In this document: in pieces, positions 1 to 64,000 of the stretch
Position numbering within the stretch: the first letter of the stretch is position 1
How the letters are laid out: each line of letters opens with the position of its first letter
Assembly: GCF_022549215.1 (NCBI RefSeq)
Contig: NZ_JAKZFC010000001.1
Span: 124,001 to 188,000 of the forward strand
Length of the DNA: 64,000 bases
Source of the DNA: Solibacillus palustris
Lineage (GTDB): Bacteria > Bacillota > Bacilli > Bacillales_A > Planococcaceae
Reading direction: 5' to 3'
Notes under the pieces: model-generated
What the model was told of the DNA's origin: nothing
Seen by the model: the letters and a program-made list of their open reading frames with translations, nothing else
Database searches by the model: none
Program-made: the position numbers and the translations under genes

Positions 1-1
1 T

Positions 2-109
2 GTCATTGCGGCTGCTATTAGTATCGGGGTAGCTATTATTTCAGGTGTGCGCCCTGCACGAAAAGCGACAAAAATTGAAGTGATGCAGGCATTGCGCCAA
101 GAGGTATGA
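2..109 (+). CDS. ABC transporter permease, C-terminal fragment (FtsX/MacB type)
   Basis: Only the last 35 codons are inside the window; the gene starts upstream. The visible peptide is a hydrophobic segment (VIAAAISIGVAIISG) followed by RPARKATKIEVMQALRQEV. A final membrane helix followed by a P-A-x-x-A-x-x-x-x-x-x-x-A-L-R tail is the usual ending of FtsX/MacB-type permeases that work with an ATPase in lipoprotein or peptide export. The substrate cannot be told. The assignment rests on this C-terminal signature alone. A strong terminator follows a few bases after the stop. Confidence 0.65.
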   Translation, partial: VIAAAISIGVAIISGVRPARKATKIEVMQALRQEV

Positions 110-112
110 TGT

Positions 113-155
113 AAAATGAGGTATCCGAGAACGAATTCTTGGGTACCTCATTTTT
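113..155 (+). terminator. Rho-independent terminator after the ABC permease
   Basis: An 11-bp outer stem (AAAATGAGGTA with TACCTCATTTT) continues inward through a further paired segment to a CGAA loop and ends in a T run. It starts 3 bases after the permease stop codon. Confidence 0.85.
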
Positions 156-240
156 CAATTGGCTAATCAAAATTAATACGCACACAACTTGATGCGCAGG
201 GGATTATCGTACAAGCATTTCACACATCATAATGACTAGA

Positions 241-277
241 GGGCAACTTTCACCACTTGGAAAGTTGCCCTTTCATT
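241..277. terminator. Hairpin between convergent genes
   Basis: A perfect 10-bp stem, GGGCAACTTT with AAAGTTGCCC, has a 10-base loop. It lies just past the 3' end of the leftward deacetylase gene. The T-rich tract is better on the rightward side, so it may act in both directions or mainly on rightward read-through. Confidence 0.5.
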
Positions 278-1678
278 TTAAGAATAGTTCAGTACTTCAG
301 AAACGGTTACAAATTCGTAGCCTTCACTTTGTAAATATTGCAGCACGGGCTCAAGTCCATCTGCTGTAGATTGGTGGATATCGTGCATTAAAACAATGGC
401 ATTATTATGTAGTGTTTTTTGAATCATCGGTAGTAGCTTTGTTGGGTCACGGTGCTTCCAGTCAAGCGTATCAATCGTCCAGTTGACCGATTTACGTTGG
501 ATGAGTGCTCGGACGGAATCGTTAGTCGCACCATATGGCGGACGGAAAAAGGCTGAAGGCTGACCGATTGCTGCTTTGATGGCTTGCTCGGTGGATTCAT
601 ATTCCTTTTTAATGGCCGCGGCTGGCATCTTAGTAAGTACAGGATGTGACCATGTATGATTACCAATTTCGTGCCCGGCATCACGAACTTCACGTGCTAG
701 GTCTGGATAATACTGGACACGGCTACCGAGCATGAAAAACGTAGCTTTGGCATTATATTTTTGTAACAGATCCAAAATTTGCTTCGTTACCTCAGGATGT
801 GGCCCATCATCAAAGGTTAAAGCAATTCGTTTGTGTGCTGCATCCGTATTTTGCTTTGGTGCAGTAGTGTCCTCTGTTTCCATAGTGATTTGGAAGTCTG
901 ATGCAAGTAATGGATTAATCGATGATAAAGGAATTTCTACAGTAGGTAAACCAGCTGTAGCATTAGCAATTTCACCTTCATCGAAATAGAGAACAAGGGC
1001 GTTTTCTTTTAATGCAAAGCGATCAAATAAATCCCATTTTGGCTGTGTAGCAGCTACAAGTTTGTCTTTGTTAAGGGCATCCTTGAATTCTGGATTTTTT
1101 GTTATTTGTGATTGTACATGATTGGCGAAGGTTTTTAAGCTAGCTTCATCTTGATTTAGCAATGTCTGCATATTAAAAGTTTCGCCTGTTTTATTGTCGA
1201 TTAAAAAGGTCATGATGGTTGTTTCGTGTTCGGTATTACTTAAAATTGTTTTGTTTGTAAGGACAAATGAATAATAATGTTGATGTGCAAATGTTTGTAA
1301 ACTAATATTCAGCTCACCTGTTAATTCGTGAACGTTTTGTTGTAGGCGCATCATACTAATATAGTAATCTTTTGCGTCGTTTATATAAGTTAAAATGGTA
1401 TCATTGAACGTTTCGTATTCGGTTAATGGGTATTGAATAGCAAAGGGCATTTTTGCGTCATTTGAACTGTCTGTGACAATGCGCACACCCGGAAAGCTGG
1501 ATTGTTCTTCGGAAATAGTGGATGAGGTAGTATCGGAGGAAAGACCATCTTCCGCTTGAAAAATAGGTTGATCATTTAAAACAGTTAAATAAATTATAGC
1601 TGAGCCGAGCAAGGTGATCATGGAGACAAGTAGTAAATCAATCCAAATACCACGGCGTTTACGGTAAGGGGTTTTCAT
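278..1678 (-). CDS. PdaC-like polysaccharide/peptidoglycan deacetylase
   Basis: A membrane-anchored NodB-family deacetylase of 466 aa acting outside the membrane, probably on peptidoglycan sugars. One N-terminal membrane segment (about residues 11-33) is followed by a DUF4163/DUF3298-like region (about 65-260) and a C-terminal NodB domain (about 285-460). Visible NodB motifs are TFDDGP (288-293, catalytic and metal Asp), HTWSH (341-345, metal His), RPPYG (379-383) and LMHDIH (430-435). Domain order and length match B. subtilis PdaC (467 aa), which removes N-acetyl groups from MurNAc. I chose the ATG at 1678 because it follows an AAAGGA box and directly precedes the basic plus hydrophobic anchor; an upstream in-frame start would add 29 residues. 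The gene stands alone on this strand. The exact sugar substrate is inferred from domain order. Confidence 0.85.
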   Translation of the reverse strand: MKTPYRKRRGIWIDLLLVSMITLLGSAIIYLTVLNDQPIFQAEDGLSSDTTSSTISEEQSSFPGVRIVTDSSNDAKMPFAIQYPLTEYETFNDTILTYINDAKDYYISMMRLQQNVHELTGELNISLQTFAHQHYYSFVLTNKTILSNTEHETTIMTFLIDNKTGETFNMQTLLNQDEASLKTFANHVQSQITKNPEFKDALNKDKLVAATQPKWDLFDRFALKENALVLYFDEGEIANATAGLPTVEIPLSSINPLLASDFQITMETEDTTAPKQNTDAAHKRIALTFDDGPHPEVTKQILDLLQKYNAKATFFMLGSRVQYYPDLAREVRDAGHEIGNHTWSHPVLTKMPAAAIKKEYESTEQAIKAAIGQPSAFFRPPYGATNDSVRALIQRKSVNWTIDTLDWKHRDPTKLLPMIQKTLHNNAIVLMHDIHQSTADGLEPVLQYLQSEGYEFVTVSEVLNYS

Positions 1679-1859
1679 GTTGCATCGGAGTCCTTTCGAA
1701 TTTATAGAGTAATGATTAGTTAAATTAAAGTTGGATTTAAAGTATAAATATGTTACAAAAAGCATCGTTATGTGAGCATAAAATGCCCCAAAAAAGACTA
1801 TGATTTTGATGAAGCTTCAAGTAATATGAGCTAAGAAGTGAAAAGGAGGTCCATCTTCT

Positions 1860-2606
1860 ATGAATGCTGAACATAATGAAATGGCGATTGAATGCTTTTT
1901 ATTAGCAGGTCGCATCATGATGGAAAGTGGCGCAGAAACGTATCGTGTTGAAGATACGATGTTAAGAATGGCACGATCTCAAAATATGATGGACGCACAA
2001 AGCTATGTAACGCCAACAGGGATTATTTTCTCACTTGGAAAAACGCAACCTACAAGAATTACATCGATTTCAACAAGGATTACAGATTTACACAGAATTG
2101 TACTTGTTAACAATGTTTCCCGTAAACTTACATCTCAAATCATAACATTAGAACAGGCTTATTACGAGTTAAAGAAGATAGAAACGACGAATTATTTTTT
2201 ACCGATTATTATTCAAGTATTAACAGCGAGTATTGCAAGTAGCTGTTTCCTCTTAATGTTTAAAGGGGTAGTAACAGATATTCCAGCGGCGTTTGTGGCA
2301 GGTGGGTTAGGGCTATATATTGTAACCGTCATTCACCAAATCACGCGTGTTAAGTTTTTCTCAGAATTTATGGCAGCATTGGCTGTAGGTATTGTCGCAT
2401 CGATGGCTGTACATTTTGGTCTAGGTACGCAGGTGGATAAAATTATTATCGGCTCAGTCATGCCACTTGTACCAGGGCTACTGATTACCAATGCGGTCCG
2501 TGATTTAATGGCAGGGCATTTTACAGCAGGAATGGCGAAAGGTGCAGAGGCGTTTTTAACGGCTTTTGCGATTGGTTCAGGGATTGCGTTTGTTCTATCC
2601 TTCTAA
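1860..2606 (+). CDS. Threonine/serine exporter family protein, ThrE N-terminal half (DUF1212)
   Basis: A 248-aa membrane protein of the ThrE family (YjjP-like half). Its soluble N-terminal part (about 1-115) carries the conserved MMESGAETYRVEDTM segment of DUF1212, followed by about five hydrophobic segments, one with VMPLVPGLLITNAVRD, a family hallmark. ThrE-family proteins export threonine, serine and, in the YjjP/YjjB pair, succinate. Here the activity is split between this gene and the next, 16 bp downstream. The start is well supported by AAGGAGG ahead of the ATG. The transported compound is inferred from family only. Confidence 0.85.
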   Translation: MNAEHNEMAIECFLLAGRIMMESGAETYRVEDTMLRMARSQNMMDAQSYVTPTGIIFSLGKTQPTRITSISTRITDLHRIVLVNNVSRKLTSQIITLEQAYYELKKIETTNYFLPIIIQVLTASIASSCFLLMFKGVVTDIPAAFVAGGLGLYIVTVIHQITRVKFFSEFMAALAVGIVASMAVHFGLGTQVDKIIIGSVMPLVPGLLITNAVRDLMAGHFTAGMAKGAEAFLTAFAIGSGIAFVLSF

Positions 2607-2622
2607 ATAAAGGGGTTTTTCT

Positions 2623-3117
2623 ATGATCGATAGTCTATGGTTTCAAATGATTATTAGCTTTTTTGCGACAGCTTGTTTTGGTGTCATTTTTAATGCCCCG
2701 ACAAAGGCTATTCCAGCTTGTGGATTAGTTGGAGCGATTGGTTGGGGAATTTACTATTTATTGTTTAACTACGGTATAGATGAAGTCCGTGCGTCGTTCA
2801 TTGGGGCGTTTATAGTATCATTAGTTGCGCATTTTGCGGCGCGGAAGTTCCGAATGCCAATGATTGTCTTTAGTGTGTCGGGCATTATTCCACTTGTGCC
2901 AGGAAGCGTTGCGTACAATACAATGCGTAATATTATGGAGCTTGACTATATGACGGGTCTACAAAATGGTATGCGCGCGTTTATGATTTCAGGGGCGATT
3001 GCCATGGGGTTAGTATTTGCGGAAGTGATAATGCAAATTATTTTACGTTCAATGCGTGAAGGTAAAACATCAATTGATTCATTCTTCAAAGCGAAAAAAA
3101 GAAGCTCAAAAAGCTAG
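2623..3117 (+). CDS. Threonine/serine exporter family protein, ThrE C-terminal half (DUF3815)
   Basis: A 164-aa, four- to five-helix membrane protein, the YjjB-like partner of the preceding gene. It contains SGIIPLVPGSVAYNTMRN, which mirrors the VPG motif of the partner. Single-chain ThrE proteins contain both halves fused, so the two products very likely form one exporter. The coding regions are 16 bp apart and share one terminator whose stem begins within the last codons of this gene. Confidence 0.85.
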   Translation: MIDSLWFQMIISFFATACFGVIFNAPTKAIPACGLVGAIGWGIYYLLFNYGIDEVRASFIGAFIVSLVAHFAARKFRMPMIVFSVSGIIPLVPGSVAYNTMRNIMELDYMTGLQNGMRAFMISGAIAMGLVFAEVIMQIILRSMREGKTSIDSFFKAKKRSSKS

Positions 3118-3143
3118 GGAATCTAGGCTTTTTGAGCTTTTTC
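3102..3143 (+). terminator. Terminator of the ThrE pair
   Basis: A 13-bp stem, AAGCTCAAAAAGC with GCTTTTTGAGCTT, is followed by TTTCTC. The left arm lies in the last codons of the upstream gene. Confidence 0.85.
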
Positions 3144-3213
3144 TCTGTTAAAGAAACGATAGATTATCGTCATTTGGATAACGATAAACAACTTATTTTA
3201 CGTCCAGGGTAAA

Positions 3214-3368
3214 GCGCCAGCTCCTCGGTCATTTTGAACTCTCCTGCAAAAGTGGTGGAGCGTTTACTTTTGCGTCGGGTCCTCCAATGTCTGAGACTCA
3301 AACGATGTGAGTCATTGAGGGGATACCACATGGATGTGGTGTTTTGCTCACTCGGGGCTGACCGGCGC
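3214..3368. repeat. Compact structured intergenic element (about 155 bp, nested hairpins)
   Basis: No convincing gene lies between the ThrE pair and the EAL gene; the space holds a highly self-complementary block. Outer arms GCGC (3214-3217) with GCGC (3365-3368) and CGGTCA (3226-3231) with TGACCG (3359-3364) enclose three local hairpins: GCAAAAG/CTTTTGC (3246-3252, 3267-3273), GACTCA/TGAGTC (3295-3300, 3308-3313) and ACCACA/TGTGGT (3325-3330, 3335-3340). The layout resembles a cloverleaf. GC content is higher than in the surroundings. It could be a dispersed intergenic repeat or a structured RNA. No second copy was noticed in this window. Confidence 0.5.
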
Positions 3369-3385
3369 ATTAGCGCTTTTGTTCA

Positions 3386-5386
3386 TTAAATCAAATCCGA
3401 AACTTCGCTGCTTTTTACGGGTTTGCTAATGTAGTAGCCTTGTACAATGTCACAGCCGAAGTTTGTTAGAAGCTGCTGTTGGTCTTCTGTTTCGACACCT
3501 TCTGCGACAACGGTTAAGTTCATTGACTTGCCGAGCTGAACCATACCATTTACGAGTTGCTGTGTTTTTTCGGATTTTAGTGCGCGGGTAAACGTTTGGT
3601 CAATTTTTACGATAGAAATTGGCAATAGCTGCATGTAGCGGAATGAACCGTAGCCTGTGCCAAAATCGTCTAGTGCGAATACGATTCCTTCGTTTTCGAG
3701 TGTACGCATTTGCTTAATGATGCCTTTTTCGGCTTCCGCTTCAAGTGCAAATTTTTCAGTAATTTCAATTTGTAGTAAGTTTGCAGGGCAGCCTGTGCGT
3801 TCAAGCGTTTCTAAAATTGATTTAGCCATGTTTTTGTCGCGGAATTCACGAACAGAGGAGTTGATGCTTACTTTCAATTCGTGGCCCGCATTTTTCCATG
3901 CGACTGCTTGTTCACATGCGCGTTCAAGCATGAGTGAACCGATATTGTTGATTAGTCCTGTTTCTTCGGCGATCGGAATTAACTCGTCTGGTGATACAAC
4001 CCCGATTTCTTCATCATCCCAACGTACAAGTGCCTCAACTGCAATAATTTTCCCGGATTTTACATCTACCTGTGGCTGATAAAGAACATGTAGATTTTTT
4101 TGATCTAGTGCCTGTAGTAAACGCTTTTCAACGATCGATTTTCGGTTTAACGCTGCGTGTGATGATTTTGATAATGAAAGAATGCTATCGCCACCTGCTT
4201 CACGTACAGACGCAATCGTAGCAAGTGAGGCTTTCATTAATTGTGAAAATGTTGTTTGGTCTTCGGGGTAGCGTGTAATACCACCACTTAATGATAATGG
4301 TACCGCGACATTGTCATTATAAATTGGATTTTGCTGTAAGTAGGTTAAGAAACCTTGTGTAAACCATTCAGGTAATGGCGTAATGACTACGAATTCATTT
4401 TCGTTAATACGAGCCATTGTGCTGTCTTGGAAATACAATTTCATACGCTTTGTAAATTCAACAACTAGAGATGTACCCTCTAAATCATTGTGTAAGTCTT
4501 TAATTGTGTAGAATTTGTCGATGCTTAAATACACGAATGAAAAATGGCGACCTTCGTCAATCATTTCGGTAATAACTTGTGCTAAACGGTGAACGTTAAT
4601 CATGCCTGTTTCTGTATCGATATAGGCAATTTTTTCGAGCTGGAATTGTACCGTCTTGTCCTTAGTTATATCGCGTTCAATAAAGATAAATTGATTTTCG
4701 TCGGGTGTCGGTCCGAATAGTGGAATGGCTGTTAGGTAAACCCAATAAAGCTGCTCATCTTTCGTGATTTTCTGGACATCACCTTGCCAAATTTGTCCGT
4801 CTTGTAATGTATTCCAAATGATTTGTGTTACTTTTTCAGATTCCTCAGATGACGGGAATAGCTGCCAAAACGTTTTCCCAATGACGCGCTTTGGTGTCCA
4901 ATGACTTGTTTTTAAAAATTGTTGGTTTGTTTCTATGATAAAGCCATCTTGATCGAGTGTTATTGTCATAAATGAATTGTGAATGCCATTTTTTAAGTCT
5001 ATTAAATGCTGTTGTTCGGCGTTTACTGAGCCAATTTCGTCAGTGGGTACGCATAATACATAAATGGCCTCTTGACTATCAAATGTTATTGGCTTTGTGT
5101 ATAGCGTGACAAATTGAATTGTTTGGTGTTTGGTTGTTATCTCAATATCTTGTAAGCAAAGTGGTACGGTGCTTGATAGAATAGATTCAATCACATCATT
5201 CTGGATTTCTGAAAAAAGCGTGTCTTCAACAGATTTCTTTTTTAGTTTCTCTAAATCTACTGTTGAATAGTCAAAATGCTCCAGATTACCTTTGGCGATT
5301 GTTCCATTAGGTAATAGAATGAAGGTAGGAAAAGGAGTAACTAGAAATGTGTCAATTTCTGTTGAATAGAGTTGCTCTTTTGTCAT
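3386..5386 (-). CDS. PAS / degenerate GGDEF / EAL c-di-GMP signalling protein
   Basis: A 666-aa cytoplasmic protein. Residues 1-120 form a divergent sensor region, about 130-245 a PAS domain (DQDGFIIETNQQFLKTSHW, then a PAC-like ERDITKD), about 250-405 a GGDEF fold, and about 415-666 an EAL domain. The diguanylate cyclase signature is lost: GGDEF is replaced by INENEF at 327-332, so cyclase activity is unlikely. The EAL domain looks intact: EAL at 451-453, LDDFGTGYGS at 572-581, KID at 594-596 and AEGVET around 628-633. It probably degrades cyclic di-GMP, with the GGDEF fold as a regulatory GTP sensor and PAS as input. GGAGAA precedes the ATG at a good distance. No membrane segment is visible. 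Confidence 0.9.
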   Translation of the reverse strand: MTKEQLYSTEIDTFLVTPFPTFILLPNGTIAKGNLEHFDYSTVDLEKLKKKSVEDTLFSEIQNDVIESILSSTVPLCLQDIEITTKHQTIQFVTLYTKPITFDSQEAIYVLCVPTDEIGSVNAEQQHLIDLKNGIHNSFMTITLDQDGFIIETNQQFLKTSHWTPKRVIGKTFWQLFPSSEESEKVTQIIWNTLQDGQIWQGDVQKITKDEQLYWVYLTAIPLFGPTPDENQFIFIERDITKDKTVQFQLEKIAYIDTETGMINVHRLAQVITEMIDEGRHFSFVYLSIDKFYTIKDLHNDLEGTSLVVEFTKRMKLYFQDSTMARINENEFVVITPLPEWFTQGFLTYLQQNPIYNDNVAVPLSLSGGITRYPEDQTTFSQLMKASLATIASVREAGGDSILSLSKSSHAALNRKSIVEKRLLQALDQKNLHVLYQPQVDVKSGKIIAVEALVRWDDEEIGVVSPDELIPIAEETGLINNIGSLMLERACEQAVAWKNAGHELKVSINSSVREFRDKNMAKSILETLERTGCPANLLQIEITEKFALEAEAEKGIIKQMRTLENEGIVFALDDFGTGYGSFRYMQLLPISIVKIDQTFTRALKSEKTQQLVNGMVQLGKSMNLTVVAEGVETEDQQQLLTNFGCDIVQGYYISKPVKSSEVSDLI

Positions 5387-5845
5387 ATATCATTTCTCCT
5401 TAATTCGTAAAATAATACTATAATTATAAATAAAAAATGCCCATTAGTCATTAAATAAAAACGTTATTTGGGAGGTCTTGTAGTATTATTCTACCTGTCT
5501 TTTTATTAACGTAAAATTAGTGATAGTATTGAATTGATTTTTCATTAGTAACTAGAAGTCAATTATAAAGTGGGATTAGTTCTTTAGGTAATAATTTTAT
5601 TATATTTCGTGATGTAAATAGTAGTAAAGCTGTTTTGATTTTATTTTTGAAAAACAAGTAAAATGTCTTAAATGCTTTCGATTGTAACAATCAAATGGCT
5701 AATTTTTTCGAAAATTAGGAGTATACGATTGCTATATTCTAAAAATATGAAATAAATCGTAGTAAAAGTTTTCTGGAGTTGCGTTACAACGGTAGCTTTA
5801 CTAAAATAAGAGCATTATGAAATAGTAGGAATTGGAGTAGAAAGA
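5387..5845. other. 459-bp intergenic region with a perfect palindrome
   Basis: This is an AT-rich divergent region with no coding potential that I can support. It must contain promoters for the leftward EAL gene and the rightward GNAT gene. The clearest structure is CTAATTTT-TTCG-AAAATTAG (5699-5718), with a smaller GATTG/CAATC hairpin just before it. No convincing promoter pair could be fixed by eye. Confidence 0.4.
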
Positions 5846-6718
5846 ATGAATTTATCGGCAATTACAGTGTCGCTTCCACTAGATGAAGAAACGTTTGAAG
5901 AACTGCACCATTTATGTGAAGTCGCAGGGTGTGACGGGCACGTTTACAATCAGGTGATGAATTTACCAATTGCATGTAGCTATGAATCACGTGGTTTTTA
6001 TGTGCTTGTTTATGATGATGACAAAAACGAGCTTATTGGTGCGGGAACGGCTATTGATTTAATGGGCTTAAATACGTACGAGTGGTCCATTTTAGTGGCG
6101 CCAATGTATCGCCAACTGGGTGTAGGGAGTGCGATTTTTAATGTGTTAAAGGATGGGATGGCTGCACGTGAAAGTGAGGGCGAACTAGCTTTAACAATAG
6201 AAGGTTCTCATTTTGGCAAAGAGTTTTTAAGTAAGCTAGGCTACTTATATAGTTTTTCTGAGGCGACTTTAGAAGCAAGAGCAGAAGTATTGCAGCAACC
6301 GGGAGCAGTAACGCTTCGTCCGTTTATGCAAAAGGATACAGAGGCGCTTGTTGCCATTTTTAGCGAGGCTTTTGGAGATATGCGTGAGGAATCGTTAGAG
6401 CTCATTGATTTCAATACCACAACAGAAGGACTTGTGATGTGGACAGCGGAATTTGCCGATGAGGTAGTTGGGACAGTGACGACGCGTAAAGAGGGTGAAG
6501 TCGAGTGGGTCACAGCGTTTGCTGTCGCACCAAATAAGCAAGGGCAAGGAATCGGTACGCAAATCTTAAACATTGTCAAAGATTATGCGATTCGCAACGG
6601 TGAAAAAACGATTTTATTAGATGTAGAAATTGATAACGCTGGTGCACTACGCGTGTATGAAAAAGCGGGCTTCATGAAATCGATGCAGCTAGACTATTAT
6701 ATTTGTTTAGATATGTAA
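5846..6718 (+). CDS. Tandem GNAT-family N-acetyltransferase
   Basis: A 290-aa protein made of two GNAT domains. The N-terminal half (about 1-145) has VAPMYRQLGVGSAIF, a modified acetyl-CoA binding loop. The C-terminal half (about 150-290) has the canonical VAPNKQGQGIGTQIL loop followed by LDVEIDNAGALRVYEKAGF, the usual motif B region. The C-terminal domain is therefore probably catalytic, using acetyl-CoA to modify an amine. The N-terminal loop lacks one of the usual glycines and may be structural. No substrate can be read from the neighbours. A weak GGAGTAG box precedes the ATG. It shares a two-way terminator with helD. Confidence 0.75.
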   Translation: MNLSAITVSLPLDEETFEELHHLCEVAGCDGHVYNQVMNLPIACSYESRGFYVLVYDDDKNELIGAGTAIDLMGLNTYEWSILVAPMYRQLGVGSAIFNVLKDGMAARESEGELALTIEGSHFGKEFLSKLGYLYSFSEATLEARAEVLQQPGAVTLRPFMQKDTEALVAIFSEAFGDMREESLELIDFNTTTEGLVMWTAEFADEVVGTVTTRKEGEVEWVTAFAVAPNKQGQGIGTQILNIVKDYAIRNGEKTILLDVEIDNAGALRVYEKAGFMKSMQLDYYICLDM

Positions 6719-6782
6719 TACGTGTTTAAACGGAGCTGCGTGCGAATAAAACATAACGAATTTTTCGGGGAATCAATGTTAG

Positions 6783-6823
6783 AAAAACACAACTCGCGCA
6801 AATTTCACGCGAGTTGTGTTTTT
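6783..6823. terminator. Bidirectional terminator between GNAT gene and helD
   Basis: A perfect 16-bp stem, AAAAACACAACTCGCG with CGCGAGTTGTGTTTTT, around a 9-base loop, with A/T tracts on both sides. It serves the convergent genes. Confidence 0.9.
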
Positions 6824-6831
6824 TATAGACA

Positions 6832-9063
6832 TTACATCAAAAAGGCTTCTTTTGAAGGGCCAATTAAATAGAGCTCGTGCATCGCGCGGGTTAGAGCGAC
6901 ATATAGGAGCTTGCGGTCAATTGGATTGTCGTAATAGGGTACATCAAATGACGTGATAATGACGGCATCAAACTCGAGCCCCTTTGCTAAATGGCTTGGC
7001 ACAACGAGTAGCTTTTGCTGATCAATGGCCGAATTTTCGTCTAATATTTGCGCAGGAAAATCGGCTTTTTCAAGCTGTTTCACGATCGATTTTGCTTCTT
7101 TGGTCGTTTTGCAAATGAGTGCAATGGAATGGTGGTTGTTCGCTTTAATTTGCTCGACGATTTGGTTGATTGTCTGGACTTGTAACGCTTGTTGCGCGAT
7201 AAACTCAGGGGGCTTACCGTGACGAACAACAGGCTCAACAAGTGGTAAGTTTTCCTCCATTTGTAGTAGGATTTCATTGGCTACTTGCATAATTTCAATC
7301 GTTGTTCGGTAACTTTTTTGCAGTGTAGCATAGGTTGCGCGTGGGAATAAATCGAGCACGGGCTGCCAATCGGTTAATGAACGGTAGCTATGGATTCCTT
7401 GTGCTAAATCGCCAACCATTGTAAACATATCTGTTTCAAGCCCTGCCTTTAATGCTGCAAGCTGGAAGTAGCTGTAGTCCTGTACCTCATCAATGAATAC
7501 GACACGCATTTTCCATGGATCCTCTATACCTTTTACCTTTGCCTGTAAATAATAGAGCGAGGCTAAATCTTCTAATGCCCAGCTTTCCTTTTTATGTGCT
7601 TGTAGAAAGCTTTCTGTTTCATTTTGGTCCCATTCAGGTGCAATTTCATATAGTAATTCACGGTTCGTCACGATATCGCGGTATAGTGTTTTCACTTTTG
7701 CCTTTGTGAATTTTTTCATATAACGACTTGCCGTTGTTTTGGCTTCTTGCTTAATTTTTGGGATGCGTACATCGCGTTCGTCGATCATTTTGGTTACGGT
7801 AAGTCGGCGTTTTTCTGCGTCGCGCATGCCGTTTAGTGCTCGACCGATTGCTTCCTCATAACGCGAGTTTAATTTTGTTAATACTGCGGTTGTTTTCCGC
7901 TTTACTTCGGTTTGGATGATCTTTTTGATTCGTTCAAGGCGTTTTTCGATCGGCATATATTGAAATTCGACTAAAAACAACTTTTTCAAATGCTCGCCTT
8001 TCATAATACGATATTTTTCGATAAAGACATCATCAAAAAGTGTGGCCAATTGTTCTTCATACCGCTGTAAATAGCGCTGCATCATCAGTTCGTAAAAGGG
8101 GCTACCCTTCATTTTAGAAATATGCAAATCATCGAAATTGGTAGTGATGTTCTCGACGATTTTTTCGAGCTGTTCATTTGGATTCGTGAGCTTTAATTTC
8201 AAATGTAAGGCATTTTGTACATAATCGGCATAGGTGGTTTGGCATATTTTATCCACGCCAAGCTCTGGTAGTACATCCCCAATGTATTCGATAAATAAAT
8301 TATTCGGTGCTAGAATCATGAGTTGTTCGGCATTAAAATGTTCGCCCATTGTATATAAAAAATACGAAATTCGGTGAAGAGCAATGGTTGTTTTTCCTGA
8401 ACCAGCCGCCCCTTGTACGAGAATCGGTTGGCGGAGGTGCGCACGAATAATCTCGTTTTGCTCTTTTTGAATGGTCGACACGATTTCGGTTAAACGAACA
8501 TCTGCCTTTCCTTCGAGCGCTTCTTGTAACAATTCATCGTTTGTTGTTAAATCGACGTCTCGGTAATCGAGAAGCTCGGCTTGCTCAATTTTATATTGGC
8601 GTTTGGCGAATAGATGCCCAGCCTGTTCGTCGCCGCGTACATCATACGTTATATCACCAAGTCGACCATCATAATACACGTTTGCGACAGGAGAACGCCA
8701 ATCGACGATAATCGGCTCATGTGTTTCGTTATGAAATAGAGATGTTTTTCCAATATAAAGGAATTCCTCTGGCTCACCTTCACGCTGAAAATGGATGCGC
8801 GCGAAATAGGGTTTTTGACGAATCGCCTCTAAGCCTTCCTTTTGATCGCGTGCTAGTTCGAAAAAACGCGTGTTCATTAGAATATTTAAGAAACTATCAC
8901 TCGAGTCGAGATATTCCACGTTTGACATCGCTGTTTTAATGTTAGCCTGTGCATTTTCAATATCGCTTTTGGAGCTATGTAAAATGCGGTCCATATACGC
9001 AACAGTGTCATTAAGTCGCTTTTGCTCCTGCTTGAAATCCTTTAGCTGCAAATGTTGTTCCAT
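6832..9063 (-). CDS. helD: HelD-type RNA polymerase recycling helicase/ATPase
   Basis: A 743-aa superfamily 1 (UvrD/Rep-like) ATPase. It begins with a long charged N-terminal arm (about 1-110), followed by a Walker A motif (VQGAAGSGKTTIALHR), a large charged helical insertion, a Walker B-like VVFIDEVQDYS, and the C-terminal SF1 motif LLYVALTRAMHELYL. Length and layout match B. subtilis HelD (774 aa), which removes RNA polymerase from stalled complexes together with the delta subunit. I chose the ATG at 9063 because GGGGGA lies at the right distance; an in-frame TTG six codons upstream has a box too close to it. It is a single-gene unit ending at a bidirectional terminator. Confidence 0.9.
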   Translation of the reverse strand: MEQHLQLKDFKQEQKRLNDTVAYMDRILHSSKSDIENAQANIKTAMSNVEYLDSSDSFLNILMNTRFFELARDQKEGLEAIRQKPYFARIHFQREGEPEEFLYIGKTSLFHNETHEPIIVDWRSPVANVYYDGRLGDITYDVRGDEQAGHLFAKRQYKIEQAELLDYRDVDLTTNDELLQEALEGKADVRLTEIVSTIQKEQNEIIRAHLRQPILVQGAAGSGKTTIALHRISYFLYTMGEHFNAEQLMILAPNNLFIEYIGDVLPELGVDKICQTTYADYVQNALHLKLKLTNPNEQLEKIVENITTNFDDLHISKMKGSPFYELMMQRYLQRYEEQLATLFDDVFIEKYRIMKGEHLKKLFLVEFQYMPIEKRLERIKKIIQTEVKRKTTAVLTKLNSRYEEAIGRALNGMRDAEKRRLTVTKMIDERDVRIPKIKQEAKTTASRYMKKFTKAKVKTLYRDIVTNRELLYEIAPEWDQNETESFLQAHKKESWALEDLASLYYLQAKVKGIEDPWKMRVVFIDEVQDYSYFQLAALKAGLETDMFTMVGDLAQGIHSYRSLTDWQPVLDLFPRATYATLQKSYRTTIEIMQVANEILLQMEENLPLVEPVVRHGKPPEFIAQQALQVQTINQIVEQIKANNHHSIALICKTTKEAKSIVKQLEKADFPAQILDENSAIDQQKLLVVPSHLAKGLEFDAVIITSFDVPYYDNPIDRKLLYVALTRAMHELYLIGPSKEAFLM

Positions 9064-9214
9064 CGTTTGTCGTTCCCCCAATCACCTTATAAAGTCAGAT
9101 TATTATCGTATCAAAAATATGGATAGATATTCAAGTAGTGCTCTAAAAATGAATTGGGATTTCAATGTTGGTTTGTATGAAAAGTTATTTTAGAGGTAAA
9201 AAGAATTAGGGGAA

Positions 9215-9887
9215 TTATTAACTCATAACGAGCATTTTACAATACAAAATTTGGAACCAAGTGCATGTATCTAATAAAGTCCGTTCTGCTACGTTACGGG
9301 AGGCCAACATGATGTTGGTCACGAATGCGTTGCCACACAATGTGGCGTTTTTAGCATTTGTTCCACTGTTTCTGGGGGCGTGGCTTCAACTAACTCATTT
9401 GTGCCTCTTACGGTGGCACAAATGAGTGGATTTTCCGCACACGCTTGATCCCCTAGAAGTCGCCCCCTTCACTTCGCGCCACTCTAACATCAAACTAAAG
9501 TTGGTTTTTATTACATTGTTTTTTAATAAAGTTTGTTAATTCAATGCTGTTATTGAAGAAAAGTCTAAGGATATTTTTCTTTGACGCAATAAAAGAAGCT
9601 AATTTTATTGCTGTAGCTAACTTTTATTCAAAGATACAATAAAGTATACAGCGTAATATTTATTTCATCACCGCCGCCTCGCGAAAGCGCAAGCGGCTAC
9701 ATTTTACGCACTTAACTTTACTGGAAAAAGTAACATTTTTGTTTGGCGGGCCTTGCATGCGGCATTAAAGACAGTAGTATGGGCACGTACCACGTGGCCA
9801 CAATGCTGTCGTGCCGTAGCCCGCCAAAAATAAATTACACTGTATTAAATCCAATTTTTGTTAGTGAACTTACTCAATGTTAGTTTC
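9215..9887 (+). repeat. Long structured non-coding repeat, copy 1
   Basis: This fills the 955-bp gap between helD and the acyltransferase gene. It is a diverged inverted copy of 54883-55480. Blocks shared almost exactly include CCGTTCTGCTACGTTACGGG, TCTGGGGGCGTGGCTTCAAC, CCCCTAGAAGTCGCCCCCTT, ACTAAAGTTGGTTTTTATTA, TCACCGCCGCCTCGCG and an 81-nt terminal hairpin (9745-9825, GGCGGGC...GCCCGCC). Between the blocks the copies differ by hairpin insertions (for example GCCAACAT/ATGTTGGT at 9303-9319 and ACTCATTTGTGCC/GGCACAAATGAGT at 9393-9427). The ends form an imperfect inverted repeat (AACTCATAACGAG at the left; AACTAACATTGAG reading inwards from the right). No open reading frame is conserved between copies. 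Candidate large structured RNA or non-autonomous mobile element; the strand is arbitrary. Confidence 0.75.
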
Positions 9888-10018
9888 AATTGATTTTATT
9901 TACATTTCATTTTACTTTTGTAAACTATCTAGTATTAAGGTAAGCTAGATTTATATAATAGGCGCTTTATTAAAAAAGGTGTGTAACAAAATTAGCATTC
10001 AATTTTTGGGGGTTACTA

Positions 10019-11116
10019 ATGAATAAGCAGTTAGACGAAGTTCAATACGCGCGTGCATTTGCGATGTTTGCCGTATTGTTTGTGCATTTTAGTTCGACAG
10101 GTTTAGGGGGGGTTACTCCTGAATCAAGTACGTTTTATATATACTCGGCATTCAATACAATAGGGAAGATTGGGGTGCCCGTATTTTTCTTTTTAAGTGG
10201 CTTGGTGCTGCTATATAGCTATAACAAAAGGCCGTTTACAAAGGAAACCATCCTGCAATTTTACAAGAAGCGTTTGAAATATATAATTGTTCCTTATATC
10301 GTCATTTCGACTTTTTATTTTGTTGTAAGTACAGTAAAATATAGTAGTTTTACATCTGTACCAGCATTTTTGACGGATTTAGGTGAAGCGTTATTATGGG
10401 GAAAAGCCTATACGCATTTGTATTTCTTATTTGTACTTTTACAGTTTTATTTAATTTTCCCGTTCATATTGTATTTCTTTAAGAAAGTGAAGGTTCGTGT
10501 TTCAGTTGTGCTAATTGTTTCGCTAGCTTTGCAGTTTACTTGGTTTTATGTGAACAAAAATTATGTACAAGTGGAAGCACGTGGTTCGTACTTTATGTCG
10601 TATTTACCGTTCTTTTTAGTAGGTGCTGCGATGGGGGCCAATTATGCGCAACTCGATCAATGGTGGCAAACGAACCGAAAAAAAATGACTGCGTTTATTG
10701 TGACACTGTTTGCAAGTGCAGCTGTGAGTTTGATTGTGGTGGATATTTGGACACGTGCGGGTACATTGGATAACTATTTACCGTCTACCCCGTATCGTTC
10801 GTATATTTTTGATGGACTATGGGTACTTTTAGGGCTAGCAGGTAGCTTGTTTACGTTATGGTTAGGGAAAGTGGTGATGGCACTGGACTATGCGCCATTA
10901 CAGCATTTCTTAAATCGATTAGCTCAATTGTCGTTTGGTATTTATTTGATTCACCCATTTTTCTTACTATATTTCCGCGATTGGTTACCAAGTTCAACAC
11001 CGCTCGTATTCCATGGTTGGCAGTTGTTTACCGCAATTGCGATTACCGGCATTTGTTGGGTACTGACGAGTTGGTTAAGTAAGTGGAAAGCTAGTTGGAT
11101 TATTATCGGTAAATAA
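10019..11116 (+). CDS. Acyltransferase 3 family membrane protein
   Basis: A 365-aa integral membrane protein with about ten hydrophobic segments, typical of the acyltransferase 3 (OafA/YrhL-like) family that transfers acyl groups to cell-surface or secreted sugars. The N-terminal segment has the family pattern YARAFAMFAVLFVHFS with the conserved His. PVFFFLSGLVLLYSYN follows, and the C-terminal part has LSFGIYLIHPFFLLYF, the usual last motif. No extra SGNH domain is present. A G-rich box (GGGGG) precedes the ATG. No neighbouring polysaccharide genes show the acceptor, so the substrate is unknown. Confidence 0.85.
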   Translation: MNKQLDEVQYARAFAMFAVLFVHFSSTGLGGVTPESSTFYIYSAFNTIGKIGVPVFFFLSGLVLLYSYNKRPFTKETILQFYKKRLKYIIVPYIVISTFYFVVSTVKYSSFTSVPAFLTDLGEALLWGKAYTHLYFLFVLLQFYLIFPFILYFFKKVKVRVSVVLIVSLALQFTWFYVNKNYVQVEARGSYFMSYLPFFLVGAAMGANYAQLDQWWQTNRKKMTAFIVTLFASAAVSLIVVDIWTRAGTLDNYLPSTPYRSYIFDGLWVLLGLAGSLFTLWLGKVVMALDYAPLQHFLNRLAQLSFGIYLIHPFFLLYFRDWLPSSTPLVFHGWQLFTAIAITGICWVLTSWLSKWKASWIIIGK

Positions 11117-11119
11117 ACG

Positions 11120-11163
11120 AAAAGCCTGCTACATGCTCGAATCGAGTTGTAGTAGGCTTTTTA
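11120..11163 (+). terminator. Terminator after the acyltransferase gene
   Basis: Stem AAAAGCCTGCTACA with TGTAGTAGGCTTTT, with an inner CTCGA/TCGAG pairing, ending in TTTTTAT. It starts 3 bases after the stop codon. Confidence 0.85.
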
Positions 11164-11239
11164 TTAATAACAAAACATCATTCCACGCGATTTGGCACGA
11201 AATGTGGCTGTCTGCTGGCTAAATTTGTAGGATAGGGGT

Positions 11240-12262
11240 TCACCATTTTGCGACATGCTCCTCGATACAACCAAGCATTTGCTGGATTTGTAGTGTTGTG
11301 CCGTCTTCAAGTCGAATGATGCCGTCATAATAGCCGACCATTTGATGCACGGATGACAAAATGACTCTCGCGTTAGTATTTGCGACGCGTTCGAAAAAGG
11401 GTGTGAATGTTAAATTAATTTGGTCACTAAATTTTGAACGAATTGTCCACGGATTCATAAAGTTCGAGCGGTCATATTCGAAGCGAACATCTTCGTGAAT
11501 TTTAGTCATAATTCCATCAATAAAAATGGCGTTTTCCGTCATGCCGGTGCCGTCCGTCCATTGCCCGCCAAAGTTTAAGCCGATGCGTTGACCGCGAACA
11601 AGTTGTGATGCCATTCCCCAATTCCAAGTTGCCTCACGTGGCCAAATACCACGTCCGTAATCGAGTACTGCGAAGCTTTCTTCAGGAGAAAAGGTAAAGC
11701 GGCGTCCACCAATTTTCACGATGCCAGACGTTGGCAATGTATGATGCTTTGCCGTAAATTGAAATGTTTGGCGATTCCACGGGATGACGACGTTTAAGGA
11801 TTCATCATCTTGTGGATGCTCAATCGTTAATTCGGCATGCAAGTGCTCGCCATCAAAATTCGGTGAAATGACCGTTAAATGTGTTACGCCGTTGTAGTAA
11901 GTTAGCTGGATAGTCATTTCACTAGTTTTGTAGCTGACGGTTTCTAATACTTGTGTTGGCATTTTTACTTTTGTGCCAAGTGGTATCACGATTGTTTTTT
12001 CGAAATAGCGCTGTGTTTCGTATTCAAGGAAATAGACGAAGCAAACCGCAGCGTAATCTAAATGGCTAATCGTTGCGGAAAATAAGATTTCCTCGCCATA
12101 AACACACCAATAATTCCACTTTTTCTTACGCATAAAATGGCCAGATAAGTTGCAATCAATAATTGGCTGTCGTGCAAATCCAATTGCCTCTGGATTTAAA
12201 TTCCCTTTTTTATCGCAAAGAGCTGTTGGAAGTACTATTTCTCTTTCTGCGTGCTGCCTCAT
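11240..12262 (-). CDS. DUF2804 domain protein
   Basis: A 340-aa protein with no signal peptide or membrane segment. It matches the DUF2804 family by its central and C-terminal signatures: RGIWPREATWNWGMAS, GQRIGLNFGGQWTDGTGMTE, and a final half dominated by beta-strand-like sequence. The family is thought to adopt a lipocalin/hydroxyneurosporene-synthase-like beta fold, but I know of no established biochemical role. It is flanked by unrelated genes and transcribed alone. GGGGGAG lies ahead of the ATG. No function should be inferred beyond family membership. Confidence 0.8.
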   Translation of the reverse strand: MRQHAEREIVLPTALCDKKGNLNPEAIGFARQPIIDCNLSGHFMRKKKWNYWCVYGEEILFSATISHLDYAAVCFVYFLEYETQRYFEKTIVIPLGTKVKMPTQVLETVSYKTSEMTIQLTYYNGVTHLTVISPNFDGEHLHAELTIEHPQDDESLNVVIPWNRQTFQFTAKHHTLPTSGIVKIGGRRFTFSPEESFAVLDYGRGIWPREATWNWGMASQLVRGQRIGLNFGGQWTDGTGMTENAIFIDGIMTKIHEDVRFEYDRSNFMNPWTIRSKFSDQINLTFTPFFERVANTNARVILSSVHQMVGYYDGIIRLEDGTTLQIQQMLGCIEEHVAKW

Positions 12263-12449
12263 ATAAACTCCCCCTATACAAAGAAAATACCGTTGAACCT
12301 GGGCACAATGTTTCGAACGAGCCCGGAAAGTGTCCTTAAACTGATTGTATCAAACATTTAAGAAAACAGGGCATTTTCACACTTCTTTCATATAACGTAC
12401 ATATTCGAAAAAAGTTTGTCATACGTTGTAAAAAAAGAAATGAGGCCAA

Positions 12450-12956
12450 ATGCAAATGCTTTATTATAATCGCCAAGCTGCGGTCGATTATGCAAATTTT
12501 TGGTGGGATAAATACAATCCAAGATTTCCAACGTTTGAGGTGGATTGTACAAACTTCATATCGCAATGCCTCTATGCAGGGGGAGCACCGATGCGCGGCT
12601 TTTCGGATCGTGCGCAGGGCTGGTGGATGATTGGTAATCCTGAGCGCTGGAGCTATAGCTGGTCGGTAGCACACGCACTGCGATGGTATTTAGAAACGTC
12701 GAAAAAAGGGCTTATAGCAACTCGTGTTTATTCGATTGATGAGCTTGAGATAGGCGATCTTATTTTTTATGATTTTGCAGGGGATGGACGGATTGACCAT
12801 AGTACGATTGTTACGCGGATTGAAAATGGGATTCCGTACGTTAATGCACACACGATGAATAGCAAAAATCGAGAATATTCATATGAAGACTCTTCGGCCT
12901 ATACCCCATTAATCGAGTATTATTTCTTTCACATTAGCGATACGTTTCCCTTATAA
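12450..12956 (+). CDS. Putative amidase-domain protein (Amidase_6, NlpC/P60-like fold)
   Basis: A 168-aa single-domain protein matching the putative amidase domain (PF12671 type). It begins directly with the diagnostic YYNRQAAVDYANFWW, has the catalytic cysteine in DCTNFISQCL (Cys33), a His in DHSTIV (His117), and NAHTMN near 132. Papain-like members of this group are thought to cleave amide bonds in the cell envelope. Many relatives carry an N-terminal signal peptide and extra domains. This one has none visible, so it is either cytoplasmic or released by another route. A modest GAGG box precedes the ATG. Confidence 0.75.
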   Translation: MQMLYYNRQAAVDYANFWWDKYNPRFPTFEVDCTNFISQCLYAGGAPMRGFSDRAQGWWMIGNPERWSYSWSVAHALRWYLETSKKGLIATRVYSIDELEIGDLIFYDFAGDGRIDHSTIVTRIENGIPYVNAHTMNSKNREYSYEDSSAYTPLIEYYFFHISDTFPL

Positions 12957-13020
12957 ACTCTCTATATAATAATGAAAAATGATGATAAGATAGAGCTAGT
13001 ATACGAAGGAGGATTTGTCG

Positions 13021-13584
13021 ATGACAGTATCAGTAAAACAAGCTATTTTAGAGCGCCGTTCAATTAAAAAATTTAATGGACAACTTGTTGAAAAACAAGC
13101 GGTTCTACAAATTTTAGATGATGCAAAATGGGCACCAAATCACGGCAACCGTCAACCTTGGCGCGTTGTTGTAGCAACTGATGAAAAATTAGCTCAAGTA
13201 CATGAGTTATTACGCGATTTAGCGATTCCAAAATGGCAAGAGCTTTCAGAGGAGACGCTTGCTACGCAAATGCAAAAATTCACGCTTGCGGGGGCATATG
13301 CTTTTGTATTAGTAACAGAAGATATGCGTCAAAAAGAGCGTCTAGAAGATTATGCAGCGGTCTCTTGTTACTTACAAAACGCACAGTTACTAGCTTGGGA
13401 ACAAGGAATCGGTACATGCTGGAAAACGCCAGGCTTCTTAGATAACCCAAAATTCCGCGAAGCATTACAAGCAAAAGAAAATGAACGTGTCATTGCGATG
13501 TTCCAATTCGGTTATTTCGATGAAGCAACACCAGCAAAACCACGTAAAGAATTAGCTGATTTCGTTACAGAATTCGGCGCATAA
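13021..13584 (+). CDS. Nitroreductase family FMN oxidoreductase
   Basis: A 187-aa nitroreductase-fold protein expected to bind FMN as a dimer and reduce nitro, quinone or similar compounds with NAD(P)H. Motifs: AILERRSIKKFNG at the N-terminus (FMN phosphate contact), APNHGNRQPWRVVV, and NAQLLAWEQGIGTCWKTPGF in the C-terminal half. Length is typical of the short YdjA-like branch. I set the start at the ATG at 13021, eight bases after GGAGG; an in-frame TTG at 13015 lies too close to that box. It is monocistronic with its own strong terminator. The substrate is unknown. Confidence 0.85.
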   Translation: MTVSVKQAILERRSIKKFNGQLVEKQAVLQILDDAKWAPNHGNRQPWRVVVATDEKLAQVHELLRDLAIPKWQELSEETLATQMQKFTLAGAYAFVLVTEDMRQKERLEDYAAVSCYLQNAQLLAWEQGIGTCWKTPGFLDNPKFREALQAKENERVIAMFQFGYFDEATPAKPRKELADFVTEFGA

Positions 13585-13588
13585 AATC

Positions 13589-13627
13589 AAAATGGAATTC
13601 GTAAAATGCTACGAATTCCATTTTTTT
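13589..13627 (+). terminator. Terminator of the nitroreductase gene
   Basis: A stem of about 13 bp, AATGGAATTCGTA with TACGAATTCCATT, ending in a run of seven T. Confidence 0.9.
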
Positions 13628-13712
13628 ATTTTTAGTGAGAAGGGATAGAAGAAAAGTTGGTATCTTTTTTGTAGTGGGAAAAGTGTAATACAAAACTTTT
13701 GGAGGGATGTAT

Positions 13713-14336
13713 ATGTTTCGAAATGAACCAAAACAAACGGTTGATGTCGTCTATACAAAACAAGAATTGCTCAATAAACTCCAGGAATTACGTAAACCAC
13801 GAGAAATGGTAGACCGCAATAAAATTTATATTGTCACGAAAAATGTAAATGAGTTTCATTCGTTATCGAGGGATAGTCAAATTGAGTTGGTAACGACACA
13901 TGGAATCTGTAGCTTTATAAAAACATTATTGACGAAAGAAACGCCAATCGAAAATGTATTACGTCGCATGAATTTATCGCATAATGATCGCATTGAGTAC
14001 GAGGCTGTTATTCGCAGTGGGGGAATGGTGCTTGTCTCGGGAACAGATCCATTCCATGAAGAGGAGTGGACGGGGCATACGCTGACGAAATGGATTACAA
14101 ATCGCTCGAATTCATCGAATATCATTTTGCATGATGTAAAAAAAGAGCGCGTCGTTCCGTATGAGCCAAAGCCACAATTGTACTTTTTGCCTTCGAAGGG
14201 CGTAGCAGGCGATTTTGGTCCTGCAGATGAAGTATTAGCGTCTTCAAATGCCGAAGTGCCATTACGAGACAATCAACGCCTCGTTCGCGATCCAAAAACA
14301 CGAGAATTAGGCGTGTATCAAGGGCCACATAAATAG
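13713..14336 (+). CDS. General-stress-protein-like (YflT-type) protein
   Basis: A 207-aa soluble protein. The first 110 residues resemble the YflT/general stress protein 17M domain: a sensor-like start (VVYTKQELLNKLQEL), a short strand with KIYIVTKN, a middle with ICSFIKTLLT, and a helix leading to RIEYEAVIRSGGMVLVSG. Length, spacing and the closing GGMVLV pattern fit that family, but conservation is low. The C-terminal 90 residues are proline- and charge-rich and I do not recognise them. The ATG at 13713 is preferred over the one at 13707 because GGAGG ends only one base before the latter. Whether it is stress-induced cannot be seen; no sigma-B promoter was identified. Confidence 0.5.
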   Translation: MFRNEPKQTVDVVYTKQELLNKLQELRKPREMVDRNKIYIVTKNVNEFHSLSRDSQIELVTTHGICSFIKTLLTKETPIENVLRRMNLSHNDRIEYEAVIRSGGMVLVSGTDPFHEEEWTGHTLTKWITNRSNSSNIILHDVKKERVVPYEPKPQLYFLPSKGVAGDFGPADEVLASSNAEVPLRDNQRLVRDPKTRELGVYQGPHK

Positions 14337-14396
14337 CATAACGTGAATCTTTGCTAGGTGGGCATCTTACTGTCCGTTAATGCGAGATAAAGTGTG

Positions 14397-14433
14397 AAAC
14401 CGAGCCATTGGAATAATCATGTGCTCGGTTTTA
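14397..14433 (+). terminator. Terminator before scoA
   Basis: Stem AAACCGAGC with GCTCGGTTT and a T-rich end, about 60 bp after the preceding gene. Confidence 0.75.
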
Positions 14434-14498
14434 AATGTCTAAAGAAGGTAAAATCATACAATTTGTAGAATATTGTCTCATTAAAGAGGTGAATTGTT

Positions 14499-15197
14499 AT
14501 GGATAAAGTCATTGGTTCAGTGCAGGAGGCTGTTCAGCAAATAGAGGATGGTGCAGTGCTGTTAGTTGGCGGATTTGGGCTTTGCGGCATTCCTGAAAAT
14601 CTAATTCAAGCACTAAAAGACAAGGGTATAAAGGATTTAACTGTTGTGAGTAATAACTGCGGTGTGGATGATTTTGGATTAGGTGTGCTACTTGAACAGA
14701 AACAAATCTCAAAAATGATTGCTTCGTATGTAGGAGAAAATAAAAGGTTCGAGCAACAGTTTTTAAGTGGAGAATTAGAGGTAGAGCTTACACCCCAAGG
14801 CACTTTGGCAGAGCGTATTCGTGCTGGTGGGGCTGGGATTCCAGCATTTTATACGGCTACGGGGGTTGGAACGCCCATCGCACAAGGAAAAGAAACGAAG
14901 CAATTTGATGGTAAAACGTATTTATTAGAACGAGCGATTACAGGAGATTTTGCATTAGTGAAAGCATGGAAGGCGGATAGAGCAGGGAATTTAGTGTTTC
15001 GTAAAACATCACGTAATTTCAATCCGCTTGTAGCAACTGCGGGGCGAGTGACGATTGTTGAAGTGGAGGAGCTTGTGGAAATCGGCGAGCTTGAACCGGA
15101 TGAAATTCATTTACCGGGTATTTATGTACAACATCTTGTGCATAGCCCATCCTTTGAGAAACGCATTGAACGTCGCACGATAAGGGAGGAGAGCTAA
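14499..15197 (+). CDS. scoA: 3-oxoacid (succinyl-CoA:acetoacetate) CoA-transferase, subunit A
   Basis: A 232-aa class I CoA-transferase alpha subunit. Motifs: [14 protein letters not shown] near the N-terminus (the GxGxxG-like CoA region), [18 protein letters not shown] in the middle, and a C-terminal [13 protein letters not shown]. With ScoB it exchanges CoA between succinyl-CoA and acetoacetate, feeding ketone bodies or acetoacetate from leucine and aromatic breakdown into acetyl-CoA. The stop codon overlaps the scoB start by one base, so the subunits are translationally coupled. AGAGGTG precedes the ATG. The precise acid pair is inferred from similarity to B. subtilis ScoAB. Confidence 0.9.
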
Positions 15198-15841
15198 TGG
15201 ACGCTCGAAAAAAAATTATTCAACGTGCTGTTCAAGAAATTCAACATGGGATGTATGTCAATTTAGGCATTGGCATGCCAACGTTAATTGCGAATGAAAT
15301 TCCAGCCCATTATGATGTGATGCTGCAATCTGAAAATGGATTATTAGGGATTGGCCCGTACCCAACAGAACAGGAAATCGACGCGGATTTAATTAATGCG
15401 GGAAAAGAAACGGTAACTGTAAAAAAAGGAGCTGCATTTTTTGATAGCGCCGAAAGCTTTGCAATGATTCGCGGTGGTCATATTGATGTCGCAATTTTAG
15501 GTGGGATGGAAGTTTCGCAAAAGGGTGATTTAGCCAATTGGATGATTCCCGGTAAAGTCGTAAAGGGGATGGGCGGTGCGATGGACTTAGTCGTTGGTGC
15601 GAAAAAGGTCATTGTCATTATGGAGCATGCAAATAAGTATGGGGAATCCAAAGTGAAGCGTGAATGTACGCTCCCACTAACTGGGCTGGGGGTTGTTCAT
15701 CGACTGATTACTGATTTAGCGGTGTTTGATTTTGAGGATGGTGTCATGCGGCTTGTTGAATTGCAGGATGGTGTGACGCTTGAGGAAGTAAGGGAAAAGA
15801 CGGAAGCGCAGTTTGAAGTTAAGATTACTAACTGCTACTAA
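15197..15841 (+). CDS. scoB: 3-oxoacid (succinyl-CoA:acetoacetate) CoA-transferase, subunit B
   Basis: A 214-aa beta subunit. The catalytic glutamate lies in [10 protein letters not shown] (Glu46), which forms the covalent glutamyl-CoA intermediate in this family. Other hallmarks are [46 protein letters not shown] and [11 protein letters not shown]. It overlaps scoA by one base and is preceded by GGGAGGAGAG inside scoA. There is no clear terminator directly after it; a long U-poor hairpin lies about 70 bp downstream. Confidence 0.92.
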
Positions 15842-15913
15842 TGGGGTACTTCACTAGATGCGTTGGTTGATATGGAAGAGTTGAATTTTTATTCGTCATT
15901 ATTCATTTTGTTG

Positions 15914-15947
15914 GTAGTTTTGAATTTTCTTTATATTTCAAAACTAC
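15914..15947. other. Perfect 11-bp inverted repeat after scoB
   Basis: GTAGTTTTGAA pairs with TTCAAAACTAC around a 12-base loop. There is no T run after it, so it is either a weak terminator or mRNA-stabilising hairpin for scoAB, or an operator for the aminotransferase operon that begins about 200 bp on. Confidence 0.45.
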
Positions 15948-16091
15948 ATAAAATCACAACGTTTACTACTTTTATTAATGATATATTCATATTATATGTA
16001 TAAAATAATGCATATAAAATTCTGAAAATTCGAATTTAATGTTTTGATATTGAATATTTATACACTAAGGGTTAAAATGAATTATCGCTTA

Positions 16092-16119
16092 TTTGATAAT
16101 CATTAAATTAGTTATCAAA
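16092..16119. promoter_or_regulatory. Candidate operator upstream of the aminotransferase operon
   Basis: A perfect inverted repeat, TTTGATAA and TTATCAAA, is separated by 12 bases and ends 33 bp before the aminotransferase start codon. Its position and symmetry suggest a dimeric regulator site. No local regulator gene is present and the regulator is not identified. The rest of the 310-bp intergenic region is AT-rich and holds nothing else I can name. Confidence 0.4.
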
Positions 16120-16151
16120 AAGTTGCAAATTATATTGTGAGGTCCTATCAA

Positions 16152-17474
16152 ATGGCAAATTGGTTAGATTTATATAAAGAAATGGGCGATTATTTAGCGC
16201 CTAGTATGGCAAAGGATCATCCAAATCTTCCGGTAGTTAAAGAAGAAGGTTGTTATTACTGGGGAGCGGATGGCAAGAAATATTTAGATTTTACATCAGG
16301 TATTGCTGTGACAAACACAGGTCACCGTCATCCAAAAGTTGTGCAAGCAATTAAAGACGCAGCAGATGAATTAGTGCATGGTCCATCAGGGGTGATTATG
16401 TACGAATCCATTTTAAAATTATCGGAAGAGCTTGGCGAAGTGTTACCGGGTGATTTAGATTGCTTCTTCTTTGCGAACAGTGGTACGGAGGCAATTGAAG
16501 GCTCATTAAAATTAGCGAAATTCGTAACGGAGCGTCCATATGTGATTTCATTTACAGGTTGTTTCCATGGTCGTTCGATGGGTGCGCTTGGTGTGACAAC
16601 TTCAAAAGCGAAATATCGTAAATTTTTACAGCCATCGCATCTTTCGTACCAAATTCCGTATGCAGATGTAAAAGCGGCTCCAGCGGGTGTGGATGCAGAA
16701 AGCTATGTTGTAGAAAAACTTGAAAAAGATTTCAAAAAGCTATTCAAGCACCAAGTAACACCTGAAGAAGTAGCAGCGGTGATTTTAGAACCTATTTTAG
16801 GTGAAGGTGGCTATATCATCCCACCAAAAGCTTGGGTGAAAAAAATCCGTGAAATTTGTGACCAACATGGCATCTTATTAATTTTTGATGAAGTGCAAAC
16901 AGGCTTCGGTCGTACAGGTGAATGGTTCGCTGCACAGTACTTCGATGTAACGCCGGACATTATGGCCATTGCTAAAGGCATTGCATCAGGCTTACCACTT
17001 TCAGCTACAGTTGCCTCAAAACAATTAATGCAAAAATGGCCGATTGGTTCACATGGTACAACATTCGGTGGCAACCCAATCGCCTGTTCTGTAGCACGTA
17101 CAACATTAGAAATTTTCCACGAAGAAAACTTAGTAGAAAATTCTCGCGTAGTCGGTGCATATGCCCGCGAACAGTTGTTAAAAATGAAAGAAAAATATTC
17201 AATTATTAGCGACGTGCGTTCAGCTGGTTTAATGATTGGAATTGAACTATCAGATCCAACTACAGGTGAGGTTTCTGGTGAAGCAGTAGGGAAAGTATTA
17301 GATTACGCACTTGAAGAAGGCGTTCTGTTCTATCTATGTGGTAATGAAGGCGAAGTTATTCGTATGATCCCACCACTTACAGTAACAAAACAACAAATTG
17401 ACGACGGCTTACAAATGTTAGACAAAGCCATCGAACGATATTTACAAGAACAACTAATAAAAGGAGAGAAATAA
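16152..17474 (+). CDS. Class III (4-aminobutyrate-type) aminotransferase
   Basis: A 440-aa PLP enzyme of aminotransferase class III. Motifs: [32 protein letters not shown] (cofactor phosphate), [29 protein letters not shown] (Asp contacting the PLP ring) and [16 protein letters not shown] with the Schiff-base lysine, then [14 protein letters not shown]. This set is shared by GABA, ornithine and related aminotransferases. It lies one base upstream of an amino acid ABC transporter gene set and after ScoAB, so a role in using an imported basic or omega-amino acid is likely. I chose the ATG at 16152 (AGGT box upstream); an in-frame GTG at 16137 would add five residues. The exact donor is not determinable here. 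Confidence 0.85.
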
Positions 17475-17475
17475 C

Positions 17476-18276
17476 ATGAACAAAAAGTGGCTATTAGCAA
17501 TTTTAACAACACTTGTCATTGCAGTATTAGCAGCATGTGGTACTTCAAAAGACGACAAAGAAACATCAGGTAGTGCAGGTGAAGGTTCAACAGATAGCAA
17601 GAAAACGTTAATCGTAGGTACATCAGCAGACTACGCACCATTCGAATACGTAGACACTGCAACAAGCGATGAAATTATCGGTTTCGATATTGATTTAATC
17701 AAAACAATTGGTGACAAATTAGGCTATGAAATTGAAGTGCAAAACATGGACTTCAACTCACTTATTACAGCATTACAAGCGAAAAAATTCGACGTAGTCA
17801 TCTCAGGTATGACACCAACAGAAGAGCGTGACAAAGTAGTAGACTTCACAATTCCTTACTATGAAACAGAACAATATTTAATTTTTGATAAAGAAAAAGG
17901 CTACACAACTCCTGCTGATGTAGCAGGTGGTGTGGTAGGTGCGCAAGTTTCTTCTATCCAAGAAGATTTAGCGAAAGTATTAGGGGAAGAACATGGCTTT
18001 AAAGTAGAAAGCCGTAATTTAATTCCTGAGTTAATCCAAGAATTAAAAACAGGTCGTTTTGATGCTGCAGTAATTGAAAATATCGTTTCTGAAAACTACT
18101 TATCGAAAAATGATGATTTAGCAGCATTCCCAATCGAGGTAGAAGAGCCAGATTATAAATCAATCGTATTACAAGAAGGTAGCGAATTAAAAGCAGAGTT
18201 CGATAAAGCAATCGAAGAATTAACTGCTGACGGTACAATTGAAAAATTAAAGAAAAAATGGTTTGTTGTTGAATAA
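17476..18276 (+). CDS. Amino acid ABC transporter substrate-binding lipoprotein
   Basis: A 266-aa extracytoplasmic binding protein. The signal peptide ends in a lipobox (LAAC, Cys around 22), followed by a Ser/Thr/Gly/Asp-rich linker and a family 3 solute-binding domain with GTSADYAPFEYVD, IIGFDIDLI, MDFNSLITALQ and ISGMTPTEERDKVVDFT. This type binds polar or basic amino acids such as arginine (B. subtilis ArtP) or cystine. Given the aminotransferase one base upstream, a basic amino acid is a reasonable guess. GGAGAG precedes the ATG. A hairpin after the gene probably reduces read-through into the permease, giving the usual excess of binding protein. Confidence 0.9.
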   Translation: MNKKWLLAILTTLVIAVLAACGTSKDDKETSGSAGEGSTDSKKTLIVGTSADYAPFEYVDTATSDEIIGFDIDLIKTIGDKLGYEIEVQNMDFNSLITALQAKKFDVVISGMTPTEERDKVVDFTIPYYETEQYLIFDKEKGYTTPADVAGGVVGAQVSSIQEDLAKVLGEEHGFKVESRNLIPELIQELKTGRFDAAVIENIVSENYLSKNDDLAAFPIEVEEPDYKSIVLQEGSELKAEFDKAIEELTADGTIEKLKKKWFVVE

Positions 18277-18329
18277 TAGCAAGTAACAACCAAGAGGCAC
18301 GAACTTTAGCTTGGTCTGGAAGAAAAATT

Positions 18330-18363
18330 AACGTCATTCAGCTGTTAACGTTGAATGACGTTT
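18330..18363 (+). terminator. Intra-operon attenuating hairpin
   Basis: Stem ACGTCATTCA with TGAATGACGT, followed by TTTCTC and then a T run further on. It lies between the binding-protein gene and the permease gene, where partial termination is common. Confidence 0.65.
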
Positions 18364-18440
18364 CTCACGTTTTTTTAGAGAGAAAAACCGATAAGGATTT
18401 CTCTGCTAAAACAAATTCAATTAAAGAAAGGAGGGCTACG

Positions 18441-19097
18441 ATGTTCAATTTTGATGCAGTCGTACCCTCTATCCCGTATATTTTTGAGGGGATAGGTATT
18501 ACATTACAAATCGTTATCGGTGCGACGATTTTGGGGTTAGTTTTAGGTGTTTTATTGGCATTATGTAAAATCGGCAATGTGGCGCCACTTCGTTGGTTTG
18601 CGAGCTTTTATACTTCGATTTTCCGAGGAACGCCGTTAGTTCTTCAATTGATGTTAATTTACTATGCGGTTCCGCAAGTATTAGATATTAAAATTGATCC
18701 AATTCCAGCAGCGATTATCGCATTTGGCTTAAACTCAGGGGCCTATATTTCTGAAATTATCCGTGCCGGTATTAACGCCGTCGATAAAGGACAAATGGAA
18801 GCTGCGAAAGCACTTGGGATTCCATATTCAAAAATGATGAAAGACATCATTTTGCCGCAAGCAATGAAAAATATTTTACCATCGTTAATGAATGAATTTA
18901 TTACGTTAAATAAGGAATCAGCCATCGTTACGGTAATCGGGGCAATGGACATTATGCGCCGTGCATACGTTGTAGGTGGTTCGACGTTTACGTACTTAGA
19001 GCCGTTACTAATTGCGGGCTTAATCTACTATGTAATGACATTGATATTATCATTCCTTGGCAGAACGCTAGAAAAGAGGATGAAACGCAGTGATTAA
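18441..19097 (+). CDS. Amino acid ABC transporter permease
   Basis: A 218-aa polar-amino-acid permease (HisMQ type) with about five membrane helices and the EAA loop [20 protein letters not shown] that contacts the ATPase. The start at 18441 is set by AAAGGAGG just upstream and by the family's short N-terminus; the open frame extends 30 codons further up without support. It overlaps the ATPase gene by 8 bases, implying coupled translation. Only one permease is present, so it probably works as a homodimer. Confidence 0.9.
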
Positions 19098-19806
19098 AAT
19101 TGATAATCTGAAAAAATCATATGGCAAAAATGAAGTATTAAAGGGCATTTCAACTGAAATCAGTGAAAAAGAAGTAATTGCCATCATCGGTCCTTCAGGT
19201 TCAGGGAAATCAACGTTTTTACGCTGCATTAACCGCTTGGAAGAACCAACTGAAGGCGTAATTACAATTGCGGGTGTAGAAGTAACAGACAAAAATGTTA
19301 TGAAGGTGCGCGAGGATTTAGGCATGGTGTTTCAGCACTTCCACCTCTTCCCACACAAAACGGTTTTAGAAAACTTAACATACGCACCCATTAACGTAAA
19401 AGGCGTGGCAAAGGACCAAGCTGTGAAATCAGCTGAAGAGCTGTTAACAAAGGTTGGGCTTTACGACAAGCGTAACGAGTATCCGAACCGTTTATCGGGT
19501 GGCCAAAAGCAGCGTGTGGCCATTGCGCGAGCACTAGCGATGAACCCAACAGCGATTCTATTCGATGAGCCAACGAGTGCACTTGACCCAGAAATGGTTA
19601 AAGAGGTTTTAGAGGTTATGAAATCTCTTGCTAAAGAGGGAATGACGATGCTAATTGTAACGCATGAAATGGGCTTTGCTCGTGAAGTAGCAGACCGCGT
19701 TCTGTTTTTAGATGGCGGCTATTTAGTGGAAGAAGCATCTCCGAAAGAATTCTTCTCAGCGCCAAAAACAGAGCGAGCAAAAGCGTTTTTAGAGAAAGTT
19801 TTATAA
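19090..19806 (+). CDS. Amino acid ABC transporter ATP-binding protein
   Basis: A 238-aa ATPase subunit beginning with a GTG codon inside the end of the permease gene. Walker [10 protein letters not shown] (about 34-42), Q-loop in [12 protein letters not shown], signature LSGGQKQR, Walker [13 protein letters not shown] and switch His in VTHEMGFA are all intact. The [12 protein letters not shown] segment is typical of the GlnQ/HisP/ArtR group. It forms the importer with the two preceding products. Confidence 0.93.
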
Positions 19807-19814
19807 TGATGAAC

Positions 19815-19847
19815 ACACCCGTAAAGAGAACTTGCGGGTGTTTTTTT
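19815..19847 (+). terminator. Terminator of the aminotransferase/ABC transporter operon
   Basis: Stem ACACCCG with CGGGTGT followed by seven T. Confidence 0.8.
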
Positions 19848-19852
19848 GTTTA

Positions 19853-19884
19853 AAAAAACGAAGGCCTAGTTTAGGACCTTCGTT
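19853..19884 (-). terminator. Terminator of ywbE
   Basis: Stem AACGAAGG with CCTTCGTT. Read on the minus strand it is followed by seven T, so it serves the leftward ywbE gene. Confidence 0.8.
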
Positions 19885-19890
19885 AAACTA

Positions 19891-20088
19891 TTATTTCGGA
19901 TACGTCTGGCATACACGCCCAACTTGCCCGTCTGTTAAGCGTACTTTAATGCCATGTGGGTGAAAGCTGCTGTTTGTTAGGAGGTCTTTTACTGTGCCAC
20001 GCGTTGTGTTGCCAGTGCGTTGGTCTTTCTTTAACACGATATCTACCTCTAAACCAGCGTAAACATCGCTGCGATTTTTTCCGTTCAT
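19891..20088 (-). CDS. ywbE: YwbE family protein (DUF2196)
   Basis: A 65-aa basic protein. MNGKNRSDVYAGLEVDIVLK, TTRGTVKDLLTNSSFHPHG and IKVRLTDGQVGRV are the signature of the YwbE family, widespread in Bacillales and some Proteobacteria and of unknown function. The start at 20088 follows AAGGAG at seven bases; a longer open frame upstream lacks a box. It is a single gene with its own terminator. Confidence 0.9.
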   Translation of the reverse strand: MNGKNRSDVYAGLEVDIVLKKDQRTGNTTRGTVKDLLTNSSFHPHGIKVRLTDGQVGRVCQTYPK

Positions 20089-20161
20089 GTTCTTTGCTCC
20101 TTCATGCTCGTATGTTTTCCTAGTATAGCATGAACGTTCCATGAAGCGAAAAAGGTCCAGC

Positions 20162-21085
20162 TTATTTCGGCAAATGGTTTAAAAAATTTTCATAACAAAA
20201 CCCGCGTACATCATCCTCACGATAATATTTCAGTAACTCATTTACTAAATTTTGATGCATGCCGGCATGTTCCAACCCTGGAATTTTGCTAGAGATGCCA
20301 TCAAAGTCAGAGCCAAGCCCAATTAAATGCTTACCGCCAAGGGAGCTAATATGGTCGATATGCTTGATTAACTCACTCATATCCGCTTGCTCTGTGCCAT
20401 TCACAAATTCAGGGAAGTAGACAACATGCATCGGCGCGTTTTTCGTAATCATTGCGCGGATTTGCTCGTCGGTTAAATTGCGTTCATGGTTGCATACAGA
20501 TGTAGCATTTGAATGGGAGGCAATGACATAATCCGCATGCTCGAGCACATGCCAAAAGCTTTGTTCATGTAAGTGCGTCACATCGGTGAAAATTTTATGT
20601 GTATTATTGAGTTGAATAATTTCACGGCCAAAATCCGTTACACCGCGTCCCAATTTACTATATAAACCATCCGCTGCTTCGTTTGCAAAATTCCACGTTA
20701 AACCAATTGCAAGTACACCAAATTTGTAGAATTCATGCCAAAATTTGATGTTCCCACCAAAGAAATCAACACCCTCAATTGTTAAAAATGCCCCGATTTG
20801 CCCGGGCTGCAATGTATGGAAATCGTGCCATTGCTTCATGTGCACCATTTTCGGATGCGCCTCAATGAGCTGCTGAAAATATTCTGCTTGTTGATAAGCA
20901 GACTGAATTTTCCCCAGTGGTGATAAATCCGGGTTCACATAGATGGCAAATGCTTGTGCCATCACATTACCAGCTTGTAATTTTTCGTAATTAACGTCTA
21001 ATGCTGGTGCATTCGTAAAGCTATCGTTTCGTTGGAATAAACGAAGTAGGGCATCACAATGTAAATCGATAATTGGTATTGCCAT
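20162..21085 (-). CDS. Membrane (renal-type) dipeptidase, peptidase M19
   Basis: A 307-aa zinc dipeptidase. Metal ligands are recognisable: DLHCDALLRL (His-x-Asp) at the N-terminus, the bridging Glu in LTIEGVDFFGG, ASHSNATSVCNHERN, and LGSDFDGI near the C-terminus. The family hydrolyses dipeptides, including ones with a D-residue at the C-terminal side. No signal peptide is visible, so the enzyme is probably cytoplasmic. GGTGA precedes the ATG. It lies 73 bp upstream of ywbE on the same strand and may be co-transcribed with it. Confidence 0.88.
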   Translation of the reverse strand: MAIPIIDLHCDALLRLFQRNDSFTNAPALDVNYEKLQAGNVMAQAFAIYVNPDLSPLGKIQSAYQQAEYFQQLIEAHPKMVHMKQWHDFHTLQPGQIGAFLTIEGVDFFGGNIKFWHEFYKFGVLAIGLTWNFANEAADGLYSKLGRGVTDFGREIIQLNNTHKIFTDVTHLHEQSFWHVLEHADYVIASHSNATSVCNHERNLTDEQIRAMITKNAPMHVVYFPEFVNGTEQADMSELIKHIDHISSLGGKHLIGLGSDFDGISSKIPGLEHAGMHQNLVNELLKYYREDDVRGFCYENFLNHLPK

Positions 21086-21246
21086 TTGAGCTCACCATCC
21101 CGTTGAATTTTCTTTCATTATAATGAATATGAAAATAATTTACAGAATATTTTTGTATAAACATGGTTCATTACTATATGTTGGGAGTGACATCATTTTA
21201 CGTAAAATAGATGATCCAAACACTGAATTAAAATAGGTTTTTTAGG

Positions 21247-21300
21247 ATTTCGCACGCAATTGCCATGATATCGCACGTAAATTCAGAAAATCGCACGTAA
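21247..21300. repeat. Three spaced TCGCACG repeats
   Basis: TCGCACG(C/T)AA occurs at 21250, 21271 and 21291, a period of 20-21 bp (two helical turns), within a 297-bp intergenic region with no gene. The even spacing suggests either a short tandem repeat or three protein-binding sites on one DNA face. Confidence 0.5.
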
Positions 21301-21334
21301 CCAATTCTGACTCCCTCATGTTTCCGGAATGAGC

Positions 21335-21378
21335 CCAAAAAATGCCTCACGCTAGATGGAATTTCTAACGTGAGGCAT
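21335..21378 (-). terminator. Terminator of the ABC exporter gene
   Basis: Stem ATGCCTCACG with CGTGAGGCAT. On the minus strand it is followed by a run of six T. Confidence 0.85.
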
Positions 21379-21382
21379 GTGA

Positions 21383-23086
21383 TTAAGCGTGATGCAGCCC
21401 GGCGAAAATGCCGTCTTTTGCAACAAGCTCCTCGTATGTGCCTTGCTCTTCGATGCCATTTGGTGTGACAACGAAAATATAATCAGCATCGCGAATCGTC
21501 GCTAAACGGTGCGCGATAATAAGCGTTGTACGATTTTTGGCTAAATCATTTAGAGATTGCTGGATGATGCGCTCGGTCGCTGTATCTAAAGCAGAGGTTG
21601 CTTCATCTAAAATTAAGATTGGTGGATTTTTTAAGAACATACGTGCAATTGCGAGACGTTGCTTTTGTCCACCTGATAATTTCAGCCCACGTTCACCGAT
21701 TTGGGTTTCGAAGCCATCTGGTAAGTTTTCGATGAATTCGAGTAAGTTCGCTTGCTCGGCTGCGGCTTTAATTTCGTTAAAGTTAGCGCCAAGTTTCCCG
21801 TACTCAATATTTTCTCGAATGGTGCCGGTAAAGAGGAACACATCTTGCTGCACTGTCCCAATTTGCTTACGTAGAGAGCTTTGCGTTAAATCGCGGATAT
21901 CATGCCCGTCGATTGTAATCGAGCCGTCTGTTACATCATAGAAGCGCGGAATAAGTGAGCTGATCGTTGTTTTCCCTGAACCCGATGGACCCACAAAGGC
22001 AATCGTTTTGCCGGCTTCAACATGGAATGAAAGATTGTTTAATACTTGTTTACTATCTGCGTAGTTGAAGCTAACATCGTTGAAGGCGATATTTCCATGT
22101 AAATGGTTCACTTCAATGGCATTTGGACGGTCTACAATGGTTGGCTCCAGATCGATTAAATCGCAGAAGCGTTTAAAGCCCGCCATACCTTTAGGATACA
22201 TTTCAAGCAGCGCACTAATTTTGTCGATTGGTTTTATGAGCACATTCGTAAAGAGAATAAAGCTCGCAAATTCACCGTACGTTAGCTGCTTCGTATAAGA
22301 GAGCCAAGCCCCGACAACTAACACAACTAATGTTAAGAGGCGCGTTAAAATGTAAATGCTTGAGTGTGTACCCGCCATGACCTTGTAAGCATAGATTTTT
22401 GCTTTGCGGAATAAAGCATTTTGTTCCTTGAAACGCTTCTTCTCAAAATCCTCATTCGTAAAGGATTTGACAACGCGAATCCCTGAAAAGCTGTCCTCCA
22501 CGCGGCCGTTGACGTTGGCAATTTCACTATACATCACCGTCCAGCCCTTTTTCATGCGCTGATTACTTAAATACATAACAGCAATTAAAAATGGAACGAA
22601 CACTAAAATAAGCGTCGCCATTGTTGCGTTAATGTTATACATAATTGAAAATGCTCCGATAAAGGTCATAATCGCAATAAAGAAATCCTCAGGACCATGG
22701 TGCGCAAATTCGCCGATATCAAATAAATCATTCGTAATACGGCTCATTAAATGGCCCGTTTTCATATTATCGAAAAACGTATAAGGCTGACGCTGCACAT
22801 GATTGAACAGCTGCTGACGCATATCGGTTTCGATATTGACGCCAAGCTTATGCCCTAAATAGTTGACGATATAGTTCATGACCGTGCTCAAAAGGTACGT
22901 GAAGAGTAGTAATGCACTGATTTTGGTAATCATACCCCAATCATTTGTTGGCAGCAGGTCATCGATAAATCGCTGTACCGCAACTGGGAATAGTAGCTCT
23001 AAAATGGCGACAAATACCGCACTTGAAAAATCGATTATAAATAAGCGTTTGTGTGGCTTATAGTATGTAAAAAATCTTTTTAGCAT
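21383..23086 (-). CDS. ABC exporter, fused permease and ATPase (multidrug type)
   Basis: A 567-aa half-transporter. The first about 310 residues carry six membrane helices of the ABC exporter type 1 fold. The C-terminal ATPase has Walker A GPSGSGKTT, signature LSGGQKQR, Walker B ILILDEATSALD and switch His in AHRLATI. All catalytic motifs are intact, so it can act as a homodimer exporting lipids, drugs or peptides. No partner gene is adjacent, so a homodimer is more likely than a heterodimer. AAAGGA precedes the ATG. Confidence 0.9.
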   Translation of the reverse strand: MLKRFFTYYKPHKRLFIIDFSSAVFVAILELLFPVAVQRFIDDLLPTNDWGMITKISALLLFTYLLSTVMNYIVNYLGHKLGVNIETDMRQQLFNHVQRQPYTFFDNMKTGHLMSRITNDLFDIGEFAHHGPEDFFIAIMTFIGAFSIMYNINATMATLILVFVPFLIAVMYLSNQRMKKGWTVMYSEIANVNGRVEDSFSGIRVVKSFTNEDFEKKRFKEQNALFRKAKIYAYKVMAGTHSSIYILTRLLTLVVLVVGAWLSYTKQLTYGEFASFILFTNVLIKPIDKISALLEMYPKGMAGFKRFCDLIDLEPTIVDRPNAIEVNHLHGNIAFNDVSFNYADSKQVLNNLSFHVEAGKTIAFVGPSGSGKTTISSLIPRFYDVTDGSITIDGHDIRDLTQSSLRKQIGTVQQDVFLFTGTIRENIEYGKLGANFNEIKAAAEQANLLEFIENLPDGFETQIGERGLKLSGGQKQRLAIARMFLKNPPILILDEATSALDTATERIIQQSLNDLAKNRTTLIIAHRLATIRDADYIFVVTPNGIEEQGTYEELVAKDGIFAGLHHA

Positions 23087-23306
23087 AGGTTGTCCTTTCT
23101 GTTAAGCAATGTTAACGGGGTGTCATTATTAGTGAAAATGATTCTTAATATGGATTATAGCATTTTTTCGAGGGGCGAAGGAATAGGGAGGAGAATATCT
23201 AGTTTTCGTACATAACGCACAGAGCGGACATTTTTAGATGGATAGCTGCATAATTTTTTCATAATTTTACTCTATACTAGAGGTTAAAGAGGGGGGATGA
23301 TCTCCG

Positions 23307-24689
23307 ATGAAGCGAATTTCAACAAAATTAGCCGTCTATTTTTTTCTAACGGTGTTCGTCATGCAATTATTGTTAATGTATTATCTCCATCACAGTATGA
23401 TTACATCAAAGGTAAATGAAGAATATGAACGACTTTTAGCAAATGGCTCTAATCATCGCGATGTTCTTGTTGAAAATTATTCCGAATCCACGATGCATCA
23501 TATTGTTTTGATGGAAATGGATAGTAATCGACAAGTGATCATTACCGATCGTGATGGTGAGGTCATAAAAAGCTCAGAAAACGATGCCCAAAAATTAAGC
23601 AATTACATGCCTGTCTTACCAACAACATTTTTAAAAAAGGATACCTTACTTGTTTCAGATTGGAAGAATGCCCCTTATATCATTAGTGTGCATCCCTTTC
23701 ATATACATACGAATGACGAAAAGGGTTATGTTGTAATGCTTCAAAGCACACGCCCAATCGAACAATTAGTAAATCAACTAAATTTTCATTTTGGTATTGC
23801 CGGTGTCACAAGCGTATTTGTTTTACTTATTGCCTACCTCGTGTTATCCCAAATTTTAACGCGACCATTAATTCGGATGAAAGAAGCTACAGAAAAGATA
23901 AACGCTGGAGACTTTCAAGTAGAGCTACCAAAAGTGAAACAGGATGAGCTTGGTGAGTTATCACAGGCGATCCAAACGTTAGCCCGTGATTTAGAGCGAC
24001 TAAAAAAAGAAAGAAATGAATTTCTTGCTGCCATCGCACATGAATTAAGCACCCCGTTAACCTATTTAATTGGTTATACAAAAGTCGCGATGAGACCTGA
24101 AATCCAAGAAGATGAAAGAAATCGTTATTTACGTATTTTAGTTGAAGAGTCTGAGCGTATGAAGGAGCTCGTAAAAAATTTAGTAGATTTAGCGAAAATG
24201 GATGAAAACTCATTTACCATTTCAAAAGAAAATTTTGAGGCAAAGGCATACTTTCAACAGTTAATAAACCTTGTCCGTCCTTCGTTTACATTAAAGGATT
24301 TAGAATTAACATTCATTTGTAATAAGGATGTTCAAATCTACGCAGACCCTTTGCGATTAGAGCAAATTTTTTTAAATTTACTAGACAATGCGAAGAAATA
24401 TTCACCTTCGTATACACAGGTCACATTGTCTGTTTCAACAGAGCAAAATAAAACGATTATTTCAATTACTGATCAAGGCATCGGAATTCCTCCTGATGAA
24501 ATCGACTATATTTTTGAAAAATTATATCGTGTAGAAAAGTCACGCTCTCGCTCACTCGGTGGATCAGGAATTGGACTTGCCGTTGTAAAAGAATTAGTCG
24601 AGGCACATGGAGGTACAATCGATGTGAAAAGTACTTTAGGAAAAGGAAGTACCTTCACAATCACCCTAAAAGGCGAGGTGGCGGAATGA
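23307..24689 (+). CDS. Sensor histidine kinase
   Basis: A 460-aa membrane sensor kinase. A first helix (about 7-27) and a second (about 160-182) enclose an extracytoplasmic sensor domain of about 130 residues. A HAMP linker (RPLIRMKEATEKINAGDF) follows, then the HisKA box AAIAHELSTPLTYLIGY with the phospho-accepting His, and an HATPase domain with LLDNAKKYSP, DQGIGIPPDEI and GGSGIGLAVVK. The gene precedes its response regulator and overlaps it by 4 bases, the reverse of the commonest order. A lipoprotein gene of the DUF1541 family follows the pair and is a plausible target. Confidence 0.92.
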   Translation: MKRISTKLAVYFFLTVFVMQLLLMYYLHHSMITSKVNEEYERLLANGSNHRDVLVENYSESTMHHIVLMEMDSNRQVIITDRDGEVIKSSENDAQKLSNYMPVLPTTFLKKDTLLVSDWKNAPYIISVHPFHIHTNDEKGYVVMLQSTRPIEQLVNQLNFHFGIAGVTSVFVLLIAYLVLSQILTRPLIRMKEATEKINAGDFQVELPKVKQDELGELSQAIQTLARDLERLKKERNEFLAAIAHELSTPLTYLIGYTKVAMRPEIQEDERNRYLRILVEESERMKELVKNLVDLAKMDENSFTISKENFEAKAYFQQLINLVRPSFTLKDLELTFICNKDVQIYADPLRLEQIFLNLLDNAKKYSPSYTQVTLSVSTEQNKTIISITDQGIGIPPDEIDYIFEKLYRVEKSRSRSLGGSGIGLAVVKELVEAHGGTIDVKSTLGKGSTFTITLKGEVAE

Positions 24690-25366
24690 CGAAAACGATT
24701 TTATTAGTAGATGATGAACAGCGAATGCTCGATTTAATCGAACTGTTCCTCATGCCAGCTGGATTTAGATGTATCAAAAATAGAAATGGACAGGATGCGA
24801 TTCACACTTTACAAAAGGAAAGTATTGACCTTGTCATTCTTGATGTGATGATGCCAATAATGGATGGTTGGGAACTTTGTAAAAAAATACGGATGTTTTC
24901 AAATGTGCCCATCATGATGCTGACAGCGAGGTCTGAAAAGCTAGACTTGGTGAAGGGGTTAAATACAGGGGCTGATGATTATATAACAAAGCCCTTCGAT
25001 GAGCAGGAACTAATAGCAAGAGTGAATGCTTTGCTAAGACGGAGTAATCATGAACACACACCACAAAATATAGTTGTACATGGGAGCTTTGAATTGAATA
25101 AAGAAACGTTTTCGCTCCATTATGAGGCGTGCACGATTCGGCTAACATTGAAGGAATTTCTAATCATTGAAGCGCTTTTATCCCGTCCACAAAAAACATT
25201 TACACGTGAGGAACTCATGACGATTGCGTGGGAGTTCGATGCGTTCATCGATCAGCGCACGGTCGATTCACATATAAGAAATCTACGCGAAAAATTAAGG
25301 ACGGCTGGTTTTCCAAGCGAGCAAATCATTAAAACCGTGTGGGGGATTGGTTATAAATGGGTGTAG
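24686..25366 (+). CDS. OmpR-family response regulator
   Basis: A 226-aa two-domain regulator. The receiver has the acidic pocket VDDE (8-11), phospho-Asp in ILDVMMP (Asp53), TAR and KPF switch residues. The C-terminal winged helix has LTLKEFLIIEALLS and QRTVDSHIRNLREKL, ending with GIGYKW. The ATG overlaps the kinase stop (ATGA). It would bind direct repeats ahead of its targets, but I could not find a clear site upstream of the following gene. Confidence 0.93.
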   Translation: MTKTILLVDDEQRMLDLIELFLMPAGFRCIKNRNGQDAIHTLQKESIDLVILDVMMPIMDGWELCKKIRMFSNVPIMMLTARSEKLDLVKGLNTGADDYITKPFDEQELIARVNALLRRSNHEHTPQNIVVHGSFELNKETFSLHYEACTIRLTLKEFLIIEALLSRPQKTFTREELMTIAWEFDAFIDQRTVDSHIRNLREKLRTAGFPSEQIIKTVWGIGYKWV

Positions 25367-25528
25367 ATAGCACCGTAACCTTGTAGCGAATTGGATGAAC
25401 AAAAATTCATTACCTTGTTATTTCTTCTAAATGGATCCCTGACCTAATAATAATGATGTCTGCACAGTATTTGCAAAATTCATGGTTACAATAAAAAAAG
25501 GCATTAAAAAATTACGAGGAGGACAATT

Positions 25529-26092
25529 ATGAAGAAGAAACTAACGCTGGGATTCTTGACCATTGCTTTAACATTTACATTAGCCGCATGTGCCGAAGAA
25601 AAGAAAGAGCAAGGTACAGATAATACAGACAAAGAACATGCAAATATGGACCATTCAACGATGAATCATTCAAGTGATGGGGAACTACCTGAAGGCTTAG
25701 CAGAAGCTACGAACCCAACTTTCCCTGTGGGCACTACAGCGATGATGCATGCAGATCATATGGAAGGAATGGACGGGGTCAAAGCTACTGTGGTGGGAGC
25801 TTATAATACAACGGTTTATGCAGTTACGTATACGTCTACAACTACTGGAGAACTTGTAAAAAATCATAAATGGGTCATTCACGAAGAGCTTGAAAATCCA
25901 GGTGCAGCCTCTCTTGAACCAGGCACAGAGGTAACATTACGCGCGGATCATATGGAAGGGATGGACGGTGCAACGGCAGTTATTGACTCCGCCGAAAAAA
26001 CAACGGTCTATATGGTGGACTACACTTCATCGACAGGAGAAAAAGTGACAAATCACAAGTGGGTAACAGAAAGTGAGTTAGCGGCTGAATAG
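25529..26092 (+). CDS. YdhK-like lipoprotein with two DUF1541 domains
   Basis: A 187-aa lipoprotein. The signal peptide ends in LAAC (Cys about 21), followed by a His/Met-rich linker (ANMDHSTMNHSS) and two tandem DUF1541 repeats. Each repeat carries an ADHMEGMDG motif, a TTVY(A/M)V strand and an NHKWV(I/T) ending. Met- and His-rich motifs of this kind often bind copper, and relatives sit near copper genes. Here the gene follows a two-component system by about 160 bp, which supports an envelope metal response. The metal is inferred. GAGGAGG precedes the ATG. Confidence 0.85.
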   Translation: MKKKLTLGFLTIALTFTLAACAEEKKEQGTDNTDKEHANMDHSTMNHSSDGELPEGLAEATNPTFPVGTTAMMHADHMEGMDGVKATVVGAYNTTVYAVTYTSTTTGELVKNHKWVIHEELENPGAASLEPGTEVTLRADHMEGMDGATAVIDSAEKTTVYMVDYTSSTGEKVTNHKWVTESELAAE

Positions 26093-26215
26093 AGCTTAAC
26101 AAACGGAAAAACGAATAGCGAGTACAGCAAAAACGAGAAAATCCATACAATTCGTTCATGTACCACATGCGTAAGGAACCGATGAAGGTGAGAAAATAGA
26201 ATATCAGGAACTATT

Positions 26216-26265
26216 AAAAATTCAGGCAAATGACGTCGATTAAGACGAGTTGGCTGAATTTTTTT
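26216..26265 (+). terminator. Terminator in the 309-bp gap before the HNH gene
   Basis: AAAAATTCAG pairs with CTGAATTTTT, followed by more T. It lies about 120 bp beyond the DUF1541 gene. The sequence between holds no gene I can support. Confidence 0.65.
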
Positions 26266-26401
26266 GGTTTAGGGATTTTGGGGATTCATACAGATGCGGC
26301 ATTGTTTGGCGCGAAAGGTGTTTTTCTATAATGACATCTTTATTTTTGAGGGAATAATAGTGGTAAACTAAATGAAACGATGAAAAAAAGGGTGTACGGA
26401 T

Positions 26402-27307
26402 ATGAATTTTTATATAGTAATGCAAGGAAAAACATATGAACAGGCAAAGGACGCGAACGTTGTTTGGTGCTCCATTTACGATAATAGCGGGCAGACACCG
26501 CATTCTTGGGAGCGCATGAACGAGGTAAAACAAGGTGATGCCATTTTCCATTGCGTAAAAGGCGAAATTGTCGCGATTAGTATTGCGCAAGAAGATTGCC
26601 GTAAAGGTGAGAATCCGTTCGATGAATCTAAACAAATTGGCAATCTATTCACTTCTGCATATGAACCATTAAATAGTTCAATTTCAATTAAAGCAAACTT
26701 TGAGCAAATCCAGCAGCTCTTACCAGTGAAATACTCCCCATTCCAACAAAATGGCGATGGCAACCAAGGCTTCTTATATCCTTGTAATGAAATGCTCGCG
26801 ATTAAATTGTTAGAGCTTATAAGTGATGCGAATATTTATGAGGAAAATGAAGAACAGCTAGAATTTGCGATGGGGTTAATTGCACAAAAAGAACGCAATA
26901 CATTAGCACCGATTTTATTTGAAACCGAGGCAGAGGCCAAGTTGAAAATTCGCAGGGGTCAGCAGAAATTCAAAAAGCAGCTGACTCCCTTATGAGACCA
27001 TCATTGCGCGTTATGCGGCATCGAATTACCAGAGCTGTTAAAAGCAAGCCACTCCAAACCGTGGAAAGATTCGACCGATGAAGAACGACTTGATCCGTAC
27101 AACGGCATTTTACTGTGCAGCAACCATGATACACTATACGACCGAGGCTATATTGCCTTTGATGGCACTGGGAAAATTCACATTTCACCGGAGCTGGCGA
27201 AAGCGGACTATAGTAAGTACGGCATTCATGAAAAAATGCGCGTAAACCGTGTGGAGGAGAATAAGAAATATTTTAAGTGGCATAAGCGGGAGATTTTTAG
27301 AGGATGA
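26402..27307 (+). pseudogene. EVE-like / HNH endonuclease gene interrupted by an in-frame TGA
   Basis: A 301-codon frame broken by one TGA at 26993-26995 (codon 198). The first 197 codons encode a PUA/EVE-like domain (MNFYIVMQGKTYEQA, then WERMNEVKQGDAIFHCVKGE), which in relatives reads modified bases. After the stop the same frame continues without interruption for 103 codons as an HNH_2-type nuclease: CALCG, ASHSKPW, ERLDPYNGILLCSNHD, YDRGYIAF, ending at 27307. EVE-HNH fusions act as modification-dependent restriction enzymes. The downstream part is otherwise intact with all zinc and catalytic residues, so the stop is recent, a sequencing error, or read through. If the stop is real, the product made is the DNA-reading half only. 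Confidence 0.8.
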
Positions 27308-27436
27308 GGGAGAGCGTTTTCGCCAATAGTAGCGTTATCTCTCGCTCAGGAGATAGGGATTAACAATGCTTCGAATTTTTGGGGCAGCGGTTATCGTTAT
27401 AATTATTGAAACTTTCCTGTAAAGGGTGGTTTAAAT

Positions 27437-28108
27437 TTGAGATTACTTAAAGGATTTATTATTAGCTTTTTATTCATAATAGCAGGCTGTAATGATGAGG
27501 GGGAAAGGGTAATGGCACATCAATCAGGTGAATTGCTTCAAGCGGTTGAAGCGAACAATCTTGAAAAAGTACAGGACATTTTAAAAGATGCATCTTATCC
27601 AATTAATGAAACGAATAAAAATGATGAAACACCGTTGTTAATTGCTACACATGAAAATTATATTGAAATTGCAAAAGCGCTAATTAATGCAGGGGCAGAT
27701 GTTAACCAACAAGACAGGATTCAAGATAGCCCTTATTTATATGCAGGTGCACAAGGAAAAACAGAAATTTTAGCTTATATACTTGAAAATGCAACACCCA
27801 ATCACCAGGTGTACAATCGATATGGGGGCAATGCATTAATCCCAGCTGCTGAAAAGGGCCATTTAGCTAATGTAAAGTTACTTTTAGCGGATGGAAAAAT
27901 GGATATAGATCATCAAAATAACTTTGGCTATACAGCTTTAATTGAAGCAGTCGCATTAACAGATGGTTCAAAAGTATATCAGCAAATTGTACAGGAGTTG
28001 CTAGCTTACAATGCAAACAAAGAGCTTCGTGATGACAATGGTCTGACGGCATTGGACTATGCTAAAGATAGAGGATATACAGAGATGATTGAGTTGTTGG
28101 AGCAGTAA
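27437..28108 (+). CDS. Ankyrin-repeat lipoprotein
   Basis: A 223-aa surface lipoprotein starting with TTG. A short signal peptide ends in IIAGC (Cys about 18). The rest is four to five ankyrin repeats, visible as NDETPLLIATHENYIEIAKALINAGADVN, YGGNALIPAAEKGHL and NGLTALDYAKDRGYTEMIELL-type units. Ankyrin proteins bind other proteins; no enzyme signature is present. The start codon choice is supported by the signal peptide, and AAGGGTGG lies upstream. The partner is unknown. Confidence 0.82.
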   Translation: MRLLKGFIISFLFIIAGCNDEGERVMAHQSGELLQAVEANNLEKVQDILKDASYPINETNKNDETPLLIATHENYIEIAKALINAGADVNQQDRIQDSPYLYAGAQGKTEILAYILENATPNHQVYNRYGGNALIPAAEKGHLANVKLLLADGKMDIDHQNNFGYTALIEAVALTDGSKVYQQIVQELLAYNANKELRDDNGLTALDYAKDRGYTEMIELLEQ

Positions 28109-28191
28109 AACTATTCTTAAAGCTATTGGTACTTTAATTGAATATGGCACAATAAGATAACTCTTTTTCGTATATTATTAGTTAACAATTT

Positions 28192-28227
28192 AGGCGTATT
28201 GATCTACTAGATCAAGCGTTTTTTTTA
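28192..28227 (+). terminator. Terminator of the ankyrin lipoprotein gene
   Basis: Stem TTGATCT with AGATCAA, extended by CG pairs, followed by eight T. Confidence 0.8.
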
Positions 28228-28268
28228 TTGTCGGCCTTTCTTGAGAGAATATAGGATAATGTTAATCG

Positions 28269-28292
28269 ATAAATTCATATGTATGAATTTAT
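28269..28292. promoter_or_regulatory. Perfect 11-bp palindromic operator upstream of the XRE-cupin gene
   Basis: ATAAATTCATA and TATGAATTTAT are separated by two bases. The site lies 74 bp before the regulator's ATG and just upstream of a possible promoter (TTGTAT at 28304, 17 bp, TATATT at 28327). The symmetry suits a dimeric XRE regulator. Autoregulation is inferred. Confidence 0.6.
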
Positions 28293-28365
28293 TTCATAAC
28301 ATATTGTATTTCGGTTTGGGATATACTATATTATTCACAGTAATGAAATTTAGGGGAGTGAAGTG

Positions 28366-28926
28366 ATGAATATAGGAATGGAAATAAAGAAATTGAGAAC
28401 TGAAAAAGGAATTACGTTGAAAGAGTTAAGTGAAAAAAGCGAATTATCTGTTGGATTTCTATCTCAATTAGAAAGAGGGCTTACTACCATAGCAGTTGAC
28501 TCACTTGAAAAACTAGCTGCTATTTTGGAGGTACATTTAACACACTTTTTTGATTATCCACTCAAAAAGAAAGAGTTGGTTTTAAGAAGTTATGAACAAG
28601 AAATAATGGATTCCGTAGAAGGCGGCTTTATTAAGTATAGTTTAAGTTCAAATATGGAAAATAAACAGCTTGTTCCAAGGCTTATTGAAATTCTTCCTCA
28701 AAAGAAGGATGAAGAAATCGTATCCTATACGCATGAGGGGGAAGAGTTCGTTTATGTTTTAGAGGGAATCTTAACCGTTTACCTCAATGGTATAAGGCAT
28801 GAAGTATATCCAGGTGATAGTGTTCATATGGACTCAACTATTTCCCACAATTGGGCTAATTATACGAATAAAAACGTAAAGCTAATCGCGATTAATACGC
28901 CTAATTATATGTATAACAGAGGCTGA
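28366..28926 (+). CDS. XRE-family regulator with C-terminal cupin domain
   Basis: A 186-aa transcription factor. The N-terminal helix-turn-helix (about 5-60) has KKLRTEKGITLKELSEKS and SVGFLSQLERGLTT. The C-terminal cupin (about 105-180) has YTHEGEEFVYVLEGILTVYL and YPGDSVHMDSTISHNW. Relatives (PuuR/SutR-like) sense small metabolites such as polyamines or sulfur compounds through the cupin and regulate adjacent transport and catabolic genes. The ATG at 28366 is preferred to the adjacent GTG; GGGGAG lies seven bases upstream. It is the first gene of a run with the EutH-like permease and the aminopeptidase. Confidence 0.88.
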   Translation: MNIGMEIKKLRTEKGITLKELSEKSELSVGFLSQLERGLTTIAVDSLEKLAAILEVHLTHFFDYPLKKKELVLRSYEQEIMDSVEGGFIKYSLSSNMENKQLVPRLIEILPQKKDEEIVSYTHEGEEFVYVLEGILTVYLNGIRHEVYPGDSVHMDSTISHNWANYTNKNVKLIAINTPNYMYNRG

Positions 28927-28960
28927 TTTAGCAAGGACATTATAGAAAGTGATACTAACA

Positions 28961-30073
28961 ATGGATAAATTCATATTATTTGTAATTGGTTCTTTTTTTG
29001 TCATTGGTGCGATTGATTATATTACCGGAAGTCATTTGAAGCTGGGTGGGAAATTTGAGGAAGGTATAAAGACCATGGGAGCTTTAGGGCTAGGCATGAT
29101 CGGGATAATTTCTTTAGTACCTATTTTTACCGACTTTTTATCTGCTGTGATTATTCCAATCTGTCGCGTTTTTGGTTTAGATCCCTCTATCGTTCCAGCA
29201 GCATTTTTAGCTGTAGACATGGGCGGCTATCAGATGGCTAGTCAGCTAGCATCGACAGAGGAAATGGGTGCATTTTCAGGAATTATCATTGCCTCTACGT
29301 TAGGAGCCACAATTAGTTTTTCAATACCAGTCGCGTTAGGGATGCTTTCAAAAGAGGATGAAGGCTATTTTTCTAAGGGTGTGCTAGTTGGAATTATTAC
29401 TATCCCAATAGGATGTCTAGCAGCGGGCTTATGGCAAAAAATCGATATCAATCTATTAGTGTTAAATCTGATACCTATCTTTGTTTTTGCCATTATTTTA
29501 GGGGTAGGATTATTAAAAGTTCCACATGTTTTTATAAAAGTTTTTAATGTATTTGGGAAGCTTATCGTATGTCTGAGTATTATTGGGTTACTTTTACAAG
29601 GCATAGATGTGATATTTGGTGTAAGGCTTGTATCAGGATTAGCACCACTAGCTGAATCTACAGTGATAGTGGCCAAGATTGCAATTGTTTTAGGTGGCGC
29701 ATATCCGATGCTAGCATTTATTAATCGAATTTTTAAAAATAGTTTTGAGAAAATAGGGCAAAGATTTGGGATTAATTCAGTATCAGTAGCAGGCATTTTA
29801 GGAAGTTTAGCTAGTAATTTATTAATATTTGGAACTTTCAAGGAAATGAATCCTAAAGGAAAAGTAGTAGCTACTGCATTTGGGGTGAGTGGCGCATTTG
29901 TATTTGGTGGCCAACTTGGGTTTGTGTCTGGAGTAGCACCAGACATGATAGGCGCATTTATCATATCAAAGCTTACAGCAGGAATCATTAGTATCGTGCT
30001 AGCTATCTGGTTGTACGACCGTGAACATAAACAAATTAGACTTAAGGATAATGGGGGAATTCGTAATGAATAG
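28961..30073 (+). CDS. EutH-like membrane transporter
   Basis: A 371-aa integral membrane protein with about ten to eleven helices. It matches the ethanolamine permease EutH family in length and motifs (DYITGSHLKLGGKFEEGI, MGALGLGMIGIISLVP, AVDMGGYQMASQLA, GVSGAFVFGGQLGFVSG). In eut operons EutH moves ethanolamine. Here no eut enzyme gene is present: the neighbours are an XRE-cupin regulator and an M24 peptidase, so the cargo may be a different small amine or amino-acid derivative. The ATG at 28961 is chosen over an in-frame GTG at 28949 because AAAGTGA stands before it. It overlaps the next gene by 8 bases. Confidence 0.82.
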   Translation: MDKFILFVIGSFFVIGAIDYITGSHLKLGGKFEEGIKTMGALGLGMIGIISLVPIFTDFLSAVIIPICRVFGLDPSIVPAAFLAVDMGGYQMASQLASTEEMGAFSGIIIASTLGATISFSIPVALGMLSKEDEGYFSKGVLVGIITIPIGCLAAGLWQKIDINLLVLNLIPIFVFAIILGVGLLKVPHVFIKVFNVFGKLIVCLSIIGLLLQGIDVIFGVRLVSGLAPLAESTVIVAKIAIVLGGAYPMLAFINRIFKNSFEKIGQRFGINSVSVAGILGSLASNLLIFGTFKEMNPKGKVVATAFGVSGAFVFGGQLGFVSGVAPDMIGAFIISKLTAGIISIVLAIWLYDREHKQIRLKDNGGIRNE

Positions 30074-31844
30074 TAGAGATAGAGTCGAAAAGTTAAGACA
30101 GCTAATGAAAGAAAATCAAATGGATGCTTATATCATTCCTAGTTTTGATGCACATCAGAGTGAATATGTAGCGGAGCATTGGAAGGGTAGACAATGGCTA
30201 TCAGGGTTTACAGGATCTGCAGGTACGGTAGTGATTACATTAGAGGATGCTGGGCTATGGACAGATGGTAGATACTATATTCAAGCAGAAAAGCAGCTTG
30301 AGGGCTCAGGAATCAAATTATTTAGAATGATGGATCCTGGGGTGCCTTTTTATTCAGAGTGGCTTGCAAATGTTCTGAATGAAGGGAATATTGTAGGCTT
30401 TGATGGAAATGTTTTTTCAACTACTATGGTTAAAAGAATGGAAGCCGATCTAAAGGCCAAGAAAATCACATTAAAAATAGATCAAGATTTAATTGGTGAA
30501 CTGTGGGAAGACAGACCGGAGATTCCGAAAGAACCATTATTCACGCATGACGTAAACTATGCGGGCAAATCACGCGTAGAAAAATTAAATGAAGTAAGAC
30601 AAGAAATGAAAAATAAGGGAGCCAATTATTATATTTTAACTTCCCTTGATGACATTGCATGGCTGTTGAATATAAGAGGAAAAGATGTGCCGAACAGTCC
30701 AGTTGTTATAGCGAATGTCATCGTAGCAGAACATACATGTTATTTATTTATTGATTCTTGCAAAGTTCCAGCTTCAGTTAAAGTAGAACTAGAGGCTGAA
30801 GGGATCGAGTTAAAAGCAAATGATGAAATACAACCATTTTTAGAAAGTCTTTCAGGCGATGATGCTGTTATGTTAGATTCTACTAGAACGAATATTCGAC
30901 TATACAATGCCATTAACAGTGAGGCAAAGAAAATTGTAAGTCCTAACATCACGACTGATTTAAAGGCTATTAAAAATGATGTGGAAATAAAAAATTTAAA
31001 AGCGTGTGAAATTAAAGATGGTTTAGCCATGGTGAAGTTTATAAAATGGCTAAAGGACTCTGTAGCGAAAGAAGAAATTACAGAGATTGCTGCAGAAGAA
31101 AAATTAGAAAATTTCAGAAGTGAGCAGGAAGGATTTGTTGGACCTAGCTTCGATACAATAGCAGGCTATAAAGAACATGCTGCGATGATGCATTATAAAG
31201 CCAATAAAGAAACCCAACATACGCTTAAGGCTGAGGGACTGTTTTTAATTGATTCAGGTGGTCAGTATTATGATGGAACAACAGATATTACAAGAACGCT
31301 TGTTTTAGGAAAGCTTACCGATGAACAAAAAAGAGATTACACTTTGGTGTTAAAAGGATTCATTGCCTTAAGCGCGGTGAAATTTTTACACGGAGCAACT
31401 GGCTCAAATTTAGATGTTTTGGCAAGACAGCCGATTTGGCAGTACGGTATTGACTATAAATGTGGGACAGGCCATGGGGTAGGCTTCTTCTTGAATGTTC
31501 ATGAAGGACCACAAAGCATAAGAAATGATTCGAACAATGTGACCTTAGAAAAGGGCATGATTATTACGAATGAACCAGGAATCTATCTTGAAGGAAAGCA
31601 CGGCATTCGAATTGAAAATATGATGCTAGTAGCTGAAGTCGAAAAAACAGAGTTCGGTCAATTTATGAACTTCGAAGCCATCACGTATTGCCCAATTGAT
31701 TTAGCGGGTATTGATAAAGGTATGTTAACAGATGGCGAAAAGCAATGGTTAAACAACTATCATCAAGAGGTATACACAAAGCTAGCCCCTCATTTAAATG
31801 AAGAGGAACGCGTGTGGCTAAGAGAAGAAACTAAGGAAATCTAA
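30066..31844 (+). CDS. Xaa-Pro aminopeptidase-like M24B metallopeptidase
   Basis: A 592-aa protein of the large, three-domain aminopeptidase P type (two creatinase-like N-terminal domains, then a pita-bread M24 domain). Metal ligands are visible: FLIDSGGQYYDGTTDITRT (two Asp), GTGHGVGF (His), ITNEPGIYLEGKHG (Glu) and GIRIEN (Glu). It should release an N-terminal residue before proline or, as in creatinase relatives, cleave a C-N bond. The ATG at 30066 has GGGGGAA ahead of it and overlaps the permease gene, so transport and hydrolysis are translationally coupled. The substrate of the pair is unknown. Confidence 0.88.
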   Translation: MNSRDRVEKLRQLMKENQMDAYIIPSFDAHQSEYVAEHWKGRQWLSGFTGSAGTVVITLEDAGLWTDGRYYIQAEKQLEGSGIKLFRMMDPGVPFYSEWLANVLNEGNIVGFDGNVFSTTMVKRMEADLKAKKITLKIDQDLIGELWEDRPEIPKEPLFTHDVNYAGKSRVEKLNEVRQEMKNKGANYYILTSLDDIAWLLNIRGKDVPNSPVVIANVIVAEHTCYLFIDSCKVPASVKVELEAEGIELKANDEIQPFLESLSGDDAVMLDSTRTNIRLYNAINSEAKKIVSPNITTDLKAIKNDVEIKNLKACEIKDGLAMVKFIKWLKDSVAKEEITEIAAEEKLENFRSEQEGFVGPSFDTIAGYKEHAAMMHYKANKETQHTLKAEGLFLIDSGGQYYDGTTDITRTLVLGKLTDEQKRDYTLVLKGFIALSAVKFLHGATGSNLDVLARQPIWQYGIDYKCGTGHGVGFFLNVHEGPQSIRNDSNNVTLEKGMIITNEPGIYLEGKHGIRIENMMLVAEVEKTEFGQFMNFEAITYCPIDLAGIDKGMLTDGEKQWLNNYHQEVYTKLAPHLNEEERVWLREETKEI

Positions 31845-31951
31845 AAAGGCATTGCTGAATATAAATGGTATTTTTCGTCTTATATCATAGACGGAATTGA
31901 AGATACTAAAAAGTGATGTTTACATGCCAGAATCTGAACGTATACATAAGC

Positions 31952-31988
31952 GCTTCTACGATGGAATTTCCATTAGTAGAAGCACTTT
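31952..31988 (+). terminator. Terminator of the XRE-cupin/EutH/M24 operon
   Basis: Stem GCTTCTAC with GTAGAAGC and an inner ATGGA/TCCAT pair, followed by ACTTTTG. Confidence 0.7.
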
Positions 31989-32135
31989 TGTTGTTGGAGT
32001 GTCGGTTAACTAGTTTTAGTTTAGATTAAATGGTTGTCTGTATCAAATAGGGATTCAAAATAGACGATTGTTGAGGATTTTAAATACTATGTCTTGTTTA
32101 ACTAACGTACCAGTTTGTTGAATAACATTTAGAAA

Positions 32136-33437
32136 CTAAGTCTTTATAAGCTTATAGTTTTTTTCTATAAAATCTTTATACTCTACATCTACTATTTCAC
32201 CTGACAATGAATAATGGAATATGACTTGCTCATTAATCATTTCGGTTAAAAAAGTTGTTTTTGATGCACTGTGACTAACTGGCACAAGTTTAAATTTATA
32301 TAATACCCCATACATTTTAGGAACTGTTAAATATAGTTCACCATTTTTAATAGAGATGTCTAAAATTTTGCTCTCATCATTTTCAATAAAATACTTCCCC
32401 GTAATATGTTCCGTGTTAGTAAATTTGATTGATTGAGAAGAAAGAGGTAATGTTACATGTTCATCAAAAATTAGCTTGGCCATTTCTTGCGTTAAATGTG
32501 TTATAGGCGTGACATTCATATTGCTTAGAAAGATTATCGTAACTTGTTCATCAACAAATCTTAAAAAATTACTACAAAACCCACTAATATCTCCAAAATG
32601 GTGCATACATTTTCTACCCAACATATCTGACACTACCCAACCAGAAGCGTATGAACTGAGATTTGGCGTAAACATTTTTTCTATTAGTTCTTTGCTAAGA
32701 AGCTGAGATGATTTTAATGCCTGATCCAAAAGGAATAAGTCCTCTGTTGTAGAATATAGACCATAGGCTCCTAAAGGAAATGATAAATCTGAGTATACTG
32801 AGTGAATTGGATTTTCCCATAATGAATAACCAGAAGCTAAATTTGCAACTATCTTAACTCCGTCATCACAGCCTGTATTATTCATACCCAAAGGGCGACA
32901 TATGTTTTCTTGTATGTACTCTGCATAGGACATTCCTGAAACTTGTTCAATAATCGCTGTTAGTAATGCGTATCCTGAGTTCGAATATTCAAATTTTTCA
33001 CCAGGCTCGAAGTTCAATTCAAGATGTTTAAATGAATCAATCAGTTGATGTAAAGTCATCGGGAGTCTCATTGTTTTAGACCAAAAATCAGGAAAACTTG
33101 CGTAATTTGGAATCCCTGAAGTGTTTGTTAAACAATGATAGATTGTAATTTTTTCACCCTGTGGATAATTAGGAAGATGCTTCCCTATACAATCATCTAT
33201 ACATAATTTTCTTTTTTCATGTAATTGAAATATAGCAATAGATGTAAAGGACTTAGTAAGTGAGCCGATGCGAAATTTAGTAGTAGGTTTATTGGGTATA
33301 GCATGCTCCCAATTTGCCATACCAAAACCTTTATTTAAAAGAATGTTTTCGTTAGAAGCTATTAAAATGGAGCCATTCAAATAACCATTTTCTTCGTACC
33401 TTTCGATCCACCTACCTATCCGTTTTTCCGTAATCAT
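32136..33437 (-). CDS. Beta-lactamase-family serine hydrolase
   Basis: A 433-aa protein with a class C beta-lactamase/PBP4*-like catalytic domain (about 1-320) and a C-terminal beta-rich domain of about 110 residues. The active-site SxxK is SLTK (Ser59-Lys62) and the YxN motif lies in EYSNSGYAL. No signal peptide or membrane anchor is visible at the N-terminus (MITEKRIGRW), which suggests a cytoplasmic esterase or peptidase rather than a cell-wall enzyme. Base composition is AT-rich like the rest of the island to its right. The substrate is unknown. Confidence 0.82.
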   Translation of the reverse strand: MITEKRIGRWIERYEENGYLNGSILIASNENILLNKGFGMANWEHAIPNKPTTKFRIGSLTKSFTSIAIFQLHEKRKLCIDDCIGKHLPNYPQGEKITIYHCLTNTSGIPNYASFPDFWSKTMRLPMTLHQLIDSFKHLELNFEPGEKFEYSNSGYALLTAIIEQVSGMSYAEYIQENICRPLGMNNTGCDDGVKIVANLASGYSLWENPIHSVYSDLSFPLGAYGLYSTTEDLFLLDQALKSSQLLSKELIEKMFTPNLSSYASGWVVSDMLGRKCMHHFGDISGFCSNFLRFVDEQVTIIFLSNMNVTPITHLTQEMAKLIFDEHVTLPLSSQSIKFTNTEHITGKYFIENDESKILDISIKNGELYLTVPKMYGVLYKFKLVPVSHSASKTTFLTEMINEQVIFHYSLSGEIVDVEYKDFIEKNYKLIKT

Positions 33438-33693
33438 GTCATTCCCCCAAAAAATTTCTTAACAAATTTTTGTAATTACTTGTTCAACTAAATTTATCCG
33501 TTAGTTTAAGTGCACTTTTCAAAATCTTATCTATATTTTAGCATTAATATCCAATTTATTGTGAAGTGTTATTCATATAAATGGCCCGATTGTGGAATAA
33601 AAAAATCCTGCATATCATCACAGAATTTTTATCAATCTTTATTTTAAATAATCGAATTTTGTTTCAAATGTTCGATCTTTTTTTAAACAAATT

Positions 33694-33723
33694 AAAAAAA
33701 ACGAACTAGAAAAATCTAGTCCG
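33694..33723 (-). terminator. Terminator left over from a leftward methyltransferase gene
   Basis: Stem CGGACTAGA with TCTAGTTCG (minus strand; one mismatch) followed by eight T. It directly follows the stop codon of the methyltransferase relic. Confidence 0.75.
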
Positions 33724-33862
33724 CTAAAACAGCATTAACTGCTGTGTATGTTGTTGCTCGCGCTCTCGTAAATAGTGCACAGCCCATTCGGCAATCGGTA
33801 TTGCAACTGTTTTGGCAAGGAGTACGGGTACGGCATTACCAGGCACTACGTAGTGATAATAT
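33724..33862 (-). pseudogene. C-terminal relic of a C5 DNA methyltransferase
   Basis: Read on the minus strand, about 45 codons ending in TAG at 33724 encode HYVVPGNAVPVLLAKTVA, then PIAEWAVHYLREREQQ and LMLF. GNAVP is the last conserved motif of cytosine-5 DNA methyltransferases, followed by the usual short helical tail. Everything upstream is missing: at about 33862 the sequence changes abruptly into a plus-strand deaminase fragment. With its terminator preserved, this is a deletion remnant of an older restriction-modification gene. It is unrelated in sequence to the C-terminus of the intact methyltransferase at 36049. Confidence 0.7.
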
Positions 33863-34463
33863 TGAAATTTATTCAAAACTGGATGTAGTAAAGTCACTTG
33901 AAGAAATTAATGAACATTTGAAAAGTTTTCATTGTTTTGATAGAAATAATAATATGGATTGGTATAATGAAGCTTTTTTAAATCCACGTGCAAGAGAACT
34001 GAATTATTTTTATTTATTTGATATAGATTTATTGAAATGTAGTGGAGAACCAAAAGAATTTGTAGTCGATACTATTTGGATTGAAATGGTTAAACTAGCC
34101 CAGAAAATAGTAAAAGAAAAACTTATACAAAGAGGAATTGTAGTAGAAGCCAATCCGAGTTCCAATCGAAAAATATCATTTGTTAACAAGTACATCGATT
34201 TTCCATTTTTTAGAATCAATACATTCAGATTAGATGATGTTCTAAATGAAAAACATGTAGCTATTACAATTAATACGGATGATAGTGCGATTTTCAAAAC
34301 GAATCTTTCAAATGAGTATAGTCTAATTGCTAGGACACTAGAATTAGAGGGATATGAGATTGAAAAGGTATACGAATATATAGATTATTTAAGAGAAAGT
34401 TCATATATTCATAATTTTGTTCCAGATCGAAGTATAAAAGAAATTGAAAAAACGCCCAGTTAA
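33862..34463 (+). pseudogene. C-terminal relic of an adenosine-deaminase-like protein
   Basis: About 200 codons with no plausible start of their own; the apparent first 39 codons of the open frame are the reverse strand of the methyltransferase relic. The peptide has VVEANPSSNRKI (like the CPTSN motif of adenosine/AMP deaminases), then a short gap, and AITINTDDSAIFKTNLSNEYSLIA, matching the metal-binding TDDP-x-F-x-T-x-L-x-x-E-Y segment. It ends with a helical tail and a shared terminator. The N-terminal metal site (HxH) is absent. Such domains occur in purine deaminases and, enlarged, in the RdrB protein of the RADAR anti-phage system. The position next to restriction genes fits a defence origin, but this is inference. 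Confidence 0.6.
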
Positions 34464-34476
34464 TCTGGGCGTTTTT
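34447..34476. terminator. Bidirectional terminator overlapping two gene ends
   Basis: Stem AAAAACGCCCAG with CTGGGCGTTTTT around a TTAAT loop. It includes the stop codons of both the deaminase relic and the restriction enzyme gene. Confidence 0.88.
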
Positions 34477-35866
34477 GATATTTAATAAGTGAATGTAAAT
34501 ATTCTTTATTTAAAAATAAACATTGTTTTTTAAACTTTCTACCATCTGGAAGTGTGGTGAATAAGGAGCCTTTATTTCCTTTTGAACGAATTTGAAAGTA
34601 TGGAACAAATCCTTTGCCAGGAAGGTTGTTATGCCAAGTTTCTCTACCATTCTGACCTATTTTAATATCAATTTTAATTTCGTTATTTATAAGCATAGAT
34701 TTAATTTTGTTATAAAGTGTTTCTAATGCTTCAAGCATGTCAGCTGGTGCATGCCATAATAAATGCTTACGCAGTACGGTACATTTGTCTACGTCCTCAA
34801 AAATGACAAATAAATACTTTAATTCACCAAACCATTCATACCAAGTTGAATCTTCAAAATTAACCTCTTGTATTTCCTGGAAATTGATATTTGGAAAGGA
34901 CATATCTTGATTGTCGGAATTTTTTTGTCTTATACGAATGGTTTTAAATTTAATATTTCCTTTTTGGAATTGTTGCACTTTATCTAAATCTGTTCCATCG
35001 ATGCCAAACATTTTAGATACAAGTCTAGGTAAATACGATTTATCTTGATCAATTTTTTTATAAGGATAGTAGTTCAAGTTTTTTTCGATTATTTCGGTTG
35101 ATAAATTTGTAAAAGCTCCTAAAGTTTTATTAATATAACCATCTAAAGTTTGTTGTTCCTCGAGTTTTAAAGATTCTATTTTGTTTGGATGATAAATTAA
35201 ATTAAAATATTCTGCAATGTATTTAGGTTTAAATGAGTAACCACGACTATTTGCTAATTCAGTTGAAAAAGGTTGCTTTCTACCATCTTTTCCTTTGCCT
35301 GCACCCTTTGTAGAGGCAGCTAAATATGTAGTTTGGCTTTCAGATAATAGATGAGCTTCTCCTAGTTTTATTTTATTTGTTATTTTATTATAATCTTCTT
35401 CAATTTGCGGTAAATCTTCAGATGGTATTATAAACTTTTCTACTTTTAAAATAATAAAATTCTCAGGAGAAACGTTTTCTTCATATAAATAAAAAACTAA
35501 TAGCATTTCGCCACATTTGTGCCAGACACTGCTTTCATAAAAAGTAAGTTTGTAATCATTCATATAATCAATCATTGTAAGTGAAAGACGTTCTTTTGAA
35601 GATAATGTTTTATTTTTGTTTTGTTTAATGGGAGTTACTTTTAACTCTAAATTGTGGTAGTTAAAATCTGCTTCTCTAATGGAATTCGCGGGGATATTAA
35701 AGTAACAAGCCTGAATTGCATTTCCAATTGCCCCTTTATTTGCACTTTTAGAAAGCCATTTATTTAATTCGGCTGAGTCTGCAATATCTTTTAATCGCAT
35801 ACCTTCAAGATTTTTTGCATATGTAAGGATTTCATCTTCTGATAAATCTTTATTATAAACAAACAT
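34460..35866 (-). CDS. Sau3AI-type type II restriction endonuclease (GATC)
   Basis: A 468-aa protein of the MutH/Sau3AI family. The N-terminal domain has the MutH-like catalytic set Asp67, Glu74 and Lys76 (in READFNYHNLELKV, spacing as in MutH). The middle has the family segment LSESQTTYLAASTKGAGKG followed by RKQPFS. A second, non-catalytic MutH-like domain follows, as in Sau3AI (489 aa), which binds a second site. Recognition of GATC is inferred from family. It is divergent from the methyltransferase gene, with a 182-bp shared control region. GGAGG precedes the ATG. Codon use is AT-rich, consistent with acquisition. Confidence 0.88.
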   Translation of the reverse strand: MFVYNKDLSEDEILTYAKNLEGMRLKDIADSAELNKWLSKSANKGAIGNAIQACYFNIPANSIREADFNYHNLELKVTPIKQNKNKTLSSKERLSLTMIDYMNDYKLTFYESSVWHKCGEMLLVFYLYEENVSPENFIILKVEKFIIPSEDLPQIEEDYNKITNKIKLGEAHLLSESQTTYLAASTKGAGKGKDGRKQPFSTELANSRGYSFKPKYIAEYFNLIYHPNKIESLKLEEQQTLDGYINKTLGAFTNLSTEIIEKNLNYYPYKKIDQDKSYLPRLVSKMFGIDGTDLDKVQQFQKGNIKFKTIRIRQKNSDNQDMSFPNINFQEIQEVNFEDSTWYEWFGELKYLFVIFEDVDKCTVLRKHLLWHAPADMLEALETLYNKIKSMLINNEIKIDIKIGQNGRETWHNNLPGKGFVPYFQIRSKGNKGSLFTTLPDGRKFKKQCLFLNKEYLHSLIKYQKRPD

Positions 35867-36048
35867 GTTCTACCTCCATTCTTTATAACATTATACAAAA
35901 TTATACAAACTTACAAGAAATTAAGGAACTTGAGTTCGGAGGAATTTAATTTAAATATTTCCAAATATGGAATTACTGTTAAGTATTTGATCTTGACGTA
36001 GCATGTTTGCATTCATTATAATAGAAAAGATTAGAAAGGATGTTCGCT

Positions 36049-37305
36049 ATGAAAAACACTTTGAACGTAGTCGAGTTGTTTGCAGGAGTGGGCGGGTTTC
36101 GATTAGGTTTAGAACGAGCGGACGCAAATGTTTTTAAAACAGTTTGGGCAAACCAATGGGAGCCTTCTCGCAAAGTGCAGCATGCATTTGAATGCTATAA
36201 AGAAAATTTTAAAACAGGTATGGATGATTATAGTAATGAGGATATTGCTGCAGTTCCTGAAACTGTAATTAATGATTTTAATATTGACCTTTTAGTAGGT
36301 GGATTTCCTTGCCAAGATTATTCGGTTGCGCGTAGCTTAAATAATGAACAAGGTCTAGAGGGGAAGAAGGGTGTACTTTTTTGGGAAATTAAGCGTTTTG
36401 TAGAGCAATCCCACCCTAAATATATTTTGCTTGAAAATGTTGATCGGTTATTAAAGTCACCATCAAAGCAACGCGGTCGTGATTTTGCAGTGATGTTAGC
36501 GACTTTCCGTGATTTAGGCTATATTGTGGAATGGCGTATAGTGAATGCGGCGGAAGTAGGATTTGTGCAAAAGCGTCGTCGTATCTTTATTTTTGCTTAT
36601 AAAAATCATTTAGACTTTGCACAAAAACAATTAAAGCTTACAGCTGATAAAATCGTGTTTCAGGAGGGTTTCTTTGCACAAACATTCCCTGTAAAAAAAC
36701 AGCCATATAAAAACCGTATTAATACAGTAAAACTGCCAAAGGATATTGTTGAAATTTCAGATACATTTGCACATGAGTTCCATACGGCAGGTGTCATGAT
36801 TGAAGGTAAGGTATTTACTGCACATACGGAAATTTTAGATGAGAGCTTCACGCCGTTAAAAAATATTTTGCAAGAAGAATCAGATGTAGATGAAAGCTTT
36901 TATTTAACGGAAGAGCAAGCAACAAAGTTTGCATATTTACGTGGTCCGAAAAAGATTGAGCGTACGTCAGCAGACGGTTTCAAATATATTTTCTCAGAAG
37001 GTGGTATGTCCCCAACGGACGATATTAATGGACCGGGTCGGACGATGTTAACAAGTGAAGCATCAGTCAATCGAAGTACGCATATTATTGAAGTCAATGG
37101 GCGAAAACGATTTTTAACACCGATTGAATGTGAGCGTTTAAATGGTTTCCCGACAAACTGGACAGCAGGTATGCCTAATCGTATGCGTTATTTCTGTATG
37201 GGGAACGCACTTGTTGTTGATTTAATAGAAAAAATGGGTAATAAAATTATTGAAATTAATCAGAAGGAAACCATTACTTCAACGCAAACAAAATTAAATG
37301 TGTAG
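36049..37305 (+). CDS. C5 cytosine DNA methyltransferase of the Sau3AI-type system
   Basis: A 418-aa cytosine-5 methyltransferase. Motif I LFAGVGGFRLGLERA (AdoMet), motif IV GGFPCQDYS with the catalytic Cys, motif VI ILLENVDRLL, motif VIII VQKRRRIFIFAY, a target recognition region of about 100 residues, and motif X MGNALVVDLI are all present. It would protect GATC from the divergent endonuclease by making 5-methylcytosine, as M.Sau3AI does. AAAGG stands nine bases before the ATG at 36049; an ATG at 36040 is in frame but too close to it. The shared intergenic region probably times methyltransferase before nuclease expression. Confidence 0.92.
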   Translation: MKNTLNVVELFAGVGGFRLGLERADANVFKTVWANQWEPSRKVQHAFECYKENFKTGMDDYSNEDIAAVPETVINDFNIDLLVGGFPCQDYSVARSLNNEQGLEGKKGVLFWEIKRFVEQSHPKYILLENVDRLLKSPSKQRGRDFAVMLATFRDLGYIVEWRIVNAAEVGFVQKRRRIFIFAYKNHLDFAQKQLKLTADKIVFQEGFFAQTFPVKKQPYKNRINTVKLPKDIVEISDTFAHEFHTAGVMIEGKVFTAHTEILDESFTPLKNILQEESDVDESFYLTEEQATKFAYLRGPKKIERTSADGFKYIFSEGGMSPTDDINGPGRTMLTSEASVNRSTHIIEVNGRKRFLTPIECERLNGFPTNWTAGMPNRMRYFCMGNALVVDLIEKMGNKIIEINQKETITSTQTKLNV

Positions 37306-37337
37306 AGATAGTATTTTATTATGTTTTCTTTCTTCAC

Positions 37338-37370
37338 ACCCCCCGAACCCACTCAGGCTCGGGGGTTTCC
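37338..37370 (+). terminator. GC-rich hairpin after the methyltransferase gene
   Basis: Stem CCCCCGA with TCGGGGG, then TTTCC. The T run is short, so termination may be partial. Confidence 0.6.
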
Positions 37371-37390
37371 TATTTCCCCAACGTCTTAAA

Positions 37391-37849
37391 CTACTCATCC
37401 ACCCGAATCACCCCAACAAAAGCAGGAAATACCTTGAACCGTTCCTTCAATTCAAATACATAAATCCATTCCTCAGTATGTGGCAGGCGTACAGATTCGT
37501 GCTGGAATTGCCTATACACACTATGCCATTTCACCGCATATGCCTTGAACTGCTGCTCATGCAAGCGTTGGGCATCGACAGGGTTTTCGGCGAAGTAAAA
37601 TGCGTACTCCTTGTCCTTCACCTCGGTTGCGTAAAGCTTGATGCGATTGATACCGAGTACATCTTGTGCGTTCATGTGCTGGAGTTCTTTGATTTCCTCT
37701 TCGGTGAAGGGCACATCGTATATGCGTTCGGGTCGGTCGTGCTTTTGCAGGTAGCCCTTTTTGAGTGCGAGGTAAATCCAATAGGCGCCGAAGTTTTGTT
37801 CGTACTTGACCATATCCAAAAGCAGCTGATAGACATTTGTTGTTTTCAT
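37391..37849 (-). CDS. Hypothetical protein of the phage-like replication module
   Basis: A 152-aa soluble protein (MKTTNVYQLLLDMVKYEQNF...). I do not recognise its family. It is rich in charged and aromatic residues and has no membrane segment. The ATG lies 5 bp downstream of the helicase gene's stop codon on the same strand, so it is the third gene of a three-gene unit with the DnaB-like helicase and the phage replication protein. The long rightward open frame covering the same bases is a shadow. A role in replication is inferred from context only. Confidence 0.65.
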   Translation of the reverse strand: MKTTNVYQLLLDMVKYEQNFGAYWIYLALKKGYLQKHDRPERIYDVPFTEEEIKELQHMNAQDVLGINRIKLYATEVKDKEYAFYFAENPVDAQRLHEQQFKAYAVKWHSVYRQFQHESVRLPHTEEWIYVFELKERFKVFPAFVGVIRVDE

Positions 37850-37853
37850 GGCA

Positions 37854-39107
37854 TTATTCCCGTGATACGACATGGCCAGTATTGCGATTGTAAAAGGCGT
37901 AGGCAGTACCGGTCGGACCGTTGCGATTTTTGGCAACGATGAGTTCAAGTAAATCGCCGCTGTCTTGTAAATCGTTATTGTAATACGAGTCGCGGTAGAG
38001 AAAAACAATTAAATCGGCATCTTGTTCAATCGAGCCCGAGTCGCGTAAATCGCTCATCATTGGTCGTTTTTTGCCACGAGATTCCACGTTGCGATTAAGC
38101 TGTGATAGGCAAATGACCGGGCAATTGAATTCTTTGGCCATTTGTTTTAGGCTACGGCTTATTTTTGTTGTTGCAATGTTTGAAAAATCCTGGTCGTTTT
38201 CGGATTGAATAATTTGCAAATAATCGATGAAAATAATTGGCGAAAGCGCTGGGTGCTGACGAATAATCCGTCTTGCTTGTGCGCGGATTTGGGCAATGGA
38301 CAAATGGCTTCGGTCATCAATATGAATTTTTGTTTTAAGTACACGATTGAGTACGTTCAGCCAGTTTTTAGCTTGCTCCTCTGAAAAATACCGCTTGGGA
38401 TTGCGTAGCTTCAGTCGAGAATAGTTACCGGCTGTTGCAATCATACGGTCGAGCAGCGTACGTGTGCTCATTTCGAGTGAAAAGATGATAGGCAAATGAC
38501 CATTCCACCCAGCATAAAGAGCTAGATTATTCATCACATCGGTTTTACCCATTGATGGTCGTGCGGCTAAAATCGTTACCTCACCTGGTCGGAAGCCATC
38601 AATTAATTGGGCGAGCGCTTGAATATGTGGAACGATAAGACCCGGTGTTGTCGTTTCTTCAAATGGACGGTTCTCCATATCGATTAACCTATTGGCAATT
38701 GTTGTATCGATGATTTCCCCTTGAAGTTGTGTTTGATCGAGCGCATGAATAATTTGCGGTATTGCCCAATCGCCTTCTGTTGCTTGAAACAAAATTTGTC
38801 CTTTTTGCTTTTCGCACCAAATTTCGCGCTGTAGCTGCACATAAGCATCGAATTTTTCAGGATTTGAAAAATGAATGAGCTCTGTTACATAGGGAAGTCC
38901 TATTTGCGTGATCTGCTCAAAGCGCGCACTGAGTGTCATGAAATCCACGGGATGGTTTTCAAGTGCAAGTTCGCGCATCATTGCAAACAGCATGCGATGG
39001 TGTTGGCCATAAAACATTTCTGGTGTAAGCCCACTATCTAAAATTAAATAATTTTCTTCTAGCATCGTTGCTAAAATACTCTGCTCCAAAAATTCTCTTT
39101 TCATCAC
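37854..39107 (-). CDS. DnaB-like replicative helicase (phage type)
   Basis: A 417-aa replicative helicase. The short N-terminal DnaB domain (about 1-100) is followed by a RecA-like C-terminal domain with Walker A ARPSMGKT, Walker B IIFIDYLQII, sensor region CLSQLNRNVESRGKKRP and DLRDSGSIEQDADLIVFLYRD. The chain is shorter than chromosomal DnaC (about 450 aa) and lacks part of the usual linker. It overlaps the upstream replication protein gene by 4 bases, typical of phage or plasmid replication operons. It is an extra helicase in addition to the housekeeping one expected elsewhere. Confidence 0.85.
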   Translation of the reverse strand: MMKREFLEQSILATMLEENYLILDSGLTPEMFYGQHHRMLFAMMRELALENHPVDFMTLSARFEQITQIGLPYVTELIHFSNPEKFDAYVQLQREIWCEKQKGQILFQATEGDWAIPQIIHALDQTQLQGEIIDTTIANRLIDMENRPFEETTTPGLIVPHIQALAQLIDGFRPGEVTILAARPSMGKTDVMNNLALYAGWNGHLPIIFSLEMSTRTLLDRMIATAGNYSRLKLRNPKRYFSEEQAKNWLNVLNRVLKTKIHIDDRSHLSIAQIRAQARRIIRQHPALSPIIFIDYLQIIQSENDQDFSNIATTKISRSLKQMAKEFNCPVICLSQLNRNVESRGKKRPMMSDLRDSGSIEQDADLIVFLYRDSYYNNDLQDSGDLLELIVAKNRNGPTGTAYAFYNRNTGHVVSRE

Positions 39108-39868
39108 CAGTCCTCCCCGGCATTAAAATCGAGAACAACAGCTTTTAGCATACGCGTTTGTGTGTCCTTCTTCGACAGGGCGTTATTTAAATAACTTTCA
39201 AAGTTAGATGGTCGAAATAGCGTCATTGGTCGCAAATATTTCTCCATTTCGTGATCATCTAGCCAGCTCATCACTTGCTCATCAATGACTAAGCAGCAAT
39301 CCTCAACACTGTAACCCTCCTTCAAGCGAGCGCTAATAAAATTGCGATTTGCCTGCGATTTTAGACTAAATCTTTTAGAAGCCTTGTCGTTTAAATATGT
39401 CAGTACCGAGTCAATTTTTTCGGTCAGCTTTTCGTTTTGAGCTGTCTTTTTGTTGCGCTTTGGCGCGTTTTGATTATCTTTTGAAATTGTTGTCATTTGT
39501 GCGAATGCATCGTCGTCAATGCTGTGCTGCTCCTTGTAGTCAGCAAGCATGCTTTGTAATTTGTCGTAATCGATTTTGTACCACTTCGTACGATCTACAT
39601 AAAATTGGTTGAACCTATCTGTTGAGTGCACAAGCTCTAATTGTTCAAGCTGTAGGATGATGCGCTTAATTTTTGGTTCATTCCAAAATGGCAGCTGCTT
39701 TCTCCAATTCGCGTGTGATTGGCAATACCAAGCCTCTCCATTTTGCAAGACGGTTTGCTGCTGTAGACGGTAGTGAAGCTGCTGTAGCAAAATGGCTTCA
39801 TCCACACCAATAACAGTAGCGACATTTGGTAAGACAATGAGTGGTTTTTCGTTTGTTAATAAGTTCAT
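39104..39868 (-). CDS. Phage-type replication initiation protein (conserved phage C-terminal domain)
   Basis: A 254-aa protein. The N-terminal part (about 1-110) looks like a winged helix (DEAILLQQLHYRLQQQ, then YCQSHANWRKQLPFWNEPKIKRI). A charged linker follows, and the C-terminal part (about 165-235) matches the conserved phage C-terminal domain often found beside DnaC/DnaB loaders (NRNFISARLKEGYSVED, then KYLRPMTLFRPSNFESYLN). It probably binds an origin and loads the helicase encoded next. AAGGAGG stands before the ATG. No integrase, structural or lysis genes accompany it, so the module is isolated. Confidence 0.82.
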   Translation of the reverse strand: MNLLTNEKPLIVLPNVATVIGVDEAILLQQLHYRLQQQTVLQNGEAWYCQSHANWRKQLPFWNEPKIKRIILQLEQLELVHSTDRFNQFYVDRTKWYKIDYDKLQSMLADYKEQHSIDDDAFAQMTTISKDNQNAPKRNKKTAQNEKLTEKIDSVLTYLNDKASKRFSLKSQANRNFISARLKEGYSVEDCCLVIDEQVMSWLDDHEMEKYLRPMTLFRPSNFESYLNNALSKKDTQTRMLKAVVLDFNAGEDW

Positions 39869-40487
39869 TTTTTGCGCCTCCTTGTAATCGTTCTTACTTA
39901 CTAAATAACAAGAGGGATCAAAAAAAGGGACGCTCGATGAAAATTTATTTTATTTTTTTAAATAATCCATGGTCGTATCGCTTTTGATACGACAATATAT
40001 ATCTTTTAAAAATCTTTAATACTCTAATTATTTTGAGTACCACAAACAAAAATATTGTGAATGTACAAGGTTTTCCCGTCAGTATGGATGCTAATCGATC
40101 TTGAGAAAGGAACAATGCGGATTGCGTGAGGAGAATGGCAACAGAGCAATATTCAGTTGAGGTGGTAGAGGAAAAAAGAAATAGATACACAACAGCACCG
40201 TCATGACTTGCAATGGATATGCAGGCTGCACAAGTGTTTAGCGATGTGCCAGTGAAGCATAATATTTTTAATGATCTTGCTTTTTTCATAGATAAGATAG
40301 TTTTAATTTTACCATTTTAATAGTGTCGAAGTTAAAGCTCCAGCTCATGGAACTATTTTTAAACTATCGGGAAATACGAGGTGACTTATAGATGAAGGTA
40401 GGGAGTGAGATAGTATTGATAGATTTTAATTAATTATGAATATATTGAATCAAATAGAAATAAATATATTAATAACAAAAAATTTTG

Positions 40488-40510
40488 AAAATTTCATATT
40501 GTGAAATTTT
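40488..40510. promoter_or_regulatory. Perfect 9-bp palindrome upstream of the catabolic cluster
   Basis: AAAATTTCA and TGAAATTTT are separated by TATTG, 66 bp before the flavin reductase start. Its size and AT-rich centre resemble IclR-type operators. An IclR regulator gene lies third in the cluster, which makes it the best candidate ligand-controlled binder. Binding is inferred. Confidence 0.5.
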
Positions 40511-40514
40511 ACTG

Positions 40515-40528
40515 TGTAAGCGCTTTAT
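40515..40528 (+). promoter_or_regulatory. cre-like catabolite repression site
   Basis: TGTAAGCGCTTTAT matches 12 of 14 positions of the CcpA box TGWAANCGNTNWCA, only five bases after the palindrome and upstream of the first catabolic gene. Carbon catabolite repression of an aromatic pathway would be expected; binding by CcpA is inferred. Confidence 0.55.
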
Positions 40529-40575
40529 TCCCTTTTGATATTATCATATTAATAATTTGAAAGGGGATTTTTACA

Positions 40576-41055
40576 ATGGACTTTAAGTTATTAAGACAGG
40601 CTTTTGGAAAGTTTCCCACAGGTGTAACCGTTGTGACTTGGTTTGATGATGTGGGGATTAATGGCATTACGGTGAATTCCTTTACATCGGTGTCGTTAGA
40701 GCCACCGCTTGCCCTTATTTCGATTGATAAAAAAGCAAATTCATATGAGCAGTTACAAAATAAACCTTTCACTATTAATGTGCTAGCAGATGATCAAGAG
40801 GCGATTGCCTGGCAGTTTGCGGGACGACCTCAAGAGGAATTGGATATTTCCTGGAATAAAGAGGGAGATTCGCCAAGTATAGCAGGTGCGTCAGGCTACT
40901 TTAAATGCAAGCATTGGAAGCAATATGATGCAGGGGATCATGTGCTGTTTGTTGGAGAAATTACAGAATTTGATCGTAGAAGCGGCGATTCATTAACATT
41001 TTTTGAAGGCAAGATGGGTTCAACGGAGATGTATAAAAGCCAAGAAGTGCAATAA
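40576..41055 (+). CDS. Flavin reductase component of a two-component monooxygenase
   Basis: A 159-aa flavin reductase of the HpaC type. Motifs: RQAFGKFPTGVTVVTW at the N-terminus, GITVNSFTSVSLEPPLALISI (flavin binding), and a C-terminal DHVLFVGEITEF. It reduces FAD (or FMN) with NAD(P)H and passes it to the oxygenase encoded 16 bp downstream. AAAGGGG precedes the ATG. It is the first gene of the cluster, immediately after the palindrome and the cre-like site. Coupling with the oxygenase is supported by adjacency and family. Confidence 0.88.
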   Translation: MDFKLLRQAFGKFPTGVTVVTWFDDVGINGITVNSFTSVSLEPPLALISIDKKANSYEQLQNKPFTINVLADDQEAIAWQFAGRPQEELDISWNKEGDSPSIAGASGYFKCKHWKQYDAGDHVLFVGEITEFDRRSGDSLTFFEGKMGSTEMYKSQEVQ

Positions 41056-41071
41056 ATTTAAAGGGGTGTAG

Positions 41072-42553
41072 ATGATGGGAATTCGTACTGGAGCACAGTA
41101 TCTCGAAGCATTGAAGTCGCGTAAGCCGGAAGTTTGGTTAAACGGGAAAATCGTTGAAAGCATTTTGGATGAGCCATATTTTAATCAGCCTGCATTAGAG
41201 ATTGCGAAGTTATATGATATGCAGCATGAGCCAGCGTATCAGGAAGATTTAACAGTTGTGTGCGAAGAAACGGGCGAGCGGATGGCGACATCGTTTTTAA
41301 TGCCACACAATTATGAGGATATTATGAAGCGTAGTAAGGCGTTTGAAGTTGTTGCACGCCAAACATTCGGATTAATGGGACGTACGCCAGATTTCTTAAA
41401 TACAGTCGTTACATCATTAGCGCAAAATTCTTGGTTTTTACGTAAATACAATGAAGACTGGGCGACGAATATTGAAAACTATTACAAGCATTTACGTGAT
41501 AACGATATTTTCTTAACGCATGCGATTGTTAATCCACAAAATGACCGTAGTAAAAATTCGCATGAGCAGGCCGATCAGTTTACGCATCTTGGCGTTGTAG
41601 AGGAGCGTGCTGAAGGGATTATTGTACGCGGAGCAAAAATGTTAGCTACGTTAGCAGCATTAACGGATGAAGTGATTATTTATTCGTTCCCAGGTTTTGC
41701 ACCTGGCGATGAGCGATATGCGCTAGCGTTTGCCGTACCGATTGATGTAAAAGGGTTAAAAATTATTTGTCGAGAGCCAGTGCAAGATGGTACACGGTCG
41801 ACATTTGATCATCCACTTGCATCGCGCTATGAAGAGATGGACGCGCTGCTAGTTTTCGAGGATGTACTTGTTCCTTGGGATAAAGTATTCCTATACAACA
41901 ACGTAGAGGCAGCAAACCTGCTGTATCCTATGACAGGTATAGCAGAGCAGCCAGCGCATCAATCAGGTGTACGCGGCTATATTAAGCTGAAATTTGCGGT
42001 AGAGGTTGCTTGTAAAGTAGCAGATTCAATTGGAGCAGACCAATATTTACACGTGCAACGGGATTTAGGTGAGTTAATCCAAAATACAGAGGTTATTCGT
42101 TCGCTCCTGCGCACAGCAGAGCGTGAATATACGATTACAGAGCAGGGAGAGGCACGTTTGAACCCAGTCGTATTAGAAACAATTCGCGGCATGATGCCGG
42201 ATATGTATCCACGCACCATTGAAGTAATGCAGGCGATTGGCGCAGGAGGCTTACTTATGATGCCAACAGAGGCGGACTTCTTAAGTGAGGAGCTACGTCC
42301 AACTATCGATCGTCATTACGGTGGTCGTGCCGGTATCGATGCAGAGGCACGCATGAAAATCTTTAAGTTAGCTTGGGATTTATGTGGCGAGGCATTCGGT
42401 ATGCGTGCGTTACAGTATGAGCGTTACTACACGGGGGATCCAGTTCGTAAGCGCGCAATTTTCTACAACAAGTACAAAAAGGATCATGCACTTGATTTAG
42501 CAAATGCAATTTTAGCGAAGGAAGATACGGTAAAAGAGCCACAAACAAACTAA
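41072..42553 (+). CDS. FADH2-dependent aromatic hydroxylase, probably anthranilate 3-monooxygenase
   Basis: A 493-aa HpaB-family (group D) flavin monooxygenase. It begins with [20 protein letters not shown] and has [50 protein letters not shown] and [20 protein letters not shown], all typical of 4-hydroxyphenylacetate 3-monooxygenase large subunits. The downstream genes process 3-hydroxyanthranilate, not homoprotocatechuate. The likely reaction is therefore hydroxylation of anthranilate at C3, as described for the Geobacillus thermodenitrificans anthranilate pathway. That substrate is inferred from context. Two adjacent ATGs (41072, 41075) are both usable. Confidence 0.85.
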
Positions 42554-42569
42554 TCAGGGGGTAATGGGA

Positions 42570-43319
42570 ATGATCGCTTCTGTAAGTAAAATGGCACAAA
42601 TTATTGATTTATTTTTTGAAAGTGAATTAGCTTTGTCCAACAAACAAATTGCAGAAATGCTAGATCTTCCTGTTAGCTCTGTACATCATTTTTTAAAGAC
42701 GATGTGCGAGGAAAATATTTTAATGCAGGACAAAAACCGTAAATACCGCCTTGGCTGGCGCATTTTAGAGTGGAGCAACAAAGTAATGTACCAGCAAGAA
42801 ATGAATGAAAAAGTCGCACCAATTGCGGCAAGTCTAGTGAATCGTTTTAAAGGCAGCGTGCATGTGGGAATGTTTGATAACGGTCAAGTGCGCTTCATCT
42901 TTAAAAATGTTTCGCCTCATTCAGATGTACTGCCCACCTATATCGGCGTAACGCGCTTCCCAGCTCATGCGACCAGCATAGGAAAAGTGTTGCTTGCCTA
43001 TAATCCCTCTTTTGTGAAGGCGGTTGAGCAACGTGGGATGCAAAAGTTTACGAAAAATACGATTTCGGATATAGGCGTTTTGAAGAAGGAGCTACAGGTG
43101 ATTCATAAACAGGGCTTTGCTGTGAGCAATGGTGAAAACGAGACCGGTACATTCGGAATCGCTGCACCCATTAAAAGCTATAGTGGGCAAGTGATTGCGG
43201 CGTTCAACTTCGTATGCGATATCGATTACATTCAGGAACATAATTATCAACTTATTTTAAAAGAGGTTATTCGCTCTGCGCAGACTATATCGCGCGAGAT
43301 TGGCTATATAACAATTTAA
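42570..43319 (+). CDS. IclR-family regulator of the catabolic cluster
   Basis: A 249-aa regulator. The N-terminal winged helix has SKMAQIIDLFFESELALSN and MLDLPVSSVHHFLKTMCEE. The C-terminal effector domain has RFPAHATSIGKVLLAYNPS, GFAVSNGENETGTFGIAAPI and ends with the usual long helix. IclR proteins bind aromatic acids or intermediates and repress or activate the adjacent operon. The gene is co-directional and just 16 bp (10 bp to an alternative ATG) after the oxygenase. I prefer the ATG at 42570, eight bases after GGGGGT. Confidence 0.88.
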   Translation: MIASVSKMAQIIDLFFESELALSNKQIAEMLDLPVSSVHHFLKTMCEENILMQDKNRKYRLGWRILEWSNKVMYQQEMNEKVAPIAASLVNRFKGSVHVGMFDNGQVRFIFKNVSPHSDVLPTYIGVTRFPAHATSIGKVLLAYNPSFVKAVEQRGMQKFTKNTISDIGVLKKELQVIHKQGFAVSNGENETGTFGIAAPIKSYSGQVIAAFNFVCDIDYIQEHNYQLILKEVIRSAQTISREIGYITI

Positions 43320-43405
43320 AATTGCTTATGTAATTGGCTTATTCTTTTCCTCCATGAAGCGAAGTAAGTCGGGCGCATAGCATATAAAAATTAGGAGGTT
43401 TTACA

Positions 43406-43963
43406 ATGAACAATTCTACTGAAGTAAGCACAATGCAAGCACGCTCTCAAAACATTTGGAAAATCATCGAGGAAAATAAGGATTTATTAAAGCCACCAGT
43501 AAATAATACAGTGCTTTGGAATGATTCTCAGTTTTTAGTGATGTTAGTTGGCGGTCCAAACGCGCGTCGTGAATTCCACGTGAGCCCTTCAGATGAAATT
43601 TTCTACCAAGTAAAAGGCTCTTGCTATGTTGAAATTATTAACGACGAAAACAAACGTGAAGTAATCGAAGTAAAAGAAGGCGAAATGTTTGTTTTACCAG
43701 GCAACGTACCGCATTCTCCGCACCGCGTAGCTGACACATACGGCATTGTTATTGAATATAAACGCAAAGAAGGCGAACTAGAAGATTTAGTATGGTTATG
43801 TGAAAAATGCGATCACGAAGTTCACCGCGTAACGTTACAAGTAACAAATATCGGACAACAAATTGCAGAGGGTATTGCACATTTCAACAGCTCAGAAGAA
43901 TTGCGTACATGTGATAAATGCAATCATGTAATGTCCGAAAAAGTTGAGGAATGGCAAGTATGA
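43406..43963 (+). CDS. nbaC: 3-hydroxyanthranilate 3,4-dioxygenase
   Basis: A 185-aa cupin dioxygenase that opens the ring of 3-hydroxyanthranilate to 2-amino-3-carboxymuconate semialdehyde using Fe(II). The iron ligands are visible in RREFHVSPSDEIFYQ (His, Glu) and PHSPHR (His). The bacterial form's extra C-terminal rubredoxin-like iron site is present as two CxxC pairs (LCEKCDH and TCDKCNH). Length fits the prokaryotic type. AGGAGG precedes the ATG. The gene overlaps the decarboxylase gene by 4 bases (ATGA), so the unstable product is handed on by coupled enzymes. Confidence 0.93.
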   Translation: MNNSTEVSTMQARSQNIWKIIEENKDLLKPPVNNTVLWNDSQFLVMLVGGPNARREFHVSPSDEIFYQVKGSCYVEIINDENKREVIEVKEGEMFVLPGNVPHSPHRVADTYGIVIEYKRKEGELEDLVWLCEKCDHEVHRVTLQVTNIGQQIAEGIAHFNSSEELRTCDKCNHVMSEKVEEWQV

Positions 43964-44964
43964 GAATCGACTTCCACACGCACATTTATCCGTTAAATTT
44001 ACCGAATTTTGCGGAGAAATTTGGCAATGATAAATGGCCGGTACTGGAGCAAAAATGCTCTTGTGGCGCGGATATTATGGTAAGTGGCAATTTGTTTCGC
44101 GAAGTAACAGACCAAGTGTGGGACCCGAAAAAGCGCATTGAGGATATGAAAAAAGAAGGCGTTGATATGCAAGTGATTTCGCCTGTTCCCGTAACATTTT
44201 CATATTGGGCACCGGTAGAGCAAGCGCTTGAAATGGCACAATTCCAAAATGATTTTATCGCCGAGACAGTAAAGGAATATCCGGCGTATTTTGTTGGGTT
44301 AGGCACAGTGCCCATGCAAGATGCAGAGGTAGCGATTGCAGAAATGCGTCGTTGCAAGGAGCTTGGTTTAGTGGGTATTGAAATTGGTACAAATGTAAAT
44401 GGCGAAAACTTAGATGCAGACTATTTGCTACCGTTTTTCCAAGCGGCAGAGGAGCTAGAAATGCCACTCTTTATCCACCCATGGGAAACGATGGCGAAAG
44501 AGCGCACACCACGCCACAACTTTATGTACACAGTTGGTATGCCGAGTGAGACAGCTCTTGCTGCTGCTAGCTTAATTTGGAGTGGTGTGATGGAAAAGTA
44601 TCCGAATCTCAAAGTATGCTTTGCGCATGGTGGGGGTTCATTTGCCTATATTTTACCGCGCTTAGATCAAGGATGGGAAGTATGGCCACATTTACGTCTG
44701 ACAGAGCATCCACCAAGCTATTATGCGAAAAAGTTTTACTTCGATTCGCTCGTATATGACAAAGACAATTTTGCCTTTTTATTAGAGCGCTTTGGCCATG
44801 ACAAAATTATTATGGGTTCGGATTATCCATTTTTACTACGCGAGATTAATCCAGGCAAAGTCGTAGATGAGTCGCTACAACTTTCAGATGAAGTGAAGAA
44901 GGCTGTGCTTGGTGAAAATGCGCGCCAGTTTTTAAATTTAGCAAAGAGTGGTGTGAGTAAATAA
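43960..44964 (+). CDS. 2-amino-3-carboxymuconate-6-semialdehyde decarboxylase (ACMSD)
   Basis: A 334-aa amidohydrolase-superfamily decarboxylase. The zinc motif is at the N-terminus (RIDFHTHIYP), with conserved LFIHPWE, CFAHGGG and MGSDYPF supplying further ligands. It removes CO2 from the dioxygenase product to give 2-aminomuconate semialdehyde, preventing its spontaneous cyclisation to quinolinate. I chose the ATG at 43960, which overlaps the upstream stop and has GAGGAA nine bases before it; another ATG at 43951 is in frame. The stop codon shares one base with the next start. Confidence 0.92.
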   Translation: MRIDFHTHIYPLNLPNFAEKFGNDKWPVLEQKCSCGADIMVSGNLFREVTDQVWDPKKRIEDMKKEGVDMQVISPVPVTFSYWAPVEQALEMAQFQNDFIAETVKEYPAYFVGLGTVPMQDAEVAIAEMRRCKELGLVGIEIGTNVNGENLDADYLLPFFQAAEELEMPLFIHPWETMAKERTPRHNFMYTVGMPSETALAAASLIWSGVMEKYPNLKVCFAHGGGSFAYILPRLDQGWEVWPHLRLTEHPPSYYAKKFYFDSLVYDKDNFAFLLERFGHDKIIMGSDYPFLLREINPGKVVDESLQLSDEVKKAVLGENARQFLNLAKSGVSK

Positions 44965-45425
44965 TGATGAACGAAACACAAACGCCAGAATCGCAATTAG
45001 AGAAGCTCGGCATTACGCTGGGCACGCCACGATCGGCAGTTGGAAATTATGTAGGCTGTGTGCGCACGGGAAATTTAATTTTCACATCGGGGCAGGGGGT
45101 TGACCAATATCACGGTCAGCTAGGTGCTGATTTAACAGTAGAGGATGGCTATGCGGCATCACGCCAATCGATGATCAATTTACTTTCGGTGTTAAAGCAT
45201 GAGCTAGGTGATCTATCGAAGGTCAAGCGCATTGTAAAAATTTTGGGAATGGTCAATTCTACTCCTGATTTCACGCAGCAGCCAAAGGTTATGAATGGTG
45301 CATCGGATCTACTCGTTGAAGTGTTCGGCGAAAAAGGAAAGCATGCACGTTCAGCGGTAGGAATGGCGCAGTTACCAAATAATACAGCAATCGAAATCGA
45401 AATGATTGTTGAGATAGAAGAATAA
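44964..45425 (+). CDS. RidA-family protein, probable 2-aminomuconate deaminase
   Basis: A 153-aa RidA/YjgF-type protein longer than housekeeping RidA (about 125 aa). Motifs: FTSGQGVDQYHGQLGADL, INLLSVLKHELGDLSKVKRI and a C-terminal RSAVGMAQLPNNTAIEIEMIVEI with the substrate-binding Arg. In 2-nitrobenzoate and aminophenol pathways such proteins deaminate 2-aminomuconate to 4-oxalocrotonate. Its place between the decarboxylase and the semialdehyde dehydrogenase supports that role. It overlaps the previous gene by one base, and a GC hairpin follows it. Confidence 0.85.
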   Translation: MMNETQTPESQLEKLGITLGTPRSAVGNYVGCVRTGNLIFTSGQGVDQYHGQLGADLTVEDGYAASRQSMINLLSVLKHELGDLSKVKRIVKILGMVNSTPDFTQQPKVMNGASDLLVEVFGEKGKHARSAVGMAQLPNNTAIEIEMIVEIEE

Positions 45426-45435
45426 CAGTACGTAC

Positions 45436-45487
45436 GGCAGCTTTAAGGGAGTAATCGCTTCATCTTCTTTGAGGCTGCCTTATTTTA
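45436..45487 (+). terminator. Weak hairpin within the catabolic cluster
   Basis: GGCAGC pairs with GCTGCC across a 32-base loop that has some inner pairing, then TTATTTT. It lies in the 177-bp gap before the dehydrogenase gene, so a second transcript may begin there. Confidence 0.4.
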
Positions 45488-45602
45488 TCCGATTGGTGAA
45501 GGCTAATGCTCGGTGGTGGATGAGGAAACCCCAACTTAGCAAACTTTCTCTTTATACAACGACGTAAAGTGAGGTGAACCCTGCACAAAGGTGTAGGAAG
45601 AT

Positions 45603-47063
45603 ATGCAACAAGTACAGATAAAAGGAATCGATTGTCGCAATTTCATTAACGGTCAATATGTAGAGGCTACTGAAGATCGAAAGTTTTTAAATATAAATCC
45701 AGCAACAGAAGAAGTAATCGGATGGGTGTCAGAGGCAACACAATATGAGGTTGATCTTGCGGTGAAAGCAGCAAAAGCAGCAGCAAAAGGCGAATGGTCT
45801 ACATACACAGTGAAGCAACGTTCGCAAATCATTCGCAAAATTGGTGATTTAATTTTAGAAAATGTTGAGGAGTTCGCAATGCTTGAGGCACTTGATACAG
45901 GCAAGCCTTATGCATTAGCAATGGAAATGGACATTAAACGAGCGGCGCATAACTTCCACTTTTTTGCGGATTATGTTACGTCATTAGGTAATGAGGCGTA
46001 TAACCAGGATAATATCGCGCTCCATTACACAGTAACGCGTCCAGTAGGGGTTGTGGCCATGATTAACCCATGGAACTTGCCACTTTTATTATTAACATGG
46101 AAGCTTGCACCGTGTTTAGCGGCGGGCAGTACAGCTGTTATGAAACCGGCGGAGTTAACACCGATGACAGCAACGAAGCTAGCAGAAATTTGTAAGGAAG
46201 CGGGCGTACCAGATGGCGTTGTCAATGTTGTCCACGGTTTCGGTAAAGATTCAGCAGGGGCGTTTTTATCAGAGCACCCACTTGTTGATGCGATTACATT
46301 TACTGGTGAAACGCGTACAGGAACGACCATTATGAAAGCGGCAGCGCCAACATTAAAGAAAGTATCATTTGAGCTAGGCGGCAAAAACCCTGCCATTATT
46401 TTTGCGGATTCAGATATCGATGAAGTAGTAGAAACAACCCTGCATTCAAGCTTCCGCAATCAAGGGCAAGTTTGCTTATGTGCGTCACGAATTTACGTTG
46501 AGCGTTCGATCATGGATGCATTTTTAGAAAAGTTTGTAGCGCGCACAAAGGAGCTTGTTGTTGGTGATCCATTCGATGCCAATACGAATATCGGCTCCGT
46601 TGTAGGGAAGGAACATTACGAAAAAGTAATGGGCTATATCGATATTGCGAAAGAAGAAGGCGGAACGATTTTAACGGGTGGTAAACGTCCAGCACATATG
46701 GAAAAAGGCTACTTTATTGAGCCAACAATTATTATAGGTCTAGATGAAAATTCACGCTGTGTGAGAGAAGAAATTTTTGGTCCTGTCGTTACGGTGTTGC
46801 CATTTGATTCAGAGGAAGAGGTGATTGGCTATGCGAATGATACAACGTATGGCTTAGGGGCGACAATTTGGACAAATGATTTACGTCGTGCGCATCGTGT
46901 AGCAGGGCAAATCGAATCGGGCATCGTTTGGGTGAATACATGGTATTTACGCGATTTACGTACACCATTTGGCGGCATGAAGCAAAGTGGCATCGGGCGT
47001 GAAGGCGGCGCACATAGCTTCGAGTTTTATTGTGAACAATCGAACGTAACAATCAAATTATAA
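45603..47063 (+). CDS. 2-aminomuconate/2-hydroxymuconate semialdehyde dehydrogenase
   Basis: A 486-aa aldehyde dehydrogenase. NAD motifs: MINPWNLPLLLLTWKLAP and FTGETRTGTTI. The catalytic Glu lies in SFELGGKNPA and the catalytic Cys in NQGQVCLCASRIYVE. The sequence fits the 2-hydroxymuconic semialdehyde dehydrogenase branch. In this pathway it oxidises 2-aminomuconate semialdehyde to 2-aminomuconate. The substrate is set by context: decarboxylase and deaminase upstream, decarboxylase/hydratase downstream. TAGGAAG precedes the ATG. Confidence 0.9.
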   Translation: MQQVQIKGIDCRNFINGQYVEATEDRKFLNINPATEEVIGWVSEATQYEVDLAVKAAKAAAKGEWSTYTVKQRSQIIRKIGDLILENVEEFAMLEALDTGKPYALAMEMDIKRAAHNFHFFADYVTSLGNEAYNQDNIALHYTVTRPVGVVAMINPWNLPLLLLTWKLAPCLAAGSTAVMKPAELTPMTATKLAEICKEAGVPDGVVNVVHGFGKDSAGAFLSEHPLVDAITFTGETRTGTTIMKAAAPTLKKVSFELGGKNPAIIFADSDIDEVVETTLHSSFRNQGQVCLCASRIYVERSIMDAFLEKFVARTKELVVGDPFDANTNIGSVVGKEHYEKVMGYIDIAKEEGGTILTGGKRPAHMEKGYFIEPTIIIGLDENSRCVREEIFGPVVTVLPFDSEEEVIGYANDTTYGLGATIWTNDLRRAHRVAGQIESGIVWVNTWYLRDLRTPFGGMKQSGIGREGGAHSFEFYCEQSNVTIKL

Positions 47064-47079
47064 AAGTGGGTGACGCACG

Positions 47080-47862
47080 ATGAGTGTAAATTTAATTGAA
47101 TGGTCTAGTAGAATTTCGCAAGCAGAAAAGACGCGTCAAGGCATCGCGCCGTTGACGGAGCAAATCGAAAGCTTAAGTATGAAGGATGCTTACTGGATTC
47201 AGCTCGAGCAAGTACACCGTAAAGTAAATGCAGGCGATCGCATTACGGGCAAAAAAATTGGTTTAACATCACTCGCGATGCAGCAGCTGCTAAATGTAGA
47301 TGAACCAGACTATGGGCATTTACTAGAATCAATGGCGATTACAAACAATGTGCTCGACTGCAGTGAGTGCATTAAGCCACGTGTAGAGGCAGAAATTGCG
47401 TTTGTCCTGAAAGAAGACTTAATCGGCCCGAATGTCACATTAGATCAAGTACTTGCCGCAACGGATTATGTTGTTGCGAGTCTTGAAGTTGTGGATAGCC
47501 GGATTAAAGATTGGAAAATCAAACTGCTTGATACGATTGCGGACAATGCATCGTCAGCTAAATATGTGTTAGGTGATGTCAAGAAGCCGATTGATGCGAT
47601 TGATTTACCGGGAGTGGAAATGAATTTTTATAAAAATGGAGAGCTAATTAATAGCGGCAAAGGGACAGATGTATTAGGAAACCCGGCAGCTTGTGTTGTA
47701 TGGCTGATTAACCGGTTAGCTGATTTTAATATTGGGGTGAAAAAAGGCGAAGTCATTTTATCAGGCGCTCTATCTGCCGCACTGGATGCAAGCCCAGGGG
47801 ACGAATTTGTAGCGGACTTTGGTGAAACGCTCGGAAAAATTCAATTAAGCTGTCGAAAATAG
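47080..47862 (+). CDS. 2-oxopent-4-enoate hydratase
   Basis: A 260-aa member of the hydratase/decarboxylase family (fumarylacetoacetase-like fold). [31 protein letters not shown] and [13 protein letters not shown] are shared with the paralogue at 49768. [15 protein letters not shown] and [17 protein letters not shown] match the hydratase (MhpD/XylJ) branch, not the decarboxylase. It adds water to 2-oxopent-4-enoate, giving 4-hydroxy-2-oxovalerate. The Mg-binding acidic residues (Glu-x-Glu in VEAEIAF) are kept. The split of roles with the paralogue is my inference from motifs. Confidence 0.85.
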
Positions 47863-47870
47863 GAGGTTCT

Positions 47871-48761
47871 ATGAAAAAGGTGAAGGTTGGAATTATCGGG
47901 TCGGGCAACATCGGTACCGATCTTATGAAAAAAGTAATGCGCTCTGACGAATTAGAAATGTCCGTGTTAATCGGAATTGATCCAGCATCAGATGGATTAA
48001 AACTTGCACAGGATGCGGGTATCCACACAATTTCAAACGGTATCGAAGGTTTTTTACAGCAACCTGAGCTAGCAGATATTTTATTTGATGCGACATCAGC
48101 AAAAGCGCATCAAGCACATGTGGATGCATTGGTGCCACTAGGAAAGCGTGTCATTGATTTGACACCTGCAGCAATCGGTCCTTTTGTTGTACCGGCTGTT
48201 AATTTGCAAAATCATATCGAGCAGCCTGTTGTCAATATGATTACATGCGGTGGGCAAGCAACGATTCCGATTGTCTATGCGATTTCTCGCGTGCAAAGTG
48301 TCGCCTATGCCGAAATTGTTGCAACGATCGCTTCTAAAAGCGCTGGTCCAGGAACGCGTGCGAACATTGATGAATTTACAGAAACTACGGCGCGTGCGAT
48401 TGAGCAAGTAGGCGGTGCCAAGCAAGGAAAAGCCATTATTATTTTGAATCCAGCAGAGCCACCGATGCTTATGCGTGATACCGTTTCATGTTTATTGGAG
48501 GAAGAAGCAAAAGACCCTGCGCAAATTAAGCAAGCAATTGAGGAAATGGTACAGGCAGTCAATGCATATGTGCCAGGCTACCGCTTAAAAATCGAGCCAT
48601 TAATCGATGGACGCGAAGTAAAAGTGTTTTTGGAAGTAGAAGGGCTTGGCGATTATTTACCGGTGTATGCCGGCAACCTAGATATTATGACGGCTGCAAG
48701 CTTGAAAGTCGCTGAATTGATTGCACAGCAGCTCCAGCAAAAAGGGGTGCAAATTTCATGA
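47871..48761 (+). CDS. mhpF: Acetaldehyde dehydrogenase (acylating)
   Basis: A 296-aa enzyme converting acetaldehyde, CoA and NAD to acetyl-CoA. The N-terminal Rossmann motif is [13 protein letters not shown], and the catalytic Cys lies in [18 protein letters not shown]. The family's C-terminal [15 protein letters not shown] is present. It works as a complex with the aldolase encoded next, channelling acetaldehyde between active sites. The genes overlap by 4 bases. GGAGG precedes the ATG. Confidence 0.95.
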
Positions 48762-49771
48762 AAAAGTTGTTAGTAACAGAAGTAGCTTTACGCGATGGAA
48801 GCCATGTAGTCGGTCATCAGTTTACAAAAGAACAAGTGCGCAATGTAACGAAGCAACTAAGCGCTGCGGGTGTGCCTTATATCGAAGTGACGCACGGAGA
48901 CGGTTTAGGTGGGTCATCTTTACAGTATGGTTTTTCAAAGGAATATGATATCGAGCTTGTAAAAGAAGCGGTGAAAGTAGCCGGTAATTCAACGATTGCG
49001 GTTTTGTTGTTACCAGGTATTGGTACGATTGAAGATTTAAAAAAGGCATATGATGCCGGCGCTCGCATGGTACGTGTAGCAACACATGTTACAGAAGCAG
49101 ATGTTTCAAAGCAGCATATTGAAACAGCAAAAACGATGGGAATGGAGACAGTCGGCTTCTTAATGATGGCGCACAGTGCTCCACCAGAAGTTGTTTTGGA
49201 GCAGGCGAAGCTAATGGAATCTTACGGGGCAGATGTTGTTTACGTGACGGATTCTGCAGGTGCAATGCTACCAAGTGATGTAACCGCTCGCATTAGTTTA
49301 TTAAAGGCGCATTTGTCGGTAGATATCGGCTTCCATGCACACAATAATTTATCATTGGCGGTTGCGAACACTCTTGCAGCTATTGAGGCAGGCGCCAACC
49401 GTATTGATGGGAGTGTGTGCTGCTTAGGTGCAGGAGCCGGAAATACACAAACAGAAGTATTGGTTGGTGTATTAGAACGCTTAGGATATGAAACGGGTAT
49501 CGACCTTTACAAAATGCTCGACTTGGCAGATGATGTGCGCACGAATCTTTTACCAGCGCCGCAAGATATTACGAGCGGTAGCTTCATTATGGGCTATGCC
49601 GGTGTCTATTCAAGCTTTTTACGTCACGCCGTCCTTGCGTCAGAAAAATTCGGTGTCGATGCACGCGATATTTTAGTTGAGCTTGGTAAGCGTAAAGTAG
49701 TTGGTGGACAAGAAGATATGATTATTGAAGTAGCACAACAAATGGCAGAAAAAAGGGTGAGAGTATCGTGA
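48758..49771 (+). CDS. mhpE: 4-hydroxy-2-oxovalerate aldolase
   Basis: A 337-aa DRE-TIM-type aldolase splitting 4-hydroxy-2-oxovalerate into pyruvate and acetaldehyde. Metal and catalytic residues: [14 protein letters not shown] (Arg-Asp and His) at the N-terminus and [17 protein letters not shown] (two His). Also visible are [19 protein letters not shown] and [14 protein letters not shown]. It is the partner of the acylating dehydrogenase. The gene overlaps both neighbours by 4 bases (ATGA and GTGA), so the run is a tightly coupled operon. Confidence 0.95.
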
Positions 49772-50541
49772 GTACAATTTATGAATTTGTAGAGCGCGTA
49801 GCAACAGCACAATCAGAAAAAACAGCAATCGAAAAAATTACGAATAGTAACCCAACTTTAACGCTTGAAGAGGCATACGAAATTCAACGTCTTAGCATCG
49901 AAAAATCGATTTCAGCAAGCAATGCATTTATCGGATGGAAGATGGGTTTAACGAGTAAAGCGAAGCAACTTCAAGTAGGTGTGGAGTCAACAATTTACGG
50001 TCGCTTAACAAATAATATGTTAATGAATCATAACGAAATTACAGCAGCAGATCACATTCATCCGCGTATCGAGCCGGAAGTCGCTTTTACATTCAAAAGT
50101 GCGATTGCCGGTGAAAATTTAACGGCGTATGAAGTATGGTCAGCAGTTGAATACGTTTATTTAGCACTAGAAGTAATTGATAGTCGCTACGAAAACTTTG
50201 CCTTTTCGTTAATGGATGTTATAGCAGACAATGCTTCTTCCACAAAATTCTTAATGGGAAGTCAGCCATATGCACCGACAACAACGGACTGGGCACAAAT
50301 TAAAGTAGATGTGTATCACAATGGTGAGCGAAAGTATGAAGGTGTTGGTGCAGCAATTTTAGATCATCCGATTCATTCTGTGATTGAGCTGCTCAATTTG
50401 CTAAGCAAAGAAGGGCGCGGCATTCAACCAGGCCAGCTTGTATTAGCAGGTGCCATGACGGACGCAGTAGCTGTAAAAGCAGGCGATACAGTGACAGCGG
50501 ATTATGGTGTGTTAGGTAGCCTAACAATAAATGTGAAGTAA
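49768..50541 (+). CDS. 4-oxalocrotonate decarboxylase (hydratase/decarboxylase family)
   Basis: A 257-aa paralogue of the hydratase at 47080, beginning with GTG. GWKMGLTSKAKQLQVGVEST, YGRLTNNML, PRIEPEVAF and the C-terminal VLAGAMTDAVAVKAGDTV with TADYGVLG match the decarboxylase (XylI/DmpH) branch. It turns 4-oxalocrotonate (2-oxohex-3-enedioate) into 2-oxopent-4-enoate plus CO2. XylI and XylJ form a complex in the catechol meta pathway, and the presence of both paralogues here suggests the same. Confidence 0.85.
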   Translation: MSTIYEFVERVATAQSEKTAIEKITNSNPTLTLEEAYEIQRLSIEKSISASNAFIGWKMGLTSKAKQLQVGVESTIYGRLTNNMLMNHNEITAADHIHPRIEPEVAFTFKSAIAGENLTAYEVWSAVEYVYLALEVIDSRYENFAFSLMDVIADNASSTKFLMGSQPYAPTTTDWAQIKVDVYHNGERKYEGVGAAILDHPIHSVIELLNLLSKEGRGIQPGQLVLAGAMTDAVAVKAGDTVTADYGVLGSLTINVK

Positions 50542-50554
50542 TGGTGAGAATTCT

Positions 50555-50755
50555 ATGCCAATTGTACAAATTCAATTATTAGAAGGTCGCAGTGCGGAAC
50601 AAAAACGACAGATTATTTATGAAATGACGGAGATGCTAGCGAGAGTTGCTGACGCTCCGAAAGAAAGCATTCGCATCATTATTCAAGAAATTCCATTAGA
50701 TCATTGGGGCATCGCAGGTGAAACGATGACTGAGTATCGAAAAAACAAGGAATAG
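50555..50755 (+). CDS. 4-oxalocrotonate tautomerase
   Basis: A 66-aa tautomerase with the catalytic Pro directly after the start Met (MPIVQIQLLEGRSAEQK), an Arg in the LEGRS segment and another in ESIRIIIQE that bind the dicarboxylate. Forms hexamers in this family. It isomerises 4-oxalocrotonate enol to the keto form used by the decarboxylase. It lies 13 bp after the decarboxylase gene, the classical order. Confidence 0.93.
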   Translation: MPIVQIQLLEGRSAEQKRQIIYEMTEMLARVADAPKESIRIIIQEIPLDHWGIAGETMTEYRKNKE

Positions 50756-50770
50756 AGGGGATTCAATTTC

Positions 50771-51787
50771 ATGAAAAAGTTTTTAAGTTTTGCAGCAATG
50801 CTTATGTTACTTCTAGTTTTAGCGGCATGTAATAATGATGAAAAAACAGTCACTACGAGCACTTCAGCAGGATCAGGTGATTATCCAGAAGTAACGTTTA
50901 AGTTAGCGCATATTACACCTACTGATCACATGTGGCACAAGGCTTCTGAAAAATTCAAAGAAGAACTGGAATCGATTACTGGCGGTAAAATGTCCGTTGA
51001 AATTTACCCAGCGAGTCAATTAGGCTCTGAGGCGGACATGGTACAGCAAGTAGAAGCGGGTTCAGTAGATATGGCGATGATTACAGCGGCCTATTTAACA
51101 TCTCGTACACCAGAAATGGCAGCATGGTTTGCGCCTTATTTATTCGATTCATTAGAGGAAGCAAATAAAGTAGCACAATCCGATTTAGGGCAGCAAGTAC
51201 TAAAGAAAGTGGAAGGCACAGGTCTTAAAGGCTTAACGTATTTATTTGCAGGGCAACGTACGATGGTTACGAAGGATGTAAAAATCAATTCGACAGATGA
51301 TTTAAATGGCTTAAAATTACGTGTAACACCAAGTCCAGCACTACAGTCATTCTACCGTAATGCAGGCGCGGCGCCAGAATCTTTATCATTAACAGAAGTA
51401 TATTCGGCGTTACAAACGGGCGTTATTGATGGAATGGACATGGACTTAGACGCAACAATTACAAATAAATATGCGGAAATCGCAAAATATGTAGCTGTAA
51501 CAAACCACATGGTATGGCCTTCAACAATTTTAACAAATGAGAAAAAATTCAATGCCCTTTCACAAGATGCACAGGATGCCGTAACACAAGCTTGGAAAGT
51601 AGCAAGTGAATTCGCTGTAACAACACGTGCTGGTCAAGAAGAAGAATTCCGCAAAGAGTTAGAAAGTCAAGGCATGGAAGTATATGACCTAGATGCAAGC
51701 GTGTTCGAAAAGCAAATTGAAGCATTCGACAGTGAGTACGGTGGTCAGTCAGATTTAATTAAGCAATTCATTGAAGCGAACCGTTAA
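50771..51787 (+). CDS. dctP: TRAP transporter substrate-binding lipoprotein (DctP family)
   Basis: A 338-aa extracytoplasmic binding protein. Signal peptide with lipobox LAAC (Cys about 20), then a DctP domain: FKLAHITPTDHMWHKASEKF, YPASQLGSEADMVQQVEAG, and LRVTPSPALQSFYRNAGA with the conserved Arg that clamps a carboxylate ligand. TRAP systems import organic acids with sodium or protons. As part of this cluster, the cargo is probably anthranilate or a related aromatic acid. Sixteen bases separate it from the tautomerase gene. Confidence 0.92.
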   Translation: MKKFLSFAAMLMLLLVLAACNNDEKTVTTSTSAGSGDYPEVTFKLAHITPTDHMWHKASEKFKEELESITGGKMSVEIYPASQLGSEADMVQQVEAGSVDMAMITAAYLTSRTPEMAAWFAPYLFDSLEEANKVAQSDLGQQVLKKVEGTGLKGLTYLFAGQRTMVTKDVKINSTDDLNGLKLRVTPSPALQSFYRNAGAAPESLSLTEVYSALQTGVIDGMDMDLDATITNKYAEIAKYVAVTNHMVWPSTILTNEKKFNALSQDAQDAVTQAWKVASEFAVTTRAGQEEEFRKELESQGMEVYDLDASVFEKQIEAFDSEYGGQSDLIKQFIEANR

Positions 51788-51826
51788 TCAAATGAAGTAA
51801 TCGAACAGTGATTTGGAGGGTGTAGG

Positions 51827-52336
51827 ATGACAAAGCTCAGCAATGTTATTACAAGTGTAGAGGAAGTTATTATGGGCGTTTTAATGGCGATTTTAACGAT
51901 TATCATGGTAACAGCTGTATTTTTTCGCTATGTATTATCTGATCCACTCCCTTGGGCAACGGAAGTTTCGATTTACTTATTCATTTGGTTTTCATTCATA
52001 GGAGGTAGCTGGGGCTTGAAGTATGGTACGCAAGCCGCAGTTACTTTTTTACTTGATGCTTTATCAGAGAATAAGCAACGAATGTTAAAAATTGTCCAAG
52101 ATGTAATTATGTTAGCTTTTCTAATCATTATTTTAGTATATTCCGTGAAATGGCTTATGCTGCCTTCAACGATGCTCCAAAAATCTACGTCTCTTGGCAT
52201 GCCGATGTGGATTCCATATAGCGCTGTGCCAACGGGTATATTATTTGCGATAATTCACATTGTTGCACGTCTAATTCGTCTATTAAAAAATGAAGAAAAA
52301 CTACAAGAAAAAGAGATTGGAGATGAATTAGTATGA
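51827..52336 (+). CDS. dctQ: TRAP transporter small membrane subunit (DctQ family)
   Basis: A 169-aa four-helix membrane protein with the family features: VEEVIMGVLMAILTIIMVTAVFFRYVL at the N-terminus (first helix plus FRY), PLPWATEVSIYLFIWFSFIG, and a third and fourth helix. It bridges the binding protein and the large subunit. GGAGGG lies before the ATG. It overlaps dctM by 4 bases. Confidence 0.9.
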   Translation: MTKLSNVITSVEEVIMGVLMAILTIIMVTAVFFRYVLSDPLPWATEVSIYLFIWFSFIGGSWGLKYGTQAAVTFLLDALSENKQRMLKIVQDVIMLAFLIIILVYSVKWLMLPSTMLQKSTSLGMPMWIPYSAVPTGILFAIIHIVARLIRLLKNEEKLQEKEIGDELV

Positions 52337-53613
52337 CATTTATTACAATCGCTGTATTTGTCATTTTATTAATTTTAGGTATTCCAATTTCTTTAGTATT
52401 GGGGATTACGACAGTTGTTTACTTTTTAATTAATGGGCAAGCGATACTACTAGATTCTACGCCTTTACGCATGTTTTCAGGGCTCGAAAATTTTGGTTTA
52501 TTAGCGATTCCGCTATTCATGTTAATGGGTGAAATTATGAATGAGGGCGGTATTACGACACGTCTTGTGAACTTTGCAAAGCTAATTTTAGGTCATTTTC
52601 GTGGCGGTTTGGCGTATGTAACCGTCGTAGCGAATATGTTTTTAGCGTCTATTTTAGGATCTGCCAACGCACAAGCAGCGATGATGAGTAAAGTGATGGT
52701 GCCGCAAATGGAAAAAGAGGGCTATAAGCGTGAGTTTGCAGGGGCAATTACGCTTGCTTCATCAATTATTGCCCCAATAATTCCACCAAGTATGATTTTC
52801 ATTATTTATGGAACGTTGTCGAGCACATCGATTGGTGCGATGTTCATGGCTGGGATTTTACCGGGGATTTTATATGGACTTGCCTTTATGGGAATGATTG
52901 CATATTTGGGCTACAAAAATAATTTCCCAAAAAGTAAACGCCATTCTTTTAAGGAGATTTTGCAAGGGACAGTAAAAACGTTACCTGCATTATTAATTCC
53001 ATTAGTAGTCGTTGTCGGAATTTTACGTGGCGTTTTTACTGCAACTGAGTCAGCGGCAGTTGCATGCTTTTTAGCAATTATCATCGGGTTATTTGTTTAC
53101 CGTGAGCTCGATCTTAAAAAGTTTCCGAAAATGCTGGTTAACACTGTGACAAATACAGCGACGGTGACCTATTTAATCATTATGGCCAACATTTTTGGTT
53201 GGATGATAGCGTTTGAGCAAATTCCACAATTAATGGCCGACTTAATTTTAAGCTTCACAGAAAGTCCATGGGTGTTCTTACTATTAGTTAACGTTTTGTT
53301 ATTAATTGTTGGTATGTTAATCGATGGTATTGCAGCGCTTGTTATTTTAGTACCAGTATTAATGCCTCTAGTACACGCGCTTCAAATCGATCCGGTACAT
53401 TTCGGGGTGATTATTTGTATTAACTTAACGCTAGGTTTATTAACACCACCAGTAGGTACAGGGCTATTCATCGTATCATCGATGGCAGATATTAAGTTTG
53501 AACGACTAGTAAAGGCGGTTTTCCCGTTCATTATCGTATCGGTTGTCGTATTATTTATTATTACCTATATTCCAGATTTAGTATTGGTCATTCCTAGAAT
53601 GCTAGGATTCTAA
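52333..53613 (+). CDS. dctM: TRAP transporter large membrane subunit (DctM family)
   Basis: A 426-aa transporter subunit with about 12 membrane segments. Family motifs: LAIPLFMLMGEIMNEGGI, ILGSANAQAAMMSKVM, ASSIIAPIIPPSMIFIIYG and CINLTLGLLTPPVGTGLFI. It carries out ion-coupled transport. With the two preceding products it forms a complete TRAP importer directly after the catabolic genes. Stop TAA, one base, then the MFS start. Confidence 0.93.
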   Translation: MTFITIAVFVILLILGIPISLVLGITTVVYFLINGQAILLDSTPLRMFSGLENFGLLAIPLFMLMGEIMNEGGITTRLVNFAKLILGHFRGGLAYVTVVANMFLASILGSANAQAAMMSKVMVPQMEKEGYKREFAGAITLASSIIAPIIPPSMIFIIYGTLSSTSIGAMFMAGILPGILYGLAFMGMIAYLGYKNNFPKSKRHSFKEILQGTVKTLPALLIPLVVVVGILRGVFTATESAAVACFLAIIIGLFVYRELDLKKFPKMLVNTVTNTATVTYLIIMANIFGWMIAFEQIPQLMADLILSFTESPWVFLLLVNVLLLIVGMLIDGIAALVILVPVLMPLVHALQIDPVHFGVIICINLTLGLLTPPVGTGLFIVSSMADIKFERLVKAVFPFIIVSVVVLFIITYIPDLVLVIPRMLGF

Positions 53614-53614
53614 T

Positions 53615-54814
53615 ATGAAGCAGTTAAGATGGCTCGTTTTTCTCATCGTTATTGCTCAGCTATTAACTGCGTTTGTTGGAAGAAGCCTAAATCCATTTGC
53701 AGCGTATATTGGAGAAAGCCTAGCGCTGACCAATTTTCAAATTGGCTTTTTACCAACGGCGTTATTCGTGGGGCAATTTTTAGCCACATTACCAATTGGG
53801 TTTATAGCAGATTATATGGCGACCCACCGGCTGATGCTAATATTAATGTCAATTGTAGGGGGCGGATTTTTGTTGCTCTCTACAATTGATGAAAGTTATT
53901 TTTTAGCGCTTCTTTTTATTATGTTAGCGGGGCTTGGATATGGTGGCATGCATCCTGTAACGAATAAAATGCTTGTACAGCTTTATCCGATTCATAAAAT
54001 TGCGCTGCCGATGGGTGTGAAGCAAATGTCGATTACGCTTGGCTCGGCTTTGTCGAGTATTGTGTTAATCGGCTTTGCACAGCACATAGGCTGGCAGCCA
54101 ACCATTGCAATGGCATCCCTTTTATTATTAGTAATGGGTGTGTTCGTATATTGGTTATTAAAGCCGCATAAGGAAACGTTTCTTTCATATAGTGCTACGG
54201 AAGTTTCATTAGTTACACAGTTAAAAAAAATAATGAGCTCAACGCCGCTTTTATTTACTACGTTAATTGCGCTCATTTTAATGGGGATGCAAATTACCTT
54301 TAATACGTATCTTCTATTGTATTTAGTAGAGGTGAAAGTATGGGCCATTTATTTAGCAGGTTTGGCGCTTGCTTGCTCCGAAATTTTTGGTGCACTTGGT
54401 CGCGTTTTATGGGGTGTCATTAGCGACAAATTTCTACGTAGCAATCGCTGGTTAGCGCTGTTGATAATTGCGCTTTGGCTACCGTTCGCTTTATATGGGT
54501 TACATATCGTGCAAGATCATCTGCTATTGCTCCTTGTTATTGCCACGATTGGCTTTTCGCTTTCGGGGTTTAATGGTGTTTGGATGAACTTAGCTGTTGA
54601 AAGTGTCCCAAAAACATTAAGTGGTTCGGCAAGTGGCTTTAGCGTGACATTTGCGTCGGTAGGGGTCTTTATTATCCCACCGCTTTTTGGACTTATTTTA
54701 GATAAAGCTAATTATGTACAAGCAGGGGCTTTTTTAGCATGTGCAAGTAGTTTATGTGCACTGATTATTGTAGGGGTGCTGTTTAGTAAAAAGAAGAGCA
54801 GTGGCATAATTTAG
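53615..54814 (+). CDS. MFS transporter
   Basis: A 399-aa, 12-helix major facilitator protein. The usual loop motif between helices 2 and 3 appears as GFIADYMATHRLML, and the middle has RVLWGVISDKFLRSNRW. The gene starts one base after dctM, so it is the last gene of the catabolic operon. It could be a second aromatic acid importer or an exporter of intermediates; the sequence does not decide. No terminator was seen directly after it; the long structured repeat begins 70 bp on. Confidence 0.85.
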   Translation: MKQLRWLVFLIVIAQLLTAFVGRSLNPFAAYIGESLALTNFQIGFLPTALFVGQFLATLPIGFIADYMATHRLMLILMSIVGGGFLLLSTIDESYFLALLFIMLAGLGYGGMHPVTNKMLVQLYPIHKIALPMGVKQMSITLGSALSSIVLIGFAQHIGWQPTIAMASLLLLVMGVFVYWLLKPHKETFLSYSATEVSLVTQLKKIMSSTPLLFTTLIALILMGMQITFNTYLLLYLVEVKVWAIYLAGLALACSEIFGALGRVLWGVISDKFLRSNRWLALLIIALWLPFALYGLHIVQDHLLLLLVIATIGFSLSGFNGVWMNLAVESVPKTLSGSASGFSVTFASVGVFIIPPLFGLILDKANYVQAGAFLACASSLCALIIVGVLFSKKKSSGII

Positions 54815-54882
54815 AACCATACTTGATTGTATCGAAGTAGCTGTAAAACTAATAAATCTCGGGATATTATAGTTATTAAACT

Positions 54883-55480
54883 TAACTAACATTGAGCAAA
54901 TTCACTAACAAAAAATGGATTAAGTACAGTGTTACTAATTTTCGGCGGGCTACGGCATGACCGCATTATGGCCACGTGTTACGTGTCCATACTACTGTCT
55001 TTAATGCCGCATGCAAGGCCCGCCAAATTAAAATGTTACGTTTTTTATAAAGGTAAAAGAGTCCAATGTTGCCACTTACGCTATCGCGAGGCGGCGGTGA
55101 AGAATAAAATAGTACGCTGTATACAAATTGTATCTATGGTTACAAGTTAGCTCTGTAGAAAAATGAGCTATTTTGAGTGTCTCAAAAATAAAATCATTTT
55201 AGACGAAAGTGGACTTTATTTCAATTACAAAGTTCAATTCTGTACACTTCATTCAAAAGTTTTGTAATAAAAACCAACTTTAGTTTTATAGTAGAGTGCC
55301 GCGAAGTGAAGGGGGCGACTTCTAGGGGATTAAGCGTGCGCGGAAAATCCACTATATATATAGTTAGTTGAAGCCACGCCCCCAGAAAAGCGTCCCCCGT
55401 AACGTAGCAGAACGGACTGTATTATATAAATACACTTGAATCCAAATTTTGTATTGAAAAATGCTCATTATGAGTTTTAA
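54883..55480 (-). repeat. Long structured non-coding repeat, copy 2 (inverted)
   Basis: This fills most of the 813-bp gap between the MFS and DUF779 genes and is the reverse-orientation partner of 9215-9887. Shared blocks include the 81-nt terminal hairpin (54944-55024), CGCGAGGCGGCGGTGA, TAATAAAAACCAACTTTAGT, GGGGGCGACTTCTAGGGGAT, AAGCCACGCCCCCAGAAA and CCGTAACGTAGCAGAACGG. At 55351-55364 this copy has the perfect palindrome ACTATATATATAGT where copy 1 has a 13-bp stem of different sequence. The right end runs into CTCATTATGAG and the outer ends are imperfect inverted repeats that include TTATTAAA/TTTAATAA. The 73-codon frame inside it is not conserved in copy 1. Copies are roughly three-quarters identical outside the variable parts (estimated by eye). 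Confidence 0.75.
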
Positions 55481-55627
55481 TAAGAAAAGTCGATTCATAC
55501 TAGGGCTTCTAGTGTGAATCGGCTTTTTTCATATGACACTAACGTCGTCATCATAGTACTTTGCTATATCTTGGTTTAATCGTGTTTTCAAAAATATCAA
55601 TGGGCATAAATATGAGTGATCATTTAA

Positions 55628-55954
55628 TTATTTCATTACTTTTGAGTGCATCATAAACGCATAGCCTTCAGCGCTTTCAAGTGAAAAAGAAGCACCCATA
55701 CCTTCCATGACATCGACAATAATTTGCATATGTTTTAAATACGTATCCTGTGTTTTATCAATATAATAAGGCACACCTGCAATTTCACCAACACGTACAT
55801 TTTGACTGCTAATATAATGGCCATCCGCGTGAAAGCACATCGGCACCGTGCCATCACAGCAGCCCGAAGATTGCTGAAACAACAAATTGCCGTGCTTTTT
55901 CTTTAACAGTTCGATTACTTCAATAGCCTTGTCTGTTGCGATTAATTTTTCCAT
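55628..55954 (-). CDS. DUF779 protein (aldehyde-dehydrogenase associated)
   Basis: A 108-aa DUF779 protein. SSGCCDGTVPMCF contains a conserved Cys-Cys pair and a third Cys, possibly metal-binding. DTYLKHMQIIVDVMEGMGASFSLES is typical of the C-terminal half. In many genomes DUF779 genes adjoin acetaldehyde/propionaldehyde dehydrogenase genes, as here, 73 bp downstream of one. Its biochemical role is not established to my knowledge. AGGAGG lies ahead of the ATG. A terminator hairpin between the two genes should lower its expression. Confidence 0.88.
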   Translation of the reverse strand: MEKLIATDKAIEVIELLKKKHGNLLFQQSSGCCDGTVPMCFHADGHYISSQNVRVGEIAGVPYYIDKTQDTYLKHMQIIVDVMEGMGASFSLESAEGYAFMMHSKVMK

Positions 55955-55978
55955 TAAGTTAAACCTCCTTTTCGCATG

Positions 55979-56012
55979 AAAAAAGGGATGCGCTAAATTA
56001 GCACATCCCGGT
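55979..56012 (-). terminator. Hairpin terminator between aldehyde dehydrogenase and DUF779 genes
   Basis: On the minus strand GGGATG-T-GCTA pairs with TAGC-G-CATCCC, followed by six T. It probably lets only part of the transcription reach DUF779. Confidence 0.8.
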
Positions 56013-56027
56013 ATGAGCTTTATCGAC

Positions 56028-57548
56028 TTAGAAGAAGCCCATTGGTGATTGGTTATAGCTTACTAACATACATTTCGTTTGTTGGTAGTGCTCTAACATC
56101 ATTAAGTGGTTTTCGCGACCAATACCTGATTGTTTGTAACCGCCGAATGCAGCGTGAGCAGGGTATTGGTGGTACGTGTTTGTCCAAACGCGACCAGCTT
56201 GGATACCACGAACTGCGCGGTAAGCTGTATCCATGTTACGAGACCATACACCAGCACCTAGGCCGAAGTCTGTGTCGTTAGCAATTTCCATTGCTTCTTC
56301 AAACGTTTTGAACGTTGTTACAGAAAGTACTGGACCAAAGATTTCTTCTTGGAAGATACGCATGTTGTTTGTACCTTTGAATACTGTAGGCGCTACATAG
56401 TAACCGCCTTCTAATTCGCCTTCAAGAACGTTTTGGTGACCGCCGATAAGTAGCTCAGCGCCTTCTTCTTGACCAATTGTCATGTAAGACATGATTTTTT
56501 CTAATTGTTGTTGTGAAGCTTGTGCACCCATCATTGTTTCAGTATCTAATGGGTTACCGATTTTGATTGCTTTAATGCGTTCTAATGCACGTTTCATAAA
56601 TTCTTCATAAATGTCTTCGTGTACTAATGCACGTGATGGACAAGTACAAATTTCACCTGAGTTTAGTGCGAATAATACTAAACCTTCGATTGCTTTATCT
56701 AAGAACTCATCATCTTTATCCATTACGTCTGGGAAGAAGATGTTCGGTGATTTACCACCAAGCTCTAATGTTACAGGGATGATGTTCTCTGTAGCATATT
56801 GCATAATTAAACGACCAACGCCAGTTGAACCAGTGAAGGCAACTTTGTTGATACGAGGGTTTGTTGCAAGTGGTTTACCTGTTTCAACCCCAAGACCGTT
56901 GACTACGTTGAATACACCTTTTGGTAATAAGTCTTGGATTAATTCGATTAATACCATCATTGAAGCAGGCGTTTGCTCAGCAGGCTTCATTACGATTACG
57001 TTACCAGCAGCTAATGCAGGAGCGATTTTCCAAGCAGCCATAAGTAACGGGAAGTTCCAAGGAATAATTTGACCTACAACCCCGATTGGCTCGTGGAAGT
57101 GGTATGCTACTGTATCGTTGTCGATTTCAGAAATACCACCTTGTTGTGCACGAATAGCACCAGCGAAGTAGCGGAAGTGATCTACAACTAATGGAATATC
57201 AGCATTTAATGTTTCGCGAACTGCTTTACCATTGTCCCAAGTTTCAGCAACAGCAATCATTTCTAAGTTTGCTTCGATACGGTCAGCAATTTTGTTTAAA
57301 ATGTTGGCACGGTAAGCAACAGATGTATGAGCCCAAGCGTCTTTTGCAGCATGTGCAGCATCTAAAGCTAACTCGATATCTTCTTCAGTTGAACGAGCAA
57401 CAGATGTGAATACTTTACCTGTCACTGGAGATTTTACGTCTAAGTATTGACCTTTAACAGGAGCTACCCATTCACCACCGATAAAGTTCTCATATTTTTC
57501 TTTGAAATTAACTACTGCACCAGTAGTATTAGGATTTGCATAAATCAT
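56028..57548 (-). CDS. NAD-dependent aldehyde dehydrogenase (acetaldehyde type)
   Basis: A 506-aa aldehyde dehydrogenase of the AldA/ExaC branch. NAD motifs [17 protein letters not shown] and [11 protein letters not shown]; catalytic Glu in [14 protein letters not shown]; catalytic Cys in [17 protein letters not shown]-terminal ending [16 protein letters not shown] and a trailing SPMGFF. This branch oxidises acetaldehyde, chloroacetaldehyde or propionaldehyde to the acids and is commonly paired with DUF779. GGGG stands at a proper distance before the ATG. It is encoded on the opposite strand from the catabolic cluster and may clear free acetaldehyde leaking from the aldolase; that link is inference. 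Confidence 0.9.
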
Positions 57549-57917
57549 GTTATATCGCCCCTAAATGCTAGATTTAAAGTTTGGTAACTTTATGCCTCGA
57601 TTATGCATCTGCATATTCAAATAAGCAAACAAAAAAATTATTTTATTATTCAGAATAGTATCTTTTTCTGTGGGAAATGAATAGAGTATTCATCAAGAAA
57701 AGTTCGTTATTGTACTTATACAGATAGATTTCGAATAATGATATTGGAAAAATTGGATATAAATATATTATTTTGATATAAAAATGTATTATATAACAAA
57801 TTGGATTAGTAAATATTAATTCGATTAATTGTATAAAAATTCTTGATAAAAATTCTCGATTAATCAAATGAATATTAAATGTAAACATTAAAAAAATTTA
57901 AGTCGCTGTTATTTTTT
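57549..57917. other. AT-rich 369-bp intergenic region with a palindrome
   Basis: The region upstream of the aldehyde dehydrogenase contains TATGCA-TC-TGCATA (57602-57615), a perfect 6-bp inverted repeat about 55-65 bp before its start, a possible operator. The rest is very AT-rich and without genes. An open frame of 80 codons on the minus strand is low-complexity and was not accepted. No remains of the missing 5' part of the next gene were recognised. Confidence 0.4.
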
Positions 57918-58691
57918 ATGGTCATTGTCAATTTGATTTTGTTTGGCTTTTGTTTAGGAATTGCGTGGGTCATTTCCAAAACGACCGGGCTTATGTTTAA
58001 AACATCAGTCGCTGCCAATGTACCAGGGGGATTATCACAGTTGGTGCTTTTTGCAGAAGAAGAGGGCGATGTGAATTTAACGGCGGTAACGTATTTTCAC
58101 ATTATCCGTGTGTTAGGGGTTGTGCTCCTCATTCCGTTTTTAGTATCGGGGCATGTCATGAGTGGGGGAGCGATTCCAGTTTCGGTTGATGCTTGGCAAA
58201 TCGTGCAGCTGATTTTAGTAGCAGCTGCACTTGTTCCGCTTGGAAAGAAAATTAAATTGCCGGTTGCACATTTTTTAACGCCAATTTTAGTTATCATAGT
58301 TTTGAAATTGTTTTCGATTGAAGCAGCTCCAATGCCGAGCGATGTCTTGCATGTTGCACAACTATTAATCGGGGCATATATTGGGCTCTTATTAAAGCCT
58401 GAAACGTTGCGCTTACCTGTAAAGGTGTTAATTGGGGGCATTGCTAGTACGGTGACGATGATTGCACTCACTTATGGAACAAGTCTTCTCATTGCCAATT
58501 ATTTAGATTTAAGCTTTGCGACGAGCTTTTTAAGTACAGCGCCAGGAGGTCTCGACCAAATGGGCTTACTTGCCGCTGCTGTACAGGCGGATATTTCAGT
58601 TGTGACGGTGTTTCAGCTGTTTCGTTTATTATTCATTTTCCTTTGTATCCTGCCGCTTATAAAATGGGTTTACAGTAAAAAAAATACGTAA
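57918..58691 (+). pseudogene. AbrB-family (AidB-regulator-like) membrane protein, 5'-truncated
   Basis: A 257-aa membrane protein matching the C-terminal three-quarters of the AbrB membrane family, whose members are about 350 aa and made of two repeats. The second part of repeat one (SVAANVPGGLSQLVLFAEEEG) and all of repeat two (LSTAPGGLDQMGLLAAA) are present. The first about 100 residues are absent, the frame is closed by a stop 12 codons upstream, and no ribosome binding site precedes the ATG. It is therefore most likely a gene that lost its 5' end by deletion. A functional short form is possible but less likely. Confidence 0.65.
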
Positions 58692-58817
58692 TTGTGTCTG
58701 TGATTTTACAGGGGTGAGCGTGAAATTATTTGAAAAGGAGCTTGGAAGCTAACCCTTTGCGAGTGGTTTAGGTTATACTAGAGAAAGTGATTAATTGAGG
58801 GAGTAGGATTAGGAAAC

Positions 58818-59714
58818 ATGCAAACGCAATCAAATCGACAGTTGTGGGCGCAAGCTGTGAAAACCGGCATTATCAAATCAAACTTGATTCCGATGATTGC
58901 TGCACTGATGCTCGCACTATACACATATAAACTAGACTTTATTGAACAGATTCCAGCAATTATTTTTGCGACACTTGGCTCTGCAGCTGTTATTGCCGCA
59001 GCAGGTGCATATAACAACGTCTATGACCGAGACATCGACCAAATTATGCCGCGTACGAAAATGCGTCCGACGGTAACAGGTGAGCTATCATCCAAACAAG
59101 TGCTAATCGTGGCGACACTTTTACTAATTGTAGGTTGTGTAATGCTTTACTTAGCATCACCACTTGCTGCCTTACTTGGTTTTTTAGGTGTATTTTTCTA
59201 CGTCGTTCCATACACAATGTGGACAAAACGCCGTACAATTTGGAACACAGAAGTCGGCAGTATTTCGGGAGCAATGCCACCGCTAATTGGTTGGGCTGCT
59301 GTTGCACCAGACATTTGGCACCCGGCTGCATGGGCATTATTTTTAATTATGGTCATTTGGCAAATGCCGCACTTTTACGCTATTGCCATCCGTAAAAAAG
59401 AAGACTATGCCGCAGCAAACATCCCGATGCTACCGGTAGTAAAAGGGGAACACCGCACATATATTCAATCGAATGTGTACTTAGTGTTACTAAGTTTATC
59501 TAGCTTATTATTTTTACCGCTCAGCTTAGGCTTAACGATTGTATCGTTTATTTTAGGGATCATTTGGCTGTGGATGAGTATTACCGCGTCAAAGAAAAAA
59601 GAACAGAAAAAATGGGCCAACAAAATGTTTGCTTACTCGTTATTCCATATGATGGCAGTTTTCGGAACTGTGTTCATCTATGCATCAGTCGGCATGATTT
59701 TAAATGCGCTCTAA
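58818..59714 (+). CDS. ctaB: Protoheme IX farnesyltransferase (heme O synthase)
   Basis: A 298-aa UbiA-superfamily membrane enzyme that adds a farnesyl group to heme B to give heme O for terminal oxidases. The allylic diphosphate/Mg motif is AAGAYNNVYDRDIDQIMPRT (N-x-x-x-D-x-x-x-D), followed by MRPTVTGELS. A second Asp-rich loop and NIPMLPVVKGEHRT lie later. About nine membrane helices. No cta oxidase genes are adjacent, so this may be an additional or relocated copy. TAGGA lies before the ATG. Confidence 0.9.
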   Translation: MQTQSNRQLWAQAVKTGIIKSNLIPMIAALMLALYTYKLDFIEQIPAIIFATLGSAAVIAAAGAYNNVYDRDIDQIMPRTKMRPTVTGELSSKQVLIVATLLLIVGCVMLYLASPLAALLGFLGVFFYVVPYTMWTKRRTIWNTEVGSISGAMPPLIGWAAVAPDIWHPAAWALFLIMVIWQMPHFYAIAIRKKEDYAAANIPMLPVVKGEHRTYIQSNVYLVLLSLSSLLFLPLSLGLTIVSFILGIIWLWMSITASKKKEQKKWANKMFAYSLFHMMAVFGTVFIYASVGMILNAL

Positions 59715-59722
59715 TTAGAGAT

Positions 59723-59763
59723 ACCGTAGTAGCTATGAATTCAATAGCGGCTACGGTTTTTTT
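59723..59763 (+). terminator. Terminator of ctaB
   Basis: Stem ACCGTAG with CTACGGT and an inner GCTAT(T)GAATTC(A)ATAGC-like pairing, followed by seven T. Confidence 0.85.
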
Positions 59764-60180
59764 ATGGATAGGAAAGACGTTACATCAAAAGAAGTTAATA
59801 TTTTGTGAACAGAAGATGTGATCATACTATGACAATCAAATAAGTGATATTTTGAAGTGGGCAGGCAAATGCTATGATAAATGTATCAAGCGAAGCCAAT
59901 TGCTTGAAAATAAGTTTCGCACTCAAAATGATATGCTTAATTTTACTCATATTTCGTATACGACTTCGACAACATATAAAACCCCCTATTTTTATATGGT
60001 CAAGTACGGAAAAGAAAACTCCAACATGCATGTGGGCTGTTGGAGTTTTTTGTTGTTGGTGGCAATGAAGCAATTCAACAATTGACAGATGCTTCATTAG
60101 AGGAGATTGAATCATTACGCCAACGATATTAAATAACGAAAACACCGCTACATTTTCTTTTAAATAGACTATACTAATTA
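59764..60180. other. Gene-poor stretch with a hairpin and an orphan C-terminal reading frame
   Basis: No complete gene. A strong hairpin AAACTCCAACA/TGTTGGAGTTT (60016-60048) ends in six T, a rightward terminator with no intact gene before it. Directly after it a frame ending at 60132 reads GNEAIQQLTDASLEEIESLR before the final QRY and stop; it has no start or ribosome binding site and looks like the tail of a lost gene. I cannot name the family. Confidence 0.4.
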
Positions 60181-60216
60181 GAGGATAATATGTTCAATAT
60201 ATGAGCATATATCCTC
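60181..60216. promoter_or_regulatory. Inverted repeat upstream of the SnoaL-like gene
   Basis: GAGGAT-A-ATATG pairs with CATAT-ATCCTC across 12 bases. It lies 23 bp before the start codon, immediately after a TATACT -10-like element at 60170. It could be an operator or a 5' leader hairpin. Confidence 0.4.
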
Positions 60217-60238
60217 TTATCCATAAGGGGGTTTTTTA

Positions 60239-60670
60239 ATGACACCAGAACAAATTGTTAGAGAATTTTTTGAAAAAGTACGTTCAGGAAATGATCCTGA
60301 ATACTCCAATCAATTAATGGCAGAACAAGTATTGGCACATCAAATTGTATCTGAAGTAGAACAAACAGTGGTGAGGACACCTAAGGATTATACTGAACAC
60401 GTAAGAGAAATGATTGAAGCATATGGTAATTTTTCTTTAGAAATTCAAGAATTATTAGTAGGCGGAAATAAAGTATATGTACGATGGAAACAAAAAGGTA
60501 CGCACGTAGGAGAAATTGATGGATACCAACCTACAGGGCTTCCAATAATACAAATCGCAAGTGCGGTATATAAAATAGAAAATGAAAAAATTTCAGAGTA
60601 TTGGATACAGATTGATAGGTTAGGTATTCAAGTACAATTAGAGAGTAATAAAAATATTAAAAGTGTTTAA
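60239..60670 (+). CDS. SnoaL-like (NTF2-fold) ester cyclase family protein
   Basis: A 143-aa NTF2-fold protein. MTPEQIVREFFEKVRSGNDP at the start and VYVRWKQKGTHVGEIDGYQPTG with a final ISEYWIQIDRLGI are typical of SnoaL-like polyketide cyclase/ester cyclase proteins. Most bacterial members have no known substrate. A short GGGGG box precedes the ATG. It stands alone, with a strong terminator after it. Confidence 0.8.
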   Translation: MTPEQIVREFFEKVRSGNDPEYSNQLMAEQVLAHQIVSEVEQTVVRTPKDYTEHVREMIEAYGNFSLEIQELLVGGNKVYVRWKQKGTHVGEIDGYQPTGLPIIQIASAVYKIENEKISEYWIQIDRLGIQVQLESNKNIKSV

Positions 60671-60745
60671 TTTTCAATGTATTTGTTAATAAAATTATAG
60701 CTTTCAAAAATCTTGTTTCATTAACGGGTGCTTTAGTACAAGAAG

Positions 60746-60789
60746 AAAGGGATCTACATATTAGATATGACTAATATGTAGATCCCTTT
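60746..60789. terminator. Long-stem terminator between convergent genes
   Basis: A perfect 19-bp stem (AAAGGGATCTACATATTAG and its complement) with a 6-base loop, with T-rich flanks on both strands. It separates the SnoaL-like and dipeptidase genes. Confidence 0.85.
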
Positions 60790-60871
60790 AATTTATCTAT
60801 CTTTTTTAAAATTAGATCTTGATAATATCAAGCGTAGCGGTGTTTCTCTTTAATCCTAGTAACGATGCTTT

Positions 60872-62254
60872 CTATAGCTTAATACTCGCTACTTCATGCA
60901 TATAATCACCAAGTACGCGTAAGCCTTGGTCGAAGTTTTCTAAATGGAAGTGCTCGTTTGGTGCGTGGAAGTTTTCGCTTGAAAGTCCGAAGCCCATTAG
61001 CACAACTGGTAAGTTTAAAATTTCATCAAATGCAGCTACGATTGGAATCGAGCCACCGCCGCGCGTATAAGCAGTTGGCACATTGTATACTTTTTCGTAT
61101 GAACGACCCGCTGCTTGAATTAATGGGTGATCGAATGGTGTGATGTAAGGTTTCCCTTTATCAAACTCAGAAATCACAACCTCAACACCAGCAGGCTTGT
61201 GCTTTTCAATATGTGCTTTAAGTAGCGCTACGATTTCATTTGGATCTTGATTTGGTACTAAGCGGCACGTAATTTTTGCGCCTGCTTCAGCTGGTAACAC
61301 CGTTTTAATCCCTTCACCTGAGAAGCCACCGAACACGCCGTTAATTTCTAGCGTTGGACGAGCCCACGTTTGTTCTAAATAAGAGTAACCGGCTTCACCG
61401 AATAATTCTTTAACGCCCACTTCTTCTTTTAATGCATTTTCGTCAAAATTTAGGTCGCGGTATGCTTGGCGCTCTTCTTCTGATAATGGCAACACATTGT
61501 CATAGAAGCCATCAACTTGGATTGTGCCATGCTCATCGCGGAATGACGCTAAAATGTCAGTTAATGCGTGAATAGCGTTTTGTACGCCGCCACCGTAAAG
61601 GCCTGAATGTAAATCACCTTTCGCACCGCGCACATCAATTTGTACACCTGTTAAGCCACGTAAGCCGTAGCACACTGCTGGTTTTCCTTTTGCGTAAAGA
61701 CCAGTATCCGAAATAACGATTAAGTCAGCAGCTAATTTTTCTTTATTGTCTTCCGTATATTGAGGTAGTGACGGACTACCGATTTCTTCTTCGCCTTCAT
61801 AAATAAATTTAACGTTTACAGGCAATGTTCCTTCCGTAGCAAACAGCGCTTCAATCATTTTTAAGTGCATGAACACTTGGCCCTTGTCATCAGAAGACCC
61901 ACGTGCATACAGCTTGTTGTCACGAATTGCTGGCTCAAACGGCGGTGTTTCCCATAAATGTAATGGATCAACTGGCTGTACATCATAGTGACCATAGAAT
62001 AGAATCGTTGGTTTTCCTTCTGCGTGTAACCATTCACCATATACAACAGGGTGGCCAGCTGTTTGTTCAACTGCAACGTTTTCGATATTTAATGATTTTA
62101 AGTGATCTGCTAACCAGTTCGCAGCAGTCGCCATATCTGCTTTGTGCTCGGATAGGGCAGAAATACTTGGAATGCGTAAAAATTCGTTTAATTCGGCTAA
62201 ATGGCGCGCACGATGTTCTGTAAAGTAAGCATCTAATGTTTGTAAATGATTCAT
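60872..62254 (-). CDS. M20-family dipeptidase
   Basis: A 460-aa zinc metallopeptidase of the M20 family (cytosolic nonspecific dipeptidase/CNDP type). Zinc ligands: LFYGHYDVQPV (His, Asp), ARGSSDDKGQ (bridging Asp), IYEGEEEIGSPS (catalytic Glu plus ligand), DTGLYAKGKP (Asp) and FGLSSENFHAPNE (His). A dimerisation insert lies in the middle. It probably splits dipeptides in the cytoplasm. I set the start at 62254, after AGGAGG; a longer open frame upstream is hydrophobic and lacks a box. Confidence 0.92.
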   Translation of the reverse strand: MNHLQTLDAYFTEHRARHLAELNEFLRIPSISALSEHKADMATAANWLADHLKSLNIENVAVEQTAGHPVVYGEWLHAEGKPTILFYGHYDVQPVDPLHLWETPPFEPAIRDNKLYARGSSDDKGQVFMHLKMIEALFATEGTLPVNVKFIYEGEEEIGSPSLPQYTEDNKEKLAADLIVISDTGLYAKGKPAVCYGLRGLTGVQIDVRGAKGDLHSGLYGGGVQNAIHALTDILASFRDEHGTIQVDGFYDNVLPLSEEERQAYRDLNFDENALKEEVGVKELFGEAGYSYLEQTWARPTLEINGVFGGFSGEGIKTVLPAEAGAKITCRLVPNQDPNEIVALLKAHIEKHKPAGVEVVISEFDKGKPYITPFDHPLIQAAGRSYEKVYNVPTAYTRGGGSIPIVAAFDEILNLPVVLMGFGLSSENFHAPNEHFHLENFDQGLRVLGDYMHEVASIKL

Positions 62255-62303
62255 AAATGGGCCTCCTATTATTTCGATTATAGAAATAAGTATAGCATAC
62301 GCT

Positions 62304-64000
62304 TTAGCCTTTATCATGATTTGGCTGCACAGAATACGGTACATTCATAATAGAAATTCCAGGCTGTGCTAAAAGTGCTTGCTTCAATGCAAAGGCATGA
62401 TGGTTATGCAATGCGGCATGCCGTTTTTTTTGTGTCACGAGCTGCGGTACAGCAACCATTACATGATAATTTTGTTTGTCTGCTCTAGCTTTTATTTTCA
62501 AAATCGTACGCATGAGCGGCTTTAACAAATACTGATTACTTGAGACAAAGGTGATGAGACGAATATTTGGTGCAAACTTAGCCCATTCCTCCTTCATATG
62601 TGCCACATCCTCCTTGGAGTGCCCAATATAAAGTGCATACATATTCGAGCAATGCTGTAATTCTAATATAGCAAGTGCTTTTTTCGTTGTTTGATAAATA
62701 CCGCTAATCGGAATAATCATGATTTGCCCATTATAATTAGGGAAAACCGTTTCATTCGTTAAAGATTGTGCCACTTCATCATAGTGGTGGCGAATACGCA
62801 AACAGCCATAGACAATGATTGGAACAAAAATAACAACAGGCCAAACGACCATCCATTTTGACATAATAAGGGCGATCACAACCGTAGAAGTTAAGAGCAT
62901 CGCCAGTAGAGGAACAATCATCTGAGCCGTTTTCCAATAGCAAATGACGAGCCCCAGTAATGCACACGTAAATGGTACAAATACACCGACTGCATATAAA
63001 GGAATCAGTTGCTCGGTATTACCTTGAAACACCACAATACACAGAATAGCTGCGATACTAAGAGCAATCATACTATTAGAGTAGCCTAAGACGATCTCCA
63101 CGATTTAAAAAGATACGCGGTGCATAACCGTCCTTCGCGAGATTCGCTAATAGTTGCGGAAACGCTGCAAAGGAAGTGTTCGCTGCAAGTAATAAAATAC
63201 TAATCGTTACAGCCTGAATGAAAAAATAAAAGCCATTTCGTCCAACAATTTGAGACGCAAGCTGTGATAAAACCGTCTCATTCATCGATGGTGTAATTTG
63301 AAAATGCGTGGCGAAAATCAGGACACCACTAAAGAGCAACGTTAAGATACCCGCTAATACTAACATCGTTTTTTGTGCATTGACGGCAGTTGGCTTCTTG
63401 AAATTGGGAACCGCATTACTAATCGCTTCTACACCTGTAAGCGCGGAACAGCCAACCGCAAAAGCTTTAATGAGCAACATCCATGAAAAAGCTTCCACTG
63501 TAGTCGGGGAAACGATCACCGCATCATTCCATTTAAAAAGTGCCATGATGAAAACGAGAAGCATCGCCACAATAAAGCCGTACACAGGAAACATCAATAC
63601 ACGTGCGGTTTCCGTTACACCACGTAAATTAAGTAATAGTATCCCACCGATAAAAAGCACACTAATTAAAATTCGAGACGCATGTAAACTTGGAAAGGCA
63701 CTAGTTAAGGCATCCACACCAGCAGATACGCTTACGGCAATCGTTAAAATATAATCGACTAAAAGAAGCCCGGCTGTACAAAGTGCTACATAGTTATTCA
63801 TATATTTTTGTGTGACTTTATAGGCGCCTCCACCCTCTGGAAACTGGGTAATGACCGAACGATAAGCAATAACAAGTAAAAACAGCAAAGCCAATATGAG
63901 CCCAGCAACGGGTAATGTATAGAGCGAATTCAAGGCAGTTGCCGCCCAAAGTACGATCATGATTTGTTCTGGTCCATAGGCAACCGAAGATAATGCATCC
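62304..64000 (-). pseudogene. APC-superfamily amino acid permease, frameshifted and cut by the window end
   Basis: One transporter gene is split into two frames. The upstream part enters from the window edge (DALSSVAYGPEQ, typical of the N-terminal region) and carries eight or so helices with FPEGGGAYKV, AVGCSALTGVEAISNAVPNF and NTSFAAFPQLLANLAKDGYAP, then NRGDRL followed by out-of-frame RLL and a stop at 63076. The other frame (from about 63092) resumes as GYSNSMIALSIAAILC and QLIPLYAVGVFVPF, then a cytosolic tail to 62304. The expected join NRGDRL-GYSNS is restored by deleting one base near 63085-63090. It is thus a frameshifted gene or a base-call error. No homopolymer lies at the site. 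Confidence 0.8.

Follow-up and report, generated by a model that had tools for sequence, protein, structure and literature searches.

A MITE-class repeat family of Solibacillus and Lysinibacillus with conserved modules predicted to fold

The gene-less block that occurs twice, in opposite orientations, in a 64,000-nucleotide stretch of the Solibacillus palustris genome (the stretch is hereafter the window; the genome, G000, comprises 3.99 Mb in 42 contigs) is a mobile element of the MITE class. Its mobility is supported by inverted ends, target duplications, sites that lack the element in a near-identical strain and copies in related species. We consider it probable that the block belongs to a non-autonomous transposon family of this class, with a mosaic interior that contains folded modules under selection, one of which (module B) works as RNA. 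A reading of the sequence alone had offered two proposals, a large structured RNA and a mobile element of the non-autonomous type; the latter stands, and the structure is found not in a single RNA of 600–670 nt but in two modules set in rapidly changing, AT-rich DNA. The element is laid out as a left inverted repeat, module A, in which extra hairpins accumulate, and then, behind an AT-rich spacer, module B, with the right inverted repeat closing it.

Copies, ends and empty sites

As the sequence-only reading had noticed, the block recurs inverted, and copies 1 and 2 align in two pieces (78% and 89%). The blocks described at 9215–9887 and 54883–55480 exist, with the exact borders, as set by the family-wide ends, lying slightly inside: copy 1 spans 9222–9883 on the plus strand (662 bp, from CTCATAACGAGC to CAATGTTAG) and copy 2 spans 54886–55474 on the minus strand (589 bp), both with the ends common to the family. 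The imperfect inverted repeats reported for both ends are real (CTCATAACGAGC and CTAACATTGAGC); in copy 1 the terminal inverted repeats, taken from the family ends, occupy 9222–9254 (left) and 9842–9883 (right) on the plus strand, and the element starts with CT and finishes with AG. Coding had been discounted, and neither block holds an open reading frame (ORF) of 100 aa or more.

At least 60 pieces of G000 match the block at E ≤ 0.001 (40 of 66 candidates scored). Twenty-eight places were extracted and aligned, and 22 of them carry both ends according to a score cut-off, the right end being doubtful in one or two (L025 and L030). A pattern search for five-prime ends found 25, against none with a reversed control pattern. 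In the shortest forms (95, 137 and about 252 bp) the ends persist and most or all of the interior is gone. No ORF of at least 90 aa contains any of 23 G000 copies: 8 lie between convergent, 12 between co-directional and 3 between divergent genes, and among the 12 with co-directional neighbors, 8 are oriented with the genes and 4 opposite to them.

Over the 22 two-ended copies, the identity of the 6-bp flanks is 0.561, compared with 0.421 for randomly re-paired flanks (0 of 2000 permutations); the 6-bp offset was picked from 240 combinations, and 12 of the best 15 also gave 0 of 2000. The target duplications, about 6 bp and AT-rich, are clear in L007, L008, L002, L013, L019, L011 and the mini-copy L031; those of both window copies agree in 4 of 6 letters, which counts against our preferred explanation.

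G151, a strain from the species group of G000 that is 96%–97% identical over the part of the window that was searched, lacks the element at nine loci where G000 has it, both window copies included. Four of these loci are clean empty sites with a single-copy target in G151 (L011, L017, L020 and L031), and four have a rebuilt, unclean junction (L001, which is copy 2; L014; L015; and L016, which is copy 1); the site that matches copy 1 has 24 nt in place of the element. The unclean junctions at the sites of both window copies are a further point against our explanation. At the L002 site (L098 of G151, at 10807), the flanks meet without a gap and both target copies are kept, which looks like loss of the element, as by precise excision, rather than a site that was never filled, and this too counts against our explanation. 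Among the remaining loci open to comparison, L033 is common to the two strains; both strains carry an element at L003, L009 and L010, and at L012, L013 and L032 they carry elements of different lengths; L034 is shorter in G151. Where G000 has L008, G151 has a different hairpin-rich sequence (L100, near 16231) with a Bacillaceae-1-like CACGTCCTGTGG motif. A terminator-like, nearly perfect long hairpin with runs of A and T (window 55485–55527) adjoins copy 2, and G151 has this hairpin too at the corresponding site, which is without the copy.

Bacterial MITEs are short, gene-less sequences with inverted ends and target duplications that lie between genes, as a review describes them (PMC10969869). 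The present element shares all of these features and, like them, would be moved in trans, a DDE transposase acting on its inverted ends. It has terminal inverted repeats, target duplications and empty sites and is without a transposase gene; a transposase with the same ends was not found in the same genome, near six solo ends or among matches to ISL3 transposases, and such a partner is not a strict requirement for a MITE, because partners get lost. Among the ORFs near six solo ends, judged by eye, there is no transposase with window-type ends. The element differs from these MITEs in that its interior is better conserved than its ends, shows covariation above controls and keeps the same fold within three kinds of ends.

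Fold and covariation of the two modules

Module A (∼145 nt) is predicted to form a long, imperfectly paired hairpin whose apical hairpin varies greatly between copies. In copy 1 it lies, as placed by eye and by alignment, at 9281–9486 on the plus strand, where it is interrupted by an insert described below; in copy 2 it lies at 55292–55415 on the minus strand, where the apical hairpin is short and the insert is absent. Module B (∼158 nt) has a two-hairpin fold. In copy 1 it lies at 9669–9827 on the plus strand, with a small hairpin at 9673–9697 and a long one at about 9744–9827, and alignment and fold place it at 54942–55099 on the minus strand in copy 2. The pairing seen earlier at 9673–9697 is the small hairpin of module B, and the G-U pair that copy 2 has there holds up too. 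Module B of copy 1 scores 176.4 bits with the covariance model R1, in whose alignment this copy was included.

For covariation we used chosen sets, 34 of 40 sequences for module B and 34 of 37 for module A, leaving out copies with deletions, insertion sequences or a replaced hairpin. With 34 sequences each, RNAalifold predicts 39 pairs in module B, 11 of them with changes on both sides, and 35 pairs in module A, 14 of them with changes on both sides. The covariation score of module B within the genus of the window is 0.140, compared with 0.081 ± 0.004 for shuffled alignments (0 of 500) and at most 0.044 for slid ones; for module A it is 0.250, compared with 0.087 ± 0.006 (0 of 500) and at most 0.088. 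When module B is taken over both genera (40 sequences, 39 distinct), 25 of 39 pairs have changes on both sides, 97.8% of cells are paired and the score is 0.462, compared with 0.166 ± 0.008 when shuffled (0 of 500) and at most 0.129 when slid, the two-genus set having been aligned to the model and hence leaning towards it. Covariation above both kinds of control, as in functional structured RNA, is thus found in modules A and B alike. Counting against our explanation, further pair types are not above the shuffled level, either in the two-genus set of module B (49 vs. 49.2) or in module A (29 vs. 27.1, 115 of 500). Taken together, these data strongly support a selected fold within the modules.

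The two strands of module B are not equivalent. On the tree there are 29 G-U and 8 A-C events (p = 0.0008), in a test made with 66 sequences aligned by a sequence profile and restricted to pairs that RNAalifold predicts on both strands; a wider set, with pairs taken from the plus-strand model, gives 27 and 6. The long hairpin (9740–9832) is predicted to fold at −51.0 kcal/mol on the plus strand (z = −5.6) and −41.8 on the minus strand (z = −4.7), and the small hairpin is slightly better on the minus strand (−16.8 vs. −13.8). Module B tolerates G-U over A-C on one strand; it is thus the plus strand, in single-stranded form, whose fold is selected, most simply as RNA. The raw count for module A points the opposite way (26 G-U and 54 A-C), with the apical hairpin misaligned, and the strand test was dropped for this module because that hairpin misaligns; a by-hand count over clean pairs gives about 21 G-U vs. 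19 A-C cells (i.e., no strand preference), which we again count against our explanation.

A strand asymmetry of this kind would fit RNA and single-stranded DNA alike. Integron attC sites and REP hairpins are one-strand recognition structures, and folded single-stranded DNA also tolerates G-T over A-C. Module B could accordingly be a structure that a recombinase or transposase recognizes on one strand, and the appearance of extra hairpins at fixed places in both modules would be in keeping with this. We nevertheless regard such a role as unlikely, since, among the three kinds of ends around module B, two show the ordinary marks of double-strand transposition (inverted ends with 6- or 8-bp duplications) and since four genomes of the genus also have module B in tandem or inverted arrays between a pair of genes. 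A fold selected in RNA is the reading that we retain for module B.

Extra hairpins were seen in individual copies. L113 of G151 has a 71-nt hairpin module within module A that is absent from the orthologous L003 of G000, and a very similar module occupies the corresponding position in L019 and L024; the difference would stem from insertion, loss or gene conversion. In L191 and L192 of Lysinibacillus composti, a Bacillaceae-1-like hairpin pair lies in the 3′ arm of the long hairpin of module B (L191, 1070–1129).

At gathering score, Rfam gives one match in the whole window, to RF01690 (Bacillaceae-1; 9304–9370, minus strand; 63.3 bits, cut-off 35). This is the insert in module A of copy 1, 67 nt that are absent from copy 2, and membership of RF01690 explains only these positions and not the element as a whole. 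Beyond it, no family of Rfam 15, with OLE, GOLLD, ROOL, HEARO and raiA included, reaches its gathering cut-off in the window or seven relatives. The best other match in copy 1, up to E = 10, is to throat-1 (16.8 bits, E = 0.065, cut-off 124.4); it does not recur among the matches of copy 2, all of which are below cut-off, and was taken as chance. A known Rfam RNA is therefore ruled out as the identity of the element except for the insert. The earlier statement that no described family has these motifs accordingly stands for modules A and B with respect to Rfam 15, and for the element with respect to the top-ranked papers listed from the open-access literature, but not for the 67-nt insert. No description of the repeat appeared among the matches listed from the open-access literature, outside which most subscription papers lie.

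Bacillaceae-1 RNA (RF01690), which appears in two reports (PMC2864571 and PMC4333381), makes up the insert in copy 1 and also occurs in Lysinibacillus L191, the latter matching at 38 bits against a cut-off of 35. The place of insertion differs, being module A in copy 1 and module B in L191, and modules A and B themselves have no match. In one of these reports, CsrA is proposed to bind the reverse complement of Bacillaceae-1 (PMC4333381); we do not build on this idea for copy 1, because its loops differ from the consensus.

A conserved core on exchanged ends

Among 21 copies of G000, identity is 0.858 in module A, 0.905 in B1 and 0.840 in B2, compared with 0.748–0.776 in the spacers and 0.722–0.731 at the ends. 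The contrast is sharper between the consensus sequences of G000 and of a sister species (G010): the core agrees at 27 of 27 positions in B1, 84 of 85 in B2 and 108 of 115 in the arms of module A, whereas the spacer agrees at 93 of 196, the linker of module B at 25 of 44, the apical hairpin of module A at 17 of 30, the left end at 31 of 59 and the right end at 21 of 56. Put differently, the hairpins of module B are identical at 111 of 112 positions, and spacers and ends are 38%–57% alike. As regards selection after insertion, three shared sites show 36 differences in 783 positions of the modules and 64 in 1052 of the spacers, counts that come from these three sites only.

These figures bear on two further accounts of the element. 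If it were one large structured RNA of ∼600 nt, as the sequence-only reading had suggested, the constant order and orientation of A and B among the copies aligned from G000 and G010 would follow naturally. The 196-nt spacer, however, is only 47% alike between the species, the four loci L175–L178 (in Lysinibacillus, G001 and G002) have module B without a match to module A, and short copies do without most of the interior; we reject this account as very improbable, the spacer being so little conserved. Alternatively, the element could be an ordinary dead MITE, with hairpins that are a decaying interior and a likeness between copies that stems from bursts, horizontal transfer, palindrome correction or gene conversion. 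The G010 copies do represent a recent burst, and copies seem to exchange hairpin modules, the 71-nt hairpin being present in one of two orthologues (L113 and not L003). Decay is nonetheless hard to reconcile with hairpins of module B that are 99% alike between species in which the spacers are about 47% alike, and the GC-rich parts of an AT-rich genome should, if anything, decay faster and not slower. The strand bias between G-U and A-C is not accounted for by palindrome correction alone, and Lysinibacillus still has the fold after numerous paired changes, so that we judge this account to be quite unlikely. Recent horizontal transfer or gene conversion would also explain the likeness of the modules between species, but not as the whole story, in view of the diverged forms of module B in other species. 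We keep to a MITE-class family with selected modules in its interior.

The G010 copies are recent (most pieces are 91%–99% identical to one of them, and one copy 79%–83%), and they have ends of another type (GGCTCATCACC...), unlike those of the window. Their 8-bp duplications agree at 69 of 80 letters, compared with a permutation mean of 36.9 (0 of 5000); 6 of 10 are perfect, and 2 of 12 loci gave no end pair. An 8-bp target duplication is the rule for ISL3. The G010 copies have the GG start and the 8-bp duplication of an ISL3-derived MITE, and the window copies do not. A G010-type end also adjoins a remnant of an ISL3 transposase in G013 (L084; Pfam DDE_Tnp_ISL3, E = 4.5e-12). A full-length ISL3 element with such ends was not found: L235 of G013 has none within 8 mismatches over the stretch covered, and only the remnant (L084/L237) has the end. 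No ISL3 transposase match was found in G000, G151 or G010, and ISL3 is not supported as the mobilizer of the window copies, the ends being different (6 bp with a CT start vs. 8 bp with a GG start) and G000 having no ISL3 transposase.

In three G010 copies (L073, L074 and L075), a two-ORF insertion sequence, by eye presumably of IS3 type, lies inside module B, with Pfam matches to HTH_Tnp_1 and rve in L073. The insertion point is the same in L073 and L074, so the composite has probably moved with its passenger. The transposase genes in these copies, which are nested in module B with a 3–4-bp overlap, were dismissed as a mobilizer. A second repeat family of ∼310 bp (L078–L083 in G013 and G000; e.g., L082 at about 271 and L083 at about 215) has an ISL3-type left end, with right ends placed by eye, and short tandem repeats of CGAGCATAAA or TCGCACGTAAA; two of its copies are in the genome of the window itself.

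A third type of ends is seen in Lysinibacillus genomes G306 and G307, where module B lies in an element of ∼350 bp bounded by GAGGCCGGGACATAAG...TGTCCCAGCCTC (GAGGC-GGGACA). Similar ends, with 4 and 3 mismatches in 20, flank a PF13751 transposase gene in G306 (L243), and we take these ends and the L243 element to be of IS1182 type. Module B is thus carried by three types of ends: those of the window, the ISL3 type with 8-bp duplications and the GAGGC-GGGACA type of Lysinibacillus. The likeness to ISL3- and IS1182-type insertion sequences lies in the ends of the G010 and of the Lysinibacillus copies, respectively, whereas the window copies have neither kind. Since ends and spacers are replaced and the fold persists, the family is defined by its core and not by its ends.

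The model of module B finds it in 17 of 261 genomes of the order, namely in 14 of 16 of the genus of the window and in 3 of Lysinibacillus. A wider model (R3), run over the class with strict filters that may lose weak members, finds it in 1 of 398 genomes, that of the window, in a draw that did not include the Lysinibacillus positives. An exact motif scan of 84,980 species gives 30 stretches, only in Solibacillus (faecavium and merdavium) or Lysinibacillus (antri and composti), in a collection where the species of the window may be masked. Plasmids and phages gave no match, and viral contigs none for the module B motif; an 18-nt pattern of module A occurs in 26 viral stretches, and in these the module A model finds no match at 1e-5. 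Module A may resemble a very common Bacillaceae repeat; short matches occur in 7 genomes of other genera among 151 searched.

Module B also occurs without a match to module A, as at L175–L178 of Lysinibacillus, G001 and G002. In G001, G005, G007 and G012 (L245, L246, L247 and L250), which otherwise have few copies, two to four of them (the fourth a weak match) are lined up, in tandem or inverted, in the space between two genes. The flanking genes, assigned by Pfam in G001 and by eye in the other three genomes, are AMP-binding (acyl-CoA-ligase-like) and Peptidase_S9, and this is a shared old locus.

What module B may do

If module B works as RNA, it would be transcribed by read-through from neighboring genes or from a promoter not yet seen; the window copies have no conserved promoter or terminator, which counts against our explanation. 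Tentatively, its likeliest single job would be as a cis-acting fold in the 3′ part of a host message, given that some copies immediately follow a stop codon and that the fold belongs to one strand. Such a fold would stabilize, end or insulate the message, and insertion behind genes would then be tolerable; on the other side of the balance, only 5 of 23 G000 copies start or end within 10 bp of a neighboring stop codon. The closest precedents for this role are the BOX elements of Streptococcus pneumoniae (PMC3049150) and the ERIC-type repeats, which have been linked to mRNA stability (PMC2229807). BOX elements consist of boxA, a variable boxB and boxC and are predicted to fold if transcribed (PMC3049150). 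By this description, our element resembles them in being modular, in its predicted fold if transcribed and in gaining and losing modules, and it differs in its larger hairpin modules with covariation and in having relatives with recognizable transposon ends.

A role in trans, in the spread of the element itself, comes next and is not a likely one. HEARO (the omega RNA of IscB) and the reRNA of TnpB are scaffolds of RNA-guided nucleases, and module B might be such a scaffold, or an RNA that helps copies to persist. This would explain why it is kept on different transposon ends, being the only part seen with all three, and why a one-strand fold is under selection, but no family of this sort was found at gathering score with Rfam 15 in the window or in seven relatives, and a guide would start at the element border, whereas module B is set about 55 nt in from the right end. 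We hold it improbable that module B is a mobility RNA of this kind, and the cis-acting fold remains our preferred, if tentative, proposal. It is conceivable, though rather doubtful, that the unit of inheritance is module B itself, a structured RNA, selfish or of service to the host, which persists across two genera on successive transposon ends; if its RNA core does outlive the machinery that moves it, eukaryotic SINEs would be its counterpart.

The element, then, is a MITE-class repeat, and its core is a structured family, most simply of RNA, that is absent from Rfam 15. Small bacterial repeats are usually treated as scraps of transposons in which the ends matter and the middle does not; here, it is the middle that is conserved. 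The core provides a candidate structured-RNA family of about 158 nt, present many times over in several genomes of harmless soil bacteria (Solibacillus and Lysinibacillus), and a testable case of a bacterial mobile element that may be built around an RNA.
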